Shown piece by piece: positions 1 through 64,000 of a stretch of DNA of 64,000 nt. The stretch is from Thermococcus litoralis DSM 5473. Its GTDB lineage: Archaea; Methanobacteriota_B; Thermococci; Thermococcales; Thermococcaceae. The notes below the pieces were generated by a model, which was not told the DNA's origin, did not search any database, and worked only from the letters and a program-made list of their open reading frames with translations. The stretch's first letter is position 1. The number at the start of each line of letters is the position of its first letter. The stretch spans positions 887,246 to 951,245 of the forward strand of contig NC_022084.1 of assembly GCF_000246985.2 (NCBI RefSeq), in the 5' to 3' direction. The position numbers were made by a program, and so were the translations under genes.

Positions 1-2
1 AA

Positions 3-953
3 ACAGTAGACAACTGGGAAAAGTTTGTGAGATTCCTACTTGATAAAAATCAGCAGGTAGTAGTCTCGGGTTCTTCCTCCAGACTTTTATCTAAGGAAAT
101 TGCAACCGAACTGAGGGGGAGAAGTATATCTCTAAAAATTTATCCCTTTTCATTCAAAGAAGTATTGAAATCACGGAATATAAGACCTGCTCCCTTTTAC
201 TCCACGTATGAAGAGGCAAAAATCAAAAAGCTGCTCAGGGAGTATCTCCTTTGGGGAGGCTATCCCGAGGTCGTGTTAGATTTTTCCCTCAGAAGGGAAA
301 TCCTCCGAGAGATAATCGACCTAACGATTTACAAAGATATCATTGAAAGATGGGGAATTGCTAATATCAGGGCATTGAAGCTCCTCTTCAGGATGCTCGC
401 ATTTTCCACCCATCTTTCAATTTCCAAAGCATATAAAAACTTGAAGGGCATTGGCATTAACGTGGGAAAGACAACGGTTGCAAACTATCTGGAATACTTG
501 GAAGATTCGCTTGTGTTCTATCCTCTCAGACCTCTGATAAAGTCATACAAACTTCAGGAGCTGTATGGATTTAAGCCCTATTTAGTGGACAATGGACTTT
601 TAACGATCCTGGGTGTTGAAGATAAGGGAAGATTGTTGGAAAACTTAGTCTTTACCGAACTTTTAAAATCAGGCTTGGAGCCGAATAGAAACATATTCTA
701 CTATAGAACAAAGAATGGAAAGGAAGCAGATTTTGTTGTACGAGAGAACGGGACAGTCAAACAAATAATTCAGGTTACTCACGAGCTTAATCACAGTAAC
801 TATGAAAGAGAAATCTCAGCTCTAATCGAAGCTTCAAAAGAGCTCAAATGTGGGAATCTGCTCCTCATAACATGGGATCAAGAGGAACTAATTAGAGAAA
901 AGGGTAAGGAAATCAGGGTTGTGCCCCTGTGGAAGTGGCTCTTATCACTCTAG
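3..953 (+). CDS. AAA ATPase with DUF4143 domain, 5'-truncated by window edge
   Basis: The reading frame is open through the left edge of the window, so this is the 3' part of a gene and the in-frame GTG at 27 is not its start. The visible protein begins just after the Walker B region, includes the sensor-like segment VVVSGSSSRLLSKEIATELR, then the conserved LRGRSISLKIYPFSFKEVL block and a C-terminal DUF4143 nuclease-like domain (FYYRTKNGKEADFVV). It closely resembles the complete ATPase at 46711-48054 over the same stretch. The family (AAA_14 plus DUF4143) is very common in Thermococcales; its role is unknown, with links to mobile or TA-like gene sets suggested for relatives. Missing here: Walker A and the promoter. 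Confidence 0.85.
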   Translation, partial: TVDNWEKFVRFLLDKNQQVVVSGSSSRLLSKEIATELRGRSISLKIYPFSFKEVLKSRNIRPAPFYSTYEEAKIKKLLREYLLWGGYPEVVLDFSLRREILREIIDLTIYKDIIERWGIANIRALKLLFRMLAFSTHLSISKAYKNLKGIGINVGKTTVANYLEYLEDSLVFYPLRPLIKSYKLQELYGFKPYLVDNGLLTILGVEDKGRLLENLVFTELLKSGLEPNRNIFYYRTKNGKEADFVVRENGTVKQIIQVTHELNHSNYEREISALIEASKELKCGNLLLITWDQEELIREKGKEIRVVPLWKWLLSL

Positions 954-956
954 ACA

Positions 957-962
957 TTTTTT
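957..962 (+). terminator. oligo-T run after the ATPase
   Basis: Six consecutive T residues begin four bases after the ATPase stop codon. In Thermococcales, oligo-T tracts without a stem can end transcription. The call rests only on position and base run. Confidence 0.35.
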
Positions 963-1061
963 CTTCTGAGGAAGTCAGAGGTTAGTCAATTTTTACCATA
1001 TTGTTCGTGATTATTCTCCTGACTTTAACCGCGATATTTTTATTGTGGAGAGACTAAAGGA

Positions 1062-2015
1062 TTATTCCTTTCCCAAAAGCTCCCTTACAGTCTTTTCAAC
1101 GGCCTCTCTGCTGTTCATCTTTGGCTTCCAGCCCCTAGCTTTTGCTTTCTCAATGCTCAGGAGCATTACCTTAACATCGCCCTTCCATCCTCTCCCACCA
1201 TCGACGCCACCAGTAAAGTAGAACTCTGGGTTTAATCCCATCTCCCTGCTCACAATCTCCGCTATTTCCTTCACGGTAATCCAGTCCTCACTTCCAACGT
1301 TGTAGACGTCGTAAGTTTTATCTTCCTTGAGGAATTCATTGAAGAGGTGCAGCATCGCCTCGACGGTGTCGCTCACGTGGAGGTAGCTCTTCCTCTGCGT
1401 CCCATCTCCAAGGATTTCCAGCCCCTTCGGGTTCTTCTTGAGCTTGTTTATGAAGTCATAGATGACCCCGTGGTTTGAGCGCTTTCCAATTATGTTGGCA
1501 AGCCTAAAAACTATAGCCTTCATGTCAAAAGTGTGAGCATAGCCAGAAATCAGGGCTTCAGCAGCTAGCTTAGCCCCACCGTAAACGCTTATCGGTTCCA
1601 TCGGGCCATAATCCTCTGGCGTTGGAATCTTTTTGGCCTCCCCGTAAACCGTTGACGATGAGGTAAAAGCGAGAAGTCTAACATTTTCATTTCTCATCGC
1701 CTCGAGGAGGTTGTATGTGATTAAGACATTGGTCTCATAGAGGAGCTCTGGACTTTGGGCTCCTATCCTCACCTCAGGGTTTGCAGCAAGGTGGAAGACT
1801 GTCTCAACTCCTTTCACGGCTTCTCTTACGACCTCTACGTCTCGCATGTCGCCCTTGATGAACTCAAACCTTTCATGACCAAGCCACTGCTCGATGTTCT
1901 TCAAATCCCCAGCGCTTAAGTCGTCGAGGACTCTAACCTCATGCCCCTCTTCCATGAGCTTATCAACCAGATGAGAGCCTATGAACCCAGCACCACCAGT
2001 TACGAGAACTTTCAT
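1062..2015 (-). CDS. NAD-dependent nucleotide-sugar epimerase/dehydratase (extended SDR)
   Basis: A 317-residue extended short-chain dehydrogenase, the usual family length. The N-terminal Rossmann signature is VTGGAGFIGSHLVD (residues 5-18), the catalytic serine region is FTSSSTVYGEAK and the active-site Tyr-Lys pair lies in SVYGGAKLAAEA. This fits an enzyme that epimerises or dehydrates a UDP- or dTDP-sugar in the cytoplasm, most simply a UDP-glucose 4-epimerase. The substrate cannot be read from sequence. A GGTGAT ribosome-binding site precedes ATG 2015. It is transcribed divergently from the nucleotidyltransferase at 2137, so both probably belong to the same glycan pathway. Confidence 0.85.
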   Translation of the reverse strand: MKVLVTGGAGFIGSHLVDKLMEEGHEVRVLDDLSAGDLKNIEQWLGHERFEFIKGDMRDVEVVREAVKGVETVFHLAANPEVRIGAQSPELLYETNVLITYNLLEAMRNENVRLLAFTSSSTVYGEAKKIPTPEDYGPMEPISVYGGAKLAAEALISGYAHTFDMKAIVFRLANIIGKRSNHGVIYDFINKLKKNPKGLEILGDGTQRKSYLHVSDTVEAMLHLFNEFLKEDKTYDVYNVGSEDWITVKEIAEIVSREMGLNPEFYFTGGVDGGRGWKGDVKVMLLSIEKAKARGWKPKMNSREAVEKTVRELLGKE

Positions 2016-2136
2016 TCTATCACCACACTAATTCCTACTGGAGAGTTCTTAAGCTTTAGGAAAAGTTTTTAGTATTTTACTGTGTAATAGTGTGCAAGAG
2101 AGCATCATAACCCGAAAGTCTACGGGGGGAGAAAAT
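2016..2136. promoter_or_regulatory. divergent promoter region, epimerase / nucleotidyltransferase
   Basis: The 121 bp between the two divergent starts contain TTTTTAGTATTTTA (about 2065-2078) as a possible TATA element for the rightward gene and GCTTAAGAAC on the other strand for the leftward gene. GGGGGGA at 2124-2130 is the ribosome-binding site that selects ATG 2137 over the upstream in-frame start at 2092. Confidence 0.4.
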
Positions 2137-3132
2137 ATGAAGGTTCTAATCATGGCCGGCGGGTATGCAACAAGGTTGTGGCCGATAACAAAGGGGAAGC
2201 CCAAACCTCTCTTACCTGTTGGGAATAGGTATATCATTGATTACATTCTTGAGAAAACCAAGGAACTTGGTTTAGAGGTTTACGTGTCAACAAACAAGTT
2301 CTTTGAGAGGCACTTCAAGAAGTGGGCGGAAGAAAACAACGTCGAGCTCATCGTCGAGGAAACACTTAGTGAAGAGGAAAAGCTGGGGACCATTGGGGCA
2401 ATTAGATACGCTATCTCTAAACTCGGCCTCGATGATTACCTAATAGTTGCCGGTGATAACCTCTTCTCCTTCTCCCTAGATGAGTTTTTGAAGCGCTATA
2501 ATGGAAAGCCGCTCATAGCCGTTTACGACGTTGGTGACTTCGAGCTTGCAAAAAGGTACGGAGTTGTTGTTCTTGAAGGAGATAGGGTGGTTGATTTCCA
2601 AGAGAAACCTCTGCAACCAAAGTCGACCCTGATAAGCACTGGTGTCTATGCACTCCCGAAGGAGATCATTGGGATGGTTGATGAATACCTTAAAGATGGC
2701 AACAGAGATTCTCCGGGTTATTTCATAGAGTGGCTGCTTAGGAAAGGGGTTGAGGTCTACGCTTACAAGTTCGATGACTACTGGTATGACATAGGCTCCG
2801 CGGACAGCTATCTTGAGGCAATGAAGACGCTTTTGAAGGAGAGCCAGATTGAGGAGATTCAAATAAGCCCCTATTCAAAGATCATTCCTCCGGTGGTCAT
2901 AAAGAGGGGTGCAAAGATTTTGGGCAGGTCGATAGTTGGGCCCTACACTTACATAGGCGAGAACTGCATCATAGAGAACTCAGATGTGAGCGACTCGATA
3001 GTCTTTGACAACACTATTATAAGGAGCTCCACGATATGGCGTTCCATAATCGATGAGAAGTGCGAGATAAGAAACCTCGAGCTCAAGAAAAGTTTGGTTG
3101 GTGGACATGCAAAAATACAGAGAGGGGATTAG
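2137..3132 (+). CDS. sugar-phosphate nucleotidyltransferase with C-terminal left-handed beta-helix
   Basis: Predicted cytoplasmic NDP-sugar pyrophosphorylase that makes a nucleotide sugar from NTP and a sugar 1-phosphate. The nucleotide-binding signature is MKVLIMAGGYATRLWPITKG followed by KPKPLLPVGN at the extreme N terminus. FQEKP near residue 160 is the second substrate-binding motif. The last 80 or so residues show hexapeptide-like repeats (IGPYTYIGENCIIENSDV style). About 331 residues with the ATG at 2137; the in-frame start at 2092 is rejected because a GGGGGGA site lies 7 nt before 2137. The sugar is not determinable; glucose or mannose 1-phosphate are the usual choices. Confidence 0.85.
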   Translation: MKVLIMAGGYATRLWPITKGKPKPLLPVGNRYIIDYILEKTKELGLEVYVSTNKFFERHFKKWAEENNVELIVEETLSEEEKLGTIGAIRYAISKLGLDDYLIVAGDNLFSFSLDEFLKRYNGKPLIAVYDVGDFELAKRYGVVVLEGDRVVDFQEKPLQPKSTLISTGVYALPKEIIGMVDEYLKDGNRDSPGYFIEWLLRKGVEVYAYKFDDYWYDIGSADSYLEAMKTLLKESQIEEIQISPYSKIIPPVVIKRGAKILGRSIVGPYTYIGENCIIENSDVSDSIVFDNTIIRSSTIWRSIIDEKCEIRNLELKKSLVGGHAKIQRGD

Positions 3133-3166
3133 GTTTTTAATTTCTCTCTTCTATTGAGAAGTTGTC

Positions 3167-4417
3167 ATGACTGAGAGTTTAAAATTGAAGTTGCTTAAAA
3201 ACGCGGGCTGGCTCTTTAGTGCTGAAGTTATTTCGAAGCTCCTAGCTTATGGTGTGATAGTTATTTTGAGCAGAACTCTCGGCCCAGAAGGGCTTGGTCA
3301 GTACTCGTTCATATTTTACTATGTGGGACTTTTGGGGATTTTTTCGGACTTGGGAGTCAGCTACTATCTTATGCGGGAGGTTGCGAGGGATAGAAGCAAG
3401 GCTGATAAGCTTCTTCCAGATGTGTTGGGGCTTAAGATTGTGCTTGCGTTGGTTAATTTTGTTGTTATAGTTGTTTTAACTCTCTTCCTCCCAAAACCAA
3501 GGTGGATTAAAGCCCTTATACTACTGGTCGGGGCTGAGGCTGTGCTTACTTGGGTCTCCTATGTGTTTGTAAACCTTATGTATGCTCATGAAGTGACAAA
3601 GTATGAGGCCATAGCAAGAACAGTCGAGAGGCTTTGGGCGTTTTTTGTTGGAGGGGCCGTTCTTTACTTGTACAGATCTCTCTCACCTTTTATACTTGCA
3701 CTTCTCATTGGCTACATAATTAGAGAGCTCTTAAGGATGAAATGGGGAGTTAGATATGTCAAAAACATCAACATTTGGTTTAATCCCCAGATATGGCTCT
3801 CTATCTTGAAAAAATCGTACCCTTTCTGGCTAATTGGGCTTTTCACGCTTATCTATTACCGTACGGACATGGTGATGCTGAGCTTAATGAGGGGGGATTA
3901 CGAGACCGGAATCTATAGAGCGGCATATACCTTGATTGAAGTTTCCCTATTTGTCCCAAGTATTGTTGTCTCAACAACGATGCCCTCAATAGCGAGGCTG
4001 TGGGAGCAAGATATGAAAACGCTGAGTGCTCTCTTTAAGAGGAGCCTTCAAATGCTGACGGTGGTGGGTGTTTTTGGCTTATCAGGGTATTTTGTCTTTG
4101 CTCGCTTGGGTATCATTATTGTGTTTGGTGAGGATTTCCTAGCGAGTGTTCCAGTGCTTAGAATTCTCTCTTTTGCTATACCTTTTATGTTTTTGAATTC
4201 TCTTTTTGGGAGTTTTTTAAATGCAACTGGAAAAGAGTTGATTTTTACCAAAATAACAGGGGTAACGGCTTTATTAAACGTTCTGCTCAATTATATCCTT
4301 ATTTTGAATTATGGAGCAGAAGGCGCAGCGATAGCAACATTATGCACACAAGGACTCGCACTTATTCTCTCAGCTCTGTCTGTAAAAAATACTTTTAAAC
4401 AAACAACGTTCAAATAA
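3167..4417 (+). CDS. Wzx-like polysaccharide/lipid-linked oligosaccharide flippase
   Basis: A 416-residue integral membrane protein of the MATE/MOP flippase superfamily. It starts with a short cytoplasmic segment followed by AGWLFSAEVISKLLAYGVIV and the family motif SRTLGPEGLGQYSFI, then about 12-14 hydrophobic segments. Relatives move lipid-linked glycans across the membrane. It lies 34 bp after the nucleotidyltransferase and 15 bp before the sugar dehydrogenase, probably co-transcribed. It is one of four flippase-like genes in the window (also 22309, 22589 and 51690), so several glycans may be exported. Confidence 0.85.
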   Translation: MTESLKLKLLKNAGWLFSAEVISKLLAYGVIVILSRTLGPEGLGQYSFIFYYVGLLGIFSDLGVSYYLMREVARDRSKADKLLPDVLGLKIVLALVNFVVIVVLTLFLPKPRWIKALILLVGAEAVLTWVSYVFVNLMYAHEVTKYEAIARTVERLWAFFVGGAVLYLYRSLSPFILALLIGYIIRELLRMKWGVRYVKNINIWFNPQIWLSILKKSYPFWLIGLFTLIYYRTDMVMLSLMRGDYETGIYRAAYTLIEVSLFVPSIVVSTTMPSIARLWEQDMKTLSALFKRSLQMLTVVGVFGLSGYFVFARLGIIIVFGEDFLASVPVLRILSFAIPFMFLNSLFGSFLNATGKELIFTKITGVTALLNVLLNYILILNYGAEGAAIATLCTQGLALILSALSVKNTFKQTTFK

Positions 4418-4432
4418 ATGGGGTGATTCAAA

Positions 4433-5716
4433 ATGAGGGTTTCCGTTATTGGTTCTGGTTATGTTGGTCTTGTTACTGGAATGGGCTTTGTCAAGATTGG
4501 GAATAAAGTCGTTTTCGTTGACGTGGATGAAAGAAAAATCCAAATGATCAACAATGCCAAGCCTCCAATTTACGAGGAGGGCCTCGAAGAATTAATGAAA
4601 AAATTCAAGGACAAATACTATGCAACCAAAAACTACAGAGAAGCAATCCTAAACTCTGATGCCACGTTTATCTGTGTAGGTACTCCATCAAGAGAAGACG
4701 GATCAATTGACTTAACTTATATTAAAGAAGCTTCAAAAGAAATTGGTAAAGCTTTGAAAGAGAAGGAGGATTACCATGTTGTTATAGTTAAAAGCACTGT
4801 CCTCCCAGAAACCACCGAAAAAGTCGTAAAACCAAACATCGAAAAGTACTCAGGAAAAAAAGCCTTTGAAGACTTCGGCCTTGCAATGAACCCAGAGTTT
4901 TTAAGAGAAGGAGTAGCATTAAGAGACTTCCTGAACCCTGATAGGATAGTCATTGGAGTTAAGGATGAGAAAACCAAAGAAGTTTTGGAGAAGCTTTACG
5001 AGCCAATTGACGCGCCAAAACTTATTGTTGACATTAAGACTGCTGAAATGATCAAATACGCCTCAAACGCTTTCCTAGCAACAAAAATCAGCTTTGCCAA
5101 CGAAATAGGAAACATTTGTAAAAAACTTGGAATAGATTCTTGGAAAGTTTTTGAAGGAGTTGGCCTGGATCATAGGATAAGCCCCTACTTCTTCAGGACT
5201 GGGATTGGCTGGGGTGGCTCATGCTTTCCAAAAGACGTCAGAGCCTTAATTAGGAAGGCGGAAGAACTGGGAGAGGATCCAATAATTCTCAAGGCTGTCA
5301 TGGAAGTTAATGAAAGACAACCCCTAAAGATGATTGAGCTCTTGAAGAAGCACGTTCCAGAGTTAAAAGGAAAAACTGTCGGAGTGCTCGGCTTAGCATT
5401 CAAGCCAAACACTGATGATGTAAGAGAAACTAGGGCTTACATTATAATTAAGAAACTCTTGGAAGAAGGAGCACACGTTATAGCCTATGATCCAAAGGCC
5501 ATGGAGAATTTCAAGCGCTTTTATCCGGATGTGGGAGAGAAGATAGAGTACGCTGGTTCAGCTGAAGAAGTTCTTGAAAAGTCTGGTGTTATTTTGATAG
5601 TTACAGAGTGGGACGAGTTCGAAAAGCTAGATTATTCTGGAAAAATTGTTATTGATGGAAGGAGAATTTGGGCTGCCGAGAAAACTGCAAGAATTTATGA
5701 GGGGGTATGCTGGTGA
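4433..5716 (+). CDS. ugd: UDP-sugar 6-dehydrogenase (UDP-glucose/UDP-GlcNAc type)
   Basis: A 427-residue NAD-dependent dehydrogenase that oxidises C6 of a UDP-hexose twice to the uronic acid. The Rossmann motif is VIGSGYVGLVTG (residues 5-16); the catalytic cysteine is in GWGGSCFPKD near residue 260; the C-terminal UDP-binding domain includes GLAFKPNTDDVRE. Its stop overlaps the GalU start by 10 nt, and the UXS-like enzyme follows, so UDP-glucose to UDP-glucuronate is the likely reaction. A WbpA-like role on UDP-GlcNAc cannot be excluded, because WbpB/D/E-like genes lie 10-13 kb downstream and no separate WbpA is present. Confidence 0.9.
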   Translation: MRVSVIGSGYVGLVTGMGFVKIGNKVVFVDVDERKIQMINNAKPPIYEEGLEELMKKFKDKYYATKNYREAILNSDATFICVGTPSREDGSIDLTYIKEASKEIGKALKEKEDYHVVIVKSTVLPETTEKVVKPNIEKYSGKKAFEDFGLAMNPEFLREGVALRDFLNPDRIVIGVKDEKTKEVLEKLYEPIDAPKLIVDIKTAEMIKYASNAFLATKISFANEIGNICKKLGIDSWKVFEGVGLDHRISPYFFRTGIGWGGSCFPKDVRALIRKAEELGEDPIILKAVMEVNERQPLKMIELLKKHVPELKGKTVGVLGLAFKPNTDDVRETRAYIIIKKLLEEGAHVIAYDPKAMENFKRFYPDVGEKIEYAGSAEEVLEKSGVILIVTEWDEFEKLDYSGKIVIDGRRIWAAEKTARIYEGVCW

Positions 5717-6558
5717 GGGTAAGGAAAGCAGTCATTCCAGCCGCAGGTCTTGGGACAAGAATGTTACCACTGACTAAAGCACAACCAAAAGAAATGCTTC
5801 CAGTAGTAAGAAAGCCAACTATTCAATATGTTGTTGAAGAGGCTTATGAGGCTGGGATACGAGAAGTTTTGATAATAACGGGAAAACACAAAAGAGCAAT
5901 CGAAGATCACTTCGATAGATATGGCCATGACGTGAAAAATCCACATCTTGACAAATTGGATGAAATTCTTGATGATATAAATATTTATTATGCTAGACAG
6001 AGAGTACAAAGGGGATTAGGAGATGCTATCAAATATGCGGAAGCATTTGTTAGCGATGAACCCTTCGCTCTCCTTCTGGGGGATACCATTACAGTTCCCT
6101 CATGCACAGCTGAACTCATAAAAGCCTATGAAAACATCAATGCGCCTTTAATAGCCGTTGAAGAAGTGCCCTGGGAGAATGTTTCGCTCTATGGAATCGT
6201 GAGTAGGGCAGAGGATGGGGAAATATTCAAGATAAAGCATCTCGTGGAAAAGCCGGATGCAAAAAGTGCTCCCTCGAACCTCGCCATATTGGGGCGGTAT
6301 ATCTTAACTCCCCAAATTTTTGAGTATCTTGAGATAGTTAAGCCAGATAGAAAAGGAGAAATTCAGTTGACAGATGCGCTCGAGCTCATGATTGAAGATG
6401 GAATTGACATTTATGGGTATATGTTTGAGGGCAGGCGTTATGACATTGGCAACATTTTTGACTGGCTACGGGCAAATATCGAGTTGGGATTAGAGGATGA
6501 AGAAATCGGGGAAAAGCTAAGAGAACTTATGAAATCTTTATTGGGGGAAAGAATATGA
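5707..6558 (+). CDS. galU: UTP-glucose-1-phosphate uridylyltransferase
   Basis: A 283-residue GalU-type enzyme making UDP-glucose from UTP and glucose 1-phosphate. The nucleotide-binding motif is PAAGLGTRMLPLTKAQPKEM, with VVRKPTIQYVVEEA following, LLGDTI in the metal site region and HLVEKP in the sugar-binding half. Length and motif order match bacterial and archaeal GalU. The chosen ATG at 5707 overlaps the preceding gene; GTG 5713 is an alternative. It feeds the neighbouring 6-dehydrogenase directly. It overlaps the next gene by 4 nt, indicating one operon. Confidence 0.92.
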   Translation: MLVRVRKAVIPAAGLGTRMLPLTKAQPKEMLPVVRKPTIQYVVEEAYEAGIREVLIITGKHKRAIEDHFDRYGHDVKNPHLDKLDEILDDINIYYARQRVQRGLGDAIKYAEAFVSDEPFALLLGDTITVPSCTAELIKAYENINAPLIAVEEVPWENVSLYGIVSRAEDGEIFKIKHLVEKPDAKSAPSNLAILGRYILTPQIFEYLEIVKPDRKGEIQLTDALELMIEDGIDIYGYMFEGRRYDIGNIFDWLRANIELGLEDEEIGEKLRELMKSLLGERI

Positions 6559-7565
6559 TGGACTTGATAAGGTCAGATGTAAGAGACATTGTAAGAGCAT
6601 TAGATAGGGCTGATTTTAAGGGTAAGATTGCCCTAGTTACTGGTGGTGCTGGGTTTTTGGGTTCTTGGCTTTGCGATGTTTTAATTGAGCTTGGGGCAAG
6701 AGTTTATTGTGTTGATAACTTTGCAAGTGGTCGTTGGGAAAACATCTCTCATCTAGCTAGTGAGGAGAATTTCGTATTTATAGAGCACGATGTTTCGAAA
6801 CCCTTGGAGATTAAGGAAAAGTTAGATTATATTTTTCACTTCGCCTCAAGGGCATCACCCTTTGAGTTTGAGCACTATCCCCTAGAGATAATAGACGCAA
6901 ACACCCTTGGGACCAGGAACATGCTCGAGTTAGCTAGGAAAAACGATGCCCGCTTTATCTTTGCCTCAACGAGCGAAATTTATGGTCAGCCTGATGTTGT
7001 TCCAACTCCTGAAACATACTGGGGTTACGTGAACCCAATTGGCATTAGGAGTTGCTACGATGAGTCGAAGAGGCTCGGAGAAACCATCACTATGGCGTAT
7101 CATAGACAATATGGAGTTGACGTTAGAATAGTTAGAATATTCAACACTTATGGGCCGAGAATGAGGGCTGATGGAGTTTATGGTAGGGTAGTCCCAAGGT
7201 TTATAAGCCAAGCCTTAAATAGGGAGCCAATTACGGTTTTTGGAGATGGAAGCCAGACGAGAAGCTTCTGCTATGTTACTGATCTTATAACGGGAGTGTT
7301 GAAGTTTGCCGTTTTGGAGAATGGTAATGGGGAAGTTGTGAATTTAGGGAATCCTAGGGAGGTTAGTATTCTTGAGCTTGCTCATATTATAAAGAAGCTT
7401 ACTAATTCTGATTCGCCGATAGAATTCCACCCACTGCCACCGGATGATCCCCCAAGAAGATGCCCAGATATTAGCAAAGCACAAAAACTGCTAAACTGGA
7501 AACCAAAGGTCGAACTCGAAGAAGGGCTCAAAAAGACAATAGAGTGGTATAAGGGGGAAATTTAG
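6555..7565 (+). CDS. UDP-glucuronate decarboxylase-like SDR (UDP-xylose synthase type)
   Basis: A 336-residue extended SDR. After a 24-residue leader comes VTGGAGFLGSWLCDVL, then FASTSEIYGQP, the active-site block NPIGIRSCYDESKRLGET and IFNTYGPRM, followed by GDGSQTRSFCYVTDLI. The combination of an R-(A/S)-CYDE-x-KR active site with NTYGPRM is typical of UDP-xylose synthase, which decarboxylates UDP-glucuronate in an NAD-dependent cycle. Adjacent GalU and UDP-sugar dehydrogenase genes would supply the substrate. A related UDP-sugar epimerase activity is the main alternative. MM at the start: ATG 6555 overlaps the galU stop; ATG 6558 is equally possible. Confidence 0.82.
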   Translation: MMDLIRSDVRDIVRALDRADFKGKIALVTGGAGFLGSWLCDVLIELGARVYCVDNFASGRWENISHLASEENFVFIEHDVSKPLEIKEKLDYIFHFASRASPFEFEHYPLEIIDANTLGTRNMLELARKNDARFIFASTSEIYGQPDVVPTPETYWGYVNPIGIRSCYDESKRLGETITMAYHRQYGVDVRIVRIFNTYGPRMRADGVYGRVVPRFISQALNREPITVFGDGSQTRSFCYVTDLITGVLKFAVLENGNGEVVNLGNPREVSILELAHIIKKLTNSDSPIEFHPLPPDDPPRRCPDISKAQKLLNWKPKVELEEGLKKTIEWYKGEI

Positions 7566-8717
7566 TTGTCTGAAGTTATTTATACAATAGGAACGGTTCT
7601 TTTCGGAGGAGGGATAGGGGATACCGCATACTATGAAGTGGAAGGATTGTATCGAAATGGAGCCTTAAGGTATGCAATAGCTTATGATTATAAGCAGAAT
7701 AAGGTTCCAAGCTCGAAAATCAAAAGACTAAAATACTTAAAGTATCTAGACATGCCTCTTGGTTTTACAAGAGCAAGAATATTTCCAGTATTGCCTCAGT
7801 ATGAGGTTATGAATAATTTGTTTGACAGTATTGCATCCCGCTATGTAGATGGGGCTGAAGTGTTTTACGGATGGATGAATATGAGTCTAAATCAAATTAA
7901 AAGAGCTAAAAAGTTAGGGATTAAGACAATTGTGGAGTGTGCTTCTTCCTATCCTCTCTATCAGCTAAAGATATTGGAGGAGGAGTATCGAAAATGGAAC
8001 ATTCCCTTTAAGATTAGAAGCCAAAAAATTTATCTGAAAGCCCTAAAAGAAATCAAAGAGGCGGATTTTATAAAAATCCCTTCGGATTTTGTTCAAGAGA
8101 CTTTCATAAAGAACGGGATCCCAGAAGAGAAGCTTATTAAGATACCTTTTGGTGTGGATTTAGAAAAGTTTCAACCTAAAGATAATTATAACAATGAGAT
8201 TTTTAGAGCAGTATTCGTTGGCACTGTTAGCATAAGAAAAGGTGTTCCTTATCTTTTAAAAGCTTGGAGTGAGCTTAATTTAAAAGATGCTCAACTATAT
8301 GTAGTTGGAGCGATTTCTCCAGATGTTAAAATGATTATTGCGAAGTACAGCAAACTCAAAAGTATTATATTTACTGGTAGGGTTAAGGATATTGTCCCCA
8401 TACTTAGAGAGTCTGATGTGTTTGTATTCCCATCTATCGAGGAAGGATCTGCATTAGTGACTTACGAAGCTATGGCTTCTGGGTTGCCAAGCGTAGTTAC
8501 ATATAATAGTGGTTCAATAGTACGAGATGAAAAGGATGGATTTGTGATACCGATTAGAGATGTCAAAAGCCTAAAAGACAGAATTCAATATTTCTATGAT
8601 AACCCGTCTGAGGTCAAGAGAATGGGAAAAAACGCCAGAAAACATGTGGAAGAGTATACTTGGTACAATTATGGGGAGAATTTATATAATGAACTTAAAA
8701 GGTTTGGCCTGCTCTAA
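7566..8717 (+). CDS. GT4-family glycosyltransferase, TTG start
   Basis: A 383-residue GT-B glycosyltransferase. The C-terminal Rossmann half shows KIPFGVDLEKF, AVFVGTVSIRKGVPYLL and the donor-binding E-x7-E motif EEGSALVTYEAMASG. The N-terminal acceptor half is less conserved. Start choice: TTG 7566 directly abuts the TAG of the preceding gene and has a GGGGG ribosome-binding site 8 nt upstream (about 7553-7557), so a TTG start is preferred. Probable cytoplasmic-face sugar transfer to a lipid-linked intermediate; donor unknown, with the locally made UDP-sugars obvious candidates. Confidence 0.83.
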   Translation: MSEVIYTIGTVLFGGGIGDTAYYEVEGLYRNGALRYAIAYDYKQNKVPSSKIKRLKYLKYLDMPLGFTRARIFPVLPQYEVMNNLFDSIASRYVDGAEVFYGWMNMSLNQIKRAKKLGIKTIVECASSYPLYQLKILEEEYRKWNIPFKIRSQKIYLKALKEIKEADFIKIPSDFVQETFIKNGIPEEKLIKIPFGVDLEKFQPKDNYNNEIFRAVFVGTVSIRKGVPYLLKAWSELNLKDAQLYVVGAISPDVKMIIAKYSKLKSIIFTGRVKDIVPILRESDVFVFPSIEEGSALVTYEAMASGLPSVVTYNSGSIVRDEKDGFVIPIRDVKSLKDRIQYFYDNPSEVKRMGKNARKHVEEYTWYNYGENLYNELKRFGLL

Positions 8718-8740
8718 ATAATCTATTACGGGGGGTTTAG

Positions 8741-9646
8741 ATGAAGACGTATGTTTCAATTGCAGTTCCAACTTATAACCGCAAGAAAAAGTTACAGCAA
8801 TGTTTAAAGGCTCTTGTAAATCAAAATTACCCCAAGGAAAGATATGAGATAATTGTAGTAGATGACGGTTCAACAGACGGAACTTACGAGTTTCTTCAAG
8901 AGAAAAGAAAAGAAATCCAAAACCTAAGAATATTAAGGCAACAAAATAAAGGACCTGCTGCGGCTAGAAACCTTGGGATTAAAAATGCCCGAGGAGAAAT
9001 AATATTCTTTGTTGATGATGATGTAATTGTTCCTAATAATTGGATTAGAGAGTTCTTGAATGTTTTTAGCAAATATCCTGAAGTTGTGGCGGTAAGTGGT
9101 TATGTAGAAGCCCCTGAAGAAATTCTCAAAAAGAATATCTTCGCAAGGTATGAGGCTTATATGTCCAGGCTTGCTTACAATATGCCAAGAACCATTTATA
9201 TTGGAAGTTTTGAAACTTTTGGAGGAGCAACTTGTAACGTTGCATATAAAAGGGAAGTTCTTGAGGAGGTGGGTGGATTTGATGAAACATTTCCAGTAGC
9301 TGCTGGGGAAGATGCCGATTTAAAACTCAGAATAGCTCTAAAAGGTTACAAATTTGCATTTATTCCACTAAAGGCTATTCACATCCAAGACTACACTCTT
9401 AAAGGATTTTGGAAGCAGCAAGTTAATAGGGGAATAGGAAATTACTATTTTAGAAAAAAGTGGCAGTCATTTTTTAACAAAGACGAACTGAAAAATATTA
9501 GAGCGGCGCCTAACTACAACATCCCCCTCATGATATTAAAAGATGGGAAACTATTAATGCTTGCTTTGTTTTTAATTGCAGTAATTGCAAACAGATATGG
9601 GCAAATAAAGGCAAGGAAGATTCTTAAAATGGAGGAAGAGAAATGA
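8741..9646 (+). CDS. GT2-family glycosyltransferase
   Basis: A 301-residue GT-A enzyme. The N terminus carries VSIAVPTYNRKKKLQQCL, then VVDDGSTDGT, the metal-binding FFVDDDVIVP and the acceptor-region GEDADLKLRIALKG. A hydrophobic C-terminal stretch (MLALFLIAVIANRYG) may anchor it to the membrane. A GGGGGG site lies 7 nt before ATG 8741. It overlaps the next gene by 4 nt (ATGA), so it is co-translated with the GT4 at 9643. Confidence 0.85.
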   Translation: MKTYVSIAVPTYNRKKKLQQCLKALVNQNYPKERYEIIVVDDGSTDGTYEFLQEKRKEIQNLRILRQQNKGPAAARNLGIKNARGEIIFFVDDDVIVPNNWIREFLNVFSKYPEVVAVSGYVEAPEEILKKNIFARYEAYMSRLAYNMPRTIYIGSFETFGGATCNVAYKREVLEEVGGFDETFPVAAGEDADLKLRIALKGYKFAFIPLKAIHIQDYTLKGFWKQQVNRGIGNYYFRKKWQSFFNKDELKNIRAAPNYNIPLMILKDGKLLMLALFLIAVIANRYGQIKARKILKMEEEK

Positions 9647-10740
9647 GAAGTATTGGAGTTGTATACGGGTTGCCCGAGAAGTATGCAACTTCTATCCGAC
9701 TAAAGAAATTACTGGGCGATATAAAAGACAAAAATATCAGAACACGTCAAATTATTCCAATTGAATGGGAAGGCTCAATTGTTAAGAAAATCTCTATAAT
9801 CCTCAGGAACATAATGACTGTATTAGATCCAAGATTTGAGGTTGATATTCTTTATGTCTCTGCTCCCTTAATAGCAAGTTCAATCCCAGGGATTATTGCA
9901 AAATTATTAAAGAAAACCCCATTAGTAGTGGACTGGGATGATGCATTTGTGGATTTTAGAAAGAATAAACCCAGATCCTGGGAAATTTCATTCTGGGAAT
10001 ATTTAGCCATAAAACTTGCAGATAAAGTCGTCGTTGTAAGCCCAGAGCTCAAGAAGATAGCTCTTCATCTAGGGAAAAATAGGGGTAATGTGATCTATGT
10101 TCCAAACGGTGTAGATATGCAAATTTCTGAGCAAAAGTATGACGAAGAAAGAGAAAAGATGAGAAAAAAGTTAGGAATTCGGGATGATGAAATAGTCGTT
10201 GGATTTGTTGGTAGAATAAGCAGGAGAAAAAACACCTTTGTTGGAAAAGAGTTAGTTGACTGTGCTGAACAGTTAAAAACATCGAACATGCTTGAATACT
10301 TCAGATTTCTAATTATTGGGTTTGGAGAGGGCTTTGAAACATTAAAGAGATATGCAGAAGAAAAAGGGGTATCTAATAAGTTCATATTTACTGGGTATGT
10401 TGAGCACTCAGAGATTCCTTTTTATATTAGTGCTATGGATATCTGCGTAGTTCCAGTAGGTAAAAAATTTACAGATACTGTTAGGAGCTCGTTCAAATTG
10501 AAAGAATTCATTGCAATGGGCAAACCTGTAATTACCGTAAACTATGGGTCATTCAGCTATGAGACGAGAAATGGGAAATTTGCTGTTCTCATTGATGATA
10601 ATTCAGAGCTTCCAAACGCGCTCCTAACTCTCGATGCAAAAACTCTACGAAAGAAAGCCGTTTCTGGAAGAAAATTTGTTAGGACTTATTATAGTTGGGA
10701 ATATTTGAAAGATAAGCTAGTAGAGTTCCTCAATACTTAG
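9643..10740 (+). CDS. GT4-like glycosyltransferase
   Basis: A 365-residue GT-B protein with a diverged N terminus (SIGVVYGLPEKYATSIRL). The C-terminal half includes VIYVPNGVDM, VGFVGRISRRKN and an EFIAMGKPVITVNYG donor loop; the canonical E-x7-E is weakly kept. It is the last gene of the rightward run that starts at 2137. Its stop overlaps the stop of the convergent gene at 10730 by 11 nt, so the two transcripts meet tail to tail with no spacer. Confidence 0.78.
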   Translation: MRSIGVVYGLPEKYATSIRLKKLLGDIKDKNIRTRQIIPIEWEGSIVKKISIILRNIMTVLDPRFEVDILYVSAPLIASSIPGIIAKLLKKTPLVVDWDDAFVDFRKNKPRSWEISFWEYLAIKLADKVVVVSPELKKIALHLGKNRGNVIYVPNGVDMQISEQKYDEEREKMRKKLGIRDDEIVVGFVGRISRRKNTFVGKELVDCAEQLKTSNMLEYFRFLIIGFGEGFETLKRYAEEKGVSNKFIFTGYVEHSEIPFYISAMDICVVPVGKKFTDTVRSSFKLKEFIAMGKPVITVNYGSFSYETRNGKFAVLIDDNSELPNALLTLDAKTLRKKAVSGRKFVRTYYSWEYLKDKLVEFLNT

Positions 10741-11878
10741 ATAAAATATCCTCATACACTTTAAAAATTTGCTTTGCTATGTTCTTCCAATCAAACTGCT
10801 CAGCATATTTTCTTATTTTTTCTCTATTCCATTCTTTGTTTAGGGCTGTTAAAATTTTTTCTGCTAAATCTTGTGGATTTGCTGGCTCACATAGTAATCC
10901 GTAATCTTCGGAAGTTATTATCTCTGGGACTCCACCGACCTTGGTACCAACAAAAGGTAATCCAACACCCAAGGCCTCAAACATAACAGTGGGATTGCCC
11001 TCACTTAAGCTTGGTAGAACAAACAGATCAGCCGCATTCATCCATAATGCTAATTTATCATCTGGAATTGGTCCAAGAAGTTTTACATGTTCTTGTAAAT
11101 TAAGTTTTCGTATTTGTTTTTGAAGTTTTTTCTTTAATGGACCATCACCACCTATAAAACATAGAATGTCATTTCTTTGTTTAATTATGATCTTCATTGC
11201 TTCAATTAAATATTGAAATCCTTTTCGTTCGATAAGGTTTCCCAGACTAAAAATAATTTTTAAATCTGTAGGAATTCCTAATTCTTTTCGAGCTTTTTCT
11301 TTCGGAAATGTAACAAGTCTATCAGAACTAAATCCATTAGGAATTGAATAAACGTTTTGATTAAATTGTTTTAACAATATAGCATCCTTTTTGTTCACTC
11401 TAATCAAAGCATCTGCGTTTCTCCAACTCCAGTATATCTTTCTATTATTAGACTTATACTCCCGTAGGAACCATTCTTGATTCTCATGAACTGTTATAAT
11501 AATCGGTACTTTAAATTTTTTTGAAATCTTTACACTAGAATATCCACTCGGCCATGTGAAATGAGCATGAACAATCTTAAATTTCAGATTCTCTCTTTTT
11601 ATTACCTTTAGAATAGCCTTGTAATAATTCTCCCCAAGTCTTCTTCTAAAGTACCCTATGGGAAAGTGAATAAACCTAGGATAATATACGTAAACGTTCT
11701 CGTAGGAATAATTTTTAAGAAACATTTTATATCCATAGGGCCAGGGACTTATAACATACACATTATCAAAATAATCCTTCAGAAATTTTATCTGTTCTTT
11801 TACAAATACTCCTTGATAGTAGGAACCATCTTCATTTGGGAATATGTTTGTGATAACTAGGAGGTTGTTTTCGTCCAT
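10730..11878 (-). CDS. GT4-family glycosyltransferase
   Basis: A 382-residue GT-B enzyme. N terminus LLVITNIFPNEDGSYYQGVF is typical of GT4 acceptor domains. The C-terminal half has YSIPNGFSSDRL, IFSLGNLIERKGFQYLIEAM and the E-x7-E block LSEGNPTVMFEALGVGLP. It is the most downstream of four leftward GT4 genes (start 15198) and lies 8 nt after its upstream neighbour, so it belongs to one operon with them. Confidence 0.85.
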   Translation of the reverse strand: MDENNLLVITNIFPNEDGSYYQGVFVKEQIKFLKDYFDNVYVISPWPYGYKMFLKNYSYENVYVYYPRFIHFPIGYFRRRLGENYYKAILKVIKRENLKFKIVHAHFTWPSGYSSVKISKKFKVPIIITVHENQEWFLREYKSNNRKIYWSWRNADALIRVNKKDAILLKQFNQNVYSIPNGFSSDRLVTFPKEKARKELGIPTDLKIIFSLGNLIERKGFQYLIEAMKIIIKQRNDILCFIGGDGPLKKKLQKQIRKLNLQEHVKLLGPIPDDKLALWMNAADLFVLPSLSEGNPTVMFEALGVGLPFVGTKVGGVPEIITSEDYGLLCEPANPQDLAEKILTALNKEWNREKIRKYAEQFDWKNIAKQIFKVYEDILSKY

Positions 11879-11886
11879 ACAATTCT

Positions 11887-13128
11887 TTATTCCGTGATTG
11901 CCTTTATAAACTTCTCTCCGTATTTGTTGGAATAATCAATTATTTTTGTTTTTAATTTCTCATGCTTAGCGGTCTGGGGAGCATTCTTTATTGCTTCTGC
12001 GAAATACTTGCTTTGAGGGGGTACAGATGTTCCGTATCCTATCCAGTGAATAAGCTCAGGAATGGCACCTTTATCACTTCCAACAACGTAACAACCATTG
12101 ACCGCTCCCTCTATGATAACCCTCCCAAAGGGCTCGTACCACAGAGAGGGCACGAGAAGAATGTCAGAGGCTTTGTAGTAGTGTCTTAGTATCTCCATTG
12201 GTTGGTACCCCACATAGAGGACGTTTTTTAAGGGAGATTTAGTAAACATCTTTCTTAGGGGTCCATCCCCTACAACAACAAACAAATGCCCAGGTACCTC
12301 TTTTGCTATCTTTGGTATTAAATGGGCTCCTTTGAGCTCTGTAAGGGTTCCAACGAATAAAACAATTGTCTTATCTTCTGGAAGGTTTAAATATTGTCGA
12401 GCCTCCTCTTTTGAAATATTGGGAACTATTTCTGGACTTATTGGATTGTAAAGCACAGAGATTTTTTTGGTAGGGACATTTAGCCTTTTCACGAACTCCA
12501 TTTTTACAAAATTGCTAATTGCAAGCATCTTATCAAATTTCCCTAGCACGTTTTTTCTTTTGTTTATTTCGTGCACTAGAGTTGAACCAAGTATGTAGTT
12601 TGCTCCCATACACTGCTGTATGTTTGTTAAACTGCATCCTTCGCATAGTTTTCCGTTATTATCTAATCCTCGATTCCAACAGAGTAGTGCAAAATCCCTC
12701 AAATGTGCAACTTTTATGTCAGCATCTTGGATTTTTGAAAGGGCTAAAATTGATTCTAAGTTATTTGCATGGATAACGTCAAAGTCTTCCGTCTGGAGGA
12801 GTTCTTTTACGACATTCATAATTTCAAAAGAGGAGAACTTGATATATCCGTTTAATTGGAAGTAGTATGAACTTTTTTTTCGCAAATAAATTTCAGAAGA
12901 GATCTTGCGCAACTGTTTCTTAAATAAAAAGTACCGCCAGGATTTAAATCTTATTACTCTCAAATTTTTAGAAATCTCAGTTTCGGTTTTGTACTTAGTA
13001 TAGTTGGGAGTAATAACAGTTACTTCGTGCCCTAACTGAGCTAGCTTGTTTACTAAAATTTTTAGGCTAATTTCGGCCCCACCCATATGTATTGGGGGGT
13101 AATACTCAGTGACAAATAGAATTTTCAT
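11887..13128 (-). CDS. GT4-family glycosyltransferase with cysteine cluster
   Basis: A 413-residue GT-B protein starting MKILFVTEYYPPIHMGGAEI, a classic GT4 N terminus. The donor site is LWYEPFGRVIIEGAVNGCYV with E-x7-E. Between residues about 148 and 175 there is a four-cysteine patch (CWNRGLDNNGKLCEGCSLTN, then QQC), seen in some GT4 enzymes; whether it binds a metal is unknown. It overlaps the upstream gene by 23 nt, which argues for translational coupling. Confidence 0.84.
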   Translation of the reverse strand: MKILFVTEYYPPIHMGGAEISLKILVNKLAQLGHEVTVITPNYTKYKTETEISKNLRVIRFKSWRYFLFKKQLRKISSEIYLRKKSSYYFQLNGYIKFSSFEIMNVVKELLQTEDFDVIHANNLESILALSKIQDADIKVAHLRDFALLCWNRGLDNNGKLCEGCSLTNIQQCMGANYILGSTLVHEINKRKNVLGKFDKMLAISNFVKMEFVKRLNVPTKKISVLYNPISPEIVPNISKEEARQYLNLPEDKTIVLFVGTLTELKGAHLIPKIAKEVPGHLFVVVGDGPLRKMFTKSPLKNVLYVGYQPMEILRHYYKASDILLVPSLWYEPFGRVIIEGAVNGCYVVGSDKGAIPELIHWIGYGTSVPPQSKYFAEAIKNAPQTAKHEKLKTKIIDYSNKYGEKFIKAITE

Positions 13129-14080
13129 ATATATGCCCCCAGGCCCTGTTCTTGATCACTCCTACCTTTTTTAGGTATTTTGGGTTGGCAATAAGTGGAT
13201 CTATATTAAAATTTGGCTCATCAATACTTAGACATAAGTGCTTGATCTCTTTTGGTATTTCAGCATCTTCAAGAATTATTACAGGCTTTTTCCTAGCAAT
13301 TGCTTCAACTATGGGCAAACCCCATCCTTCATACTTCGAGGGATGGATATACACATCAAGCATGTCGTAAAACTCAACTATCTTATCGTCTGGCACGAAT
13401 CCCAGGAGAACTATTCTCTTGTCTTTCTCTACTAATTTTTGTATTTTTTTAAAGAGATGCCCAGTTCCAGCCAAGTAAAGTCGAGCATTTGGATTTTTGT
13501 ACTCCATAAACAGCTTGATCAAAAGTTCATGCCTCTTGTATTCCTCCATTCTTGAAATGTATCCAATATTAAAAGTTTTGCATCTTTTCCCGCTAATGGA
13601 AGTTTTTAAGAATCTATCATCAATGGGCTGGTAGACTACCTTAATCTTATTCTCATCAATGCCTCCAAATCTAATCATGTCGAGTTTTGTTAAATGAGAG
13701 ACAGCAAAGATTTTGTCGTAGAACCTAGCTGAAAACAATCCTAATCCAACTAAGAACCGCTCCAAAATTTTTCTGAATCCCCTCCCTCTGTATTTTAGGG
13801 GGATTAAATCGTGAACTGTAAGGTATTTTTTTGACCTTGGCTTTATGAACGGTAAAAGTATACCCTCTATAATTCCAATTGCGTGGTAGACGTCTGCATC
13901 TGTTTTTAATAGGAAGATTGGAACATCAAAAAGAAGCCATTTAAAGTATGATAACTTTTCCTTGGGAGATATTATAACATCTATTCCCTTGGCTTCCAAC
14001 TTCTTGATTAAATTTCTTCCATAAACACCGATTCCTCCTGCCTTCGAGTCTAAATTCCTTGCCAGAATAACATACCTCAT
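13106..14080 (-). CDS. GT4-family glycosyltransferase
   Basis: About 324 residues beginning MRYVILARNLDSKAGGIGVY. Features include a short acceptor half, VYQPIDDRFL, FNIGYISRMEEYKRHELLI and the donor motif SKYEGWGLPIVEAIARKKPV. It is shorter than most GT4 enzymes but keeps both halves. ATG 14080 is preferred over the in-frame GTG 14089 because AGGTGG lies 5 nt before it and the resulting ATGA overlap with the upstream stop is 4 nt. Confidence 0.83.
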   Translation of the reverse strand: MRYVILARNLDSKAGGIGVYGRNLIKKLEAKGIDVIISPKEKLSYFKWLLFDVPIFLLKTDADVYHAIGIIEGILLPFIKPRSKKYLTVHDLIPLKYRGRGFRKILERFLVGLGLFSARFYDKIFAVSHLTKLDMIRFGGIDENKIKVVYQPIDDRFLKTSISGKRCKTFNIGYISRMEEYKRHELLIKLFMEYKNPNARLYLAGTGHLFKKIQKLVEKDKRIVLLGFVPDDKIVEFYDMLDVYIHPSKYEGWGLPIVEAIARKKPVIILEDAEIPKEIKHLCLSIDEPNFNIDPLIANPKYLKKVGVIKNRAWGHIYENSICH

Positions 14081-15198
14081 CCTACCCACCTGTAATACCC
14101 TTCCAGCTTTTTTACAATTTCACTCCAGTCGTATTTGCTCGCCATTGTCATGGCTGGTTTTTTCATTCTCTCTCTTTTTTCTAACGCAATTAAAATCTTT
14201 TCTGCAAAGTCCTTTTCATCAGCTCTTGCAATAAATCCGTTTTTCCCTTCTAGTATGAGCTCCTTAGAGGCGTTCATCTCGTAATCAACAGTAACTACGG
14301 GTAAGCCACTTGCATTGGCCTCAACAACAACAATCCCAAATCCTTCTCGAAGAGACGGAAACGCAAACACTTTGGATGCCTTTATCAATGCTATAACATC
14401 TTCATATCTGCTTAAAAACCCAAAGAATTTTACGTTATTCTGAAGATTAAGTTTAAAAGATAGTTTTTCTAGATATTCCCTTTCGGGGCCATCTCCCACT
14501 ACAACAGCTTTAATATCCGGGATTTCCTGTTTTATTACGGTGAGGGCTTTTAGGAGTAAAGGAACATTTTTCTCCTTAACTAGCCTTCCAACGAAGATTA
14601 TGTCTGAGGTATAGCTGGAAGGCTTTATCTCTTGAATCTTTTCAAAGTCTATCCCATTGGGAACCACGTAAATATTCTTTCTGAGACCTGCTTTGTGGAG
14701 ATCTTTTTTTGTTTTTAGAGATACTGCTATGTGATTGTCAGTTAAAACAAATAATCCTCTTTCAATGATTTTTCCGAAAAAACCTGCCTTTCCAAGATAT
14801 TTTAGCCAATAACTTCCCCAGAACTCGTGCCACGTGATTACTAAGTTTGAATTACTAACCCTAGAAGCATAGCAGGGGAAATACGGAGCCGCCTGGCAGT
14901 CAACAACATCAAAACGCTCTTTGCTTAAGAGGGGTAACAGCTTTACCGAGTGCAGGAGAGGAGGTATTATTGCCCGTCTTCCAGAAGAATAAACCTGTTT
15001 GGGTTTGATAGTTCCATGGTAAATTATGCCCTCCCCCTTAAGTATATCCTCCCCATTCCAGTGTTTGTATCCATATACATGAACTTCATGCCTTTTAACC
15101 AAACGCTTAGCTATTTCGTAGATTCTCTTCTCGACTCCCCCTTTGACCCATGGATAGATTACATCGTAGACAAACGCGATTTTCAAGGTTTCCCCCAT
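14077..15198 (-). CDS. GT4-family glycosyltransferase, first gene of leftward GT4 operon
   Basis: About 373 residues. The protein starts MGETLKIAFVYDVIYPWVKG and carries VVPNGIDFEKI, IIFVGRLVKEKNVPLLLKAL and the E-x7-E motif SLREGFGIVVVEANASGLPV. A longer in-frame extension to 15495 is rejected: its extra 99 residues are antisense to the acetyltransferase gene and look nothing like a GT. TTG 15186 is a serious alternative start, because GGGGGAAA lies just before it while ATG 15198 has no clear ribosome-binding site. First gene of the four-gene leftward operon. Confidence 0.84.
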   Translation of the reverse strand: MGETLKIAFVYDVIYPWVKGGVEKRIYEIAKRLVKRHEVHVYGYKHWNGEDILKGEGIIYHGTIKPKQVYSSGRRAIIPPLLHSVKLLPLLSKERFDVVDCQAAPYFPCYASRVSNSNLVITWHEFWGSYWLKYLGKAGFFGKIIERGLFVLTDNHIAVSLKTKKDLHKAGLRKNIYVVPNGIDFEKIQEIKPSSYTSDIIFVGRLVKEKNVPLLLKALTVIKQEIPDIKAVVVGDGPEREYLEKLSFKLNLQNNVKFFGFLSRYEDVIALIKASKVFAFPSLREGFGIVVVEANASGLPVVTVDYEMNASKELILEGKNGFIARADEKDFAEKILIALEKRERMKKPAMTMASKYDWSEIVKKLEGYYRWVG

Positions 15199-15249
15199 GA
15201 CTACCGAAAATTTATAACTCTTCGGCTTTATTAAAATTTGGTGTCTCAA
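15199..15249. promoter_or_regulatory. divergent promoter between GT4 operon and acetyltransferase operon
   Basis: Only 51 bp separate the two starts. AAATTTATAACT at 15210-15221 reads TTATAAATTTT on the minus strand, a good TATA element for the leftward genes about 15-20 bp from ATG 15198 (or about 30 from TTG 15186). CTTTATTAAAATTTGG (about 15226-15241) may serve the rightward gene. The tight spacing implies shared regulation or mutual exclusion. Confidence 0.4.
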
Positions 15250-15855
15250 ATGGCTCAAAAGTATTTCGTTCATCCAACCGCTGTTGTTGAGGAAGGAGCA
15301 GAGATTGGAGAAGGAACAAGAATATGGCACTTCGCTCACGTAAGGAAAGGAGCGAAAATAGGTAGGAACTGCAACATTGGAAAAGACGTCTACATTGATG
15401 TTGGTGTTGAGATCGGCAACAATGTGAAAATCCAAAACGGAGTAAGCGTTTACAGGGGAGTTAAAGTTGAGGATGACGTTTTCCTCGGCCCACACATGAC
15501 GTTTACGAATGATCTCTACCCAAGGGCATTCAACGAAGATTGGGAGGTCGTGCCAACATTAGTTAAGAAAGGAGCAAGCATAGGAGCCCATGCAACGATT
15601 GTTTGCGGAGTTACAATTGGGGAATATGCGATGATTGGAGCTGGAGCCGTTGTTACAAAAGACGTGCCGCCCTTTGGGCTAGTTTTTGGAAACCCGGCAA
15701 GGCTAAGAGGGTTTGTCTGCTACTGCGGGAGACCCTTGAGGGAGAAAATTGGCGAGGATGAAGAGGGTGTCATCTTTAAGTGCTCTCACTGCGGGAAAGA
15801 AGTTAAAATCAGAAGAGAGGATTACGAAAGATACCTAAGGGAAAAAGATTTGTGA
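15250..15855 (+). CDS. WbpD-like N-acetyltransferase (hexapeptide repeat) with C-terminal zinc ribbon
   Basis: About 201 residues. [20 protein letters not shown] opens a left-handed beta-helix with hexapeptide repeats to about residue 160; [13 protein letters not shown] is characteristic of UDP-3-amino-uronate N-acetyltransferases such as WbpD. The last 45 residues carry CYC-GRPL and CSHCG, a zinc-ribbon-like tail. The likely step is acetyl-CoA-dependent acetylation of the 3-amino group, following the aminotransferase at 16049. ATG 15250 is used; TTG 15238 and GTG 15241 are in frame upstream. First gene of the rightward operon to 19171. Confidence 0.85.
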
Positions 15856-16052
15856 GAGTGCAAAATATGAGAGGAAACAAAAGTCCGGAAATCTCAAGCA
15901 AAGAGTTACTAAAAATGCTTGGAGATAATTTCAAGAAACGCATAGAGGAGACTCCCTTGGAAAAGTATGAGGAATATTACAAAAGGCTTAAAGTCGCTGA
16001 AATGAAAAGGACTCTTATGATATCCAAAGCTATTAAGGAGGAACAACTATGA
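15852..16052 (+). CDS. small charged protein of unknown function in glycan operon
   Basis: A 66-residue, strongly charged, predicted all-helical protein ([20 protein letters not shown] in the middle). It overlaps the acetyltransferase stop by 4 nt (GTGA) and the aminotransferase start by 4 nt, so it is translated as part of the operon and is unlikely to be a chance ORF. ATG 15867 is a possible shorter start. I do not recognise a family. Confidence 0.65.
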
Positions 16053-17149
16053 TACCAATCGCCAAGCCCTTAATCGGAGATGAGGAGATTAAAGCGGTCA
16101 TCGAGGTTTTGAAGAGTGGAATGCTTGCCCATGGAAAAGAAGTTGGAGCCTTTGAGAAAGAATTTGCCGAGTACTTAGGGGCTAAGTATGGGATAGCAGT
16201 TGTCAACGGTACTGCCGCCTTGGATGTCGCTCTCAAAGCCCTCAAAATAGGCTCTAGTGATGAAGTAATAACAACACCTTTCACTTTTATAGCCTCTGCA
16301 AATGCGGTTCTCTTCCAGGGAGCAAAGCCCGTCTTTGCGGACATTGATCCAAAAACATTCAACCTCGACCCAAACGAGGTTCTTGAGAAGATTACCAACA
16401 AAACAAAAGCGATAATAGTCGTCCACCTCTACGGCCAGCCTGCGGATATGGAGGCCTTCAAAGAAATAGCTGAGGATCATAGGCTTTACCTCATTGAGGA
16501 CTGCGCACAGGCTCATGGAGCGGAATTCAAGGGTCAAAAGGTGGGAACCTTTGGAGACATCGCTGCTTTCAGCTTCTATCCAACTAAGAATATGACCACC
16601 GGTGAGGGTGGAATGGTAGTAACTAACGATGATGAACTAGCCAAAAGGGCAGATTTGATTAGAAACCACGGGCAGGCAGAAAAATACCTCCACGTTGAGC
16701 TCGGCTACAACCTGAGAATGACCAATATTGCAGCTGCAATTGGAAGAGTTCAGCTCAAAAAGCTCGATGAGTGGAACGAAAAGAGGAGAAAAAACGCCAA
16801 GCTTTTAAGCGAGGGGATAAGCAAGATAGACAGCTTAACTCCACCCTACGTTGATAGTAGAGTTAAACACGTCTTCCACCAATATGTGATTAGAGTTGAG
16901 GATGAGTTCCCGCTGAGCAGGGATGAGCTCATGGCAAAGCTGAGGGAGAAGGGCATTGGAACAGCCATCCACTATCCAATTCCAGTTCATCATCAGCCCC
17001 TCTATCAAAGGCTTGGCTATCCAAAGGACATCTGCCCCAACGCCATAGAAGCTTCAAAGAGAGTACTAAGCCTTCCAGTGCATCCAGCTGTGAATAATGA
17101 GGACATAGAGTACATAATCAAAACCCTTAAGGAGATATCCGAACAATAG
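16049..17149 (+). CDS. DegT/DnrJ/EryC1/StrS aminotransferase (WbpE-like)
   Basis: A 366-residue PLP-dependent sugar aminotransferase of usual length. [40 protein letters not shown] and VVNGTAALDVAL form the N-terminal part; EDCAQAHGA holds the cofactor aspartate and the PLP-binding lysine is in FSFYPTKNMTTGEGG. HYPIPVHHQPLYQ is typical of the C-terminal half. In the WbpB/WbpE/WbpD scheme it transfers an amino group to the 3-keto UDP-GlcNAc uronate. Context with a WbpD-like and a WbpB-like gene supports that substrate. Confidence 0.9.
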   Translation: MIPIAKPLIGDEEIKAVIEVLKSGMLAHGKEVGAFEKEFAEYLGAKYGIAVVNGTAALDVALKALKIGSSDEVITTPFTFIASANAVLFQGAKPVFADIDPKTFNLDPNEVLEKITNKTKAIIVVHLYGQPADMEAFKEIAEDHRLYLIEDCAQAHGAEFKGQKVGTFGDIAAFSFYPTKNMTTGEGGMVVTNDDELAKRADLIRNHGQAEKYLHVELGYNLRMTNIAAAIGRVQLKKLDEWNEKRRKNAKLLSEGISKIDSLTPPYVDSRVKHVFHQYVIRVEDEFPLSRDELMAKLREKGIGTAIHYPIPVHHQPLYQRLGYPKDICPNAIEASKRVLSLPVHPAVNNEDIEYIIKTLKEISEQ

Positions 17150-17167
17150 ATTAACGGGAGGTCATTT

Positions 17168-17581
17168 ATGTTCAAGAAGAAAGAGTATGAACGCTGGATT
17201 GCAGAAGCCAAAAGAACCCTTGCCTCTGCATACTCTGATTTGAAAGAAGGTTATTATGAGTGGGCAAGTTTTAAAGCTCAACAGGCAGCAGAATTAGCGG
17301 CAAAAGCGATTTTAAGAGGATTAGGCTTTGCCCCCATTGGCCACTCAATAACAAGGCTCCTAAGAGAGCTGTCTGAAAACAACATAAAAGTTCCCAAAGA
17401 GATTTTGTATTTTGCAATGGAGCTGGACAGGAACTACATAGCACCGAGGTATCCTGATGCGTATCCAGAAGGTTCTCCATTTGAATATTATTCGGAAGAT
17501 ATCGCCGAAGAACTTATTGAATATGCGGAAAAGATAATCAGATTTATCGAGGGAGTTGCAGATGAACTTCAAGCAACTTAA
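17168..17581 (+). CDS. HEPN-domain protein (probable toxin of HEPN-MNT pair)
   Basis: A 137-residue helical protein with the HEPN pattern: ERWIAEAKRTLASAYSDL, WASFKAQQAAELAAKAIL and a C-terminal ERxxRYP-like segment (MELDRNYIAPRYPDAYPEG). HEPN partners of minimal nucleotidyltransferases act as RNases or toxins in characterised systems. GGGAGG lies 5 nt before ATG 17168. It overlaps the MNT gene by 20 nt. The pair sits between the aminotransferase and the Gfo/Idh dehydrogenase and so interrupts a biosynthetic gene set. Confidence 0.82.
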   Translation: MFKKKEYERWIAEAKRTLASAYSDLKEGYYEWASFKAQQAAELAAKAILRGLGFAPIGHSITRLLRELSENNIKVPKEILYFAMELDRNYIAPRYPDAYPEGSPFEYYSEDIAEELIEYAEKIIRFIEGVADELQAT

Positions 17582-17963
17582 AGAATTTGTAAACAGGATT
17601 GTTGAGCACTTGAACGGAGAAGCCACTGTGATCCTCTTTGGGTCCTACGCGAGGGGAGATTATAATAGGGCGAGTGATTTTGACATTGTCGTTATCTCCA
17701 ACAGGCTAGAGAAAAATCCCCTAAAGAGGACAAAAGAGCTGTATGCTCTAAACAAGGATTTTCTACCAGTGGACATAATAGCTTATACAAGAGAAGAGTT
17801 CTTGAGAGCCTTGGAAAACCTCTCCCCAACAGCACTTGACGCAGTTTCTTATGGAAAAGTTCTCCACGATGATGGATTTTATAGAATCGCAAAGAAGAAG
17901 TTTGAAGAGCTTAAAAAGAAAGGCCTGAAGAAGGGAAAGTACTGGATGATGATTAGCCCATAA
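17562..17963 (+). CDS. minimal nucleotidyltransferase (MNT, probable antitoxin)
   Basis: About 133 residues. The nucleotidyltransferase signature GSYARGDYNRASDFDIVV contains the GS-x10-D-x-D catalytic pattern; PVDIIAYTREEFLRAL gives the third acidic residue. In known HEPN-MNT pairs the MNT neutralises the HEPN toxin, in some cases by AMPylating it. ATG 17562 is chosen over TTG 17556 because GGGAG at 17551-17555 is 6 nt upstream of the ATG and would touch the TTG. Intact, unlike the MNT at 31294. Confidence 0.82.
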   Translation: MNFKQLKEFVNRIVEHLNGEATVILFGSYARGDYNRASDFDIVVISNRLEKNPLKRTKELYALNKDFLPVDIIAYTREEFLRALENLSPTALDAVSYGKVLHDDGFYRIAKKKFEELKKKGLKKGKYWMMISP

Positions 17964-17996
17964 TAGATGAAAAGAAATCCACATTTGTGTCGGGGG

Positions 17997-18075
17997 CTAA
18001 TCCCATTTCTCAAACTCTCCTTCCAACTCTTTAAGTTTTTTCTTGGTCTCGCGATATTCATCTTCAGTTAAAATG
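17997..18075 (-). pseudogene. short C-terminal remnant
   Basis: On the minus strand this stretch reads GILTEDEYRETKKKLKELEG and then EFEKWD before a stop, which looks like the end of a real protein (SHOCT-like 'G-I-L-T-x-x-E-Y' tail). No start or upstream body is present. The remaining bases of the 17964-18230 gap show no gene; TTTTTATACTTTTAAAG (18175-18191) is a TATA candidate for the next gene. Confidence 0.35.
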
Positions 18076-18230
18076 CCAAAGAATCAGCGATGTATTGACT
18101 ACATTCAATAAACCATTTTAAGCATTAGCAATTCCAAAGCTTGCAACATCTACCTTGTTCAGCTTTGTAGAGTAGCTTTTTATACTTTTAAAGAAAATCA
18201 ACTAGTAGCCGCTCATAAAGGGTGATGTAC

Positions 18231-19171
18231 ATGCTTCACATTGGAGTTGTTGGAGTTGGCAACATGGGCTTTCATCATGTGAGGATTTACTCAGAACTGG
18301 CAAAAGAAGGCAAAGTCGAGTTAGTCGGAGTGGCAGATGCCAACTTTGAAAGAGCCAAAGAGGTCGCGGAAAAGTTCAAGACGAGGGCTTTTGCAGATTA
18401 CAGGAAGCTTATAAAGAAGGTCGATGCTGTCAGCATTGCCGTCCCGACTTCTCTCCACAGGCAAGTCGCCTTAGAGTTCATTGAGAATGGAGTTCACGTT
18501 TTAGTTGAGAAGCCCATTGCGGAGAGCATTGAGAGTGCCGAAGAGATAATCAAAGCTGCTAAAAACAAGGGTGTTGTTTTAATGGTCGGCCACGTGGAGA
18601 GGTTTAACCCTGGGGTTTTGAAGCTCAAGGAGGTCTTAGATGGGGGATTGATCGGCAAAATAGTAACTCTCACCGCAAAGCGTGTTGGGCCCTTGCCCCC
18701 GCAAATCAAGGACGTTGGAGTTATAGTGGATTTAGCTGTGCACGACATTGACGTTATGAGCTTTTTACTGGGAGATAAAGTTAAGAGCGTCTATGCGAGA
18801 GCCGGAAGTGCCAAGAACCCGCTCGAACTTGAGGATTACGCCATAATAATGCTGAACTTTGGAGATGCTACGGGGATTGTTGAGACCAACTGGCTAACCC
18901 CCCACAAGGTTAGAACCTTAAGCGTGGTGGGGACTGAGGGAATAGCCAAGCTAGACTACATCACTCAAAAGCTAGTCATATACAACCACGAATGGGTCAA
19001 AGAGGCAAAGGTAAACGTTAAGGAGCCCTTAAGGAACGAACTCGAGCACTTCGTTGAGTGCGTTGAGACGGGAAGAGGCCCTTGGTCTCTGGGGAAGATG
19101 GCCTCCATGCGCTAAAAGTTGCGATAAAGGCCTTGGAAAGTGCAAGAAGCGCAAAGGCCCTAGATGTTTGA
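18231..19171 (+). pseudogene. Gfo/Idh/MocA (WbpB-like) dehydrogenase with single-base frameshift near 3' end
   Basis: About 313 residues when repaired. MLHIGVVGVGNMGFHHVRIY is the Rossmann motif and VLVEKPIAES the catalytic EKP motif; GHVERFNPGV and AVHDIDVMSF follow. This family includes WbpB, which oxidises C3 of UDP-GlcNAc uronate, the step before the aminotransferase here. The reading frame breaks at the CCC run 19079-19081: as it stands it stops at 19115 after an unrelated tail, but inserting one base gives GPLVSGEDGLHALKVAIKAL and a natural end at 19171. It may be a sequencing error or a recent mutation. GGTGAT selects ATG 18231. Confidence 0.85.
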
Positions 19172-19228
19172 GGCAGTTCAGAACTTTTAAGTTTGTATTT
19201 CTCTTTCTTCACCTGTATGAGAAAGAAG

Positions 19229-20641
19229 TTAAGGAGAAGGAGAGTTTAAAACTTTGAGAATTGCTTTTTCATCCAATATTACTGCATCTTCAGGAGCATT
19301 TTTGATCTTTTTGGCTGATATAAGATAATATGCCTCTCCTTTCCACCCCGTGAGCTTAACCTTCTTTTTCAGCTCTTCAACGAGTTTTTCTCCATTGATC
19401 GCTTTTTTCTTCCATTTACATTCTCCAAAAATGGCTTTTTTTCTATCTCTGCTGAGAGCGACTATGTCTATTTCATAAACCTTGCGCTTTCCTTCCTCTC
19501 TATAATAACCCCAGTGTCGCCCTACCTCCGTGAATTTAAATGGGAGCTTGTTTTCACGGTTTAGTATCCACAACAGCTCTCTGCATATAAAGTCAAACCT
19601 TCTTCCGACATACTCGGGTAGCATGGAGATTACTTCTTCTCCAAGGTCTTCGCGCATTGCTTCGTATTCGCTCAGCCTTGGATGAATAAAGCGGAACCAG
19701 AAATTAATCAGGGGATGATTTATATAGAGCACTCTTTCCTTTCCCAGAACTGCCCGGTCATATGAGAGAAGCTTAAAATACTCAATCAGCTCTTTCAGCT
19801 GTCTTGTCAGTGATGTCTCTTCTCTGTTCATATAACCCGCTATTTTGCTTATTGATGTGGCCCCATTTGCCACGGCCTCAAGAATATCATAATAAACCCC
19901 CGATCGTCTACCGAACTCCAGAGAAAGTATTTTTGGTATTTCATCCTCTAAAGGAGCGGATGGTGTGAAAAAGAGATTTTTAACTATCTCTCCTGCGCTT
20001 CTTCCTTCAAGGCCCTCATCTTCGATTGTAACATAGTATTTCGGGAAGCCTCCAAAGATAGAGTAAAGACTTATGAAATCATCAAGACTCTCTAGTTTGA
20101 GCTCTTTCGCCATTTCGTATGCGCCTTTGATTCCAAGTTCTTTCAAATGGATTTTCCGCTTTATTCTCCCATAAAGCGACTCTTTGGAGTCTTTAAAAAG
20201 CTTCTCAATGAGTCCTATGGTGGAACCAGTGAAAATAAACATAATGCCTCCTCTATTTTCGTTCATGTCTATCAGCCTTTGAAGAGTTGGAATCACTGAT
20301 GGATCGACTTTTTGGAATTCTTGAAACTCGTCAAACGCAACTACGCCGTTGAACCTCTCGAAGAGAACTTCAAAGAACTCATCCCACGTTGAGATGTGTT
20401 CATACCTTGTTATTATCCCTTTCTTTCTTAAGATTTCCTCGTACTCCCTCAGGAGGGATTCCGAGGTTTTTGTTCTGTTAACAAAAAGGTATAGATCATT
20501 TTCCTCTAAAAATTCGAGGAGAAGTCTCGTTTTTCCAACCCGTCTCATTCCATAAATCACAATGGTGTAGAGCTTTTTCTTTGAAAGCTCTCTAGCCTTT
20601 TGAAGCATCGCAATCTCATGCTCCCTGTTGATGAAGCGCAT
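19229..20641 (-). CDS. archaeal ATPase_2 / DUF234-type AAA ATPase
   Basis: About 470 residues. The N-terminal MRFINREHEIAMLQKARELS is the family opening; the Walker A is YGMRRVGKTRLLLEFL, Walker B region VVAFDEFQEFQKV, sensor FIFTGSTIGLIEKLF. A winged-helix part follows (NGATSISKIAGYMNREETSL) and the C-terminal DUF234 domain (KKAIFGECKWKKK) has a nuclease-like E-x-K pattern. Function unknown; the winged helix could bind DNA. ATG 20641 is selected by GGTGA 5 nt upstream. Its promoter carries a tandem palindrome (20645-20675), suggesting autoregulation. Confidence 0.85.
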   Translation of the reverse strand: MRFINREHEIAMLQKARELSKKKLYTIVIYGMRRVGKTRLLLEFLEENDLYLFVNRTKTSESLLREYEEILRKKGIITRYEHISTWDEFFEVLFERFNGVVAFDEFQEFQKVDPSVIPTLQRLIDMNENRGGIMFIFTGSTIGLIEKLFKDSKESLYGRIKRKIHLKELGIKGAYEMAKELKLESLDDFISLYSIFGGFPKYYVTIEDEGLEGRSAGEIVKNLFFTPSAPLEDEIPKILSLEFGRRSGVYYDILEAVANGATSISKIAGYMNREETSLTRQLKELIEYFKLLSYDRAVLGKERVLYINHPLINFWFRFIHPRLSEYEAMREDLGEEVISMLPEYVGRRFDFICRELLWILNRENKLPFKFTEVGRHWGYYREEGKRKVYEIDIVALSRDRKKAIFGECKWKKKAINGEKLVEELKKKVKLTGWKGEAYYLISAKKIKNAPEDAVILDEKAILKVLNSPSP

Positions 20642-20644
20642 TAT

Positions 20645-20675
20645 ATTCACCTACTGAATAATTCACTAACTGAAT
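20645..20675 (-). promoter_or_regulatory. tandem palindromic operator at ATPase promoter
   Basis: Two perfect 15-bp dyads of the form ATTCA-N5-TGAAT occupy 20645-20659 and 20661-20675, 16 bp apart. They lie between a minus-strand TATA element (TTTTTATATTC, about 20673-20683) and the ATPase start at 20641, where a repressor would block initiation. Direct reading of both half-sites; the binding protein is unknown. Confidence 0.7.
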
Positions 20676-20690
20676 ATAAAAATTTTGCCT

Positions 20691-20725
20691 TTTTGAAAGC
20701 CCCAGGACTTGGGGAGAAGAGTGAG
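20691..20725 (-). repeat. dispersed hairpin repeat, copy H (diverged)
   Basis: On the minus strand it reads CTTCTCCCC, a short loop, GGGGCTTTCAAAA. It keeps the CTCCCC...GGCTTTCAAAA frame of the other copies (21456, 44719) with a different loop. It lies about 50 bp upstream of the ATPase start at 20641. A nearby unrelated 10-bp hairpin (GTGTCAACCT / AGGTTTACAC, 20752-20773) is separate. Confidence 0.5.
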
Positions 20726-20796
20726 TGTATAAGTCTCTAGGTCTGTGGCTCGTGTCAACCTCTAGGTTTACACGCGAGTGTACATTTTTGATCCCT

Positions 20797-20815
20797 CCGA
20801 AAGGTTTAACCACCC
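20797..20815 (+). promoter_or_regulatory. BRE/TATA promoter of the gene at 20844
   Basis: CCGAAAGGTTTAACCACCC has a BRE-like CCGAAAG directly before a TTTAA TATA element, 47 bp from the motif start to ATG 20844. The same motif at the same 47-bp distance from an ATG recurs at 21394. Confidence 0.6.
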
Positions 20816-20843
20816 ACATTTGTCCTGCCCAGCGGTGGTTGCA

Positions 20844-21344
20844 ATGAAGTACCACAAAAATCTGTCTTCCCGGGCAAACACAACATCCCAAAGGACTGAC
20901 TCAGCAACTACCACCCAAAAAGAAAGCCCGAAAAAGAACGAAAGCTCCAGCACAAAAGCCGAAAAAAGAAAAACCAGAATTCTCTACGTGCCGCTCGATG
21001 AGGACATCTACAAAGCTTTTGGCAAAGTAGTCAGGGAAGGAGTCATAAGTGCCAAAACATACTCGGAGGTAGGGAACTATTTAGTCATATATTTCCTTGA
21101 GCTCATCGACGAACTCGGCTGCTACATGGAGCGGGGAGGAAACGTCGTAGGCATGCTCCTCTTCCGTGACGACGCCCCTGACCTTGGCTCAGTGTCCGCG
21201 GTTGTTTACGATATAATCCGCTCAGTCGCGTACGATCCAGATAAGAAGAGGGAGTTTCTAAAGCTCGTCAAAGAAATTCGAAAAGTACTTGTCGAGAAGG
21301 GCTACGAGATGAGCGACTGTGCGCTTGAGGAAGCCGGGTGGTAG
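20844..21344 (+). CDS. unrecognised protein, disordered N terminus plus folded C-terminal domain
   Basis: A 166-residue protein. Residues 1 to about 45 are rich in S, T, K and E and probably disordered; the rest (TRILYVPLDEDIYKAFGKVV, then SAKTYSEVGNYLVIYFLEL) looks like a folded helical domain. ATG 20844 is preferred over the in-frame start at 20778: it follows a GGTGG site and a clear promoter at 20797. I do not recognise a family. It ends shortly before a duplicated copy of its own promoter. Confidence 0.6.
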   Translation: MKYHKNLSSRANTTSQRTDSATTTQKESPKKNESSSTKAEKRKTRILYVPLDEDIYKAFGKVVREGVISAKTYSEVGNYLVIYFLELIDELGCYMERGGNVVGMLLFRDDAPDLGSVSAVVYDIIRSVAYDPDKKREFLKLVKEIRKVLVEKGYEMSDCALEEAGW

Positions 21345-21393
21345 GTTCTACGGTCTCTGTTTTAACTATATTTAGCTGTAAATTTTTCACTGA

Positions 21394-21455
21394 CCGAAAG
21401 ATTTAACCACCTTTTCCCTCGGGTTGTGTGAGGTGCTGCAATGAAAGCAGAACAA
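21394..21455 (+). promoter_or_regulatory. orphan duplicated promoter with start codon and five codons
   Basis: CCGAAAGATTTAACCACC at 21394-21411 duplicates the promoter at 20797, with the same 47-bp spacing to an ATG (21441) and an AGGTG ribosome-binding site. After five codons (MKAEQ) the sequence runs into hairpin repeat copy A and the frame stops in it. It looks like a paralogue of the gene at 20844 cut off just after its start. Confidence 0.55.
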
Positions 21456-21500
<45 letters not shown>

Positions 21501-21564
21501 AGTAACAGTAAAAGAAGTGCAATGTTTAAATAGTCACAGCATGTATGTGTAGATGGGTGGAATT

Positions 21565-21786
21565 ATGAAGAGAGTAGAGAGCAGAATCGGAGTTTTGGGG
21601 GGCAAGCCTGTAATCAAAGGTACGAGGATGCCTGTGTACCTTATCTTAGAGCTCCTAGGGGCGGGACTTACCATCGAGGATATCCTCAAGGAGTATCCTG
21701 AACTAACTAGGGAAGATGTCCTTGAAGCTATTAAATTTGCATCAAAACTTGCAAAGGTGGAGATCATTGATGCGATATCTCCTTGA
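21565..21786 (+). CDS. DUF433 antitoxin-like protein
   Basis: A 73-residue protein. IGVLGGKPVIKGTRMPVYLI is the DUF433 signature, followed by a helical part (YPELTREDVLEAIKFASKLA). DUF433 proteins are DNA-binding antitoxin candidates paired with DUF5615 PIN-like toxins, as here. ATG 21565 is preferred over ATG 21553 because GGTGG lies 4 nt before it. TATA candidate TGTTTAAATA at about 21523-21532. It overlaps its toxin partner by 17 nt. Confidence 0.85.
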   Translation: MKRVESRIGVLGGKPVIKGTRMPVYLILELLGAGLTIEDILKEYPELTREDVLEAIKFASKLAKVEIIDAISP

Positions 21787-22088
21787 CGAGAACATCCCGT
21801 TATCGTTATATAAGATGCTACAAGAAAAGTACGATGTCAAAAGAGTCCAGGAAATACGGAGGGGCTTATCTGATAGGGAAGTCTTAAGGATAGCAAGAAG
21901 AGAAGGGCGTGTTCTAGTTACTTTAGATAAAGACTTCGCCAGCCTTCAAGAAAATTGACCGTTGTGCTGGTTGATACCTATCCCTGCCTTGGGAGGTCAC
22001 AGAAGTGTTCATGAATAACATTAAAATAATCGAGGAGAACCTTGGAAAGCTTATAATAATGAAGAAGGACAAAGTTATTATTCTTTGA
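21770..22088 (+). pseudogene. DUF5615 PIN-like toxin, frameshifted
   Basis: The intact part (MRYLLDENIPLSLYKMLQEK to LVTLDKDFASLQEN, stop 21958) has the acidic residues of the PIN-like fold but lacks the usual C terminus. The missing part is still there in other frames: TVVLVDTYPCL at 21960-21992, then EVTEVFMNNIKIIEENLGKL and IIMKKDKVIIL ending at 22088. Two frame changes are needed to rebuild it. The toxin is probably inactive while the antitoxin is intact. Confidence 0.75.
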
Positions 22089-22091
22089 CAC

Positions 22092-22282
22092 ATATTAAAG
22101 CCGTGCTCTATGTGAAGGAGAAGGGAAGGATAGGGAATAAAGAATATCAAAAGTTGTTTGGGGTATCAGAGGCTACTGCTACAAAGGATTTAAAAAGAAC
22201 TGGTTAAAGAGAGATATTTGGAAAAATTGGAGCAACTGGAAGGGGCACTTATTACAAATTAAAGCCCTCAAAGCCCTCATAA
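22092..22282 (+). pseudogene. C-terminal winged-helix remnant of an AlbA_2/AAA_4-type regulator
   Basis: Across three frames the sequence reads KAVLYVKEKGRIGNKEYQKL, FGVSEATATKDLKELVK and LEKIGATGRGTYYKL, then KPSKPS and a stop at 22282. This is the typical end of a putative ATP-binding transcriptional regulator of the AlbA_2 (Schlafen-like) group. Two shifts, both in A runs, break the frame, and the N-terminal 400 or so residues are absent. Confidence 0.55.
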
Positions 22283-22308
22283 TGCCATCATAGTCGAAGG
22301 TGAAGCCC

Positions 22309-22530
22309 ATGAGCGAGGCAAGTCAAGCACTCCAAAAGATCGCCAGGGGAACGGGAATCGTCTTCGCCGGGACTGTTATTTCAATGTTTTTTGGGTTCTT
22401 AAGCAGGGCTGTAATAGCAAGGTACTTTTCTATTGGGGAGTATGGGGTGTTTAACTTAGCTTTGACTGTTCTAAGCATCGCACTCGTTATCGCCACGTTG
22501 GGCTTCCAAAATGTGCCACCAAGATTTTAA
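22309..22530 (+). pseudogene. truncated flippase N terminus
   Basis: A 73-residue fragment beginning MSEASQALQKIARGTGIVFA and ending LGFQNVPPRF. It matches the first two membrane segments of a Wzx flippase (SRAVIARYFSIGEYGVFNLA is the family motif) and stops where the family normally continues with PRFIA. A full-length protein would be over 400 residues. The ribosome-binding site AAGGTGA is intact. The start of the same gene (ATGAGCGAGGCGAGCCAG) occurs again at 43070. Confidence 0.7.
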
Positions 22531-22588
22531 CATTGAGTGAAGTTTTAAAACATCACTTTATAGTGAAATTCAAGGGGTGTAAAAGGGA

Positions 22589-23797
22589 ATGATGAAATTC
22601 ATACGGCAGGAGCTCAAAAACCTCAAAAGTCCGCTCTACAGGAACTCAATCTACATCTCAGCGTCCTCAATGATAACAGCCGTTGCGGGCTTCATCTTTT
22701 GGAACGTTGCGGCTAGGCTCTATTCCCCTGAAGATGTTGGGGTCGCCTCTGCTTTGGTGTCGGCGATAAACCTCGTCTTCACAGTGTCTCTGCTCGGCCT
22801 GAACTTTTCATTAATCCGCTTCTATCCCGAGTACAGGGAGCGAGCCGTGGGGAGCTCCCTCATCCTGGCGCTCGCCGCCTCCGTGGTGGCCTCAACGGCG
22901 TACGTTCTGGTAATGGGGAAATCCGATTCATTAGGGAAGCTTTTTTCATTCAAGTTCCTGTTGCTGTTCGTGCTTTTCTCCATGACCGGAACCGCGTATA
23001 ACGTGCTCTCAACGTACGCGATAGTGAAGAGAAAGGCCGAACACAGCTTCGTCCAGAGCATTCTCTTTTCCTTGAGGTTTTTGTTTCTCTTTGCTCTCGT
23101 GTCTCTCGGTGCCCTGGGGATAGTAAGCGCCTTCGGGCTGGGGCTAGCTCTGGGAGTTCTCTATGGCATCATTGCCGTCGACGGCATAAGGTTCAAACCG
23201 GATGTTGAGTACCTGAAATCTTCCCTCAAGTTCTCCCTCGGCAACTACGTAGCGAGCCTTGCAAACAGCGCACCGAACTATTTAATGCCAACGCTGATCC
23301 TGACCATGCTCGGCAAGGAGGAGACGGCATACTTTTACATAGCCTTCGCGGTCGGGAATCTGATACTATTTGTGCCCAATGCGATAAACACGTCCTTCTT
23401 CGTCGAGGGAAGCTACGGGCTTAAGGATATGAGAAGAACTTTGAAAAAAGCGGTGGCGTTTAGCTACCTGTACCTCACCGCCGCAACGGTCTTTGTCTGG
23501 CTCTTCGGAGGATTAATCTTGAGATTCTTCGGGGAGGAGTACGTCAACGGCCTCAAGCTCCTGAGGCTGATGGTTCTTGGGGGATTCTTCGTTGTCCCGG
23601 TGAATTTTTCAATAAGCGTGCTCAACATAGGGAAGAGAGTGAGGGAGGTAGTTGGAATAAACGTTCTAAAGGCGGTGCTGTTTTTGGGATTGAGCTATCT
23701 GCTCGTGCCGAAGCTCGGGATTGAGGGCGTAGGAATTGGACTTATTATTGCTCAAGTTCTTGGGATGTTTTGCGCCATTCTCTTTCTACTTATTTGA
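22589..23797 (+). CDS. Wzx-like flippase
   Basis: A 402-residue membrane protein with about 12 hydrophobic segments. After a charged leader (MKFIRQELKNLKSPLYRNSI) comes ITAVAGFIFWNVAARLYSPE, the MATE/MOP family N terminus. It is somewhat short at the C terminus. The start is ATG 22589 or 22592; AAAGGG at 22583-22586 fits 22592 better. A TCACT-TTAT-AGTGA dyad at 22553-22566 overlaps a possible TATA element. It is more G+C-rich than most of its neighbours, which may reflect a different origin. Confidence 0.82.
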   Translation: MMKFIRQELKNLKSPLYRNSIYISASSMITAVAGFIFWNVAARLYSPEDVGVASALVSAINLVFTVSLLGLNFSLIRFYPEYRERAVGSSLILALAASVVASTAYVLVMGKSDSLGKLFSFKFLLLFVLFSMTGTAYNVLSTYAIVKRKAEHSFVQSILFSLRFLFLFALVSLGALGIVSAFGLGLALGVLYGIIAVDGIRFKPDVEYLKSSLKFSLGNYVASLANSAPNYLMPTLILTMLGKEETAYFYIAFAVGNLILFVPNAINTSFFVEGSYGLKDMRRTLKKAVAFSYLYLTAATVFVWLFGGLILRFFGEEYVNGLKLLRLMVLGGFFVVPVNFSISVLNIGKRVREVVGINVLKAVLFLGLSYLLVPKLGIEGVGIGLIIAQVLGMFCAILFLLI

Positions 23798-23808
23798 GCT
23801 TGTTACTG

Positions 23809-25479
23809 CTACCTCATCAAAATCCACATTTTACTGGAATATATCCTGTTAGATATAACCGCATAAATGGGATACACATCACTATCCGTAAATGATATAG
23901 AAACAAATCTCAATCCTGAGGTATCCCAAATACCTACTACATACTTGTTATACACGGTACACTGGGTGTCAACATAGATATACTCGCCTTCCAACGGACG
24001 GGGTATTGGTTTAATACGATGTTTCATAGCAAAGATCAACCCATAACCTGCGGCAGATCCCCGTTCAACAGCGACGGAATCAATATTCTGCCGAACAAAC
24101 AGAGCTCCTTGATATTCATCCAATGTTGTCCAAGTTTTCTGCTGAGAAACATTCCATGTAATAGCAGGATTGTTAGAACTTCCAAGAAACAGATATTGGA
24201 GTGAATGAGTGTTAACCAAGATTAAAACGAAGAAAAACGAAACCAATAACAATCTTTTAAACCGACGATTCGTTGTGATCTTTGACAAACTTTTAGAGAG
24301 TCCAATTCCAAATATTGGAGCCCACACAAACATAGTTGTAAAACTTAATCTAAGCAACCCTATCCCACCCGCATATCCAATAATAGGCAGTATATACGCA
24401 ATAAATGCTACTACCAAATAACAAGGCAAGAACCCACTTTCTTTTTTTAGATGATTGAACGACAAAAAGAAAAAACCAACAAAGGCAATTAGTAGTGTGG
24501 CTCCATAAACTATCATAGTAATAACCCACGAAGGGTCAGAGCTTCCCGAGGATATTGCATAGCTAACCCCCGAAAGGTCGAATAACCCATTTAAGATCAA
24601 AAAGGTACGATACAGTACCTGAATTCCTCCAATAAAAGGATATGAAAGGAACAATATTCCATACCAGAATACCCATAACATTATCATCAGGTACGTAAAA
24701 TACCCAAAGTGTTTATTGTTCTTTATTGCCGTCCCATGCGAACACCCAAGATGTACTAACAAAATAGCAGAAATAGCCAGAGCAACATAAATAGCCGCAG
24801 TAGTGTAATGGGAGGTGACTATCGAAAAAGCCAGAAGGGGATAAATTAACACAAATCTAAGGGATTGGAAATTCCGCTTAATAAGTATTAAATACAGGGT
24901 TATTATAAGTAAAAACTTAGCAAACTCAGAACGGGGGACGTTGGGCATCATATACCACATTGCCGGAAAAGAGATAATATATAGCACTGACCAAAATGCA
25001 ATATCTCTATCCAGATACATCCTGTAGATTTTAAAAAGTATGACCGGAACAAGTGAAAATATCAGGTTGGGTATTATCTTTAATAAATAGATCAAGTTCA
25101 TACCGGACAACATAGACAATATTGGCATTAAGATAACAATAGGAAGAACAAAATTGTAGCTAAATGTAGTCCTATTGGGGTCCCAATGGCCGTTAATAAG
25201 AGTGAGCTTAGAGTAATACCAAGCATTGTAGATATCCCCACTACCATTAAGTATTCCAACAAGACTATAGCTTAGGAGCATCCCTGCTGAGAACAGATAG
25301 ATAAGTACCATTATATTAGCGTCCGAAGGAGCAATATACAAGAACACAGGCATTAAAGCCATTAGTAAGTAGCAAAGAACACAATAGGGAGAAGGTTTTT
25401 GAATGATTGCAATCAATAAAAGCGCTAAAATTAAACATTCAATGCTTATCAAACTTCTAATCAGCTTTTTATGCTTCAT
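23809..25479 (-). CDS. multi-pass membrane protein, DUF2206-like
   Basis: A 556-residue protein with roughly 12-14 hydrophobic segments over residues 1-430 and a soluble C-terminal 120 residues, probably outside the cell. TYSNFVLPIV-like and WYMMPNVPRSEFAKFLLIIT segments recall archaeal DUF2206 predicted membrane proteins, which are found in glycan clusters and may be GT-C-like transferases or polymerases. It ends 14 bp upstream-adjacent to the FrhB-like gene and is last in the leftward glycan operon. Function not established. Confidence 0.6.
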   Translation of the reverse strand: MKHKKLIRSLISIECLILALLLIAIIQKPSPYCVLCYLLMALMPVFLYIAPSDANIMVLIYLFSAGMLLSYSLVGILNGSGDIYNAWYYSKLTLINGHWDPNRTTFSYNFVLPIVILMPILSMLSGMNLIYLLKIIPNLIFSLVPVILFKIYRMYLDRDIAFWSVLYIISFPAMWYMMPNVPRSEFAKFLLIITLYLILIKRNFQSLRFVLIYPLLAFSIVTSHYTTAAIYVALAISAILLVHLGCSHGTAIKNNKHFGYFTYLMIMLWVFWYGILFLSYPFIGGIQVLYRTFLILNGLFDLSGVSYAISSGSSDPSWVITMIVYGATLLIAFVGFFFLSFNHLKKESGFLPCYLVVAFIAYILPIIGYAGGIGLLRLSFTTMFVWAPIFGIGLSKSLSKITTNRRFKRLLLVSFFFVLILVNTHSLQYLFLGSSNNPAITWNVSQQKTWTTLDEYQGALFVRQNIDSVAVERGSAAGYGLIFAMKHRIKPIPRPLEGEYIYVDTQCTVYNKYVVGIWDTSGLRFVSISFTDSDVYPIYAVISNRIYSSKMWILMR

Positions 25480-25493
25480 CGGAGTAACACCCC

Positions 25494-26693
25494 TTAATAT
25501 CCCTTTAGCAATCTCCGCAACAGTAGTAAATAGTGCCGAGCCCTTAACTTAAAAGAACCCAAGGGTCTTGTATACCTAACTATGGAGCCAAATCCCTCTC
25601 TGCTAGTTAGCTCAATAATTTCTTTTCTAAGTGGAGGGACCTCCAAACTAGAGCCCAATAATCTTGGATTTTTCTTGGTGGCTGTACTAACAGATGTGAT
25701 AGGATGTAATGTTATCCTTCCCAGTTTTTTAAGATTGTTCAGAATAATATCCCCTATAGAGGTATTCACCAGAATGACCGAGGTGCCCTCTTTATTGTAT
25801 AATTTCTTCGGAATTCCCCAGAAGTCTCCAAGAGTTAAATCCGCATTCCTGGGTAACCGGTTAAATTTGCAATTGTAGCATGCCTTCTGGAGATAAAGAT
25901 TCCTGAGGTAACCTGCAAAGAATGGATCTCCCCAGTGATGAACATTTTTAGAGCTACCATCTTCAAATGTTATTTGAATATTAAACTCGTCCCACGACTC
26001 TGCTTTGTGCCGAAAGTTGATACGAGAAAGTTTCTTTCCCTCCTTTTTGGACAGCCACTCCAAGTATTTGTCAAACACTACATACGATGGAACTCCATGG
26101 CATACAACTTCAACAGTAATCAGATTCGAATATTTACGACGAGTGAACTTCCTCAGTGCCGATACTTGGCAGGGAGTGCCCGAAAATAGAACCAGTGAAC
26201 CACTTCTGACCTCTTTAAGAACCTCTTTATAGGATTTGCCCACGTTGCTGGGAAGGTACTTCGAGCCCATTATCAAAGGCAGATCTTCCAAACGGGTAAC
26301 TTTTATATGCTTAACCCGGTTTGCTCCATCCCATGCAACTCCAAAGACACTCCCCCCCTCTTCAATTACATACCGAGCAAGTTCATAAAAGATTCCACCA
26401 GAAGAACTTTTGATTCTCACTTCTCTATCATTGGACCATCCAGCGTAAATAATTGGTTCACGAAGCCTATCTGGAATGAGGGAAGGAGAGATAACAGGGC
26501 AGAATTCTTGACAAACCCCACAATATGTACAGTTTTCGTTAATAATGGGAATGTAAAATCCTTCTCTGCTAATTTTCATCTCAATTGCATTATACGGACA
26601 CGCATTATAACACCCAAAACATCCAGTACACTTATCTGTCCCTATCACGTCAATTGCTGGGGGGGCTTTCTGTCTTGGGAGAAGAGTACTCAT
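25494..26693 (-). CDS. FrhB-type ferredoxin/flavin oxidoreductase associated with pyruvyltransferase
   Basis: A 399-residue protein of the coenzyme F420 hydrogenase beta-subunit family. Two 4Fe-4S ligating motifs open it: CTGCFGCYNACPYNAI and CTYCGVCQEFCPV. The core contains SSSGGIFYELARYVIEEGG, FSGTPCQVSALRKF, VEVVCHGVPS and a further cysteine pair CYNCKFNR. Versions of this family are common next to polysaccharide pyruvyltransferases and probably reduce or modify a sugar or lipid carrier. It overlaps the pyruvyltransferase stop by 4 nt (ATGA). Confidence 0.85.
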   Translation of the reverse strand: MSTLLPRQKAPPAIDVIGTDKCTGCFGCYNACPYNAIEMKISREGFYIPIINENCTYCGVCQEFCPVISPSLIPDRLREPIIYAGWSNDREVRIKSSSGGIFYELARYVIEEGGSVFGVAWDGANRVKHIKVTRLEDLPLIMGSKYLPSNVGKSYKEVLKEVRSGSLVLFSGTPCQVSALRKFTRRKYSNLITVEVVCHGVPSYVVFDKYLEWLSKKEGKKLSRINFRHKAESWDEFNIQITFEDGSSKNVHHWGDPFFAGYLRNLYLQKACYNCKFNRLPRNADLTLGDFWGIPKKLYNKEGTSVILVNTSIGDIILNNLKKLGRITLHPITSVSTATKKNPRLLGSSLEVPPLRKEIIELTSREGFGSIVRYTRPLGSFKLRARHYLLLLRRLLKGY

Positions 26694-27931
26694 TTGACAT
26701 CTCCCTCCAGAGATTTTATTATCCTCCTTTCAATCCAATGAACCTGAGACAATGCTCTCCTTTTTTCTTTTAACACATTTAATCTTATAGTTTTTTTAAT
26801 GGACATATAGTTGCTTCTGCAATATTCTATCTTGTTTAAAATCTCATCCACTATTTTTCCACTCTCCCACAAATCAGGGGTTGACTTGATAATTAATTGA
26901 GGGATACCTATCCGTTCTCCCAAAATAGCATCATACTTTATAGAGTACGAGATAGCCACGGCGATCCCTCCCAGTTGGAGAGTGGATATTGCCGCGTGCA
27001 TCCTTCCAGTTATAGTTAGGAAACTGCGGCCCAAAATAATTCTCGCTTCCAAGGGGGAGATTACATCATGAATCAAAACCATAGGAACGTCTGGGGTTGA
27101 ACTCGCAATATGACGAATGACATATGCATCACTTACATAAGAAGGATTGTGAACATGAGCTAATAAAACGATATCGTATTGAGGGTATCTATCATGAAGC
27201 GCTCTTATCACATGAATCCAAGCTTCATAGTACTTATCAAAATCTTCTGCGTATTTCATCCATAAACCAGATGGTACCAGTACAATATATCTTCTATCCC
27301 TTAATCCATATTTACCAAGTACACTACTATAATCTTGTGAGTGTTGTCGAGGTAAGTCCAAAAATGCTAAATCTGAACCCCTAAATACTGTGTCAGGGGC
27401 TAAACCTAGGGTGTCAACAGCATAAGAATAGGACCAATCATCCCTAACTGATATGAATGGCTCTCTTAAAAAGAATCTTGCAAATTTACGTTTCCATCCC
27501 GTAAACGGTCCAATTGTTTGACCAATCAAGAAAACCTTTTTTCTTCTGGATATCAACTTTAAATATGCCAATTCCATAAACAAACCTGGATTAAAATAAT
27601 ATTCAGAAAAAACATCTCCCCCGAGGTATATAATTATATTGTAAGTATTTCTTAGCAAGATTCGTGGTAGATATAGCAGATAGTAAATAAAATAATAGAT
27701 AAGATACGAAAGTAGGCTTTTTTGTAATATTATTTTGGGGCTATGCACTTTGAGATTCAGTTTGTTCTCAAACAATGCATTTATTCGCCCCTCTGCGTCC
27801 TCAAAGCTAACATTTGGAGAATGAATTACCGAGATACTACCTATCTTCTTTGAAAAAGAGGATACTAGTGTAGTTAACATCATCTCCTCCCCATAATTAA
27901 ACACATTCCAAATCCGGATCAGAGCCCTCAT
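26690..27931 (-). CDS. polysaccharide pyruvyltransferase family protein
   Basis: A 413-residue protein of the WcaK/CsaB group. IRIWNVFNYGEEMMLTTLVS opens the N-terminal Rossmann half, IIIYLGGDVFSEYY is the middle motif, FLIGQTIGPFTGWKRKFARF and TITGRMHAAISTLQLGGIAV follow. The known reaction is transfer of pyruvate from PEP as a ketal onto a sugar. Overlaps its neighbours on both sides by 4 nt, so it is translationally coupled to the FrhB-like protein and the GT4. Confidence 0.85.
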   Translation of the reverse strand: MRALIRIWNVFNYGEEMMLTTLVSSFSKKIGSISVIHSPNVSFEDAEGRINALFENKLNLKVHSPKIILQKSLLSYLIYYFIYYLLYLPRILLRNTYNIIIYLGGDVFSEYYFNPGLFMELAYLKLISRRKKVFLIGQTIGPFTGWKRKFARFFLREPFISVRDDWSYSYAVDTLGLAPDTVFRGSDLAFLDLPRQHSQDYSSVLGKYGLRDRRYIVLVPSGLWMKYAEDFDKYYEAWIHVIRALHDRYPQYDIVLLAHVHNPSYVSDAYVIRHIASSTPDVPMVLIHDVISPLEARIILGRSFLTITGRMHAAISTLQLGGIAVAISYSIKYDAILGERIGIPQLIIKSTPDLWESGKIVDEILNKIEYCRSNYMSIKKTIRLNVLKEKRRALSQVHWIERRIIKSLEGDVK

Positions 27932-29130
27932 AAAACTTCCCCTCCTTTTAGCGGGTTTCCTATTTTTACTTTCTCATTGTTATAATGCATTTTTACTAGT
28001 TTATTAGCGTGGTATCCAAGTTTTTTCCTCGCCTTGGGATTCTTTATCAAATTCTCAACAGCCCTTATAAACTCTTCATCTACATCATCAACTATTATCG
28101 CATGCTTACCATTCACTAACTCTAACCCCTCAGCACCCTTCTTAGTCGTTACTATCGGTAAACCCACAACCATATAATCCAACATCTTAAGCTTAACACC
28201 TTCTCCGCTAATGAGAGGGACAACAGCTATATCACATTCTTGTAAAGTGCTGTAAACATTCTCCACAAAGCCCAAGGAATAAAGATTGTCTCTCTCAATT
28301 TTTGGAACGCCCTTTCCAAAGATGATAAACTTGAAATTTTTGTATTGCTTCAATTTGGGAACAAGCTCTCTCACTATTATATCAATTGCTTCCCTATTTT
28401 GTACTGTTCTGTAGATTCCATGGAATACTGCCAGAATTTGAGATTTATCCCTTTTTAAAGCTCCTTTTCTTCTTTTTGGATAGCTACTGTAATTAATAAG
28501 TGGGGGCAAGACTCGTATTTTCTCCGGATACACTCTATACTCCTCGACAAACTTTCTCTTATTCTCCCAACTTATGGCCAGTGTGCAGTCAGCATATCTC
28601 AAGGCAAGCTTTTCAATCCATCCAATTGTTACAATGTAAAACAGCTTAATGAATGCTGGAATAGACTTATCTTTGCTTATTATTTTTGCATACTCTTTCT
28701 CCACATTGTGAGAGTCTTGGATGATGAAAGATTTAAGCCCAAATATCTTTTTGGCGATCAGCCATGTAGAAAAGAGCCCCCACGGCTGGCTTACTAAAAT
28801 GATTGATGGAGAATACTTCTTCAGAATCTTAAAAAGCTTAGATTGGTAAAACGGATTTAGTGAGAGAAAATATGAGCCCAAACGCATATTTTTTATTTTT
28901 ATGAAGTCAAACGCATAAAAATATTCTCTAATGATATTTCCTTGGTCATCTTCTTTTTTTAAATCGGAGGGTTCCAATACTATAACCTCTCTATCCTTAC
29001 CAGCAAGGATCCCAGCAATTGACGACACTCTGCTTTCAACGCCCTCAGTGGGATTTTCGTTTAATCTAACCTTTGTATGGGGAGATATAATAAGTATCGT
29101 AGATAATTTTTCAGTTTCTGAACAGGACAT
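27928..29130 (-). CDS. GT4-like glycosyltransferase
   Basis: A 400-residue GT-B protein. STILIISPHTKVRLNENPTE is an N-terminal acceptor half with little similarity to the common GT4 start. Later blocks are VLPPLINYSSYPKR, ILAVFHGIYRTVQN and a donor region IAVVPLISGEGVKLKMLDYM, in which the first glutamate of E-x7-E is kept. GGGGATG lies 8 nt before ATG 29130. Second-last tier of the same leftward operon. Confidence 0.78.
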   Translation of the reverse strand: MSCSETEKLSTILIISPHTKVRLNENPTEGVESRVSSIAGILAGKDREVIVLEPSDLKKEDDQGNIIREYFYAFDFIKIKNMRLGSYFLSLNPFYQSKLFKILKKYSPSIILVSQPWGLFSTWLIAKKIFGLKSFIIQDSHNVEKEYAKIISKDKSIPAFIKLFYIVTIGWIEKLALRYADCTLAISWENKRKFVEEYRVYPEKIRVLPPLINYSSYPKRRKGALKRDKSQILAVFHGIYRTVQNREAIDIIVRELVPKLKQYKNFKFIIFGKGVPKIERDNLYSLGFVENVYSTLQECDIAVVPLISGEGVKLKMLDYMVVGLPIVTTKKGAEGLELVNGKHAIIVDDVDEEFIRAVENLIKNPKARKKLGYHANKLVKMHYNNEKVKIGNPLKGGEVL

Positions 29131-29136
29131 CTTTAT

Positions 29137-30063
29137 TCATCCCCGATCTCTCATTTCCCGTATCATCCTCTTCAACTCAGCCATACTCTTAAACATGTAG
29201 CTCATCACGAACCCAACGGCTATGAACTGCACGCCTCCGAGCACGAGGATGGCAACTACGATCGCAAGCAAATCGTGAGGAACACGATGAAGCCACTCGT
29301 AAACCACATAAATCCCTGTGATCAAACCCAGCAACAAGAAAATGCCACCAAGGAAGTAGAGGTACTTCGCAGGGTTGTATCTCACAAGCATCTCGATTAT
29401 CGCCTTTCCAATCCTCCATCCGTCTTTTATTGGGTGGAGGTTTGCGTTCCCTTTCCTCTTGTAGTAATTTATCGGAACCTCTGCAATTCTGAAGCCCTTG
29501 GCTACTGTCTCAACCGTAAGCTCGGTCTCGACCTCAAAGCCGTGCTTCTCAAGCTCAACACTTTTGTAGAGGGCCTTTGTGAGAGCCCTGTAACCAGTAA
29601 GCATATCATAAACGGGAACACCGTACAGAAACCTGAAAAGGGCGTTGAATATTTTGTTTCCGATCAAATTAAGCTTTGTAAAAGCTCCTTTCTCAAAATT
29701 CATCAGCCTGTTTCCAATGACATGATCAGCAATGCCCCTCCTTATTGGCTCAAGGAGCTTTTCAATGTCCTTGGGGTCGTAGGTTCCATCACCGTCTATC
29801 ATAACAACAACTTCGCTGTCTATCATTTTGAGTGCCTCAGCAACAGCCTGACCTTTGCCTTTTCCGGTCTGAAGGACGACCCTTGCGCCCTTTTCCTCTG
29901 CAATCTCTCGCGTCCTATCGGTGCTGTGCCCATCTATAACAAGGATGTTATTGTAGCCTAGCTTCTTGAACTCGTCAATTACCCATCCTATGCCTTCCTC
30001 TTCGTTCTTTGTTGGTATCAGTATGGTCACATCTTCCGGTTTAATGTCCTTTTGATATCCCAC
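29137..30063 (-). CDS. GT2 dolichyl-phosphate-sugar synthase-like enzyme with two C-terminal membrane segments
   Basis: A 308-residue GT-A enzyme. VTILIPTKNEEEGIGWVIDE, VIDGHSTDRTREIAEEKGA and the metal motif VVMIDGDGTYDP are near the N terminus; GYRALTKALYKSVELEKHGF is the acceptor region. Two hydrophobic segments at about 235-258 and 268-292 fit membrane anchoring. Relatives put a sugar on dolichyl phosphate. The GTG start at 30063 shares one base with the stop of the gene before it and has GAGGGAG upstream. Confidence 0.85.
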   Translation of the reverse strand: MGYQKDIKPEDVTILIPTKNEEEGIGWVIDEFKKLGYNNILVIDGHSTDRTREIAEEKGARVVLQTGKGKGQAVAEALKMIDSEVVVMIDGDGTYDPKDIEKLLEPIRRGIADHVIGNRLMNFEKGAFTKLNLIGNKIFNALFRFLYGVPVYDMLTGYRALTKALYKSVELEKHGFEVETELTVETVAKGFRIAEVPINYYKRKGNANLHPIKDGWRIGKAIIEMLVRYNPAKYLYFLGGIFLLLGLITGIYVVYEWLHRVPHDLLAIVVAILVLGGVQFIAVGFVMSYMFKSMAELKRMIREMRDRG

Positions 30064-30437
30064 TATGCTCCCTCCGCAATAATCAACGGTATATTCAAAT
30101 ACCTCGACCCAATAACTAAATCTGCCTCACCCTCCAAAATCGGCTTCAATAAGAGGGGAATCTCGTCGGGATTGTGCTGACCATCGGCATCAATAGTTAC
30201 AATAACATCATAACCATTGGCTAAGGCATAACCAAAGCCCGTCTTTAACGCCGCTCCCTTCCCTTTGTTAACCTCATGCCTAATGACAATTGCACCTGCC
30301 TTTTGAGCGATCTCAGAAGTTCTATCTTTAGAGCCGTCATCAACAACAAGAACATCTCCATACTTTTTAGCGAGAGCAACGACTGACCCAATCGTCAGCT
30401 CTTCGTTATAAGCGGGAATTATTATGAGGGTTTTCAT
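30063..30437 (-). CDS. truncated GT2 glycosyltransferase (DPM1-like N-terminal core)
   Basis: A 124-residue protein: MKTLIIIPAYNEELTIGSVV, VVDDGSKDRTSEIAQ, the metal motif VTIDADGQHNPDEIP and ADLVIGSRYLN, then a short non-family tail. Full-length relatives have 220 or more residues, so the acceptor half is missing. It may be a pseudogene; the donor-binding core is complete. ATG 30437 is selected by GGTGA 5 nt upstream, and its start region is part of a 19-bp direct repeat with 31581-31599. Confidence 0.75.
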   Translation of the reverse strand: MKTLIIIPAYNEELTIGSVVALAKKYGDVLVVDDGSKDRTSEIAQKAGAIVIRHEVNKGKGAALKTGFGYALANGYDVIVTIDADGQHNPDEIPLLLKPILEGEADLVIGSRYLNIPLIIAEGA

Positions 30438-30448
30438 GCTATTCACCT
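30430..30448. repeat. 19-bp direct repeat, left copy
   Basis: The 19 bases GTTTTCATGCTATTCACCT are identical to 31581-31599. Each copy covers the start codon and ribosome-binding site of a leftward gene (GT2 here, MNT there). Together they bracket a 1.15-kb block with a PIN/RHH pair and a broken MNT/HEPN pair. Confidence 0.7.
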
Positions 30449-30882
30449 TTCAGCTCTTCCAAAAATTCTTCCGGTCTCAATATTTTAAAGCAATGCTCTC
30501 TTATTTTGAATTCTCTTTTATCATCATCTCTCAAATCAAGCAGGTCTCTATCGAGGGTTATCAGATAATCCACTTTTGCTTCATACGCGACATCTAAAAA
30601 TTTGTTGTCCTCATAATCTCTACAGAGATTAAAATTTTCTTTTGTATCAACAATTGATGAGTGTTTTTTGATCATCTCAAAGAACTTAACTGCAAAGCTC
30701 AGAGTGAAATATCCCTCAACGACTTTTTCAACAAGTGTTCTTCTGAACTCTTCCAAAGTTTCTTTGGAGGCATAATTCACAATCTTATCTAAAAGCATGA
30801 GCTCTACAATTTTAAAAGGTGAGGATTTCTTTGAAATCGCCGCTGAAATAAGAACTGAAGTGTCTACAACAGCCCTCTCCAT
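30439..30882 (-). CDS. PIN-domain toxin (PIN_3 / COG1569 type)
   Basis: A 147-residue PIN ribonuclease. The first acidic residue is in AVVDTSVLISAAISKKSSPF, further acidic residues are in CRDYEDNKFLDVAYEAKVDY and LITLDRDLLDLRD, the standard PIN_3 layout. Predicted to cleave RNA when free of antitoxin. It overlaps the upstream ribbon-helix-helix gene by 19 nt and appears intact. Confidence 0.85.
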   Translation of the reverse strand: MERAVVDTSVLISAAISKKSSPFKIVELMLLDKIVNYASKETLEEFRRTLVEKVVEGYFTLSFAVKFFEMIKKHSSIVDTKENFNLCRDYEDNKFLDVAYEAKVDYLITLDRDLLDLRDDDKREFKIREHCFKILRPEEFLEELKGE

Positions 30883-31166
30883 TTTTTAAATGCCTCCCTG
30901 CTCTCCTTGATTTCTTCAAGCACTTCTTCCTCGGATTTCAGCTTTCCCTCTTTTCCCAGTCTTTCTCTCAAATCCTTAATCTCCTCTAAAAATTCTTCCT
31001 CGGAACTCTCAGCCCTGAGCTTGTCCCAGATGTCTAAGAGTGCTTTAATGAGAGAAAATTTAATGAATTCGGAAGTGTCTTTAAATATCCCCATCTCCAC
31101 AAGCTTTTCAACTTCCTTCTCAAATGTCTCGGGAACTTCAACTGATATGGTTTTGGTCTTTATCAA
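30864..31166 (-). CDS. ribbon-helix-helix antitoxin partner
   Basis: About 100 residues. IKTKTISVEVPETFEKEVEK begins a beta strand plus helix typical of an RHH fold, followed by a highly charged helical C terminus rich in glutamate that would wrap the PIN toxin. A TTG start at 31166 fits a GGGGTGG site 5 nt upstream; GTG 31175 would lie inside that site. Likely autoregulates the pair. Confidence 0.78.
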   Translation of the reverse strand: MIKTKTISVEVPETFEKEVEKLVEMGIFKDTSEFIKFSLIKALLDIWDKLRAESSEEEFLEEIKDLRERLGKEGKLKSEEEVLEEIKESREAFKKWRGLL

Positions 31167-31214
31167 TAATCCCACCCCCTCTGTGTTTTGTGGACTTTAA
31201 TACTTTAAAATTTT

Positions 31215-31301
31215 TCAATTCACCCCTTTAGTGTATTCCTCAATCCTCTCAATGGCTTCAAGCATGTCTTCAAGGAAAAGCCGGTAATCCCGTTTAGACA
31301 T
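31215..31301 (-). pseudogene. HEPN (DUF86) N-terminal fragment
   Basis: A 28-residue ORF, MSKRDYRLFLEDMLEAIERI then EEYTKGVN and a stop. This is the standard opening of DUF86/HEPN toxins, whose full length is about 110-140. It starts inside the restored stop of the MNT gene (ATGTCTAA overlap), the usual MNT-HEPN layout, so the toxin was lost by truncation. Confidence 0.7.
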
Positions 31302-31588
31302 GGATAAGTTCCTTTTATGTATTTCCAGAGCTCGGGTTTTCTCATAACACCATTCTTTGTCACAAGATCAGCTTTTACTCCAAGGAGGCTTTCGAGATAA
31401 TCTTTCAAGTCTACAATCTCCCAGCCAAGGGGCTCATAAAAGTCCACCAAAATGTCAACGTCACTCACTTCGCTCTGCTCTCCCCTAACGTAAGAGCCAA
31501 AAATCCCAATCTCCTTAACTTTAAACTTTCTCCTCAATTCCTCCTTATGCTCCCTCAAAATTTTCTCAATCTCTTCAAGTGTTTTCAT
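31294..31588 (-). pseudogene. minimal nucleotidyltransferase (MNT), frameshifted at 3' end
   Basis: MKTLEEIEKILREHKEELRR opens the protein; IGIFGSYVRGEQSEVSDVDI holds the GS-x9/10-D-x-D catalytic motif. The family ends KPELWKYIKE-EL-IHV; here the frame slips at 31311-31316 (CC then T4) and runs on to 31220. Restoring it gives ELIHV and a stop at 31294-31296. The catalytic core is intact, so activity cannot be excluded. ATG 31588 is set by GGTGA upstream. Confidence 0.7.
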
Positions 31589-31599
31589 GCTATTCACCT
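31581..31599. repeat. 19-bp direct repeat, right copy
   Basis: Identical to 30430-30448. Covers the start codon and ribosome-binding site of the MNT gene. Confidence 0.7.
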
Positions 31600-31767
31600 A
31601 AATCCTTCTTTAGCCTCTCAACATTGTCGATTAGCACTATCCCTTCTTTTTTGTATGCATCTTCAAACTGACCTCTCCTCCTGCCGTAAGAGATCTCTTG
31701 CATCTGGATTCTCCTTTAGATGTTCAATTAAGACACTTGAATCAGTAAAGGCTTGGAAGCTCTTCAT
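31590..31767 (-). pseudogene. VapC-like PIN toxin with internal deletion
   Basis: The first 25 residues, MKSFQAFTDSSVLIEHLKEN, are a normal PIN N terminus. The last part, in another frame, reads ISYGRRRGQFEDAYKKEGIV then LIDNVERLKKDLGE and a stop. Only about 55 of some 130 residues remain. The join at about 31690-31705 removes the central catalytic acids. The toxin is dead; its antitoxin at 31742 is intact. Confidence 0.7.
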
Positions 31768-31966
31768 ACAGATCAACCTTCAGTTCTTTTGCTGATTTTT
31801 TGGTTTTTAATATTCCTTTTAGCGATCTAAAGCCTTTAATCAGCTCCTCTAAGTCTTCTTTTTCGATTAAGGTCTTGACAAAATTTTCTACCTCTCGCCT
31901 TACGAATTCCTCCATCCCATCCGGAACGTTGATTTTGATTACCACTTTTCCCACTTTTCTCACCAT
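31742..31966 (-). CDS. VapB-like antitoxin, orphaned by toxin deletion
   Basis: A 74-residue protein, MVRKVGKVVIKINVPDGMEE followed by FVRREVENFVKTLIEKEDLE. A beta strand plus two helices fits a small antitoxin of the kind found before PIN toxins in Thermococcales. It overlaps the start of the VapC remnant by 26 nt. Upstream, 31967-32213 holds no gene; TTTTTAAAAGTTTTT near 32090 is an AT-rich promoter-like patch. Confidence 0.65.
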   Translation of the reverse strand: MVRKVGKVVIKINVPDGMEEFVRREVENFVKTLIEKEDLEELIKGFRSLKGILKTKKSAKELKVDLYEELPSLY

Positions 31967-32213
31967 CAGTGGCTATGTTATCCTTTCAAAAATAAAAGCC
32001 TTGTCCCTTAATATTAGTTAGTCTCCTCATGACAGGACCGAGTTTAATTCCAAGCAGATCACTCAGTGTAGTATTTTACTATAACAGATTTTTAAAAGTT
32101 TTTCATTAAATTAATGGAAGATTTTGAGAGGATATCAAAAAGTTTTGTTGTGTCATAAGACCCTAAACTTCATGAATCTTAACATAACTTGTAACACTTT
32201 GCACCAAACGTTC

Positions 32214-34511
32214 TCACCCTTTCCTAAACACTCCCCTGTCAACTATTTTCTTACCCACAGCGTAAGCATATCTTATCACGGTACCGTTAACCTCACTCGG
32301 TAGCTCGAACTCTTCCAAGCCCTTAACACCATACCACTTCTCAAACACTTTTGTCCCATTATCAAGGAACCCCCATATGCCGAGCCCTGTCCCCGTGGCG
32401 TTCTCGAAGTGGAACATTACTCTGCTGTTAGTTTTTTCAACCTCAACGTTGGGATGTCTGAGCTTAAGTATCTTTATAACCCCTCCATCAGAGTAAACCA
32501 GCTCATAAGGCTCTTCAGGCCTTATAAAAAGCCTTGCAAGGGTTGTGTTGAGGGTTTCTTCGTTCATAAGCACAGCATACTTGTAGTTGAGGTTGATGTA
32601 GAGGTAAGCGTTGGAGTTCGAGGATGTTAAGTTCGGCCTAATGATTTCCCCCTTGTATTCAACGTAAACTTCCCTTGGAGTCAACGCTTGCCCATTGGCA
32701 TTTATTACAACATTCCACTCTTCGCCGGGCTTTGCTATAACCCTGTATCCTCCCCTCTCAAACACTAGCGCTCCAATGGAAGAGGTCATGGGAAGGAGAA
32801 CGAGTCCATAGCTTTCACTCACGTTGTATTTTGGATGTCTCTTTGCAGTATCAACTATAGCGCCAAACTTGAGGAAATCGTAATAGGAAACGATAACATA
32901 ATCAACTCCTAAGCTCATCACCCAGTTTTCATCGAGCTTGCCTAAGTAGTACAAAGCGACTCCTGTGTTCGGGCTTCCCTGAGCTATTGGAGACCTTCTA
33001 GCGTAATAAGTAACCCAGTGGCCGTAATCCCACCATGCCAAAATCACATCGTTTTCGTTTGAGTTCTCACCAAGCCACCTCAAAGCTTTCTCCCACTGTT
33101 CGTTCATAAAGGGCTTTTCTTTTGTAACACTATCAAGCCCAAAAGCTGTATTAACTCCAGGAATAATTACAAGAAGCCCCAGTGTCAGTGCAAGAGACTT
33201 CTTCCTATCCAAGCGGGACAAAACGCTATAGAGCTCCCATAATCCAACTCCAGCCATCAGCGCAATCGCCATCGAACCTATAAAGAGAAACCTCGTCCAG
33301 GTTTTGATCATATAGATGCTTGGCAAAACAAGCCCGAGGAACATAAAGTCCTGAACCTTCACTTCTCTCAGCCTAAACCTAAGGAAGAAGAGAGGGATAA
33401 GGAAGATGCTCAAGGCGAAGGCGTTCCATAGGTCATCGAAAGTAGAAGGTCGAGTCTCCGCTATCGGAGCCTCCTTAAAAATCCCAAACCCAGTAGACAG
33501 TTCCTTTAGAGCCTCGAATCTATAGAACAGCACAAACACACCTAAGATTGCCAATCCCACCAAAACTCCCACTCTCACTTTAATATCTTTAATGTATCTG
33601 CTGAGAATGAAGAGCAGTATTATGAAAGCGAGCGCCAGCGGGACTAAATATTTAATATGAATAATAAGGTAGGCATCCTTTATTGTGCCGAACTCAAGGG
33701 CAAGCTTCTCAGCAACTTTCTTACCAAGCTGATCATAACCCAGCATACCATAGCCATACTTTCCTCCCAAGGAGTTCGCTATAAAAGCTCCCACAACGGT
33801 TGAAGCAGCTAATGCCAGAGAATCAAAAAACTTCTCTTTTTCATCTAAAAGAAAGGCCCCAACAGCCAAGAAGACTGCGTTAGCTAGGAGAAAGACAAAA
33901 ATTGGGTAATAAGCCTGCCAGAAGATGGCTGCAAAACCGCTTGCAAAAGCCAGGATAAGGTAAAAAGCAAACCTTTTATATCTAAGCTTTTCCCTCATGT
34001 AGAAAGCGTATGCAATTCCAAACAAAGCCACCGAATACCAGAAGAGCATGTAGTTGTCTCCCCTATAATAGTTTGCCATTGACCTAAAAATGTGCCCAAA
34101 GCTCACCGCAAGGAAAAGAGATGCAAAGAAAGCCCTTCTCTCATCGTAGAGCTTCAGCAAAGCCAAATAGAAAAACACTATCGTCAGAACCCCAAAGATT
34201 ACGGGCGTTATCCTAAAAGCGTTATATAGAGAGACTCCAAAGGTCTTTAGCACTTTGTAAACGTAAGCGGGCGTCATCCATAGGCCAAGGGGATGGAAAG
34301 TCCTCACCTGATAGCCCCAAGGCCCACCGGCAATAGTAAAAAAGTTGAACCACTCACCAGCTTTCAACGCTTCCTCTATGTAAGCAAGATGAAAATACGG
34401 ATCATAGCCGAGCATGTATTTAAATCTTAAAGGTATCAGCCTAAAGATCAAAGCTACAACCGTTATCAAAGGAAGTGCAATCTTGGGCTTGAAAACCCTC
34501 TCAAAGTCCAT
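32214..34511 (-). CDS. aglB: AglB/STT3 oligosaccharyltransferase, copy 1
   Basis: About 765 residues. It transfers lipid-linked oligosaccharide to Asn of N-X-S/T outside the cell. The N-terminal half has about 13 membrane segments; the first external loop has LGYDPYFHLAYIEEAL with the catalytic aspartate, and RGDNYMLFWY follows. The soluble part has the hallmark WWDYGHWVTYYARRSP. ATG 34511 is chosen over GTG 34517 because AGGTG lies 5 nt before it. The length is that of the short archaeal paralogues, not the 960-residue form. Very similar to the copy at 49140, including stretches of identical DNA. Confidence 0.93.
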   Translation of the reverse strand: MDFERVFKPKIALPLITVVALIFRLIPLRFKYMLGYDPYFHLAYIEEALKAGEWFNFFTIAGGPWGYQVRTFHPLGLWMTPAYVYKVLKTFGVSLYNAFRITPVIFGVLTIVFFYLALLKLYDERRAFFASLFLAVSFGHIFRSMANYYRGDNYMLFWYSVALFGIAYAFYMREKLRYKRFAFYLILAFASGFAAIFWQAYYPIFVFLLANAVFLAVGAFLLDEKEKFFDSLALAASTVVGAFIANSLGGKYGYGMLGYDQLGKKVAEKLALEFGTIKDAYLIIHIKYLVPLALAFIILLFILSRYIKDIKVRVGVLVGLAILGVFVLFYRFEALKELSTGFGIFKEAPIAETRPSTFDDLWNAFALSIFLIPLFFLRFRLREVKVQDFMFLGLVLPSIYMIKTWTRFLFIGSMAIALMAGVGLWELYSVLSRLDRKKSLALTLGLLVIIPGVNTAFGLDSVTKEKPFMNEQWEKALRWLGENSNENDVILAWWDYGHWVTYYARRSPIAQGSPNTGVALYYLGKLDENWVMSLGVDYVIVSYYDFLKFGAIVDTAKRHPKYNVSESYGLVLLPMTSSIGALVFERGGYRVIAKPGEEWNVVINANGQALTPREVYVEYKGEIIRPNLTSSNSNAYLYINLNYKYAVLMNEETLNTTLARLFIRPEEPYELVYSDGGVIKILKLRHPNVEVEKTNSRVMFHFENATGTGLGIWGFLDNGTKVFEKWYGVKGLEEFELPSEVNGTVIRYAYAVGKKIVDRGVFRKG

Positions 34512-34584
34512 ACCCACACCTGCCTAAAGCATCTCTAAATGTATTAAACCACTCGGCAAATATATGCTTTATTCTCCATTATTT

Positions 34585-35091
34585 CTAAAGTTTCTCCTCC
34601 AACTCAAACATCACAGTTTTCTTAACTTCTTTCATGTTGAAAAGCACAAAGAGCAACGTAAGAGCGGCTAAGATTGTCACTTGGTTTTCCGCCGTGTACA
34701 GATAACTGTATCTCATCTTTATAACCGCAATCAAAGCAAAAACTACGACCAAAAATATCATTGTCTTGTAGAAGTACGATTTATTACCCACAAATCTTAC
34801 CAAATCACTAAAAGACCTAAACTTGGGAATCTTTCCAAACTCAAACCCAACCAAAATCTCCCTCAAAACTCCCAACGAAGGAACAACCCCCAACAAAAAC
34901 CCCTTCAAAGACCCAAAAGAAATCACATCACTAAAAGAGACTTCGTTAACCAAAACTATCCCGTAGAAGAAGTAAGCCAGAAGCCCCAAATCCTTACTCT
35001 TCCTAGTCAATAAATACACCAAGGGTATCAGAACAACAGCTTTACTCCCCAAAATCAACCCACCGATTACAGCAACTATTCCCCAGATCAT
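34585..35091 (-). CDS. small membrane protein, last gene of MoxR operon
   Basis: A 168-residue protein with four or five hydrophobic segments (IWGIVAVIGGLILGSKAVVL at the start) and no recognisable motif. It overlaps the DUF58 stop by 4 nt, so it belongs to the MoxR-DUF58 operon; such operons often end in membrane proteins of unknown role. Confidence 0.65.
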   Translation of the reverse strand: MIWGIVAVIGGLILGSKAVVLIPLVYLLTRKSKDLGLLAYFFYGIVLVNEVSFSDVISFGSLKGFLLGVVPSLGVLREILVGFEFGKIPKFRSFSDLVRFVGNKSYFYKTMIFLVVVFALIAVIKMRYSYLYTAENQVTILAALTLLFVLFNMKEVKKTVMFELEEKL

Positions 35092-36371
35092 CTCAGCTCC
35101 CTCACTATCTCCCTCAAATAGTCGCTCGGCCCCAGATCAATAGTGGGAACTAGGGAGTTAAACTTCTTAACCGTTTTCTCCCTCTCGATATACTTCTCAT
35201 AGAGCAGCTTTAAGGTTTCCTCGTTGAGCTCTTCTCCATAGAAGAGTATCGGGTTTGGCGAGAGTATTATCAGCTTGTGCTTCTTCCTCAGCATAACTAT
35301 CAACCTGTAAAGAAGGGACGTGTAGCTCATTAGATCAGTAATAAGGATAATGTACGATGGTTCCTTTATACTCAACAACGCCTCACTGATGCTTGCTCTT
35401 TTTCTGGGAAACACCTTCCTCATGAACTTCCTAGCCCTCTCGCTGAACTTCAGGCTGACCTCGCCCTTGAGGCTCATCAGCCCCTTCTCCTCCTTAAACC
35501 TCACGGCAGATCTAATCTTGTTCAAATGCTCCCTTCCTCTCGCGGGTTTAACTACCTTAACGTCCTTATCCTCATAAACTATCAATCCCACCCTGTAGTT
35601 TTTCTTCAAAAGAAAAGTTGCCATATGCAAAGCCAAAGTCGAAGCATAATCTATCTTCGCCCTCTTTATCCCCTTCCTCATCTCCCTTGTGGAATCGAGA
35701 ACAATGTAAACATCAGCCTCGTGCTCCTTCATGAACTCCCTCACGATCAATTCCCCAAGCCTTGAGCTCGCCTTCCAGTCTATCCTCCTTAGGTCATCGC
35801 CGGGCAGATACTCCCTCAGGCCCTCAAGCTCCATTCTCTCCATCCCGAAGAAGACTGTCCTTTTGTAAACCTCACCCAGCTTTACGTTGTAGTCCTCCTT
35901 AGCGGCCTCCCTTATGGACTCAACAGAAGGAACTACCTCAAGCCTATAATTCCCAACATCAACCTCTTCGAAGTAGAGCTCCTTGAGGTCGGTAACCTCC
36001 AATTTTATCGGGATCTCGTATTCTCCTTTCCTCTCGGGAACAAGGAGAAGCTCTATGAATTTCTCTTCACCAGACTTAACAACTGCCGCGTCCCCAAAAA
36101 CTCTCACTCCAGAAAGCTGTTTATCCTTCACCCTTATTTTAACATCACTTCCGAGATTCTCAATCCTGAGTACAGCTTTAACCTTCTTCATCTCCTCACT
36201 CTGCTCCGGAAACTCAACTTCTACCCTTAGCTCGGGCTTAAAATCCGCTCTGCTCTTTAATAAATAGAGAGACAACCCAAGTCCAAATAGGGCACTAAAA
36301 ACGCTTGAAGAGAGATACCCATGGGCAAAGCTAACTCCCGCTAGAGTCCAGAGCAGGTCTTCCCTTTTCAT
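35088..36371 (-). CDS. DUF58 domain protein
   Basis: A 427-residue protein. One or two membrane segments at the N terminus, a beta-rich middle and the DUF58 signature DDLRRIDWKASSRLGELIVR, followed by a von Willebrand A-like part (ADVYIVLDSTREMRKG, a DxSxx MIDAS variant). DUF58 proteins always keep company with MoxR ATPases and are thought to assist maturation or assembly of membrane or secreted proteins. Overlaps the MoxR stop by 4 nt. Confidence 0.88.
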   Translation of the reverse strand: MKREDLLWTLAGVSFAHGYLSSSVFSALFGLGLSLYLLKSRADFKPELRVEVEFPEQSEEMKKVKAVLRIENLGSDVKIRVKDKQLSGVRVFGDAAVVKSGEEKFIELLLVPERKGEYEIPIKLEVTDLKELYFEEVDVGNYRLEVVPSVESIREAAKEDYNVKLGEVYKRTVFFGMERMELEGLREYLPGDDLRRIDWKASSRLGELIVREFMKEHEADVYIVLDSTREMRKGIKRAKIDYASTLALHMATFLLKKNYRVGLIVYEDKDVKVVKPARGREHLNKIRSAVRFKEEKGLMSLKGEVSLKFSERARKFMRKVFPRKRASISEALLSIKEPSYIILITDLMSYTSLLYRLIVMLRKKHKLIILSPNPILFYGEELNEETLKLLYEKYIEREKTVKKFNSLVPTIDLGPSDYLREIVRELR

Positions 36372-37297
36372 ACCGGCACCTCTACCTCATCAAGAATCTC
36401 CCTCACAATATCCTCGCTCTTCACTCCCTCAAGCTCGTATTCCGCTCTAACAAGAAGCCTGTGGGACAAGACATGGACGGCCATTTCCTTCACATCATCT
36501 GGAATGACGTAGTCCCTTCCACTCAAGAATGCCTTCGCTTTCGCCGCATAAAGCAGGTGCTCCGCAGCCCTCGGCGAAGCCCCAACCAAAAGCCTCTCAT
36601 CTCTCCTTGTCCTCGCTACGATCTCGTAGAGGTAGTGGAGCACTTCCTTACTTGTCCTAACACTCTTAACCTTGGCAATGAGAGCCATTATCTGGCTCGG
36701 CGTAAAGACCTGTTTAACCTCCCCAAACTCTCCCCTATCCTTTCTCAAGAGCATTTCCAGCTCCTCATTCTTATCCGGATAGCCAACACCTATGTGGAGC
36801 ATAAACCTATCCAATTGAGCTTCCGGCAAAGTGTAAACCCCTTCAAACTCAAGGGGGTTTTTAGTTGCTATGACAAGAAACGGCTTTGGGAGTGGAAGGG
36901 TGTTCCCTTCTATTGTGACTTGTCCCTCTTGCATTGCCTCGAGCAGAGCTGATTGGGTCTTTGGCTGCGCCCTGTTTATCTCATCAGCCAGAACAACGTT
37001 GGCAAAGATGGGCCCCTTCTTTATCTTGAACTGCCCAGTCCTCTGGTCGTAGTAGACCGTTCCAATTATATCGGCTGGCAGTAAATCCGGGGTAAGCTGG
37101 ATTCTGGAGAACTCAAGTCCAATAGCCTTTGCAAAGCTCTTCGCTATCGTCGTCTTTGCAACCCCAGGAATGCCCTCGAGTATCACGTGTCCCTCGCTCA
37201 AAAGGGCAACCGCCAAAAGCTCTACAACATCGTCCTTTCCAACAACGGCTTTATGAACCTCTTTTTTGAGAGTATCAAGGAACTCTTTACCGTTCAT
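36368..37297 (-). CDS. MoxR-family AAA+ ATPase
   Basis: About 309 residues. Walker A is LEGIPGVAKTTIAKSFAKAI, Walker B VVLADEINRAQPKTQSALLE, followed by the MoxR helix-2 insert signature MQEGQVTIEG and sensor VIATKNPLEFEG. It is predicted to be a cytoplasmic hexameric chaperone-like ATPase working with the DUF58 protein. ATG 37297 is selected by AGGTGG 5 nt upstream over GTG 37306. Confidence 0.92.
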   Translation of the reverse strand: MNGKEFLDTLKKEVHKAVVGKDDVVELLAVALLSEGHVILEGIPGVAKTTIAKSFAKAIGLEFSRIQLTPDLLPADIIGTVYYDQRTGQFKIKKGPIFANVVLADEINRAQPKTQSALLEAMQEGQVTIEGNTLPLPKPFLVIATKNPLEFEGVYTLPEAQLDRFMLHIGVGYPDKNEELEMLLRKDRGEFGEVKQVFTPSQIMALIAKVKSVRTSKEVLHYLYEIVARTRRDERLLVGASPRAAEHLLYAAKAKAFLSGRDYVIPDDVKEMAVHVLSHRLLVRAEYELEGVKSEDIVREILDEVEVPV

Positions 37298-37298
37298 T

Positions 37299-38309
37299 TT
37301 AACCACCTAGTTTTTTACCAGTTTCTATTTCCTTTATCATCTTTCTAAGGATACTTTCATCATAACCCTCTTTCTTGAGCTTCTCTATAACCTCATCCAG
37401 ACTTTTTTCTTCTTCCTTAAAGATTTTCCCCAGTATCAGTTCAAGGATCTTCCCAACACCTTTCAGCGCGAGGCCACTCTCAACCAAGATCGCTGTTACC
37501 GCAACCGCCAATACCACATAAAACGCCTTAACCCGGTCTAGACTCCTCCGTATGACCAGGGTTCCCACTGCGTATGGGTTGAAGTTTGAATGGTGGGCCT
37601 CGTCTATGTAAACAGTATCAGCGTTCAAATACCTCACGAAGTTCCTTATGAAGGGCTCATTCTCATCGAACATGTCGTTGATGAAGACGCTCGGGTCTGC
37701 AAAGAGAATTATCTTGCCTTTGCCATACTTCACTTCACTCATTACAGGCAATTCTCTCTGATTGTTGCCTACCACAGTCACTTTGCTCGTGTATATTGAG
37801 CCGTTTGCCCCTATTATCGCTGACGGAACGTTTAAGATGAGCTTGTCTACTCCAATGCCCAGCTGGGGATCAAGAATCCTGACAACTTCGGGGAAGTTGT
37901 AGTTCTTCGAGTAGAAGACATCTATAGGAGTTATCCCCAAGAACCTTGCAGATAAGTTCAGCCCCTCCAAGATGTCGTTCCCAGTACCAAAGTCGTCTAT
38001 CAAAACCAAAGTACCGCCATTGTTCAGGAAATTCTTAACCTCCCCTACCTCAAGAGGAGAATATCTCATATCAGGCCCGAGGATTAGGAGAACCCCTTTC
38101 CTCTCGCTTAGATCAAAGGAGTTGTAAGATGTTATCACGGGCACTACCCTTGATTCCTCGTAGAGAAGTTTACCAAACTTAGAGGCCCCGTTCCAGTTGG
38201 TGTTGAAAACACTAAAATCGGCACTAGTATGGAATACAGGCACGCTTATTGGCATCACAAGGAGGAAAATGCCAAAGGCCAACATTATTGCATACGCTGC
38301 TCTCCTCAT
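37299..38309 (-). CDS. DUF4350-type membrane-anchored protein
   Basis: A 336-residue protein. One N-terminal membrane segment (YAIMLAFGIFLLVMPISVPV), an extracytoplasmic domain with the DUF4350 pattern FLNNGGTLVLIDDFGTGNDI and VYIDEAHHSN, a second membrane segment near residue 265 and a charged cytoplasmic tail. It overlaps the neighbouring gene at 38306 by 4 nt. Standard component of archaeal MoxR-DUF58 operons. Confidence 0.8.
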   Translation of the reverse strand: MRRAAYAIMLAFGIFLLVMPISVPVFHTSADFSVFNTNWNGASKFGKLLYEESRVVPVITSYNSFDLSERKGVLLILGPDMRYSPLEVGEVKNFLNNGGTLVLIDDFGTGNDILEGLNLSARFLGITPIDVFYSKNYNFPEVVRILDPQLGIGVDKLILNVPSAIIGANGSIYTSKVTVVGNNQRELPVMSEVKYGKGKIILFADPSVFINDMFDENEPFIRNFVRYLNADTVYIDEAHHSNFNPYAVGTLVIRRSLDRVKAFYVVLAVAVTAILVESGLALKGVGKILELILGKIFKEEEKSLDEVIEKLKKEGYDESILRKMIKEIETGKKLGG

Positions 38310-40210
38310 AGCTCCTCCCTCACGATAAATGAAACTATAAAGCCAGCCACGCTTTTCAAATACTCAAGGACGCCACGCCTCCCCAATGGTTTTTTACCGT
38401 AGAAGTGCTTCTCGTAGAGGCTTGTCAGCTTCTCCAGATACGGGGCAAAGCTCTCCTTTCTTAACTTCCTAGCGAGCTCCCTCGGAGTTGTGCTGGGCTT
38501 TAAACCGTACTGCTTTATGAGCCTCTGGTAGATTTCCCTGTACATTTCCCTTAAGGACTTGAACTTTCTCTCCATCTCTTCTTCCTCTTCCTTCTCCAGC
38601 TCTCTAAGAGCTTTTATCAGCGCCACGAACTCCTCATCACTCATTCCCTTTCTGCTTCTCAAATAGAGCTTCCTTGAGAGGTAAGCGATGCCCCCTAAGA
38701 GAGCCAAAACCAGAGCAAAAATGATGTATTCAATCAACGAGAAACTGACAACGCTAATAGAAACCACATTCGACTTTGCCTCATCGTAATACTCATCTCC
38801 CGGGAAGTAAGCGTAAATTTCATGTTTACCCGTTTCGTTGAAGCTGAGTGTTATTTCAAAATTCTTTGCCGCATAGAGAGATTTGTAAGGTTTATCATCT
38901 ACGTATACCGCTATTGGAATCTCCCTCTCAACGCCCTCTATCTCCCCGATTATCTTAACCTCCTCCCCCTCCTTGACCTCGCCCTTGTCCGCTTTTATGC
39001 TAATCCTCACCGGATACTTGAGGAAGACCACGCTTAAAGATGCCCAACTGCCAGCGTAAATTTCATTGCCCAGGTATGTAACGTTTACCAGCTTTCTTCC
39101 GCTCTCACCGCTCGTAACGTTGAAGGAAAAGCTCCCGTTGCCTGAAGTCAAGAGGGTGAACTCCTCGCCGTTAAACTCACCAAAAACCTTCTCCCCGTTT
39201 AAAGCGTTTCCATAATAGTCGAGCAGAAAACCGTTCACCCTTAAGCTCTCGTTGATGTATGCACTTCCCTCTGAGGAGAGAACAATCCTCGTGGGGATCT
39301 TCAGCACGTTGATGGTTATAACGTTCGAGATCTCAGCGCTTCCGTTTTTAACTCCCGTTGCAAAGACCTCATAAGTGCCAGGCCTCTCGAATGAATAAAC
39401 GTAGGAAAAACGGTTGTTTTTAACTCCCAGCACGATTGTTTTGTTCTCAACATGAATGTTAACATTCTCAAAGTCAGATGCATAGCCATAGAAGGTTACA
39501 TTTTCATAAACGAATGGATTGAGGTTTGAGGCATACAAAACCAATGACGTTGGGATGATAATTACAGTCTCATTAGTGATGGCTACATTTTTGGCCTCTT
39601 CTGGAGAAAGCACTTTATAGGTGTTTAAACCCCTCTCATACCCCAAATACATCCTTTTGATCTTCTCTAACTTACTTCTGATGGAAGAAGTATCCAGAGT
39701 TAAGATGTTGCCATCTTCATCTCGGAATTCAAAGGTGTCTATAACATCAAGCGCGTTTTCGGCCTTTGAAATGCCCTCGCCCATCATCTCCAGCCCTTGA
39801 GTTGCGTTAAGGTATGCATAATAATCCCCCAACTCCTTTACGATCTCAATATTGTCCAAGAAAAGTCTCTGTCCCTCCACAATATCTTCAAGCCCCTCGC
39901 CGAACTCCAAGAAAGGCGGCAGATAGTCATCTACTTTGGCTTTAATCCCAAAAGATTTGTAGAACTCTATCTCCTCCTGCGTGACCTTCAGCTTTGTGGC
40001 AACGCTTTCTGCATAATAGGTGCTCTCGTTATCCTCGTCAATCACCTTGTCAAGGGTCATCTCGGAGTAAAGCAAAAGAACTCTAAAATAGATGTAAATT
40101 CCCTTATCGTTTTCATAGGCCGTATCATATTCAAAGTGCCTTTCCGAGGCTAATCCAAAGGTGCTGAAGGTTAAAAGTGCAAGGGTGATTAAAGCTAATG
40201 TCCTCTTCAT
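38306..40210 (-). CDS. secreted/membrane protein with DUF4129-like tail, first gene of MoxR operon
   Basis: About 634 residues. A signal peptide (MKRTLALITLALLTFSTFGL) leads an extracellular region with repeated beta-sandwich Ig-like segments (SNVITINVLK..., AKSNVVSISV...), one membrane segment near residue 500 (IIFALVLALLGGIAYLS) and a charged cytoplasmic part that includes the DUF4129-like KPSTTPRELARKLRKES. ATG 40210 follows a GAGG site; TTG 40219 is less likely. Confidence 0.78.
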   Translation of the reverse strand: MKRTLALITLALLTFSTFGLASERHFEYDTAYENDKGIYIYFRVLLLYSEMTLDKVIDEDNESTYYAESVATKLKVTQEEIEFYKSFGIKAKVDDYLPPFLEFGEGLEDIVEGQRLFLDNIEIVKELGDYYAYLNATQGLEMMGEGISKAENALDVIDTFEFRDEDGNILTLDTSSIRSKLEKIKRMYLGYERGLNTYKVLSPEEAKNVAITNETVIIIPTSLVLYASNLNPFVYENVTFYGYASDFENVNIHVENKTIVLGVKNNRFSYVYSFERPGTYEVFATGVKNGSAEISNVITINVLKIPTRIVLSSEGSAYINESLRVNGFLLDYYGNALNGEKVFGEFNGEEFTLLTSGNGSFSFNVTSGESGRKLVNVTYLGNEIYAGSWASLSVVFLKYPVRISIKADKGEVKEGEEVKIIGEIEGVEREIPIAVYVDDKPYKSLYAAKNFEITLSFNETGKHEIYAYFPGDEYYDEAKSNVVSISVVSFSLIEYIIFALVLALLGGIAYLSRKLYLRSRKGMSDEEFVALIKALRELEKEEEEEMERKFKSLREMYREIYQRLIKQYGLKPSTTPRELARKLRKESFAPYLEKLTSLYEKHFYGKKPLGRRGVLEYLKSVAGFIVSFIVREEL

Positions 40211-40281
40211 TTTCCTCAAATTCAGAAGGCAATGATAAACATTTTAAAGTTAATGGTTTTAAATTGGCAAGGGATAAAGAG
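40211..40281. promoter_or_regulatory. divergent promoter between MoxR operon and gene at 40282
   Basis: GGTTTTAAATTGG (40255-40267) is a TATA candidate about 22 bp before ATG 40282, which would make that transcript nearly leaderless. On the other strand CTTTAAAATG (about 40239-40248) serves the MoxR operon. Confidence 0.4.
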
Positions 40282-41040
40282 ATGAGAATGGAGAGAGTGG
40301 CAGGAGCTTCTCTAGCAGTCATAGGTGCCTTCCTCCTGATCTATGGTGCGATAAACTCCAACCAGAGTCAGATTAACCTCGGCTTTGCTGGTTTATTCTT
40401 GAGCTTTGTAGTTTTCACCTTCAAATCAAAGGAATACGTTAAGAGAGAAGCACTTGACAACCTTATTCTCCCCTACGTGAACATGATCAAGAAAATGGTT
40501 GATGACCTAGGCCTTGAGGGAAATGCCCTCTACATTCCTCCCTACGAGAACATGCCAGAGGGAGGAACATTCATCCCTCTCCACAAGGACTTTGACCTCG
40601 ATCTGGGAAGGATGGATGAGGATACGGTTTTCCTCACCAACGTTGCCAACGAGAGGCAGATGGGTCTCGTGATAAGACCCACAGGAGCTGAGCTCGTCAA
40701 AAAGTTCGAGGAACATTTTGAAGGCTCACTTGACGGTGAAGGCTACGCAACAGTTGAGAGCGTCTCGTCCTCAGTCTTAAGAGCCCTTGACCTTGCCAAA
40801 GGGGTACACATAGATGAAAACAAAGAAGGCTTCAGGATAGTGGTAAAGCCCACAAACACGGAGATATGCAGGGCAAGTATAGAGGGCTGCAACCAAGTTG
40901 CCTGTCCTGTTTGCTCCTCAATCCTTCTCGCTCTTGCTAAGGGAACAAATGAGGTTATAGAAAGCGAGAGCTTTGCCACAACACAACACGGCGTTGAGAT
41001 AAAAGCCAAAAAGCTTGGAGGCGTTAGGGAATGGATGTAG
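40282..41040 (+). CDS. membrane-anchored protein of unknown function (archaeal conserved)
   Basis: About 252 residues. Two N-terminal membrane segments (GASLAVIGAFLLIYGAI and GFAGLFLSFVVFTF), then a soluble domain with YIPPYENMPEGGTFIPLHKD, GLVIRPTGAELVKKFEEHFE and a cysteine cluster CRASIEGCNQVACPVCSSIL that could bind metal. I do not recognise a functional family. ATG 40282 is used; the longer frame to 40198 has no ribosome-binding site and overlaps the divergent gene. Confidence 0.7.
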   Translation: MRMERVAGASLAVIGAFLLIYGAINSNQSQINLGFAGLFLSFVVFTFKSKEYVKREALDNLILPYVNMIKKMVDDLGLEGNALYIPPYENMPEGGTFIPLHKDFDLDLGRMDEDTVFLTNVANERQMGLVIRPTGAELVKKFEEHFEGSLDGEGYATVESVSSSVLRALDLAKGVHIDENKEGFRIVVKPTNTEICRASIEGCNQVACPVCSSILLALAKGTNEVIESESFATTQHGVEIKAKKLGGVREWM

Positions 41041-41273
41041 AGGACTACATGCTCCTATTTTTATCATCGTGGGTTCTAATATCTGCACTGGCAACAAAGA
41101 GCGTCGATGTATTCCTAACTTTAGCCCTCATCGGGCTTTTGATAACCATCGAAGTGGGAAGCTTATTTCTAAGCAAAGAGCAGAAAGAAAGCCTAAAGCC
41201 CCTAGTTGAACTCCTCCTTGTGATATTCGCAATCATAGTTATGAAGAAAGTTTATGAGGTTCTGAGCGGTTAA
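41031..41273 (+). CDS. small membrane protein
   Basis: An 80-residue protein with two or three hydrophobic segments (YMLLFLSSWVLISALAT, VFLTLALIGLLITIEVGS, LLLVIFAIIVM). Its start overlaps the stop of the gene before it by 10 nt, indicating co-expression. No recognised family. Confidence 0.6.
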   Translation: MDVEDYMLLFLSSWVLISALATKSVDVFLTLALIGLLITIEVGSLFLSKEQKESLKPLVELLLVIFAIIVMKKVYEVLSG

Positions 41274-41380
41274 GGGGCACATCTCAAGTGGCGAAGGCTT
41301 TGCAAATAATCCCCCAACAGAAAACACGCTTGGGCTTGTAAGATTTCCTTGGTGTTGAAACGCCAGAATTTTACTGGTTG

Positions 41381-41462
41381 AGAACTTTTTTCAAGCCTCG
41401 CCCTTCAGGGCGGGGAGGAGGTCAGGTGGTGAGATCTCCAGATTAAGGCGAGACTTTCAAGA
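41381..41462 (-). repeat. dispersed hairpin repeat, copy B, with inverted partial tail
   Basis: On the minus strand 41381-41425 reads CTGACCTCCTCCCCGCCC, loop, GGGCGAGGCTTGAAAAAAG, almost the reference unit. Directly next to it, 41443-41462 has an inverted tail-like piece (GGCGAGACTTTCAAGAAC), so the whole is an 80-bp element with inverted ends. It overlaps the stop of the SWIM gene. A weaker tail-like GGCGAAGGCTTTGCAAA lies at about 41296-41312. Confidence 0.6.
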
Positions 41463-42866
41463 ACTACAGCGAGTAGTCCCCTCCAATATCTCCCATAGTG
41501 CTCTTATTCTTGGATGCCTTTTCTTGAGCTTTTCCACCAAGCGTTCGTACTCTTTAGCATCCACCTTTTTAATAAGCTTTAGGAGCTCTGCTGCAAATTT
41601 GTAGGCATTTCTGTTCTTCTTGGCAACCTCAAATTCCACAATCTTTTCAATGTCCGGGATTATGGACTTTAAATCATCCCCAATGAGCGAGAGTGCATCC
41701 AAAATTGCCTGCCTGGAGAGGGTTCCCGCTATGTACTTTTCGACGGCATCTGGAAATAACTCGATAATTCTATCCTTAAGACCCAGTTCAAGCGCACATA
41801 AAAACGCTATGTTTGCATTTTCTTTCTTTAATATTTCTTCAAAGACATCAAATCTGCCCGTTGCCTCTATGGCCTCACAAACATAGCTTGTGAGATACCC
41901 TACACCATCGCTCGCCGTGTAGAGATCTATAACCTTCTCATATTCACTCCTTTTGCCAAAGTACTCTATAAGCAAATGATACTCTGAGAATTTCAAGCCG
42001 AGTTCCTCCGCAAGTTCTGGATTCACCTCTAGGAGAAGCATTACTTTCTCCCGCGGACTTAAGCTGGAGTTTAGTATAAGCGCCTCGGCCTTTTCTTTCT
42101 CTCCAATCTTTGCGAGCAACGGTGCTCTTAGCTCAACGCTCATGTTCTCGGCATTTAAGATATCCTCTTTGAAGAGCTCAGCGTTCCTCAGCAGAACTTC
42201 ATAGGCGTATCTATAGACATCATCTGGCACGTCTAAAAGCTTAAGGAGTTCTAAAAACCTTTTAAAGTCTTCTTTACTGATGTTTTTCTCTATGACCTCA
42301 AACAAGGGTTTCAGTACAATATCTCCATAGTAAAAATCCCTATAGTCGTCGTAAAACCCACCGAAATCATAGTAGTGCCTGCATATATACTCAAGCAGCT
42401 CCCAAGCGTCGTCCTTTGAAATTCCGCTCTTAATTATCCTGCCCACCTCAACCGCATCTTCATAGGAGAGATATCCTTCAAAATAAGAGAAGAGGTCTAC
42501 TTCTCTTTTTATTTCAGGCAGAATTTCCGGATTGCTTTTCAGGATTTCCCTTAAAATTTCCAAGATTTCCTCTTTGCTCTTCTCTTTCAGGGATTCGAGG
42601 AAAGCATCACCATCGAAAAATTCCCCATTGGAGTATGCAAGAAATGCCGCCACACCATGTTTGCAGTTTCTCCCATAGGGGCATGTGCAAAAGGAGTTCA
42701 TATTCCTGAGGTCAAACTCAACGCTGTACGTCTTGCTTCCCCTAACCTGTGCGTAAAGTACGTCCCCAATTTTTACAGCGCTTAAAACCCTCCCTTCCAT
42801 GTAGTACCTTTCTCCTCTCTCAAATACCCTGCTCCCAAAAATTCTTCTTACTTCCCTCAAGCTCAT
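41457..42866 (-). CDS. SWIM zinc-finger protein
   Basis: A 469-residue protein. SRVFERGERYYMEGRVLSAV is the usual pre-SWIM segment and FCTCPYGRNCKHGVAAFLAY the C-x-C...C-x-H zinc finger (residues about 58-75). The rest is a long helical repeat region. SWIM proteins bind nucleic acid or protein; archaeal ones of this length are uncharacterised. It is flanked by repeat copies B and C in opposite orientation. Upstream promoter TATA element AATTTTTATACC on the minus strand at about 42897-42908. Confidence 0.85.
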   Translation of the reverse strand: MSLREVRRIFGSRVFERGERYYMEGRVLSAVKIGDVLYAQVRGSKTYSVEFDLRNMNSFCTCPYGRNCKHGVAAFLAYSNGEFFDGDAFLESLKEKSKEEILEILREILKSNPEILPEIKREVDLFSYFEGYLSYEDAVEVGRIIKSGISKDDAWELLEYICRHYYDFGGFYDDYRDFYYGDIVLKPLFEVIEKNISKEDFKRFLELLKLLDVPDDVYRYAYEVLLRNAELFKEDILNAENMSVELRAPLLAKIGEKEKAEALILNSSLSPREKVMLLLEVNPELAEELGLKFSEYHLLIEYFGKRSEYEKVIDLYTASDGVGYLTSYVCEAIEATGRFDVFEEILKKENANIAFLCALELGLKDRIIELFPDAVEKYIAGTLSRQAILDALSLIGDDLKSIIPDIEKIVEFEVAKKNRNAYKFAAELLKLIKKVDAKEYERLVEKLKKRHPRIRALWEILEGTTRCSS

Positions 42867-42931
42867 CCTTAATGCCCAAAAACTGGGAGGCGAAGAGGTA
42901 TAAAAATTTTAGGTTCTTAGGGTGTGTTTAT

Positions 42932-42995
42932 ACTGACCTCCTCCCCCGCTTAGCTAAGGATTCCAACGGTTTAACCCCTCGCCATTGAGGGGAGG
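42932..42995 (+). repeat. dispersed hairpin repeat, copy C (longer form)
   Basis: Begins CTGACCTCCTCCCCCGC like the others, but the stem region is replaced by a 30-bp insert and a second hairpin CCCCTC-GCCATT-GAGGGG at 42975-42992. It lies 160 bp upstream of the ATPase at 43155. The remaining part of the 42867-43154 gap holds a remnant (43003-43090) and an operator (43119-43144). Confidence 0.55.
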
Positions 42996-43002
42996 AGCGC
43001 AG

Positions 43003-43090
43003 GTTTTAAAGGAATCAAAGGTATCATAAAGGGCTCATAAAGGTATCATGAATTGGAAAGATGAATCCTATGAGCGAGGCGAGCCAGGAT
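43003..43090 (+). pseudogene. remnant junction: wHTH-regulator tail followed by flippase start
   Basis: 43003-43040 reads VLKGIKGIIKGS and stop, the tail of AlbA_2-type regulators. After 30 bp, ATGAGCGAGGCGAGCCAG at 43070 encodes MSEASQ, the same first residues as the truncated flippase at 22309, after which the match ends. The same order (regulator tail, 27-bp gap, MSEASQ) is at 22092-22330. Confidence 0.45.
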
Positions 43091-43118
43091 AACCAAAAAG
43101 GTATTAAATTCCAATGCA

Positions 43119-43144
43119 TTACAGTTTTATGCATAAATCTGTAA
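43119..43144 (+). promoter_or_regulatory. 26-bp near-perfect palindrome over ATPase promoter
   Basis: The two halves pair at 12 of 13 positions (outer arms TTACAG and CTGTAA, centre ATGCAT). It ends 10 bp before ATG 43155, overlapping the expected TATA or initiation region. This is a strong operator candidate, read directly from sequence. Confidence 0.75.
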
Positions 43145-43154
43145 GGGTGATATC

Positions 43155-44648
43155 ATGTTTGTTGATAGAAGGGCGGAACTGAAGGTGTTGCACTCTGCCT
43201 ATGGGTCACTAAAGAGTGGGGAGAAGGTTAATGTTGCTATTATCGGGCCGAGGAGAATTGGAAAGACTGAACTTCTTCTTAAATTCAGAGAGAAAGCCAA
43301 GGGAGTTGTTCCATACTTAAACTTACAGCGGATTGGAAGCCTAGACTCATTTATCTTTGCATACACGAGGGAGCTTCTATATGAAATTGCTAATACACTG
43401 GGATTGGAGATTGGAAGGAGTGAGCTCTTAACCTGGGATGACCTGCTAATCCTGTCTGCAAAGCTTGAAGTTGATAGGGAAGTTAGAGCAATCAAGGATG
43501 GGTGCCTCGAAACTCTCTTTGAAATTCAGGAGTCAATTCTAGAGAAAACAGGACAAAAGGCCGTTTTTATTCTCGATGAATTCCAGGAAGTTCTCAATTT
43601 CAAGGGATTCTTGGAGGTAATGCGTGCTGTCACGGAAAAGCAGAAGAACATTGCATACTTCATTTCTGGCTCTGCCGTTAGAATGATGGAAGAAATTTTA
43701 GCTCCAAAGAATCCCTTCTTTGGTCAATTCAGGCGAATTTACCTGAAGGGTTTGCCAAGAGAGGATGCAATAGAGCTTGCAAAAACAACCCTAGAAAGGG
43801 CAGGAATTGAAGCTTCCCGATCAGCACTTGAACTGATTTATAAACTCACCCAGGGTCATCCCTTTTATGTTCTAGCTGTGTGCAGGCGTTTAATTGAAGA
43901 GGGCTTTGAAAAGATTAGACGGAAAGATGTTCACTATGCCTTTCTCACTGAACTATTGACAGAGAAAGGGGACATCTATATGCACCTTGAATATGTTTTC
44001 AATGAGTCCCTCTCAAGGGCCTACAAAGGACCAATCCACAAGCAGATTCTTCTTATCCTGGCTCAGGAAGAGGGGTTGAGGCTTTCGGAGATTGCCAGAC
44101 GTTTGGGCAAGCCCAGTGGCGAGGTGTCAAACTATTTGAAATTCCTTTTGAGGACGGATTTGATTGTAAGGCAGAATGAAAAGTATTACTTTGCCGACAA
44201 GCTCATGCGTTTCTGGCTTGCAAAGACCTATCTTGGCATCACCGAGCTGGAGCTCAGGCGGGAGAAGTATTTGGAAGAGCTGATTAAGGAGTTAGAGGAA
44301 AAGTACCTCAGGGTGAAGAGGGAGCTTGGACTTGCAAGAGAATCCGTGGTCAGGGAGAAGATGAGAGAGGTGTTCGGCATTGATTTCAAGCCTTATCGGA
44401 GGGGTGATGTTGAGTTTGATGGTGTTGCCTTTAGTGATAAGATTTATGTGCTTGAGGTCAAGTGGAGGAATAAACCGGCAACTTACAGGGACGTGGAAGA
44501 GTTCGTGAAGAAAGCAAAAGAAGAGTTTGGATCTGCAGTGATGTTCTTCTTCTCGAAGTCAGGCTTTACTGAAAAAGCAAAAGAACTGTGTAAGAAAGAA
44601 GGTGTTAAAATGCTAATACCCGTGGATCTGGAGTGTAGCGCGTTCTGA
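43155..44648 (+). CDS. archaeal ATPase_2 / DUF234-type AAA ATPase
   Basis: A 497-residue protein. MFVDRRAELKVLHSAYGSLK, Walker A IIGPRRIGKTELLLKF, Walker B AVFILDEFQEVLNF, sensor FISGSAVRMMEEILAP. A winged-helix segment (EEGLRLSEIARRLGKPSGEV) follows, then a C-terminal nuclease-like domain with DVEFDGVAFSDKIYVLEVKW. Function unknown; the wHTH could bind the promoter palindrome. GGTGA 5 nt before ATG 43155. First of three successive ATPases. Confidence 0.88.
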   Translation: MFVDRRAELKVLHSAYGSLKSGEKVNVAIIGPRRIGKTELLLKFREKAKGVVPYLNLQRIGSLDSFIFAYTRELLYEIANTLGLEIGRSELLTWDDLLILSAKLEVDREVRAIKDGCLETLFEIQESILEKTGQKAVFILDEFQEVLNFKGFLEVMRAVTEKQKNIAYFISGSAVRMMEEILAPKNPFFGQFRRIYLKGLPREDAIELAKTTLERAGIEASRSALELIYKLTQGHPFYVLAVCRRLIEEGFEKIRRKDVHYAFLTELLTEKGDIYMHLEYVFNESLSRAYKGPIHKQILLILAQEEGLRLSEIARRLGKPSGEVSNYLKFLLRTDLIVRQNEKYYFADKLMRFWLAKTYLGITELELRREKYLEELIKELEEKYLRVKRELGLARESVVREKMREVFGIDFKPYRRGDVEFDGVAFSDKIYVLEVKWRNKPATYRDVEEFVKKAKEEFGSAVMFFFSKSGFTEKAKELCKKEGVKMLIPVDLECSAF

Positions 44649-44718
44649 AGAAGTCAGTGAAAACAACAGACCAAATAGGCGGAAGATAACGGGTACTGAA
44701 ATCATTTCCGCTGGAACG

Positions 44719-44767
44719 ATGACCTCTTCCCCGCCCTAAAGGACGAGGCTTTCAAAAGGAAGAAAGT
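44719..44767 (+). repeat. dispersed hairpin repeat, copy D
   Basis: ATGACCTCTTCCCCGCCC-TAAA-GGACGAGGCTTTCAAAAGG, nearly the reference unit. It lies between two ATPase genes, 207 bp before ATG 44974. The 44649-44973 gap otherwise contains a TGTTTAAATA element just after the repeat, no ORF, and the operator at 44903. Confidence 0.65.
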
Positions 44768-44902
44768 CAAATACTGTTTAAATAACAGGAGGTGAAACTA
44801 AACACGCCCCATATCAACAAAAGACTTTTAAAGAACGGGCCAAAAAGGCTAGAAACTAGGTAGCACTCTATTTCTAAAAAAGCTAAAGACATGATAATCT
44901 TT

Positions 44903-44963
44903 CCTATAGGTATAGAGTTCAACCGAAAAATATAAATATCCAGAAACAGGATAATCCTATAGG
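44903..44963 (+). promoter_or_regulatory. promoter with two CCTATAGG palindromes flanking BRE/TATA
   Basis: CCTATAGG occurs at 44903-44910 and 44956-44963, each preceded by GATAATC. Between them CCGAAAAATATAAATA (44923-44938) is a clear BRE/TATA. The second palindrome falls at the predicted transcription start, 11 bp before ATG 44974. Layout fits repression by a dimer at two sites. Confidence 0.7.
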
Positions 44964-44973
44964 CGGATAATAA

Positions 44974-46356
44974 ATGAAATTCTACGACAGGGAGAAGGAG
45001 CTCGAAGCCCTGGAAAAAAGCTTTAACCTCACAAAAAGGAGGTCTTCCCTAGTTATAATTACCGGTAGGCGTAGAATTGGAAAAACAAGACTCGTTAGAG
45101 AATTTTTCTCAAGGAAAAATATTCCTCACTTAGACTTTTTTGTATCGGTGAAGGAGGAATCACTCTTACTTGAGGACTTTCAGGAGGAGATAAGCGAAAA
45201 ACTTGGCTATTCCCCAAAATTTGAGAACTTTGAGGATTTTTTGAGCTTCTTGTTCAAAACCCAAGATAAGATACCAATATTTTTTGATGAGTTTCAGAAC
45301 TTTCTCAAAATAAACCCCTCCATAATTCACGACCTTCAAAAGTTCTGGGATAAATACAAAGAAGAGAAACGCTTTTTCATTGTGCTTTCTGGGTCTTACA
45401 TAGGGATGATGAAAAAGGTGTTCCTCCTTAGAAAATCCCCCCTGTATGGTAGGAGCGACCTTTATATAGACCTCAAGCCGTTGAAACCAAACGTTGTTTT
45501 TCAAATGCTTGATGGCCTTGGTATAAAGGACTTTGAGGAAAAAATAAAGTTTTATGGAGTTTTTGGTGGCGTGCCCAAGTATTATGAGTATCTTGAACTA
45601 TTTAACGAAAAGACTTTCTTCAGCTTTCTGAAAGAGATGCTAAGATTTTCCTCTATTCTGCAGAGCGAGGGTGAGGCTTTGCTCATAGAAGAGTTTGGGA
45701 GAGCCCACAAGATATATTTCTCTATCTTGGAAGCCATTGCGAACAGTAGAAACACCCTCGTTGAGATAGCAAACGCAATCTCCCAGAAACCCACTACCAT
45801 AACGAAGTACCTGAAAGCCCTGGAAGAATATTTCAATTTGATTTCAAGAGAAAAACCCCTGCTGGAGAAAAAAAGTAAAAAATCCCGTTATATAATCAAC
45901 GATTACTTCCTAAACTTCTGGTTTACCTTCATACGAAAGAACCAGAATCTAGTTGAAACAGAGAACTATGATGCCCTAATAAGGAAAATTGAAAATGGCT
46001 TCCCCAACTACTTTGGCAGGATATTCGAAAGGGTTGTGAGGGATATTCTCGTTGAACTGAACCAGAGGGGAGTTCTGGAATTCGACGAAATTGGGCCACA
46101 ATGGGGTAAGAGCAGAAAAGGAAGCTACGAAATTGACCTCGTTGCAACAAAAGGCAACAAAGCTTTGTTTATTGAGGTTAAATGGAGAGATGACGTTAAT
46201 GGAAAAAAAGTTTTGGAAGATTTAATGGAAAAAGCGGAATTAACAAAATGGAAGGGTGAGAAAGAATTCCTAATAATTGCAAAGAGCCTTAAAAAGAGAG
46301 CCCCTGATGCCACATGCTGGGATTTAAAAGATCTGGAAAGATTAATGACCAATTGA
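44974..46356 (+). CDS. archaeal ATPase_2 / DUF234-type AAA ATPase
   Basis: A 460-residue protein. MKFYDREKELEALEKSFNLT, Walker A VIITGRRRIGKTRLVREFFS, Walker B IPIFFDEFQNFLKI, sensor IVLSGSYIGMMKKVF, wHTH (RNTLVEIANAISQKPTTITK) and C-terminal DUF234 domain with GSYEIDLVATKGNKALFIEV and KW. Family as for 19229 and 43155, but only moderately similar to them. Role unknown. Confidence 0.88.
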   Translation: MKFYDREKELEALEKSFNLTKRRSSLVIITGRRRIGKTRLVREFFSRKNIPHLDFFVSVKEESLLLEDFQEEISEKLGYSPKFENFEDFLSFLFKTQDKIPIFFDEFQNFLKINPSIIHDLQKFWDKYKEEKRFFIVLSGSYIGMMKKVFLLRKSPLYGRSDLYIDLKPLKPNVVFQMLDGLGIKDFEEKIKFYGVFGGVPKYYEYLELFNEKTFFSFLKEMLRFSSILQSEGEALLIEEFGRAHKIYFSILEAIANSRNTLVEIANAISQKPTTITKYLKALEEYFNLISREKPLLEKKSKKSRYIINDYFLNFWFTFIRKNQNLVETENYDALIRKIENGFPNYFGRIFERVVRDILVELNQRGVLEFDEIGPQWGKSRKGSYEIDLVATKGNKALFIEVKWRDDVNGKKVLEDLMEKAELTKWKGEKEFLIIAKSLKKRAPDATCWDLKDLERLMTN

Positions 46357-46358
46357 GT

Positions 46359-46510
46359 TTAGTCATTGAGAATCATCACATCGAGGTTCTCCTCTTTAAT
46401 CTCAACCCCAATTATATCAAAGAACTTGGAGAAGTCTAGCTTCTTCCGTGGAAGATTTCCATCCTATCTTCGAGCTCAACAAGTATAACTTCACTCCCTC
46501 ACTTTCACGC
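46359..46510 (-). pseudogene. small antitoxin-like remnant, frameshifted
   Basis: The minus strand reads EVILVELEDRMEIFHGR, then after one lost base KLDFSKFFDIIGVEIKEENL and DVMILND with a stop at 46359. This looks like a complete C terminus of a small protein, perhaps an antitoxin, with no start. It is most of the 46357-46710 gap; repeat E and the IR at 46658 fill the rest. Confidence 0.4.
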
Positions 46511-46536
46511 CACTCCTTTTGGAATGATTTTTCTCT

Positions 46537-46577
46537 TTAAAACAAGCCTCGTCCTTCAGGGCCGGGAGGAGGTCAGT
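46537..46577 (-). repeat. dispersed hairpin repeat, copy E
   Basis: On the minus strand: CTGACCTCCTCCCGGCCC, loop, GGACGAGGCTTGTTTTAAAG. It lies 135 bp before the ATPase start at 46711, in opposite orientation to copies C and D. Confidence 0.6.
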
Positions 46578-46657
46578 TTCACTATCAAGATCACCATTTA
46601 TCCTAGAACAATAAATTCTAAATATGGTTTTTGGTATCGTAAGCAAGGGCGCAAAGC

Positions 46658-46708
46658 TATATTCCATAAAATATAAAAACATTAAAAATTTATATTTCGT
46701 GGGATATA
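46658..46708 (+). promoter_or_regulatory. 20-bp inverted repeat spanning ATPase promoter
   Basis: Arms 46658-46677 (TATATTCCATAAAATATAAA) and 46689-46708 pair at 17 of 20 positions across an 11-bp spacer. TATA-like elements lie inside both arms. The right arm ends 2 bp before ATG 46711 and covers its GGGAT ribosome-binding site, so a bound protein or an RNA stem could block expression. Confidence 0.7.
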
Positions 46709-46710
46709 AG

Positions 46711-48054
46711 ATGTTGAAAAGAGAAGAAATTATTGAGCTGATCAGTGTAGATAACTTTTGGGGCAGGCCCCAAGAGGTTGGGATAGAAAGGGATTACTAC
46801 TTAAAACGGCTTAGCAAACTTGCCAAAGCTAAGGACTTCTCAATATCGATTATTGGAGTTAGAAGATCAGGAAAGACCTTTCTAACAAAGCAGTTTTTGA
46901 AAAAAGCCATAGACTCTGGACTTGGCCCCGAACAAACCCTCTACGTAAACCTAGAAGATCCAAGGTTTCATCCTTACCTAAGTTTAGAGCTCTTGGATGA
47001 GATCTATCAAGCGTACAGAACGTTTGTCAACAGAGATAAATTTGCGTTGATAGTCCTTGATGAAATCCAAAACATTGAGGACTGGGAAAAATGGGTTCGG
47101 AGAGCAATGGAAAAAGAAAACGTCCAAATAATTGTAACTGGATCAACGTCTTCCCTTTTAAAAAGTGAGGTATCAACTGCATTAACCGGACGTTCGCTAA
47201 CTCTCGAAGTTTTCCCGCTCAGTTTCCGAGAGTTCTTGAAATTCAAAGGGATTGTGGTTGAGAACCAGCTAGACATTATAAAAAACAGAGCTAAAATAGA
47301 GAGACTCCTAATAGAGTACCTCCAATTCGGGGGATTTCCAAGAGTAGTTCTGGAAGAGGATGAATTCTTAAAAAGAGAAATACTCAAGGAGCTTTTTGAC
47401 GGCATCGTAATGAGAGACGTTGTATTCCGGCATGGATTTAGGGAAGTAAATTCAGTCAAACTGGTTGCAGAATTGGCCATAAACTCGTTCTCCTCTCTTA
47501 AGAGCATAAGCAGTCTAAGAAATGAACTGGCCGGAATCCTAAAGAGGAAAGTCTCTCCAAATTTTGTTGCGGAGGTAATAGAAGCCCTCAGAGAAAGTTA
47601 TCTGCTCTTCACAATCCCACCTTTTTCTCCAAAGATAAAAGATGTAAAGAAGTACCCAAAGAAAATTTATGTCGTAGATACAGGATTAGCGACCTCCGTA
47701 GCATTAAGTTTCTCCAAAAATCTAGGCAGGTTAGCCGAGAATGCAGTTGCCGTACATCTCATTAAAAAATATGGAGAAAACAACCTGTTCTACTACAAGG
47801 GCAAGAGAGAAGTTGATTTCATTATCAAAGAAGGGTTAAAAGTAACAAAAGCAATCCAAGTAACTTGGGATTTAAGAGAAAGCTACGAAAGAGAAGTAGA
47901 AGCCATATTGGAGGCAATGGATGTCTTTAATCTTGGCAAAGGCCTTATCATAACTGCAAATGAAGAGGGAGAAGAAGCTCACGGAAACAAAAAGGTAAAA
48001 CTAATTCCACTCTGGAAGTTTCTTCTGGATTTAGAGTTTGCAAAAGAATTTTAA
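46711..48054 (+). CDS. AAA_14 / DUF4143 ATPase
   Basis: About 447 residues. MLKREEIIELISVDNFWGRP, Walker A IIGVRRSGKTFLTKQF, Walker B LIVLDEIQNIEDWEKWVRRA, sensor IIVTGSTSSLL, the TALTGRSLTLEVFPLSFREF block and a C-terminal DUF4143 domain (FYYKGKREVDFIIKEGLKV). Same family as the partial gene at 3-953. An in-frame extension to 46624 is rejected because it runs through the inverted repeat and lacks a ribosome-binding site. Confidence 0.88.
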   Translation: MLKREEIIELISVDNFWGRPQEVGIERDYYLKRLSKLAKAKDFSISIIGVRRSGKTFLTKQFLKKAIDSGLGPEQTLYVNLEDPRFHPYLSLELLDEIYQAYRTFVNRDKFALIVLDEIQNIEDWEKWVRRAMEKENVQIIVTGSTSSLLKSEVSTALTGRSLTLEVFPLSFREFLKFKGIVVENQLDIIKNRAKIERLLIEYLQFGGFPRVVLEEDEFLKREILKELFDGIVMRDVVFRHGFREVNSVKLVAELAINSFSSLKSISSLRNELAGILKRKVSPNFVAEVIEALRESYLLFTIPPFSPKIKDVKKYPKKIYVVDTGLATSVALSFSKNLGRLAENAVAVHLIKKYGENNLFYYKGKREVDFIIKEGLKVTKAIQVTWDLRESYEREVEAILEAMDVFNLGKGLIITANEEGEEAHGNKKVKLIPLWKFLLDLEFAKEF

Positions 48055-48085
48055 GCCTTCCCTTCTTTATCCCTCCGGTGGTCAA

Positions 48086-49072
48086 ATGAATCTTAGAGAT
48101 TACTGGGACCTCATAACGATAATTGCACTCTCACTACTTCTTGACTTCCTCATAGCCTTCTACCCAGATAGTTTGCTTAGGAAAGCCCTTGGCTTAGCCT
48201 TCGTGCTCTTCTTTCCGGGCTACGTTTTCATAACAGCTCTCTTCCCCGAAAAGAAGGAACTCGACAACCTCGAGAGGCTGGCTTTAAGCTTTGGACTAAG
48301 CATTGCCATCGTGCCGTTAATCGGTTTGGGCCTAAACTACACCCCCTGGGGAATAAGGTTAATTCCAATTCTTGTGAGCTTAACAGTTTTCAACGTAATC
48401 TTCGCTTTCATCGCAATATACAGAAGGGCTAATGCTATCGAGCCGTGGATTCCAAGAATAAGCATTGAGAAACTCAAAGAAGAGCTCGAATGGGAGAAGG
48501 CAAGCAAACTCGATAAAGCCCTAACGGTAATTTTAATAATAGCGATCATCTCCTCCGTAGCAACCCTTGGCTACGTTATAACCCACCCGAAGCCGGGCGA
48601 AAAGTTCACCGAGTTCTACATCCTCGGCCCAGAAGGAAAAGCCGCCGATTACCCAACGGAGCTCTTCGTAGGGGAAAACGCCACCGTAATTCTAGGAATA
48701 GCAAACCATGAGTACAGGAATGTAACATACCACGTTGAAGTCTGGCTTGTTAACTTGACCTACAACTTCACGACGAACGAAACCGTTATTCATAACATGT
48801 ACCTCGTGGATTATTTCAACGTCACTCTGCCCCACAAGCCCGTTGACATAGAGGGCAACTGGACTCCCCAATGGGAGACCAATTACACCTTCACCATTAA
48901 TAAACCCGGAAAGTGGCAGCTCTGGTTCTTGCTCTTCAAAGACGAAAGACCCCCACTACCGAGCCCGATAAACGGCGATTATGCTCAAACAAACGCCACG
49001 CAGAGAATTCTAGATGCCATAGAAGGCAAAATACAGGCTCTAAAGCTCAACATCGAAGTTAGAGAGATTTGA
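48086..49072 (+). CDS. DUF1616 membrane protein
   Basis: About 328 residues. Four N-terminal membrane segments with the DUF1616 pattern LGLAFVLFFPGYVFITALFP and LERLALSFGLSIAIVPLIGL, one more near residue 155, then an extracellular beta domain with several N-X-S/T sequons (NLTYNFTTNETVIHN), which could be AglB substrates. ATG 48086 is set by GGTGGT; the frame from 48038 is an extension into the ATPase end. Archaeal DUF1616 genes often accompany N-glycosylation loci. Confidence 0.85.
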   Translation: MNLRDYWDLITIIALSLLLDFLIAFYPDSLLRKALGLAFVLFFPGYVFITALFPEKKELDNLERLALSFGLSIAIVPLIGLGLNYTPWGIRLIPILVSLTVFNVIFAFIAIYRRANAIEPWIPRISIEKLKEELEWEKASKLDKALTVILIIAIISSVATLGYVITHPKPGEKFTEFYILGPEGKAADYPTELFVGENATVILGIANHEYRNVTYHVEVWLVNLTYNFTTNETVIHNMYLVDYFNVTLPHKPVDIEGNWTPQWETNYTFTINKPGKWQLWFLLFKDERPPLPSPINGDYAQTNATQRILDAIEGKIQALKLNIEVREI

Positions 49073-49139
49073 AAGTTTAAAAAACACACCATATGGGATA
49101 TTTCGCTGAATAGACTTGTTCTAGATTTTCCTAATCTCT

Positions 49140-51437
49140 CTACTCCCTTCTGAACACTCCCCTGTCAACTATCTTCTTACCCACAGCGTAGGCATACCTT
49201 ATAACAGTACCATTAACCTCACTCGGCAGCTCGAACTCCTCCAAGCCCTTAACAGGGTACCACTTCTCAAAAACCTTTGTACCATTATCAAGGAAACCCC
49301 ATATGCCGAGCCCTGTCCCCGTGGCGTTTTCAAAATGGAAGATTACTCTGCCGTTAGCCCTTTCAACCTCAACGTTGGGATGCTTGAGCTTTAATATCTT
49401 TATAACCCCTCCATCAGAGTAGACAAGCTCATAGGGCTCCTCTGGCCATATGAAGAGCTTCACAAGGGTTGTGTTAAAAGCTTCCTCATTCATAAGCACA
49501 GCATACTTGTAGTTGAGGTTGATGTAGAGGTAAGCGTTGGAGTTCGAGGATGTTAAGTTCGGCCTAATGATTTCCCCCTTGTACTCGACATAAATTCCCC
49601 TCGGAGTAATTGCCCTTCCATCAGCGTTTATTAGGACATTCCACTCTTCGCCGGGCTTTGCTATAACCCTATATCCTCCCCTCTCAAACACCAGCGTTCC
49701 AATGGAAGAGGTCATAGGAAGAACAACTAGGCCATAGGTTTCGCGTATATTGTAATTAGTATTCATTTTCGCAGTATCAACTACAGCGCCAAACTTGAGG
49801 AAATCATAGTAAGAAACGACAACATAATCAACGCCCAAACTCATCGCCCAGTTCTCATCGAGCTTACCCAAATAGTATAACGCAACATCCGCATGGGGTG
49901 CTAGCTCTGCAACTGGTGACCTTCTAGCATAGTACGTAATCCACGTCCCGTAATCCCACCATGCCAAAATCACATCGTTTTCGTTTGAGTTCTCACCAAG
50001 CCACCTCAAAGCTTTCTCCCACTGTTCGTTCATAAGAGGCTTTGTGTTCAACACATTGTCTAGTGCAAAAGCTCCGCTTACTGCAGGGAGCAATATTAAA
50101 ATTATCAAAACAATTCCAGCTGTTTTAGTGGTTATTTTGGGTACTATAAATTCATAAGCCTCTACCAGCCCAATTCCAACCATAAAGGCCACTGCCAATG
50201 ATCCAATAAAAACAAACCTTGCCCATATCAACAGCAAGTATAAACCGGGGATTATTAGCCCTAAGAAAAAGAAGTCTTTTGTATTGAGCTTCTGGGTAAA
50301 AAAGCGAAGGAAAAATAAGGGAATTAAGAAAAAGCTTATTGAAAAAGCTCTCCATATGTCGCTAAAGGCTGTAGGACGTGTTTCCATTATGGGAACACCC
50401 TCAAACATTTCAAAAACTCCAAAAAATTCTCTCAACCCTGAGAATTTAACAAGAACAAAAACCATAGCAGAGAACCCTAAAACTCCCACTATAGCGATCC
50501 GCATTCTTCTGTCTTTTATGAACCGCGAGAGCAAGAAGAATAAAAGCACCAACGCCAAGGCTACAGGTGTCAGGTAATAGATATGGAACAGCAGATAACT
50601 ATCCTTTATGAGTCCAAACTCCACCCCAAGCCTTTCAGCAATGCTGTTTCCAAGAGGCTTATCGTAGCCGAGCATACCATAGCCAAATTTTGAGCCCAGA
50701 AAGTTCGCAATGAATGCTCCAAACGCCGTTGAAATTATCAAAAGGGCTGAGTCCAGAATTTCCTGCTTTTTGTCAAGGATAAACACACCAACGGAGAGAA
50801 AAACCCCGTTTAAAAGCAAAAATACAAAAATCGGATAATAAGCCTGCCAGAAGATAGCCGTAAAGCCACTTGCAAGAGCCGGGACAAGATAAAAAGCGAG
50901 TCTTTTGTTCCCAAGCCTCTCACTCGTATGAAAAGCATATGCAATACCCACCAAAGCCACGGTGTACCAGAAGAGCATGTAGTTATCCCCTCTATAGTAA
51001 TTTGCCATCGACCTAAAAATGTGCCCGTAACTAACAGCCAAGAAAAGAGACGCAAAGAAAGCCCTCTTCTCATCGTAGAACTTAAGTAACGCCCAATAGA
51101 AAAACGCTATCGTCAAAACTCCAAAGATTACGGGCGTTATTCTGAAGGCGTTGTAGAGGGAAACACCAAAAATCTTCAGAATTTTATAAACATAAGCCGG
51201 CGTTATCCATAAGCCAAGGGGATGGAACGTCTTTATTTGGAATCCCCAGGGGCCGTTGGCAAATGGGAAGAAGTTGAACCATTCTCCGGCTTTTAACGCT
51301 TCCTCGATGTAAGCAAGATGAAAATAAGGGTCATAACCGAGGAGGTATTTAAACCTTAAGGGAATCAGCCTCAAGATCAACGCCACACCAATCACTAGAG
51401 GTAGCGCCCTCTTTGGTTTGAACAGGCTATTGAGCAT
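49140..51437 (-). CDS. aglB: AglB/STT3 oligosaccharyltransferase, copy 2
   Basis: A 765-residue paralogue of the gene at 32214 with the same architecture: LGYDPYFHLAYIEEAL in the first external loop, YYRGDNYMLFWYTVALVGIA, and WWDYGTWITYYARRSP as the WWDYG motif. Membrane halves of the two copies have diverged (residues about 330-470 most), while the soluble halves are almost the same. GGGGG precedes ATG 51437. Two short AglBs imply different glycan or acceptor preference, or dosage. Confidence 0.93.
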   Translation of the reverse strand: MLNSLFKPKRALPLVIGVALILRLIPLRFKYLLGYDPYFHLAYIEEALKAGEWFNFFPFANGPWGFQIKTFHPLGLWITPAYVYKILKIFGVSLYNAFRITPVIFGVLTIAFFYWALLKFYDEKRAFFASLFLAVSYGHIFRSMANYYRGDNYMLFWYTVALVGIAYAFHTSERLGNKRLAFYLVPALASGFTAIFWQAYYPIFVFLLLNGVFLSVGVFILDKKQEILDSALLIISTAFGAFIANFLGSKFGYGMLGYDKPLGNSIAERLGVEFGLIKDSYLLFHIYYLTPVALALVLLFFLLSRFIKDRRMRIAIVGVLGFSAMVFVLVKFSGLREFFGVFEMFEGVPIMETRPTAFSDIWRAFSISFFLIPLFFLRFFTQKLNTKDFFFLGLIIPGLYLLLIWARFVFIGSLAVAFMVGIGLVEAYEFIVPKITTKTAGIVLIILILLPAVSGAFALDNVLNTKPLMNEQWEKALRWLGENSNENDVILAWWDYGTWITYYARRSPVAELAPHADVALYYLGKLDENWAMSLGVDYVVVSYYDFLKFGAVVDTAKMNTNYNIRETYGLVVLPMTSSIGTLVFERGGYRVIAKPGEEWNVLINADGRAITPRGIYVEYKGEIIRPNLTSSNSNAYLYINLNYKYAVLMNEEAFNTTLVKLFIWPEEPYELVYSDGGVIKILKLKHPNVEVERANGRVIFHFENATGTGLGIWGFLDNGTKVFEKWYPVKGLEEFELPSEVNGTVIRYAYAVGKKIVDRGVFRRE

Positions 51438-51689
51438 TGGAACCCCCTACGTATTTTGTGATAAATCCTTTTTAACTTTAGTTATCATAAAACTTTGGTT
51501 CAAAATGATACTGCTATCAAATTATAACGAATTTTTTGTTACATATTGTAAATACGAAGATGAACGCAAGGGTCTCCGCGCATTAACCAAAATAACAGAT
51601 TGTAGTAAAGTTTAACCAAAAATGTTTAAAGCAATGCTTATCAGAATTAGGTAGAAATAATGGCAGAATATAGAAAGGGGATTGAAGTG
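51438..51689. promoter_or_regulatory. divergent intergenic region, aglB / flippase operon
   Basis: No gene seen. TGTTTAAAGC (51623-51632) is a TATA candidate for the rightward operon. On the minus strand, AAAGTTAAAAAGGATTTATC (about 51462-51481) may serve aglB. AGGGG at 51676-51680 favours ATG 51690 (or GTG 51687) for the next gene over the in-frame ATG 51660. Confidence 0.4.
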
Positions 51690-52934
51690 ATGAGCAATAA
51701 GGGATTGAACATTCTAAGGCATGAATTCTATAGAGACGCGTTTATCATGATGATTGCAGTTACACTATCTAATTTCTTTAACTACCTCTACCAGCTTCTA
51801 ATGGGAAGATTGCTCTCTCCTCAAGAATACGGAGAACTTTTCAGCCTATTGTCTTTATTCTATATATTTTCTGTGTTTTCAACAACTATAAACACCTCCA
51901 TAACTAAATTTACAGCAGTTTACGGAACAAGAGGGGAATACGGAAAGATAAAATCAATCCTAATTAAGGGGACGAAAGTTCTAGGGCTTTTTGGAATTAT
52001 GCTGTTTGGATTAATAGCTTTGATTTCTCCGCTGTTTTCTAAGTTCTTGCAGATTGAGGACAACAGCCTTTTGTTGGTTTTGTTTGCATCACTTCCCCTC
52101 TCAATGGTTCTCCCCATATATCAAGGGGCTTTGAGGGGAATGCAACGCTTCTTAGCATTAGGACTAAGCACTTCTTCCTGGGCGTTCTTTAAGGTGCTCT
52201 TTGGATTTTCCCTGGTTGCACTGGGCTACGGAGTTTTCGGAGGTCTCTTTGGAGTCTTTCTGGCACATATTGGAGCATTTCTCTTGACATTAGTATTTCT
52301 GAGGGACTTGTTTAAATACAAGGAAAAGGGAAATCTTGAAATTCGGGAGATCCTTTCGTACAGCAGTCTTGCATTCCTTGCAGTTCTTGCCTACACAACA
52401 ATGTGGAACATTGACGTTATTTTGGTCAAGCACTATCTATCCCCCCTAGAGGCAGGACAGTATTCCGCCATCTCCGTGTTGGGAAAGATTGTCCTCTTCG
52501 CTCCAGGGGCAATCGGTATGGTCATATTCCCTAAAGCAGCGGAAAAGCATGAAAAGGGCGAAGGGCACTTTCACGTACTGCTGAAGGGATTAGGCTTGAC
52601 GCTCTTGATTTCAGGTGGGATAGTTTTAGTCTATGCCCTGTTTCCGGAGTTCATTATCAAAATCATTTATGGGGCAAAATACCTCAGTGTTGCACCTTAT
52701 TTGTGGAGATACGGGCTGGCGATGATGTTCTTCTCGCTGGCGAGCGTAATGGTTAATTATTCCCTGTCAATAGGCAAGACAGATATTTTTCTTTACCTAT
52801 TAGGACTACTCGCAACTGAGATAGCTCTGTTATCTCTTGGAAGTAAGAATATTCCTACAATAATAACCATGTTAACTGGCGTGAGTATTTTAGGGACAAT
52901 CGTGCTGTTTATATATATTTGGAGGCATAGATAA
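51690..52934 (+). CDS. Wzx-like flippase
   Basis: About 414 residues, 12-14 hydrophobic segments. After MSNKGLNILRHEFYRDAFIM comes VTLSNFFNYLYQLLMGRLLS and PQEYGELFSL, the family N-terminal motif. First gene of the rightward operon to 61583. The start could also be ATG 51660 (424 residues). Its stop shares one base with the next start (TAATG). Confidence 0.85.
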   Translation: MSNKGLNILRHEFYRDAFIMMIAVTLSNFFNYLYQLLMGRLLSPQEYGELFSLLSLFYIFSVFSTTINTSITKFTAVYGTRGEYGKIKSILIKGTKVLGLFGIMLFGLIALISPLFSKFLQIEDNSLLLVLFASLPLSMVLPIYQGALRGMQRFLALGLSTSSWAFFKVLFGFSLVALGYGVFGGLFGVFLAHIGAFLLTLVFLRDLFKYKEKGNLEIREILSYSSLAFLAVLAYTTMWNIDVILVKHYLSPLEAGQYSAISVLGKIVLFAPGAIGMVIFPKAAEKHEKGEGHFHVLLKGLGLTLLISGGIVLVYALFPEFIIKIIYGAKYLSVAPYLWRYGLAMMFFSLASVMVNYSLSIGKTDIFLYLLGLLATEIALLSLGSKNIPTIITMLTGVSILGTIVLFIYIWRHR

Positions 52935-53659
52935 TGCCCAAGATATCAGTACTGATGCCCGCTTACAATGAGGGGGAAAACCTTAGAGAGGCAGTTATAG
53001 AGACCATGAAAGAGTTGAAAGGATTAGATCATGAAATAATCATAATCAACGATGGATCCAAGGACAATACTCTCGAAGTTGCAAAAGAACTCAGCGAGTC
53101 ATTTAGGAATGTTAGAGTTGTGAGCTACTCTAGGAACAGAGGAAAAGGGTATGCTTTGAAAAAAGGCTTTGAGAAGAGCAACGGTGAGATAATCGTATTC
53201 TTCGATGCAGATTTGGATATTCCCCCTTCTCAAATAAAGAGGTTCCTAAAAGCTCTTCAGAATGGATACGATGTTGTCATAGGCTCAAAATACCTTCCAG
53301 GAGCGAGGGTTATGTATTCCGAGAAAAGAAGACTATTCAGTATCTGGTACAGAACACTTGTTAAAATTTTGCTCAAGTTAGATGTTAGTGATACCCAAGT
53401 TGGGCTTAAAGTGTTTAGGAGGGAGGTTTTAGAGAAAGCGTTTTCCAAGATTTTGGTCAAAAAGTACGCCTTTGATGTGGAACTTTTGACCGTGATAAAC
53501 ATGTATGGGTACAAGATTTATGAACTGCCAATTAAAATTGAACATAAGAGTTTTAACTCGTCCATAAACTATAGAGCAATAGCGAGGATGTTTTTGGACA
53601 CTGCAGCAATAGTTTACAGAAAAAACATCTTGCATTACTACAATGGTGATAAAAAATGA
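52934..53659 (+). CDS. GT2 dolichyl-phosphate-sugar synthase-like enzyme (DPM1/ALG5 type)
   Basis: A 241-residue GT-A enzyme without C-terminal membrane segments. ISVLMPAYNEGENLREAVIE, IIINDGSKDNTLEVAKEL, metal motif IVFFDADLDIPP, GSKYLPGARV, DTQVGLKVFRREVL. Complete by family standards, unlike the GT2 at 30063. It probably loads a sugar on dolichyl phosphate for this operon. Confidence 0.88.
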   Translation: MPKISVLMPAYNEGENLREAVIETMKELKGLDHEIIIINDGSKDNTLEVAKELSESFRNVRVVSYSRNRGKGYALKKGFEKSNGEIIVFFDADLDIPPSQIKRFLKALQNGYDVVIGSKYLPGARVMYSEKRRLFSIWYRTLVKILLKLDVSDTQVGLKVFRREVLEKAFSKILVKKYAFDVELLTVINMYGYKIYELPIKIEHKSFNSSINYRAIARMFLDTAAIVYRKNILHYYNGDKK

Positions 53660-54735
53660 GAGTGCTATGGCTCAACTGGAAAGACATAAAGCATCCAGAG
53701 GCTGGGGGAGCGGAGGTTTATACTCATGAGATAGCGAAAAGGTTAGTTAAGAAAGGGCATGAAATTACGCTCTTTACTTCACACTTTGATGGGGCTAAAA
53801 AGAAAGAGGAAATTGACGGAATTGAAGTAATCAGGGGAGGGAAAATAGTTGGCGTCTTTAACACTGTCTATTCACATGCGAAGAGATTTTACAAGGAGAA
53901 TAAAAACGATTTTGATATAGTAATTGACGAAATAAATACTCGACCATTCTTAACCCCAAAATACGTTGATAAGCCAATAATCGCGTTAATACACCAACTG
54001 GCAGTTGAGTTTTGGGATTATAAAACCCTATTTCCAATTAATTTTATTGGGAAGCACATTTTGGAGCCCTATTGGTTAAAGCATTACCTGAATATAAAAA
54101 CGATAACCGTCTCTGAATCTACAAAGGAGGATTTGGAGAAATTAGGGTTTAAATATGTTGAGATAGTCTACAACGGGTTGGATAAGATTATTCTTGATAA
54201 TGTCCCTGAAAAGGAAGACGAATTTACAGCCATATTTGTTGGCAGGTTAACCCCAACCAAAAAGCCCGAGGACGCCGTGATAGCCTTTAAAATGCTCAAT
54301 AAGGGAAAAATGTGGATTGTTGGCAGAGGCGAACTTATGGAAAAGCTTAAAAAACGGTATAAGGACAAGAATATTGAATTTAAAGGTTTTGTGCCCGAGA
54401 AAGAAAAAATTGAACTCATGAAAAAGGCCCACGTATTGTTGGTTCCCGGAATAAGAGAAGGCTGGGGGAGGGTTGTAATTGAAGCCAATGCCCTAGGAAC
54501 TCCAGCCATCGGTTATAACGTTCCTGGGCTGAGGGATTCAATAAAGCACAACTACAACGGTTTGCTGTGTGAACCAAATCCCAAGGCTATGAGCAAAGCA
54601 CTTGGGGAATTGTATGAAGATGAAGCCCTTAGGAAAAGATTAAGTGAAAACGCTTTGGAATGGGCTAAAAGGTTTAATTGGGATGAGAGCGCGGAGAGGT
54701 TTGAGAGAATATTAAAATCCATTACCGGTGAGTGA
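53656..54735 (+). CDS. GT4-family glycosyltransferase
   Basis: A 359-residue GT-B enzyme: MRVLWLNWKDIKHPEAGGAE, VTVSEST-like TITVSESTKEDLEKLGFKYV, FVGRLTPTKKPEDAVIAFKM and donor motif IREGWGRVVIEANALGTPAI with E-x7-E. Overlaps the GT2 before it by 4 nt (ATGA). Confidence 0.87.
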   Translation: MRVLWLNWKDIKHPEAGGAEVYTHEIAKRLVKKGHEITLFTSHFDGAKKKEEIDGIEVIRGGKIVGVFNTVYSHAKRFYKENKNDFDIVIDEINTRPFLTPKYVDKPIIALIHQLAVEFWDYKTLFPINFIGKHILEPYWLKHYLNIKTITVSESTKEDLEKLGFKYVEIVYNGLDKIILDNVPEKEDEFTAIFVGRLTPTKKPEDAVIAFKMLNKGKMWIVGRGELMEKLKKRYKDKNIEFKGFVPEKEKIELMKKAHVLLVPGIREGWGRVVIEANALGTPAIGYNVPGLRDSIKHNYNGLLCEPNPKAMSKALGELYEDEALRKRLSENALEWAKRFNWDESAERFERILKSITGE

Positions 54736-54736
54736 A

Positions 54737-55682
54737 ATGGAGAATAAAGAGATGCCATTGGTTTCAGTGATTATTCCTACTTACAAACGAAAGGATAAGT
54801 TGAGGAGATTGCTAAATTCCCTACTTGAAAGTGACTATCCAAAAGATAAAATGGAAATTATTGTTGTAGTTGATGCTGATGGTGAAGATTACAGTGATTT
54901 GATGAAAGAGTTCCCCCAAAGTTAGGTTTATTTTTAATAAAGAGGAAAAATTTCTTGCTGAAAGTAGGAACATAGGCATTAAGAATTCAAATGGTGATTA
55001 TGTTTTTGTAATTGACGATGATAACGTTGTTGATAAAAAGTGCATAACAGAACTTGTTAATTTTTTGGAAAATAATCCTGACGTTGGGATAGCGGGACCC
55101 ATTATGTACTATTACAAGGACCCTCAAAGAATATGGTGCGCTGGCATAAAACGTAATTACTACACTTCAATTACCAAATTTATTGGAAGAGATGAAATAG
55201 ATAACGGGCAGTTTCTTAAACCATTTCCTTCAGAGGATTTTCCAAACTCTTTCATGGTGAGAAGAGACGTGATAAACAAAATTGGATACTTTGATAGTAG
55301 AAATTTCCCAATACATTATGACGAAGCCGATTTTTGTAAGCGGGCTTGGCTTGCTGGATATCAGATCTATACTGTTCCAAAGGCCAAGGTTTGGCACGAT
55401 ATTCCCTTTAGAAAGGAAATAAAGGAGAAAGGGAGATATTTCCATGTGCATAATGAGATGAGAGCTTATTATACGGGCCGCAATAGAATATTATTCCATA
55501 GGAAATACTCCGGATTACACCAATTCCTAATATTTCTCATTGTGTTTAATCCTATTATAACGATATATTATTTAGGTATTATTCTACTGGGTCTAAACGA
55601 ACCCATCAGTAAAAGAATAACCATATTGAGAAGATATCTAAAGGGTATAATTGATGGAATAATGAAGGGTGATATTACATGA
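54737..55682 (+). pseudogene. GT2-family glycosyltransferase, frameshift in C5 run
   Basis: About 314 residues when repaired. The first frame (MENKEMPLVSVIIPTYKRKD to EFPQS) stops at 54925. From the C5 run 54914-54918 the family sequence continues in another frame: KVRFIFNKEEKFLAESRNIG, then the metal motif FVIDDDNVVD and ENNPDVGIAGPIMYYYKDPQ to 55682. Removal of one C restores it. Two C-terminal hydrophobic stretches (IFLIVFNPIITIYYLGIILL). May be a sequencing error or a recent inactivation. ATG 54737 is set by GGTGA. Confidence 0.85.
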
Positions 55683-56852
55683 AAGTTGCATTAATAACAA
55701 AATACTTTCTACCAGTTAAAGGTGGAATAGAAAACCATTGCGCTAATCTCGCTATATATCTTCACAAACTGGGAATAGATGTAGAAATACACACTTCAAG
55801 AGACAACCTAACTGAGAGAAATATACTCCCAACGTTTGAAGTATTTAATAGTGGTGTCAAAGTATATAGGCATTCTAGGTTCTGGAAATTCAGCGATATT
55901 GAAAAATTTGATATTGTTCATTTACACAATTTCAATATATTTCCACACATGTTAATATTTCTAAAAGTTATAATACAAAGGAAAATACTAAATAAAAAAC
56001 CCCCGCAATTATTGTGACGTTACACGGTGGATTTAATCCATGGTGGGAGGAATTTTCCCTATTTAAACGGATTATTAAGAAAGCATATCATTTAACTCTA
56101 GGGCGTTTCCTATTAAATTTTGCAGCAGACTATATAATTGTACTTAATGAACAAGAAAAAAAAGAGTAATCCCAAAAATATCAAAAACAAAAATCTTGGT
56201 AATCCCCAATGGTGTGGAAGATGATGCATATAAATTGCCAAGATTTAATCTGGATGATAATATTGGCAAATATCATCCATATATTTTATTCATTGGCAGG
56301 ATATCCCCTGTGAAGAACATTGAGGAGATAATTAAATATGTTTCTAAGCTCAAGGAAGTTAATCTTATAATTGCTGGGCCCATCCAAGATAAGGTATACT
56401 TTAATCGGTTACATGCCATTTCTAGACAGCTAAATGTAGATGGTAGAATTAAATATATTGGTGAAGTATTAGGGGAGCATAAATATAAACTTATTGACAA
56501 TTCTATTGCAGTCATTCTCTTATCGAAGCAAGAAGCCGATCCGATAGTTGTAAAAGAAGCAATAACACGGGGAAAACCAGTACTCATCAATAAGCTGTTA
56601 CAATTGTCATTTTTCAAAAAAAGTATGGAATGTATTTTTGTAATCAACGATGTTAGTACTTTTAGAAAATTATTAATTGACATTCTCACAAATCAGAAAA
56701 AATACTTGAAAAGTGGGCATAGATGTAGGATAAAAGCCAAAGAGTGGAAATGGGAAACAGTTGCAAAAAGGACATTTAAGGTATATAAAACAAGCCTTGG
56801 AGGGAAAGTAAAATGGAAACCAAAGAATATAAGGTCGGGATATTCAAGATAG
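55679..56852 (+). pseudogene. GT4-family glycosyltransferase with two homopolymer frameshifts
   Basis: The first frame, MKVALITKYFLPVKGGIENH to 56017, breaks in the A6C5 run at 55994-56004. The middle part, TPAIIVTLHGGFNPWWEEFS to LNEQEKK, breaks in the A8 run at 56156-56163. The last part, VIPKISKTKILVIPNGVEDD through YILFIGRISPVKNIEEI to 56852, completes a GT4 of about 390 residues. The donor region (SKQEADPIVVKEAITRGKPV) keeps E-x7-E. Overlaps its neighbours as in an operon. Either two errors or a decayed gene. Confidence 0.82.
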
Positions 56853-57868
56853 TGCTTCCAGCAAGTTATAAGACCACAGTAGGTGATATCGAGGAACTAC
56901 AGAAAGTGTATCAAGCAATCACAGAAGAAATTGGGACGAGATATTATCTTGAGTTTATACCCTCAGATAAGGATATTCAAAAATATTCTTCTAAGAACAG
57001 ATATTCATACACAGAAGGACCATATAAATTAGAAATAGTGAGAGAAGGATCTTCAATTTATATACACAATAGGGGATATAGCTCGAAATTTATAATTGAA
57101 AAACTGATGTTCTTAGCATTATTAGAGCAGGGTTTTTCACGAATACATGGAGGTGGAGTCCAAGATCTTACATCCAAGTCTGTAATGATCCTAGCAGGAA
57201 GTGGGGGGGTAGGAAAGACAACCACTATACTATCTCTCCTTATGAAGAACCCGACATTAGCGTTCATGGGAGATGATATCGTTGTAGTTGACCAAAATGG
57301 GACTGCATACCCAATTTTCAGAAAAATTAACGTTTACACATATCACAACCAGTATCTCAAGAATATTACTTTAAAAGATAATATCCTTCGGGATATATTA
57401 ACTAAAACTATTAACAAAGGTATTAATATTTTCAGGAACTTCCTTAGTGTGTCCTACGAGATTCCTCTTTACTCTACTGGGTGGATCGGCGAGTATGATA
57501 TCCAAGAATTGTTTGATATCCCCAAGGGAACACGTGGCAAAGTGACAACCGTAGGTTACCTTGAGAAGTCAGATACTTTGAAAGTTTGTAACTCCGAGTC
57601 TGATAATATAATCACTGCCCTAGTAAACGAAACAATAGCTGAAGAGACATGGGGGCATGTAAACAAGTTTTACGGAATAGCAACTAACATTTTTAGAATT
57701 AATCCTGCAGTTAGGATGTATAGCATTCTTCAGAACGCACTTGAAGGTACCCAGATGATTCATATAAGATTGCCCAAGATAGATACTGAAACTCGTAGTA
57801 AGCTTGTTTCAATATTAGAGGAGGTCTATGGGAATGGTAAAAAGGGAATTAAAGGTTCAGTATCCTGA
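56813..57868 (+). CDS. HPr-kinase-like P-loop protein
   Basis: A 351-residue protein. An N-terminal alpha/beta domain of about 115 residues is followed by VMILAGSGGVGKTTTILSLL, a P-loop, and LAFMGDDIVVVDQNG, matching the HprK/P arrangement of P-loop then G-D-D at the second metal site. Relatives are found in polysaccharide gene clusters; the substrate is unknown and phosphorylation of a sugar or small molecule is a guess. Overlaps the GT4 gene by 40 nt and the large membrane gene by 41 nt, so it is tightly coupled. Confidence 0.65.
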   Translation: METKEYKVGIFKIVLPASYKTTVGDIEELQKVYQAITEEIGTRYYLEFIPSDKDIQKYSSKNRYSYTEGPYKLEIVREGSSIYIHNRGYSSKFIIEKLMFLALLEQGFSRIHGGGVQDLTSKSVMILAGSGGVGKTTTILSLLMKNPTLAFMGDDIVVVDQNGTAYPIFRKINVYTYHNQYLKNITLKDNILRDILTKTINKGINIFRNFLSVSYEIPLYSTGWIGEYDIQELFDIPKGTRGKVTTVGYLEKSDTLKVCNSESDNIITALVNETIAEETWGHVNKFYGIATNIFRINPAVRMYSILQNALEGTQMIHIRLPKIDTETRSKLVSILEEVYGNGKKGIKGSVS

Positions 57869-60800
57869 TTTGGTTTTAATAATTCTCTTTTTGTTACTAT
57901 CATTATCAATAGAGCAATGGTTTGGTGGACTATTTTATATCCATCAGATTGATTCATCATTTTACTTGAATCCAACCAAGCGCCTCACAGATGTGACTTA
58001 TATTTGGAAGGACCAGAACTCCCTTGGATACTCAATGGCAGAATTCAATTTAATACCTTTTTATGCATTTCAAATTGGCCTATTAAGAACATTAGAATTC
58101 ATAGGTTTTGATAGCTGGAGATCTCTCGTATATTCTCAGATGATAATCTATTACCTGACCGTATTCATGAGTTTTAGTTTTTCTTACATGTTCTTCAAGA
58201 AGATTTATGAATTATATAACCGTAAAGATATAACAGTAAAGAGATATTTAGTTCCTGCGATGGTGTCTATATTTTATGTCATAAACCCTCACACAATTAG
58301 TGTGGTCTTCTGGAGATACATGAGTTGGTCGAGGTTTTGGTTTGGTGCTCCACTTTTGGGATATATATTTATTAGATACCTCGAGACAAAGCATATGAAA
58401 TATATACTTATATCAGCTTTGTTATTCTTCACCCCTCTTGCCTCGGGATTTTCAGTGGTTGGGTTCTTATTGCTTTACTCACTGTGGGCCATCTTGGGTA
58501 TTGTTTACAATGTTCTCTCTCAAGAACATCCATTTAAAACGTTCAGACATTTAGTCACGTTTATTGCGATGTTCACGTTTCAAATAATGTGGATACTTCT
58601 ACCTCTCTATTTTTCCCTGACTCATACGTACCAATATGCTATTTCTCTTTCATCCGCAACTCCGGAGGACATGTTAAAGTATTCCTCAAAGTTTACAACT
58701 GTTATAAATATTTTTAGACTGATGGGCAATCATCTCCTTTATAGTACTTACGAAGATGGGTATCCATACGTGTGGGTTGAATCATATCTCCATGGCATTC
58801 CCTCTGTTTTGATTTTATTGTTTGTAATAATTATTATGTTGCCGTTGCTGACGTTTAAAATGGCAGAAAAAAGAAAAATAAGTGCATATTTGGCAATAAT
58901 ATCCATCTGGACTCTGCTGGTTATTGTGATGAAGGGAATGGCCCCCCCCATGCAGTATATTGGAAAGTCGCTCCTTAAGCTGAATCCGGCATTCTTTAGA
59001 CACCCCTACGATCGTTTCATTAGTCTATACGTGATATTGTTTGGGATACTACTTGTATTTTCTTTCAGTGAATTACTCTCACGTGTTGCTCTCACTTCAA
59101 AGAGAGTTCTTTCTCTATTCATGCTTTTCATGATTTGTATTTATGCAATTGGATATCCTTTCTTTAATGGTGATATAATACCTCCTCAAGATCGAATTAC
59201 ACTTCGGGGGACAGAATATGACAAATTGGGAAACTTAACCTTGGAAGGAAGTTTGTTAATTATGCCATTTTCATTATACAGAGAGTATTCATATAACATC
59301 TCTGGACGCATAAATCATCCAAATGCAAAATCTATTGCATATGCCTTTGTAAGTTCCAAGCCCGTATATACCACAATTAGATATGCTTCATCAGAACAAG
59401 ATAAAATTTTCCTTGATTACCTATATTCATATATTATCTCCAATAACAGCGTTGCATTTATAAATATGCTTATAAAGTTTGGATTTAAGTATATTCTTCT
59501 CCAAAAAGACTTTAGTTCCAGATATTTAAACACCGACTATGCAACAGCAGCTAAGAAGATGACATCCTTTTTGTTACAGTTAAATCGTTCCAAATTGATA
59601 GTCCCTGTGTTGAACACTAAGGATTTCACTCTCTTTAAAATTCCCACAAACAACGTAACTAACAGAATCAATGTAGGCAGGGTATCTTTACTGTCAGAAC
59701 ATAGTCTCTTCAATATTCCTCCCCAATCTGTAAATTTTGTATGTTTCCCCCACACATATCAGCACCCACTAAAACTTTTATCAATGTCAAATATAATTCT
59801 ATTACGTGAATCTAAACCAATAAACATCTTTACTTGTGTTGCTAATAGTACTTTTATATCCCCTCTGAGCTTCAGTAGCCAAGGATGGAAGAAAATAGCA
59901 TATGGGGTTGAGAAAATTGCTTATTCAGACACCACATACTTTATACCCAACTCATTTAACATGTCGCAGTTTAAAGAGAGATATGAAGTACTAAGGATGG
60001 ATTTTGAGAGTCCTAAAGAATATGCCCAGAGAAAAACCGGAGTATATACCTTGTCTCTCTCCACAGATGCCATTAGTGGAAATTATAGCCTCAACATAAG
60101 CACATGCACCAACAAAAAGAGATGGTCATATGTTTCAAGTCCAGAGATAAATGTTACTCCTGGGGAAGTGCTATTAGTACATACAGCAACAAAAGTGTAT
60201 AATCTACAAAGAGTTCATGTCGCTATAGCAGGTTATTCCAATATAACACACAAATGGGAATATCTCGAATTTGCGCCACCCGGAACAGATGGATTTACTC
60301 CTTGGAAGAGCCATATAAGAATATTGCAAGTACCAGAGAACATTACTAAGATTAAATTAGTCTTGAATGCAGGATGGGTTTACAATACAACCACAGATAG
60401 ATGTGGTTATGCACTATTTGATGACATTTGGATATATAATATTACTGGATCTCTCCCAAGAACCAAACTTATTGGAAGGATAGATATAAAAGAAAGCCAG
60501 AATTATCACTTAATTATCCGCTACTTTAAGAACCAGAAGGGCGGCGCAATAAGGGTTTATTTAGATGGAACTCCAATATACATCAGAACCAAAGACCAGC
60601 TTAACAAATTCGTTTGGGAAGATCTGGGAACATTCAATCTTGAAAAAGGAGAACACAAGATAGTCCTTGAGAACGTTAGAGGATTTAACGCGGTTAATCT
60701 ATTTGCGTTGATACCTGAAAACGAGTACAATAAAGCAAGAAAAGAGGCTATAGAACTATTGCAGAACAAGACTATAATATATCTATTCGAAGCAGAATCC

Positions 60801-61583
60801 GATTTATACAGGGAAAACGTCGAGATTATAAAAGACTTCAACGCAAGTAACGGAGAGGCCATAAAATTCAACCAGAAGGGAAAAGCATGGCAAAACGTGG
60901 AGATAGTGAAGAACAGTACCTACAGACTTGCATTAAAGGGCAACGGTACATTTAATATATCCATAGGAGACTATAAGTATGTTTTAACTGTAAACAATTC
61001 AACATTTGAATATACCCCACTGTTCTACTTGAGAAATGGAGAATACAAATTAGAAATAACACCTACATCAAAGGACGCCCTCTTGGACGTGGTCTGGCTC
61101 TACTCAACGGATAAAAACGAAACACTCGAAGAGCTCTTCCAAACAAATGAAACTCCCGCCACAGTCCAAAACTACACAAAGATTAACCCAACCCTCTGGA
61201 AGGTCAAAGTCAACGCAACAAAGCCCTTCTTCTTAACTTTCGCCGAATCCTATGATCCGCTGTGGGAAGCAAGAGTTTACAAGAACGGCAAACTCGTGGA
61301 AAAAGTCTCCCCAGTTCCCGTATATGGGGTCATCAACGGCTTCTGGATCAACCAGACCGGAAACCTTGAAATAGTCTTGAGATACACCCCGCAGGACTGG
61401 TTCGAAAGGGGATTAATAATATCCTTAACAACCTTCATCCTCAGCGTATTCTACATCTTCTACGACTGGAGGAGAGAAAAAGGAGACAAATGGGCCAAGA
61501 GATTGGAAAGAAAAGCTAAGAAATTCCTGGATAAATTAAAGCAAAGAATCCGCTTCAAGAACTTAAGGAAGTTATTTATGTAA
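57828..61583 (+). CDS. large GT-C-like membrane protein with extracellular beta domains
   Basis: A 1251-residue protein, last in the operon. Residues 1 to about 430 have roughly 12 membrane segments; the first external loop (FYIHQIDSSFYLNPTKRLTD) resembles AftD/DUF3367-type GT-C transferases. Residues 450-1200 are extracellular, with several N-X-S/T sequons and beta-sandwich-like carbohydrate-binding parts (YHLIIRYFKNQKGGAIRVYL, then AESYDPLWEARVYKNGKLVE). One final membrane segment at about 1205-1225 and a basic tail. GAGGAGGT precedes ATG 57828. Could be a glycosyltransferase or a polymerase; not proven. Confidence 0.7.
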   Translation: MGMVKRELKVQYPDLVLIILFLLLSLSIEQWFGGLFYIHQIDSSFYLNPTKRLTDVTYIWKDQNSLGYSMAEFNLIPFYAFQIGLLRTLEFIGFDSWRSLVYSQMIIYYLTVFMSFSFSYMFFKKIYELYNRKDITVKRYLVPAMVSIFYVINPHTISVVFWRYMSWSRFWFGAPLLGYIFIRYLETKHMKYILISALLFFTPLASGFSVVGFLLLYSLWAILGIVYNVLSQEHPFKTFRHLVTFIAMFTFQIMWILLPLYFSLTHTYQYAISLSSATPEDMLKYSSKFTTVINIFRLMGNHLLYSTYEDGYPYVWVESYLHGIPSVLILLFVIIIMLPLLTFKMAEKRKISAYLAIISIWTLLVIVMKGMAPPMQYIGKSLLKLNPAFFRHPYDRFISLYVILFGILLVFSFSELLSRVALTSKRVLSLFMLFMICIYAIGYPFFNGDIIPPQDRITLRGTEYDKLGNLTLEGSLLIMPFSLYREYSYNISGRINHPNAKSIAYAFVSSKPVYTTIRYASSEQDKIFLDYLYSYIISNNSVAFINMLIKFGFKYILLQKDFSSRYLNTDYATAAKKMTSFLLQLNRSKLIVPVLNTKDFTLFKIPTNNVTNRINVGRVSLLSEHSLFNIPPQSVNFVCFPHTYQHPLKLLSMSNIILLRESKPINIFTCVANSTFISPLSFSSQGWKKIAYGVEKIAYSDTTYFIPNSFNMSQFKERYEVLRMDFESPKEYAQRKTGVYTLSLSTDAISGNYSLNISTCTNKKRWSYVSSPEINVTPGEVLLVHTATKVYNLQRVHVAIAGYSNITHKWEYLEFAPPGTDGFTPWKSHIRILQVPENITKIKLVLNAGWVYNTTTDRCGYALFDDIWIYNITGSLPRTKLIGRIDIKESQNYHLIIRYFKNQKGGAIRVYLDGTPIYIRTKDQLNKFVWEDLGTFNLEKGEHKIVLENVRGFNAVNLFALIPENEYNKARKEAIELLQNKTIIYLFEAESDLYRENVEIIKDFNASNGEAIKFNQKGKAWQNVEIVKNSTYRLALKGNGTFNISIGDYKYVLTVNNSTFEYTPLFYLRNGEYKLEITPTSKDALLDVVWLYSTDKNETLEELFQTNETPATVQNYTKINPTLWKVKVNATKPFFLTFAESYDPLWEARVYKNGKLVEKVSPVPVYGVINGFWINQTGNLEIVLRYTPQDWFERGLIISLTTFILSVFYIFYDWRREKGDKWAKRLERKAKKFLDKLKQRIRFKNLRKLFM

Positions 61584-61617
61584 TCAGTATAAATTCCGAT
61601 CTGATATTAGGCTGAAA

Positions 61618-62091
61618 CTATCGCCCTTTCAGGACTTCTCCTAAACTCTCTATTGGGGCGTAAAAGCCATTTTTAACCATCTCTCTTAGAATTCTATCCG
61701 CCTCTTCCAGTGTTAGAATGCCAGTTTTGACGCTCAATGCTAGAACACTAATTGTGCCAGAAACTTTAACTCCTAAAAGATACGCAGCCTTTCTGGCATC
61801 TGAATCATCACTAAGAAATATTCCCTTTCTATTTTTTGCCACTGCGATGCAGGAGGCTTCTCCTTTCCCTAAGCTCACCCGAAGTTTTTCGTAAAGTCTA
61901 ATTTCCTCATTTTCGAGTTCTACGACTTTAAAAGGAAGTTCAACCTTTGGCAAAATCCCTCTTTTGAGTCCGAGGTTGAATTCTTCCAGAACTTCCTTCG
62001 TTATTATAGAATCTCCTAGAACATCTTTTAATAATTCGAGCTTTCCAACCTTAGCAAAGTTTGATACCACTGTATTATCAATCACAAACAC
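61618..62091 (-). CDS. DUF3368 PIN-like toxin
   Basis: A 157-residue protein. MFVIDNTVVSNFAKVGKLEL holds the first acidic residue; LGKGEASCIAVAKNRKGIFL and SDDSDARKAAYLLGVKV hold the rest. TGILTLEEADRILREMVKNG is the usual DUF3368 tail. Overlaps the UPF0175 antitoxin gene by 10 nt. A partial copy of this locus is at 63537-63827. Confidence 0.87.
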   Translation of the reverse strand: MFVIDNTVVSNFAKVGKLELLKDVLGDSIITKEVLEEFNLGLKRGILPKVELPFKVVELENEEIRLYEKLRVSLGKGEASCIAVAKNRKGIFLSDDSDARKAAYLLGVKVSGTISVLALSVKTGILTLEEADRILREMVKNGFYAPIESLGEVLKGR

Positions 62092-62354
62092 TCCAGTGCC
62101 TCCACCTCTGCCATGGCGTCTTCCTTGCTCAGCTTCCTAATGGGGATTCCCCTTTTATGGAATTCTTTAATTAACTCTTCTCTGGTAACCCCAAAAAGTT
62201 CTGCTGCTTTTCCCAGGCTGATCTTTCTGTCGAGGTAAGCACTAACTATGATTTCCCAAAATAACTCCTTATCTTTTTTTAGGAGCTTTATTATCCGATC
62301 TGGATTAAGTGCAGCAATCTTTTCGAACTCGCTTATCATCCAAAGCTCTTCCAT
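62082..62354 (-). CDS. UPF0175 antitoxin
   Basis: A 90-residue protein. DRKISLGKAAELFGVTREEL is the UPF0175 helix-turn-helix and IPIRKLSKEDAMAEVEALE the tail. UPF0175 proteins are partners of DUF3368 toxins. GGTGAG precedes ATG 62354. Repeat F lies about 36 bp upstream. Confidence 0.87.
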   Translation of the reverse strand: MEELWMISEFEKIAALNPDRIIKLLKKDKELFWEIIVSAYLDRKISLGKAAELFGVTREELIKEFHKRGIPIRKLSKEDAMAEVEALECL

Positions 62355-62389
62355 TCTCTCACCGTTTGAATTTAATGAGTTCTAAGTAT

Positions 62390-62427
62390 ATTAACTTTTT
62401 TCTTTTGAAAGCCTTGCCCTTCAGCGG
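62390..62427 (-). repeat. dispersed hairpin repeat, copy F (3' half)
   Basis: Minus strand: CCGCTGAAGGGCAAGGCTTTC then AAAAGAAAAAAG. The tail is the same as in copy A; the CTGACCTCC half is missing. It sits just upstream of the UPF0175 gene in the same direction. Confidence 0.55.
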
Positions 62428-62456
62428 AATATTTTTATACATGAGGCTTAAATGTT

Positions 62457-62500
62457 ATAATGAGGGTGCACTCCCAGTAGGGAGGGTGCCCGTTATCTGA
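62457..62500 (+). other. short hairpin/direct-repeat element after a TATA box
   Basis: GAGGGTGC is repeated at 62462-62469 and 62483-62490 around the hairpin CTCCC-AGTA-GGGAG (62471-62484). ATTTTTATAC (62430-62439) lies about 25 bp before it, as a promoter would. No ORF. The rest of 62501-62736 shows nothing but a TATA candidate for the next gene (ATATTTAAATG, about 62696-62706). Confidence 0.35.
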
Positions 62501-62736
62501 TCTTATTTCCTTGTACTTTCTATTTGCTTTATGAATGGTCTGCTCTCCCAGATAATTCAACTATTGCCGCTTATTATCTGAAAGTTTGAGACCTTCTCGA
62601 AAAGGCTCCTGGAGGAGCTAAGAAGTGAGGATAGTCTTTAACACATCCCCATTAATCTTCCTAGAAAAGCTAAGATATCTCGACAAGTGAGCGTAATATT
62701 TAAATGCCTGGTTTGGATATAATATTTTGAAGGAAC

Positions 62737-63069
62737 ATGGATTTCACTAAGTTCGTGGCTCTATTAAGATCCAAAAGTATTTCAGAGGTGGTGTTTACTC
62801 CTCATTGCGAGTATCGTCTTCAGCGTAGGAAAATTTCAAAGGATTTGGTAAAGAGTTTGCTTTATGATCCTAAGAGCCTTAGAGGCGTGCTTCAGCAAGA
62901 GCCCAAAGAGAGGTTTAAGCTGTATTATACCTATACTGGAGATAAGGATTTAGTGATAATAGTGGATGCAAAGCATATTAAGAGTAAATTAAGATTAATT
63001 GTGGTGACGGTATTTCCGCAACCCGCTAGGAGGAGAACGAAGGTGAGAGAATATGAAAGAGAAAGTTGA
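62737..63069 (+). CDS. DUF4258 protein (probable toxin)
   Basis: A 110-residue protein. VVFTPHCEYRLQRRKISKDL is a DUF4258-like opening (a conserved H-x5/6-R) and LYYTYTGDKDLVIIVDAKHI with LRLIVVTVFP the beta core. DUF4258 is RelE-like and paired with a DUF2283 gene, as here. GAAGGA precedes ATG 62737. Overlaps its partner by 17 nt. Confidence 0.78.
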   Translation: MDFTKFVALLRSKSISEVVFTPHCEYRLQRRKISKDLVKSLLYDPKSLRGVLQQEPKERFKLYYTYTGDKDLVIIVDAKHIKSKLRLIVVTVFPQPARRRTKVREYERES

Positions 63070-63433
63070 GTTTAAGCCTGTGGATTATGATCCCGTAGTT
63101 GATTCACTCTTTGTAAGGATACCGGAGGGTGAGTATGAACATTCTGTTATGCTTGGAGACGATGTTATTCTGGATTTCGGTCGGCTTTCAGGTAAAGACA
63201 AGTTAGACGTCATTGGCTTTGAGATACTCGAAGCTTCCAAAAAGTTTGGGTTAGACAAACATTTGCTCAGAAACATCAAGAGACTCTACGCGGAGATTAA
63301 GATTAGCGAGGATAGGGTTGAAATGATGGTTTCAATAGTTGTAGTGCAAAGAAAGAAGGAACGGAAGCGCTCAAGAATATTGGAAATGGCAAACGTCGGC
63401 CTTCCTGCAACCATCGCTTCAATTAGTGTCTAG
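63053..63433 (+). CDS. DUF2283 protein (probable antitoxin)
   Basis: A 126-residue protein. YDPVVDSLFVRIPEGEYEHS and VMLGDDVILDFGRLSGKDKL then VIGFEILEASKKFG are the DUF2283 blocks; the basic C-terminal 55 residues (VVQRKKERKRS) are an addition that may bind DNA. AGGTGA precedes ATG 63053. Second gene of a coupled pair. Confidence 0.8.
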   Translation: MKEKVEFKPVDYDPVVDSLFVRIPEGEYEHSVMLGDDVILDFGRLSGKDKLDVIGFEILEASKKFGLDKHLLRNIKRLYAEIKISEDRVEMMVSIVVVQRKKERKRSRILEMANVGLPATIASISV

Positions 63434-63536
63434 ACTTGTCTTCAATTTTTACATCCAAAACGAAAGCTTTTAAAACTTAGTCAAATTTGATCCTGAAGAC
63501 CGTTTTTAAAGAGCTAACTCAAGTTTACAAATTGTG

Positions 63537-63827
63537 TCAAAAACTTTAACTCCTGAAAGATACGCAGTATTTCTTGCATCTAAATCATCTTTCTATTTTT
63601 TGTCACTGCAAGTCAAGGTTGAATTCTTCCAGAACTTCCTTCGTTATTATAGAATCTCCTAGAACATCTTTTAATAATTCGAGCTTTCCAACCTTAGCAA
63701 AGTTTGATACCACTGTATTATCAATCACAAACACTCCAGTGCCTCCACCTCTGCCATGGCGTCTTCCTTGCTCAGCTTCCTAATGGGGATTCCCCTTTTA
63801 TGGAATTCTTTAATTAACTCTTCTCTG
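63537..63827 (-). pseudogene. partial duplicate of the DUF3368-UPF0175 locus
   Basis: 63616-63827 is identical, base for base as far as I can read, to 61973-62184 (212 bp), covering the DUF3368 start and the UPF0175 3' half. 63537-63612 matches 61756-61850 with substitutions and a 15-bp gap, and about 120 bp between the two parts is missing. Neither gene is complete. The match ends where hairpin repeat G begins. Confidence 0.8.
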
Positions 63828-63877
63828 CTGATCTCCTCCCTGCCGTGAATGGCGAAGGCTTCCAAAAGAAAAAGGTA
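63828..63877 (+). repeat. dispersed hairpin repeat, copy G
   Basis: CTGATCTCCTCCCTGCC, loop, GGCGAAGGCTTCCAAAAG and an A-rich tail. It adjoins the right end of the 212-bp duplication and lies just after the stop of the gene at 63880. Confidence 0.6.
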
Positions 63878-63879
63878 AA

Positions 63880-64000
63880 TTATTGGGTCTTCTTTTGAAA
63901 TTTTTCCTCATTAGGTTGAGAAGAACTCAGTAGCTCCATTATTATAATAAACAAAACTGAAACGAGGTAAATAGCCAGAAGATTCCTGAATTTTTCTGCT
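63880..64000 (-). CDS. C terminus of a membrane protein, cut by window edge
   Basis: The minus strand is open from the right edge and reads EKFRNLLAIYLVSVLFIIIM, then ELLSSSQPNEEKFQKKTQ and a stop at 63880-63882. One membrane segment followed by a charged tail looks like a true C terminus. The family cannot be named from 40 residues. Confidence 0.45.
   Translation of the reverse strand, partial: AEKFRNLLAIYLVSVLFIIIMELLSSSQPNEEKFQKKTQ

What the first reader, a model, noticed from the sequence alone, without database searches (positions are those of the whole stretch)
43119..43144. 26-bp palindrome (12/13 pairs) on the 43155 ATPase promoter
TTACAG...ATGCAT...CTGTAA is symmetrical except for one T/T pair and ends 10 bp before the start codon. 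This is longer and more exact than expected by chance in 30 bp and is well placed for a repressor.
Basis: seen in the sequence. Interest (0 to 1): 0.65.

Follow-up and report, generated by a model that had tools for sequence, protein, structure and literature searches.

The report
Self-addressed operator array of archaeal ATPase
The palindrome is real and is the centre of a longer array of 15-bp repeated palindromes that has travelled with this archaeal ATPase–DNA-binding–nuclease gene between distant archaea, and most of its sister genes carry their own, differently spelled version, which suggests that each of these candidate defence proteins switches its own gene off.

Summary
The dyad is exactly as described (12/13 pairs, 43119-43144) and is the best 26-bp palindrome in the 64 kb window. 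It is part of something larger. The invariant unit is a palindromic ATGCAT core repeated every 15 bp (43114, 43129), with a TATA-like box at one end and a degenerate copy over the Shine-Dalgarno at the other. All 18 Thermococcaceae orthologues with an intact 5' end carry it despite unrelated flanks. So do 10 orthologues (~40% identity) from other archaeal lineages. In the window's genome the array occurs only at this gene. The gene encodes ATPase_2 + winged HTH + PD-(D/E)XK-like nuclease. Most sister ATPase_2 genes carry their own tandem dyads, 15-16 bp apart, with a different core: 74/115 promoters above threshold versus 0/265 controls, and 7/7 in the window's genome. For one sister subfamily the array is intact in 23/23 promoters next to the ATPase, but in only 12/22 related promoters lacking it. 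Best reading: a self-operator bound by the ATPase's own winged HTH, blocking TATA-to-RBS. Sequence, conservation, specificity and linkage are shown; binding and repression are inferred. Co-variation with the recognition helix could not be separated from phylogeny.

The parts
43102..43109 (+). TATA-like box (TATTAAAT); in some orthologues this position is itself an iteron (L040 ATGCATAAA; L031, L032, L036 ATGTATTAAA)
   Evidence: Columns -26,-25,-23..-21 invariant in 17 orthologues; iteron-0 spelling; TATA role is inference
43114..43119 (.). Iteron 1 core ATGCAT
   Evidence: Near-invariant in 17 orthologues; 15 bp before iteron 2
43119..43144 (.). The reported 26-bp dyad, 12/13 pairs, centred on iteron 2
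43129..43134 (.). Iteron 2 core ATGCAT (dyad centre), invariant in 17 aligned orthologues
43144..43151 (+). Degenerate iteron 3 position overlapping the Shine-Dalgarno AGGGTGAT (spelled ATGCAA in L041/L042)
   Evidence: SD role is inference
43155..44648 (+). 497-aa ATPase_2 + winged HTH + PD-(D/E)XK-like protein, proposed to bind the array
   Evidence: Pfam ATPase_2 48.5 bits, HTH_24 27.1, Mrr_cat 22.1, all above cut-off
44028..44192 (+). Winged HTH (residues 292-346); recognition helix about 321-334, SGEVSNYLK
   Evidence: Pfam, AlphaFold secondary structure H292-304, H310-317, H321-334, E337-340, E343-346, conserved to 40% identity
44340..44615 (+). PD-(D/E)XK-like nuclease region (residues 396-487; E396, E420/D422, E434-x-K436)
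   Evidence: Mrr_cat 22.1 bits against cut-off 21; conserved residues; alpha-beta pattern
44938..44968 (.). Sister array of the next gene (44974, ATPase_2 + DUF234): ATCC-N7-GGAT twice, 16 bp apart
20645..20675 (-). Sister array of the ATPase_2 + DUF234 gene 19229-20641(-): ATTC-N7-GAAT twice, 16 bp apart

Best explanation
The dyad is the core of a dedicated operator array that the adjacent ATPase–wHTH–nuclease protein binds to control its own gene. Dimers of the winged HTH would sit on ATGCAT palindromes spaced 15 bp apart, covering DNA from the TATA-like box to the Shine-Dalgarno, excluding TBP/TFB/RNA polymerase and so repressing transcription until the ATPase is triggered. Shown: the array, its conservation, its uniqueness in the genome, its inheritance with the gene rather than with the host, and subfamily-specific tandem dyads at most sister genes. 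Inferred: binding by the gene's own product, repression, ATP or ligand control, and a defence role.
For: (1) 18/18 Thermococcaceae orthologues with a 5' end keep the array; pairwise identity is 0.90 in the array against 0.28 in DNA 61-90 bp upstream of the ATG. (2) Ten orthologues at about 40% identity from other archaeal lineages carry 2-3 ATGCAT-type cores at the same 15-bp period. (3) WATGCATW-N7-WATGCAW occurs at one place in the 2.2 Mb own genome, this promoter; reversed-pattern control 0. In 9 distant genomes it is found in all, at the orthologue in at least 8 by the strict pattern, with extras in few. (4) The protein has an above-cut-off wHTH. (5) 98/115 sister promoters have best period 15 or 16 (shuffles expect 14); 74/115 score at least 28 at that period against 0/265 control promoters; 11/16 subfamilies; 7/7 ATPase_2 genes of the own genome. 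Different genes in one genome have different cores, so a single shared host factor is unlikely. (6) Sister ATTC array: intact in 23/23 promoters joined to the ATPase (genes chosen by protein only), 12/22 in nif3 promoters without it, Fisher p = 2e-4.
Against: No binding or expression data. Operator similarity follows recognition-helix similarity (r = 0.44 over 20 subfamilies) but not beyond overall ATPase-domain similarity (partial r = 0.05, p = 0.29), so wHTH specificity is not demonstrated. Several ATPase-less nif3 promoters keep intact sister arrays (12/22), which could mean another binder. Two copies with damaged coding sequence (G026, G117) still have intact ATGCAT arrays. The AlphaFold model is modest (pLDDT 77.9, pTM 0.44). 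The 22 and 23 promoters of the natural experiment are phylogenetically related. Five of 16 subfamilies do not meet the tandem-dyad criterion.
Confidence: 0.68

Rival explanations
1. The arrays are operators for one or more host transcription factors, not for the ATPases themselves.
For: The ATTC array persists intact at nif3 in 12 of 22 genomes without the adjacent ATPase; recognition-helix coupling is not separable from phylogeny.
Against: Cores differ between sister genes in one genome yet are shared by orthologues in different phyla. The array is unique to this gene in the genome, so there is no regulon. The ATTC array decays where the ATPase is absent.
Confidence: 0.13
2. The array is an iteron-type replication origin or recombination/attachment site of a mobile element whose initiator is the ATPase.
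For: 15-bp iterons upstream of an AAA-type + wHTH gene resemble Rep/iteron and Orc1/Cdc6-ORB organisation; Foldseek ranks Cdc6/Orc1 bound to origin DNA third (2qby, E 1.1e-9). Flanks differ between orthologues, so the gene moves.
Against: The array lies strictly on TATA-to-SD. No orthologue covering at least 80% of the query in 72,556 plasmids or 50,697 phages and none in viral contigs. Sister arrays use other sequences at the same promoter position and serve stably placed chromosomal genes.
Confidence: 0.07
3. The dyad acts as an RNA hairpin in the 5' UTR controlling translation or termination.
For: It adjoins the Shine-Dalgarno and folds at 37 C (-5.0 kcal/mol).
Against: Predicted unfolded at 85 C; the conserved repeat includes the TATA-like region, which need not be transcribed; conservation is of 15-bp direct periodicity, and L041/L042 keep ATGCAT cores while their spacers run as direct instead of inverted repeats; no Rfam match.
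Confidence: 0.03
4. Chance palindrome in AT-rich promoter DNA.
For: A+T-rich promoters make short palindromes common.
Against: 0/5000 shuffles, conservation in 28/28 orthologues, 0/265 control promoters.
Confidence: 0.01

Closest known systems
Autoregulation of type Ia plasmid partition operons by ParA (ATPase with winged HTH)
   Same: An ATPase with a wHTH binds several overlapping inverted repeats covering its own promoter (PMC8465637).
   Different: Unrelated ATPase fold family, no centromere or ParB partner, archaeal chromosome, extra nuclease-like domain; here binding is inferred only.
Archaeal Orc1/Cdc6 binding origin recognition boxes
   Same: AAA-type ATPase + winged HTH on repeated dyads near its gene; Foldseek rank 3, 2qby.
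   Different: The array is in the core promoter, sequence is private to each subfamily, no origin context shown, carries a PD-(D/E)XK-like domain.
PDC-S27 / PDC-S01 candidate defence ATPases (PADLOC; ATPase fused to PD-(D/E)XK)
   Same: Same domain plan; window gene gives weak PDC-S27 hits (31.7 bits), neighbour 44974 gives 145.5 bits. PMC12988326 lists them as archaea-rich and mostly unvalidated.
   Different: No operator or self-regulation is mentioned in the passages read; defence function untested for these genes.
PABY2304 (PDB 2qen) and SSO1545 (PDB 2fna) archaeal Walker-type ATPases
   Same: Closest solved folds.
   Different: Chains of only 350-357 residues, so too short to hold the C-terminal nuclease-like domain; no operator data found.

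Membership tests
ATPase_2 (PF01637) archaeal ATPases | Pfam model above gathering score with Walker A and B | tested here: met
   48.5 bits against 33.2; GxRRxGKT and ILDE conserved
PD-(D/E)XK nuclease fusion | Core fold with E/D...ExK residues | tested here: inconclusive
   Mrr_cat 22.1 bits against cut-off 21, E434-x-K436 conserved, predicted alpha-beta core; activity untested; one orthologue has R for K
PDC-S27 candidate defence system | Match to the PADLOC model over its length | tested here: inconclusive
   31.7 bits, profile 88-313 of 474 only
Autorepressor operator | Conserved dyad in orthologous promoters overlapping core promoter | tested here: met
Autorepressor operator | Binding by the gene's own product and repression | not testable with these tools
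   Needs EMSA/footprint and deletion; only indirect linkage evidence
Autorepressor operator | Operator core co-varies with recognition helix beyond phylogeny | tested here: not met
   Partial Mantel r = 0.05, p = 0.29
Orc1/Cdc6 initiator with ORB origin | Closest homology to Orc1/Cdc6 and origin context | tested here: inconclusive
   Top fold hits are PABY2304 and SSO1545, Orc1/Cdc6 third; no Orc-type Pfam hit; origin activity not tested

The most novel reading that the evidence does not exclude
The array is more than an autoregulatory operator. The ATPase–nuclease is parked on its own promoter as a sensor, and displacement from, or change of, this self-address (for example by a virus taking over transcription or DNA) both derepresses the gene and arms the nuclease. 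A whole archaeal family of candidate defence ATPases would then diversify by changing self-address and protein together.
Probability: 0.1. Interest if true: 0.85.

Novelty: new variant of a known kind. Interest (0 to 1): 0.62.

Why it matters
Archaeal ATPase_2/DUF234 genes are common, largely uncharacterised archaeal genes, and relatives are counted as candidate defence systems without experimental support. A private, readable DNA address in front of each of them gives a direct handle: what each protein binds, how it is kept silent, and which copies are still functional. It also gives many natural pairs of winged HTH and operator for decoding DNA specificity at high temperature.

Tried and rejected
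An iteron spacing of 16 bp was first used by miscount; the nulls there say nothing about the 15-bp array (0/94 genomes is a wrong-spacing control). RNA hairpin: unfolded at 85 C, no Rfam hit. Regulon idea: rejected, the array is at one place in the own genome. A second TTTTATGCATAAA (L060, upstream of a PurS-like gene) lacks the 15-bp partner and was set aside. Plasmid, phage and viral-contig searches gave no orthologue covering most of the query. Recognition-helix co-evolution beyond phylogeny: tested, not supported. Within-dyad compensating changes: only weak. A first count of ATTC arrays at ATPases was circular (genes picked by array) and was redone with genes picked by protein only. Literature searches for the motif and for self-regulation of this family found nothing specific.

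Full report
OBSERVATION. 43119-43144 reads TTACAGTTTTATGCATAAATCTGTAA, with 12 of 13 pairs, ending 10 bp before the ATG of 43155. It is the only 26-bp stretch in the window with 11 or more pairs, and none of 5000 dinucleotide shuffles of the promoter region reaches 12.

SETTING. The window is a piece of a 2.2 Mb Thermococcaceae-type chromosome (the family assignment rests on kinship to records titled Thermococcus). Gene 43155-44648 encodes ATPase_2 (48.5 bits), a winged HTH (HTH_24, 27.1 bits) and a weak but above-cut-off Mrr_cat match. An AlphaFold model from ten homologues (pLDDT 77.9, pTM 0.44) shows the wHTH helices and an alpha-beta C-terminal core. Its nearest solved folds are PABY2304 (2qen), SSO1545 (2fna) and then Cdc6/Orc1 on origin DNA (2qby).

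WHAT THE ELEMENT REALLY IS. Promoters of the 18 Thermococcaceae orthologues that retain a 5' end (about 65-96% identity) all carry the element, although DNA 61-90 bp upstream of the ATG is unrelated (pairwise identity 0.28) while the array is 0.90 identical. The invariant feature is a palindromic ATGCAT core repeated at exactly 15 bp (43114 and 43129; one orthologue has GTGCAT and one ATGTAT at the first core). A TATA-like box lies 15 bp further up and in some orthologues is itself spelled as an iteron (L040 ATGCATAAA, L036 ATGTATTAAA). A degenerate copy lies over the Shine-Dalgarno, where L041/L042 still spell ATGCAA. Distant orthologues (~40% identity; ANME/Methanosarcinales, Altiarchaeota, Hydrothermarchaeota) have two or three TATGCATA-type cores at the same period.

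SPECIFICITY. The pair WATGCATW-N7-WATGCAW is found at one place in the own genome, this promoter. In 94 family genomes it occurs in 22: 16 at the orthologue, one orphan fragment (G065) and five others. The reversed pattern gives none. In nine distant genomes searched the strict pattern occurs in all nine, at the orthologue's promoter in eight (L080 has a one-base variant there, ATGTAT), with a few extra places in two genomes. There is therefore no regulon; the site belongs to the gene.

GENERALISATION. Sister ATPase_2 genes carry tandem dyads at the same promoter position with other cores: ATCC-N7-GGAT twice (neighbour 44974), ATTC-N7-GAAT twice (window gene 20641(-)), ATACC-N5-GGTAT, ATTAC..GTAAT, TTTAC..GTAAA and more. 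Where the core differs between subfamilies, the half-sites differ together. With a fixed tandem-dyad score, 98/115 ATPase promoters have best period 15 or 16 (shuffles expect 14; controls 44/265), and 74/115 score at least 28 at that period against 0/265 control promoters. At the level of subfamilies it is 11 of 16. All seven ATPase_2 genes of the own genome above the Pfam cut-off have such arrays, each with a different core. Sites that differ between genes of one genome but are shared by orthologues in different phyla argue against one common host factor.

NATURAL EXPERIMENT. The ATTC array occurs about once per genome (42 of 94). Unexpectedly, in many genomes it lies in the elp3-nif3 intergenic region without an ATPase, while in others the ATPase gene sits between array and nif3. 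Taking ATPases by protein identity alone, 23/23 distinct genes have an intact array (counting the window gene). Of 22 ATPase-less nif3 promoters with the array, 12 are intact and 10 carry point changes, single-base insertions or deletions; Fisher p = 2e-4. Array upkeep thus depends on the linked ATPase, as expected of a self-operator. The sample is not corrected for shared ancestry, and the intact ATPase-less copies leave room for another binder. In the ATGCAT family, gene wrecks show damaged arrays (G018 lacks 2 bp in iteron 1; G013 lost iteron 2 with the start codon), but two copies with coding damage (G026, G117) keep theirs.

MECHANISM. Most likely the protein's winged HTH (recognition helix SGEVSNYLK, conserved in the 40% orthologues) binds the ATGCAT palindromes as side-by-side dimers and covers TATA to ribosome-binding site, repressing its own gene; ATP or a ligand may relieve it. 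Binding and repression are inference. A Mantel test shows operator similarity tracks recognition-helix similarity (r = 0.44) but not beyond ATPase-domain similarity (partial r = 0.05, p = 0.29), so the specific protein-DNA contact is not demonstrated. Within the 26-bp dyad, compensating changes are few.

COMPARISON. It works like type Ia ParA autoregulation, where an ATPase with a wHTH coats its promoter on overlapping repeats (PMC8465637), and is built somewhat like Orc1/Cdc6 with its boxes. It belongs to the ATPase_2 family; similar ATPase + PD-(D/E)XK genes are listed as unvalidated defence candidates PDC-S27/S01 (PMC12988326). No description of the arrays was found in the literature held here, which lacks most subscription journals.

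VERDICT. A real, conserved element, wider than reported, with a likely self-regulatory role and a family-wide pattern that is readily testable.

Noticed in passing
L287-L304 (e.g. L302:1765-1797), L204, L350: The ATTC tandem-dyad array of a sister ATPase also lies in the elp3-nif3 intergenic region of many Thermococcaceae; some genomes have the ATPase gene between array and nif3, others only the array in front of nif3.
   Followed up: partly
window 41415-41425, 42933-42943, 46566-46576, 21456-21466: GAGGAGGTCAG occurs exactly four times (six with one mismatch; about 1 expected with one mismatch), at 42933 beside an inverted repeat, close to the ATPase genes; it also appears upstream of other ATPase genes (L229, L236). 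Possibly relics of a small mobile element.
   Followed up: no
L046:1400-1763: In G018 an internally deleted remnant of the ATPase gene (promoter, start and C-terminal end) sits between purL-like and purQ-like genes.
   Followed up: partly
L225, L229, L235-L239, L245, L373-L375: Another ATPase_2 subfamily has a GATTATTATAATC-type palindrome running up to the start codon (ATGATT...), suggesting an operator over a leaderless start.
   Followed up: no
L254 (G000:C1:1462865): This ATPase_2 gene of the own genome has three tandem TTACAT..GTAA dyads, 16 bp apart, the third extending over the start codon.
   Followed up: partly
L060 (G000:C1:841024): An isolated TTTTATGCATAAA lies upstream of a PurS-like gene; without the 15-bp partner it is probably chance.
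   Followed up: no

What the first reader, a model, noticed from the sequence alone, without database searches (positions are those of the whole stretch)
46658..46708. 20-bp-arm inverted repeat covering promoter and ribosome-binding site of the 46711 ATPase
Arms pair at 17/20 positions with an 11-bp spacer and reach to 2 bp before the ATG. It may be an operator or, if transcribed, an RNA stem that hides the ribosome-binding site. The two arms differ mainly by A-to-G changes that still allow G-U pairs in RNA, which hints at the RNA option.
Basis: partly seen in the sequence, partly recalled or inferred. Interest (0 to 1): 0.6.

Follow-up and report, generated by a model that had tools for sequence, protein, structure and literature searches.

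The report
Private tandem operator of archaeal ATPase
The inverted repeat is really two copies of a palindromic protein-binding site placed 33 bases apart over the promoter of a candidate virus-defence ATPase gene, and related ATPase genes in the same microbes have the same layout with a different palindrome each, which suggests that each of these proteins switches its own gene off.

Summary
The inverted repeat is real (arms 46658-46677 / 46689-46708, 17 of 20, spacer 11) and is the only one of its strength in the window. It is better read as two tandem copies of one palindrome, TTTATATT-N6-AATATAAA, 33 bp apart (46656-46677, 46689-46710). In 19 orthologous promoters the first site is always present, with a partner exactly 33 bp downstream (11 of 19) or upstream (8 of 19); the 'RNA stem' collapses in those 8. 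The TATA box lies in site 1, so transcription should start near 46701, inside the right arm; the stem would also melt at 85 C. The RNA option is therefore unlikely. 99 other AAA_14/ATPase_2 promoters from six Thermococcaceae genomes are strongly enriched for palindromes (49/99 versus 15/180 controls), each with its own sequence. Tandem copies sit 32-35 bp apart in the AAA_14 class and 14-19 bp in the ATPase_2 class. Geometry follows the protein class and sequence is private, which points to self-binding: autorepression by each ATPase through its helix-turn-helix. Binding itself is inferred, not shown. Against it: site pairs persist after rfcL in genomes that lost the gene.

The parts
46656..46677 (+). 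Site 1: imperfect palindrome GCTATATT-CCATAA-AATATAAA (consensus TTTATATT-N6-AATATAAA), 14 of 16 arm positions; carries BRE/TATA in its right half
   Evidence: Present at the fixed place in 19 of 19 orthologous promoters, 12-16 of 16
46689..46710 (+). Site 2: imperfect palindrome TTTATATT-TCGTGG-GATATAAG, 14 of 16, exactly 33 bp after site 1 and abutting the ATG
   Evidence: 14-15 of 16 in 11 of 19 orthologous promoters; in the other 8 replaced by a copy 33 bp upstream of site 1
46671..46678 (+). Predicted TATA box ATATAAAA (with A-rich BRE just upstream)
   Evidence: Conserved in the 19-promoter alignment, 51-55 nt (site start) before the start codon; motif assignment by analogy with PMC4247193 and PMC5316973
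46701..46701 (+). Predicted transcription start (leader GGGATATAAG, 10 nt)
   Evidence: Inference: 23 bp after the TATA box; no experimental 5' end seen
46711..48054 (+). ATPase gene: AAA_14 + DUF4143, matches PADLOC candidate defence model PDC-S01
   Evidence: Pfam, PADLOC PDLC04787 6.9e-110, AlphaFold model pLDDT 87, structural relatives 2qen and 2fna
43119..43144 (+). Palindrome TTACAGTTTTATGCATAAATCTGTAA at the promoter of the neighbouring ATPase_2 gene 43155-44648: same kind of feature, other sequence
   Evidence: (p = 0.005, L151)
20642..20678 (-). Tandem palindromes (ATTCAGTTAGTGAAT and a near copy, 16 bp apart) directly before the start codon of a minus-strand ATPase_2 gene
   Evidence: (p = 0.005, L150)

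Best explanation
It is a tandem operator in DNA. Two copies of an about 22-bp palindrome (TTTATATT-N6-AATATAAA), centred 33 bp apart (about three helical turns), cover the TATA box, the transcription start and the last base before the start codon of an AAA_14-DUF4143 ATPase gene. A dimer binds each palindrome on the same face of the helix; the pair blocks TBP/TFB or RNA polymerase and keeps the gene low. The binder is most likely the ATPase itself, through a helix-turn-helix between its ATPase and nuclease-like domains. It would be a private, self-repressing switch that ATP state, infection or damage could release. SHOWN: the sites, their fixed 33-bp period and conservation, their near-uniqueness in the genome, and the family-wide enrichment with gene-specific sequences and class-specific spacing. 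INFERRED: protein binding, repression, identity of the binder, and the trigger.
For: Tandem palindrome: 19 of 19 orthologous promoters have site 0, and a second site exactly 33 bp away, downstream in 11 and upstream in 8 (one of these also has -66); background scores at other offsets reach at most 11 of 16 in 2432 windows. Genome: with up to 2 mismatches only this place in G000 has two sites 33 bp apart; single matches are near control level (8 versus 5-6). A sequence-only model of the pair searched in 94 genomes gives its 18 best hits at promoters of this gene. Family: 99 other ATPase promoters, p<=0.05 in 49 of 99 versus 15 of 180 control promoters, p<=0.005 in 24 versus 2; TATA-matched controls 49/97 versus 12/135; the same genes at -200..-121 and +21..+100 give 4/99 and 3/99. 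Tandem palindromes (score >=0.75) in 46 of 99 versus 3 of 180; spacing 32-35 bp in 14 of 16 AAA_14 cases, 14-19 bp in 29 of 30 ATPase_2 cases. Replicate: 20 DUF4143 genes from 18 genomes outside the six, 11 with a tandem pair, all 35 bp (many are one orthologous group). The palindromes differ between paralogues of one genome. The operator stays with the gene in two settings: after rfcL in Thermococcus and elsewhere in this genome. Fold: DNA-binding Orc1/Cdc6 among the structural matches (2qby_B Z 13.3, 2v1u_A Z 12.9).
Against: No binding or expression data. The helix-turn-helix of this protein (helices 246-258, 266-277, 283-295) is my reading of the AlphaFold secondary structure; no Pfam HTH model hits it. 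In 10 of 48 regions after rfcL in genomes without this gene, two sites still stand about 33 bp apart, which fits recent loss but also a binder encoded elsewhere. In seven of those the arms are 86% identical pairwise, the linker 74% and downstream DNA 46%, a modest difference that is biased because the sites were picked by score. At cluster level the spacing contrast is weaker: 9 of 11 AAA_14 clusters against 0 of 4 ATPase_2 clusters, Fisher 0.011. About half of the ATPase promoters are not individually significant, the direct neighbour 44974 among them (p = 0.88).
Confidence: 0.6

Rival explanations
1. The same tandem operator is bound by a separate regulator encoded elsewhere (for example an Lrp-type protein, which is known to bind clusters of imperfect palindromes two or three helical turns apart).
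For: Lrp sites are clusters with centre-to-centre spacing of two or three helical turns (PMC2995911, passages); site pairs persist without the gene in 10 of 48 regions after rfcL.
Against: Sites are essentially confined to this gene. Each paralogous ATPase has its own palindrome while spacing follows the ATPase class, which would need one extra dedicated regulator per ATPase.
Confidence: 0.27
2. The arms form an RNA hairpin in the 5' leader that hides the ribosome-binding site.
For: 17 Watson-Crick and 2 G-U pairs of 20 in the window copy; -15.1 kcal/mol at 37 C.
Against: 4-12 of 20 pairs in 8 of 19 orthologous promoters, with the partner palindrome moved to the other side; predicted start inside the right arm; no stable structure at 85 C.
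Confidence: 0.03
3. The repeat is a by-product of an AT-rich promoter (TATA-like words in both strands) without a binder.
For: Both sites are AT-rich and site 1 contains the TATA box.
Against: 15 of 20,000 local-composition simulations give such a repeat; TATA-matched control promoters are not enriched; the 33-bp register is kept in 19 of 19.
Confidence: 0.03
4. The palindromes serve the ATPase as a DNA landing or nuclease target site (immunity tag, origin-like or mobile-element site) rather than transcription control.
For: The proteins are nuclease-like candidate defence factors (PMC12988326, passages); structural likeness to Orc1/Cdc6, which bind sites near their own genes (the site placement is recalled); solo site pairs without the gene.
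Against: Position is locked to TATA and start codon (centres of significant palindromes: 43 of 49 within 45 nt of the start codon); no enrichment 120-200 nt upstream or inside the gene.
Confidence: 0.07

Closest known systems
PDC-S01 (PADLOC phage-defence candidate; AAA ATPase + DUF4143/PD-(D/E)XK) and its cousin PDC-S27 (ATPase_2 + DUF234)
   Same: The downstream protein matches PDC-S01 (6.9e-110) and the neighbour 44974 matches PDC-S27 (5.7e-43). PDC-S01 is described as the fourth most common defence across prokaryotes with validation pending for most PDCs (PMC12988326, passages).
   Different: I saw no description of promoters or self-regulation for these families (the PDC paper was read as passages only).
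Archaeal Lrp/feast-famine operators (for example Ss-LrpB on its own gene)
   Same: Clusters of imperfect palindromes spaced by whole helical turns over the promoter; autoregulation (PMC2995911, passages).
   Different: The gene controlled encodes an ATPase, not an Lrp protein, and the palindrome changes from paralogue to paralogue while the spacing stays.
2qen (PABY2304, P. abyssi) and 2fna (SSO1545, S. solfataricus) archaeal ATPases
   Same: Best structural matches of the model, Z 18.8 over 277 and 18.0 over 275 residues (rmsd 4.3 and 4.2).
   Different: About 17% identity; I found no published link to autoregulation for them.
IniR-type signal-transduction ATPases (mycobacteria)
   Same: A regulator with an SSO1545-like ATPase domain and a DNA-binding domain that is needed to induce a promoter (PMC5760070, passages).
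   Different: Bacterial, different DNA-binding domain, acts on another operon; no tandem palindromes mentioned in the passages seen.

Membership tests
PDC-S01 candidate defence ATPase | Match to the PADLOC PDC-S01 profiles over most of the protein | tested here: met
   PDLC04787, residues 24-440, E 6.9e-110
PDC-S01 candidate defence ATPase | Protects against viruses | not testable with these tools
   No assay possible; validation pending for most PDCs (PMC12988326)
Tandem palindromic operator (DNA) | Two or more copies of one palindrome at a fixed helical spacing over the promoter, conserved in orthologues | tested here: met
   19 of 19 promoters, 33 bp
Tandem palindromic operator (DNA) | Bound by a regulator that changes transcription | not testable with these tools
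   Needs binding and expression assays
Autoregulated gene | Product contains a DNA-binding domain | tested here: inconclusive
   Helices 246-295 and a strand read as winged helix in the AlphaFold model; no Pfam HTH hit; Orc1/Cdc6 among matches
Autoregulated gene | Operator essentially restricted to its own gene | tested here: met
   Only double site in the genome; 18 best model hits in 94 genomes all at this gene; exception: solo pairs after rfcL
cis-acting RNA stem / riboswitch | Pairing kept across relatives | tested here: not met
   8 of 19 rows pair at 4-12 of 20
cis-acting RNA stem / riboswitch | Both arms transcribed | tested here: inconclusive
   TATA in the left arm predicts a start inside the right arm; no mapped 5' end
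Lrp-type operator | Bound by an Lrp/AsnC-family protein | not testable with these tools
   Only the helical spacing of palindromes could be compared
Rfam HgcC RNA (upstream region 46450-46586) | Score at or above the gathering threshold | tested here: not met
   19.7 bits against 50

The most novel reading that the evidence does not exclude
PDC-S01 and PDC-S27, among the commonest candidate defence genes of archaea, are a large class of self-repressing STAND-like switches. Each paralogue recognises its own private palindrome with class-fixed geometry (two sites 32-35 bp apart around the TATA box for AAA_14-DUF4143, 14-19 bp for ATPase_2-DUF234). A genome can therefore hold many such genes without cross-talk, and infection or damage would release a protein from its own promoter and set off a burst of an ATPase with a nuclease-like domain.
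Probability: 0.4. Interest if true: 0.8.

Novelty: new variant of a known kind. Interest (0 to 1): 0.62.

Why it matters
The function and control of the AAA_14-DUF4143 and ATPase_2-DUF234 proteins are open although they are very common. If each carries a private operator for itself, their DNA specificity can be read from the promoter, their regulation can be tested gene by gene, and the idea that they are stand-alone nucleases gives way to a sensor that silences itself until triggered. It also gives a natural set of paired protein and DNA specificities for a winged-helix family.

Tried and rejected
RNA stem: rejected on pairing, start site and temperature. In-frame upstream start at 46624 (476 aa): rejected because open frames in three orthologues (G023, G024, G069: 437, 440, 440 aa) leave no room for an extension. 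HgcC RNA upstream: below threshold. NCBIfam: no family for this protein. PDB sequence search: none. Literature: searches gave no paper on promoters of these ATPases; 63 and 64 were flooded by unrelated words; DUF4143 occurs in 1 held paper (listing only). TK2220 as the T. kodakarensis name is my guess and found nothing.

Solo site pairs after rfcL were examined as a test of an independent binder. One search mixed strands and is superseded; the outcome is ambiguous. The 3' remnants of the lost gene in some of them were seen by eye only. Model hits G087:422633 (not opened) and G047:C178 (opened, no pair seen) were not followed.

Rows dropped: L017 (G076, an ortholog that lacks the N-terminal part) from the 19. 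In one search, 18 of 48 promoters were skipped, most because of an ORF-length rule; 17 of these were redone, L273 was not. L298, L302 and L303 are in both calls. In one search two loci from the six discovery genomes (L277, L288) were left out beforehand. Gene starts were chosen by a TATA-based rule, the same for ATPases and controls, and are not annotated starts.

Full report
WHAT IS THERE. It is the only repeat of that strength in the window and unlikely by chance (1 of 60 Markov windows; 15 of 20,000 local simulations). The window is bases 887246-951245 of a single-contig genome of 2,215,172 bp. Its length fits my memory of Thermococcus litoralis DSM 5473 (recalled, not tested); its close relatives in a named collection are Thermococcales.

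WHAT IT REALLY IS. Of 20 orthologous genes with more than 500 bits in 94 Thermococcaceae genomes, 19 have an intact start. All 19 promoters carry the palindrome TTTATATT-N6-AATATAAA at one fixed place, 51-55 nt before the start codon. At exactly 33 bp a second copy stands either downstream, as in the window (11 of 19), or upstream (8 of 19); one genome has copies at 0, -33 and -66. The weakest upstream copy (L030) scores 11 of 16, equal to the best of 2432 background windows; the other seven score 13 or more. Because each copy is a palindrome, two tandem copies look like one long inverted repeat. The alternation of partner sites is hard to explain by an RNA stem, which pairs at only 4-12 of 20 positions in those 8, and easy to explain by two protein dimers on one face of the helix. 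The rows are related, so 19 is not 19 independent cases.

PROMOTER. The most conserved block (AATATAAAA in the alignment) sits in the right half of site 1 and is TATA-like. With the TATA-to-start distance of about 23 bp in T. kodakarensis (PMC4247193, passages) and TATA at -30 to -20 in T. onnurineus (PMC5316973, passages), transcription should start near 46701, giving a 10-nt leader inside the right arm. The stem would also be unstable at growth temperature: -15.1, -0.7 and 0 kcal/mol at 37, 75 and 85 C.

SPECIFICITY. Within the genome only this place has two matches 33 bp apart; single matches with up to 2 mismatches are near control level (8 against 5-6). A sequence-only model of the pair, run over 94 genomes, has its 18 best hits at this gene's promoter in 18 genomes, and the nineteenth orthologue (G003) is hit at 5e-6. 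Further hits are solo pairs: after rfcL (PIP-box C-terminus, naming recalled), 10 of 48 regions without the gene still have two sites about 33 bp apart. In several the 3' end of the lost gene seems still visible (by eye). They may be recent relics or may mean that the binder is encoded elsewhere; one search does not decide.

THE PROTEIN. AAA_14 plus DUF4143, PADLOC PDC-S01 (6.9e-110). The AlphaFold model on 29 aligned relatives is good (pLDDT 87). Its best structural matches are the archaeal ATPases 2qen and 2fna (Z 18.8 and 18.0), then NLR/CED-4 ATPases and Orc1/Cdc6 (for Foldseek). Helices at 246-295 followed by a strand look like a winged helix, and the C-terminal part looks PD-(D/E)XK-like (both my reading). 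The neighbours 43155 and 44974 are ATPase_2 genes of the same wider kind.

GENERALISATION. Other ATPase genes of this genome also have palindromes before the start codon, with other sequences. I therefore tested 99 AAA_14/ATPase_2 genes from six genomes, leaving out the gene of the finding and its two orthologues there, against 180 control promoters from 20 stretches of the same genomes. The best palindrome in -80..-1 was compared with 200 dinucleotide shuffles: p<=0.005 in 24/99 against 2/180, p<=0.05 in 49/99 against 15/180 (Fisher 1.5e-14). TATA-matched controls gave 49/97 against 12/135. The same genes at -200..-121 and +21..+100 gave 4/99 and 3/99. By the same test the gene of the finding scores p = 0.005. 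Tandem palindromes at score >=0.80 occur in 27/99 against 0/180, and at >=0.75 in 46/99 against 3/180, with spacing 32-35 bp in 14 of 16 AAA_14 genes and 14-19 bp in 29 of 30 ATPase_2 genes. Grouping by N-terminal similarity leaves 25 clusters, and the spacing contrast is then 9 of 11 against 0 of 4 (Fisher 0.011). In 20 DUF4143 genes of 18 other genomes, 7 have p<=0.05 and 11 have a tandem pair, all 35 bp apart; many belong to one group with GGTAC half-sites. A first run that skipped 18 of 48 promoters gave 12 of 30 at p<=0.05.

MECHANISM. The geometry is shared by a protein class and the sequence is private to each member. One regulator per ATPase would be needed if the binder were separate; a self-binding ATPase needs none. 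Hence the preferred reading is autorepression through two dimers that sandwich or cover the TATA box and start site. Precedents: Lrp-type autoregulation with helically spaced palindromes (PMC2995911, passages) and the signal-transduction ATPase IniR, with an SSO1545-like domain, needed to induce a promoter (PMC5760070, passages); NLR NB-ARC domains bind and bend DNA (PMC4599002, passages). What releases the protein, and whether it acts on viruses, is unknown; PDC-S01 is called the fourth most common defence across prokaryotes with validation pending for most PDCs (PMC12988326, passages).

NOVELTY. Ten paper searches showed nothing on promoters of these ATPases in the held open-access library; subscription journals are mostly missing, so this is not proof of absence.

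Noticed in passing
window 46528-46583: A GC-richer repeat (cctcgtccttcagggccgggaggaggtcag...) with 16 other matches in the genome, three more of them in this window (about 21454-21519, 41392-41425, 44720-44751); a sub-threshold HgcC RNA match covers it. One copy (L003) lies between two ordinary ORFs, not in a transposase.
   Followed up: partly
L093, L104, L113, L118, L128, L130, L135, L136, L137, L139: Solo two-site arrays after rfcL in genomes that lack the ATPase gene; in several the spacer of the second site is CTGCGG or similar instead of CCATAA, so the TATA box is lost while the palindrome remains.
   Followed up: partly
G000:C1 about 2153149-2153834 (L147, L154): A divergent pair of a DUF4143 ATPase and an ATPase_2 gene shares one intergenic region with two different palindrome sets.
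   Followed up: no
window 46711-48054, residues 367-385: The PD-(D/E)XK-like stretch reads E-V-D ... Q-V-T, with Q and T where E and K are usual (motif recalled), so the nuclease may be inactive or altered.
   Followed up: no
G005: One genome has 32 ATPase_2 matches against 6-15 in the five others searched, some broken or partial.
   Followed up: no
L199, L225: In some ATPase_2 genes the second palindrome (ctaatcATGattagt) is centred on the start codon itself, so a bound protein would cover the initiation codon.
   Followed up: no
L140 (G076:C1:597000-600200): An orthologue lacking its first 99 residues, with a weak site-pair match about 870 bp upstream of the remaining coding part: probably interrupted.
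   Followed up: no
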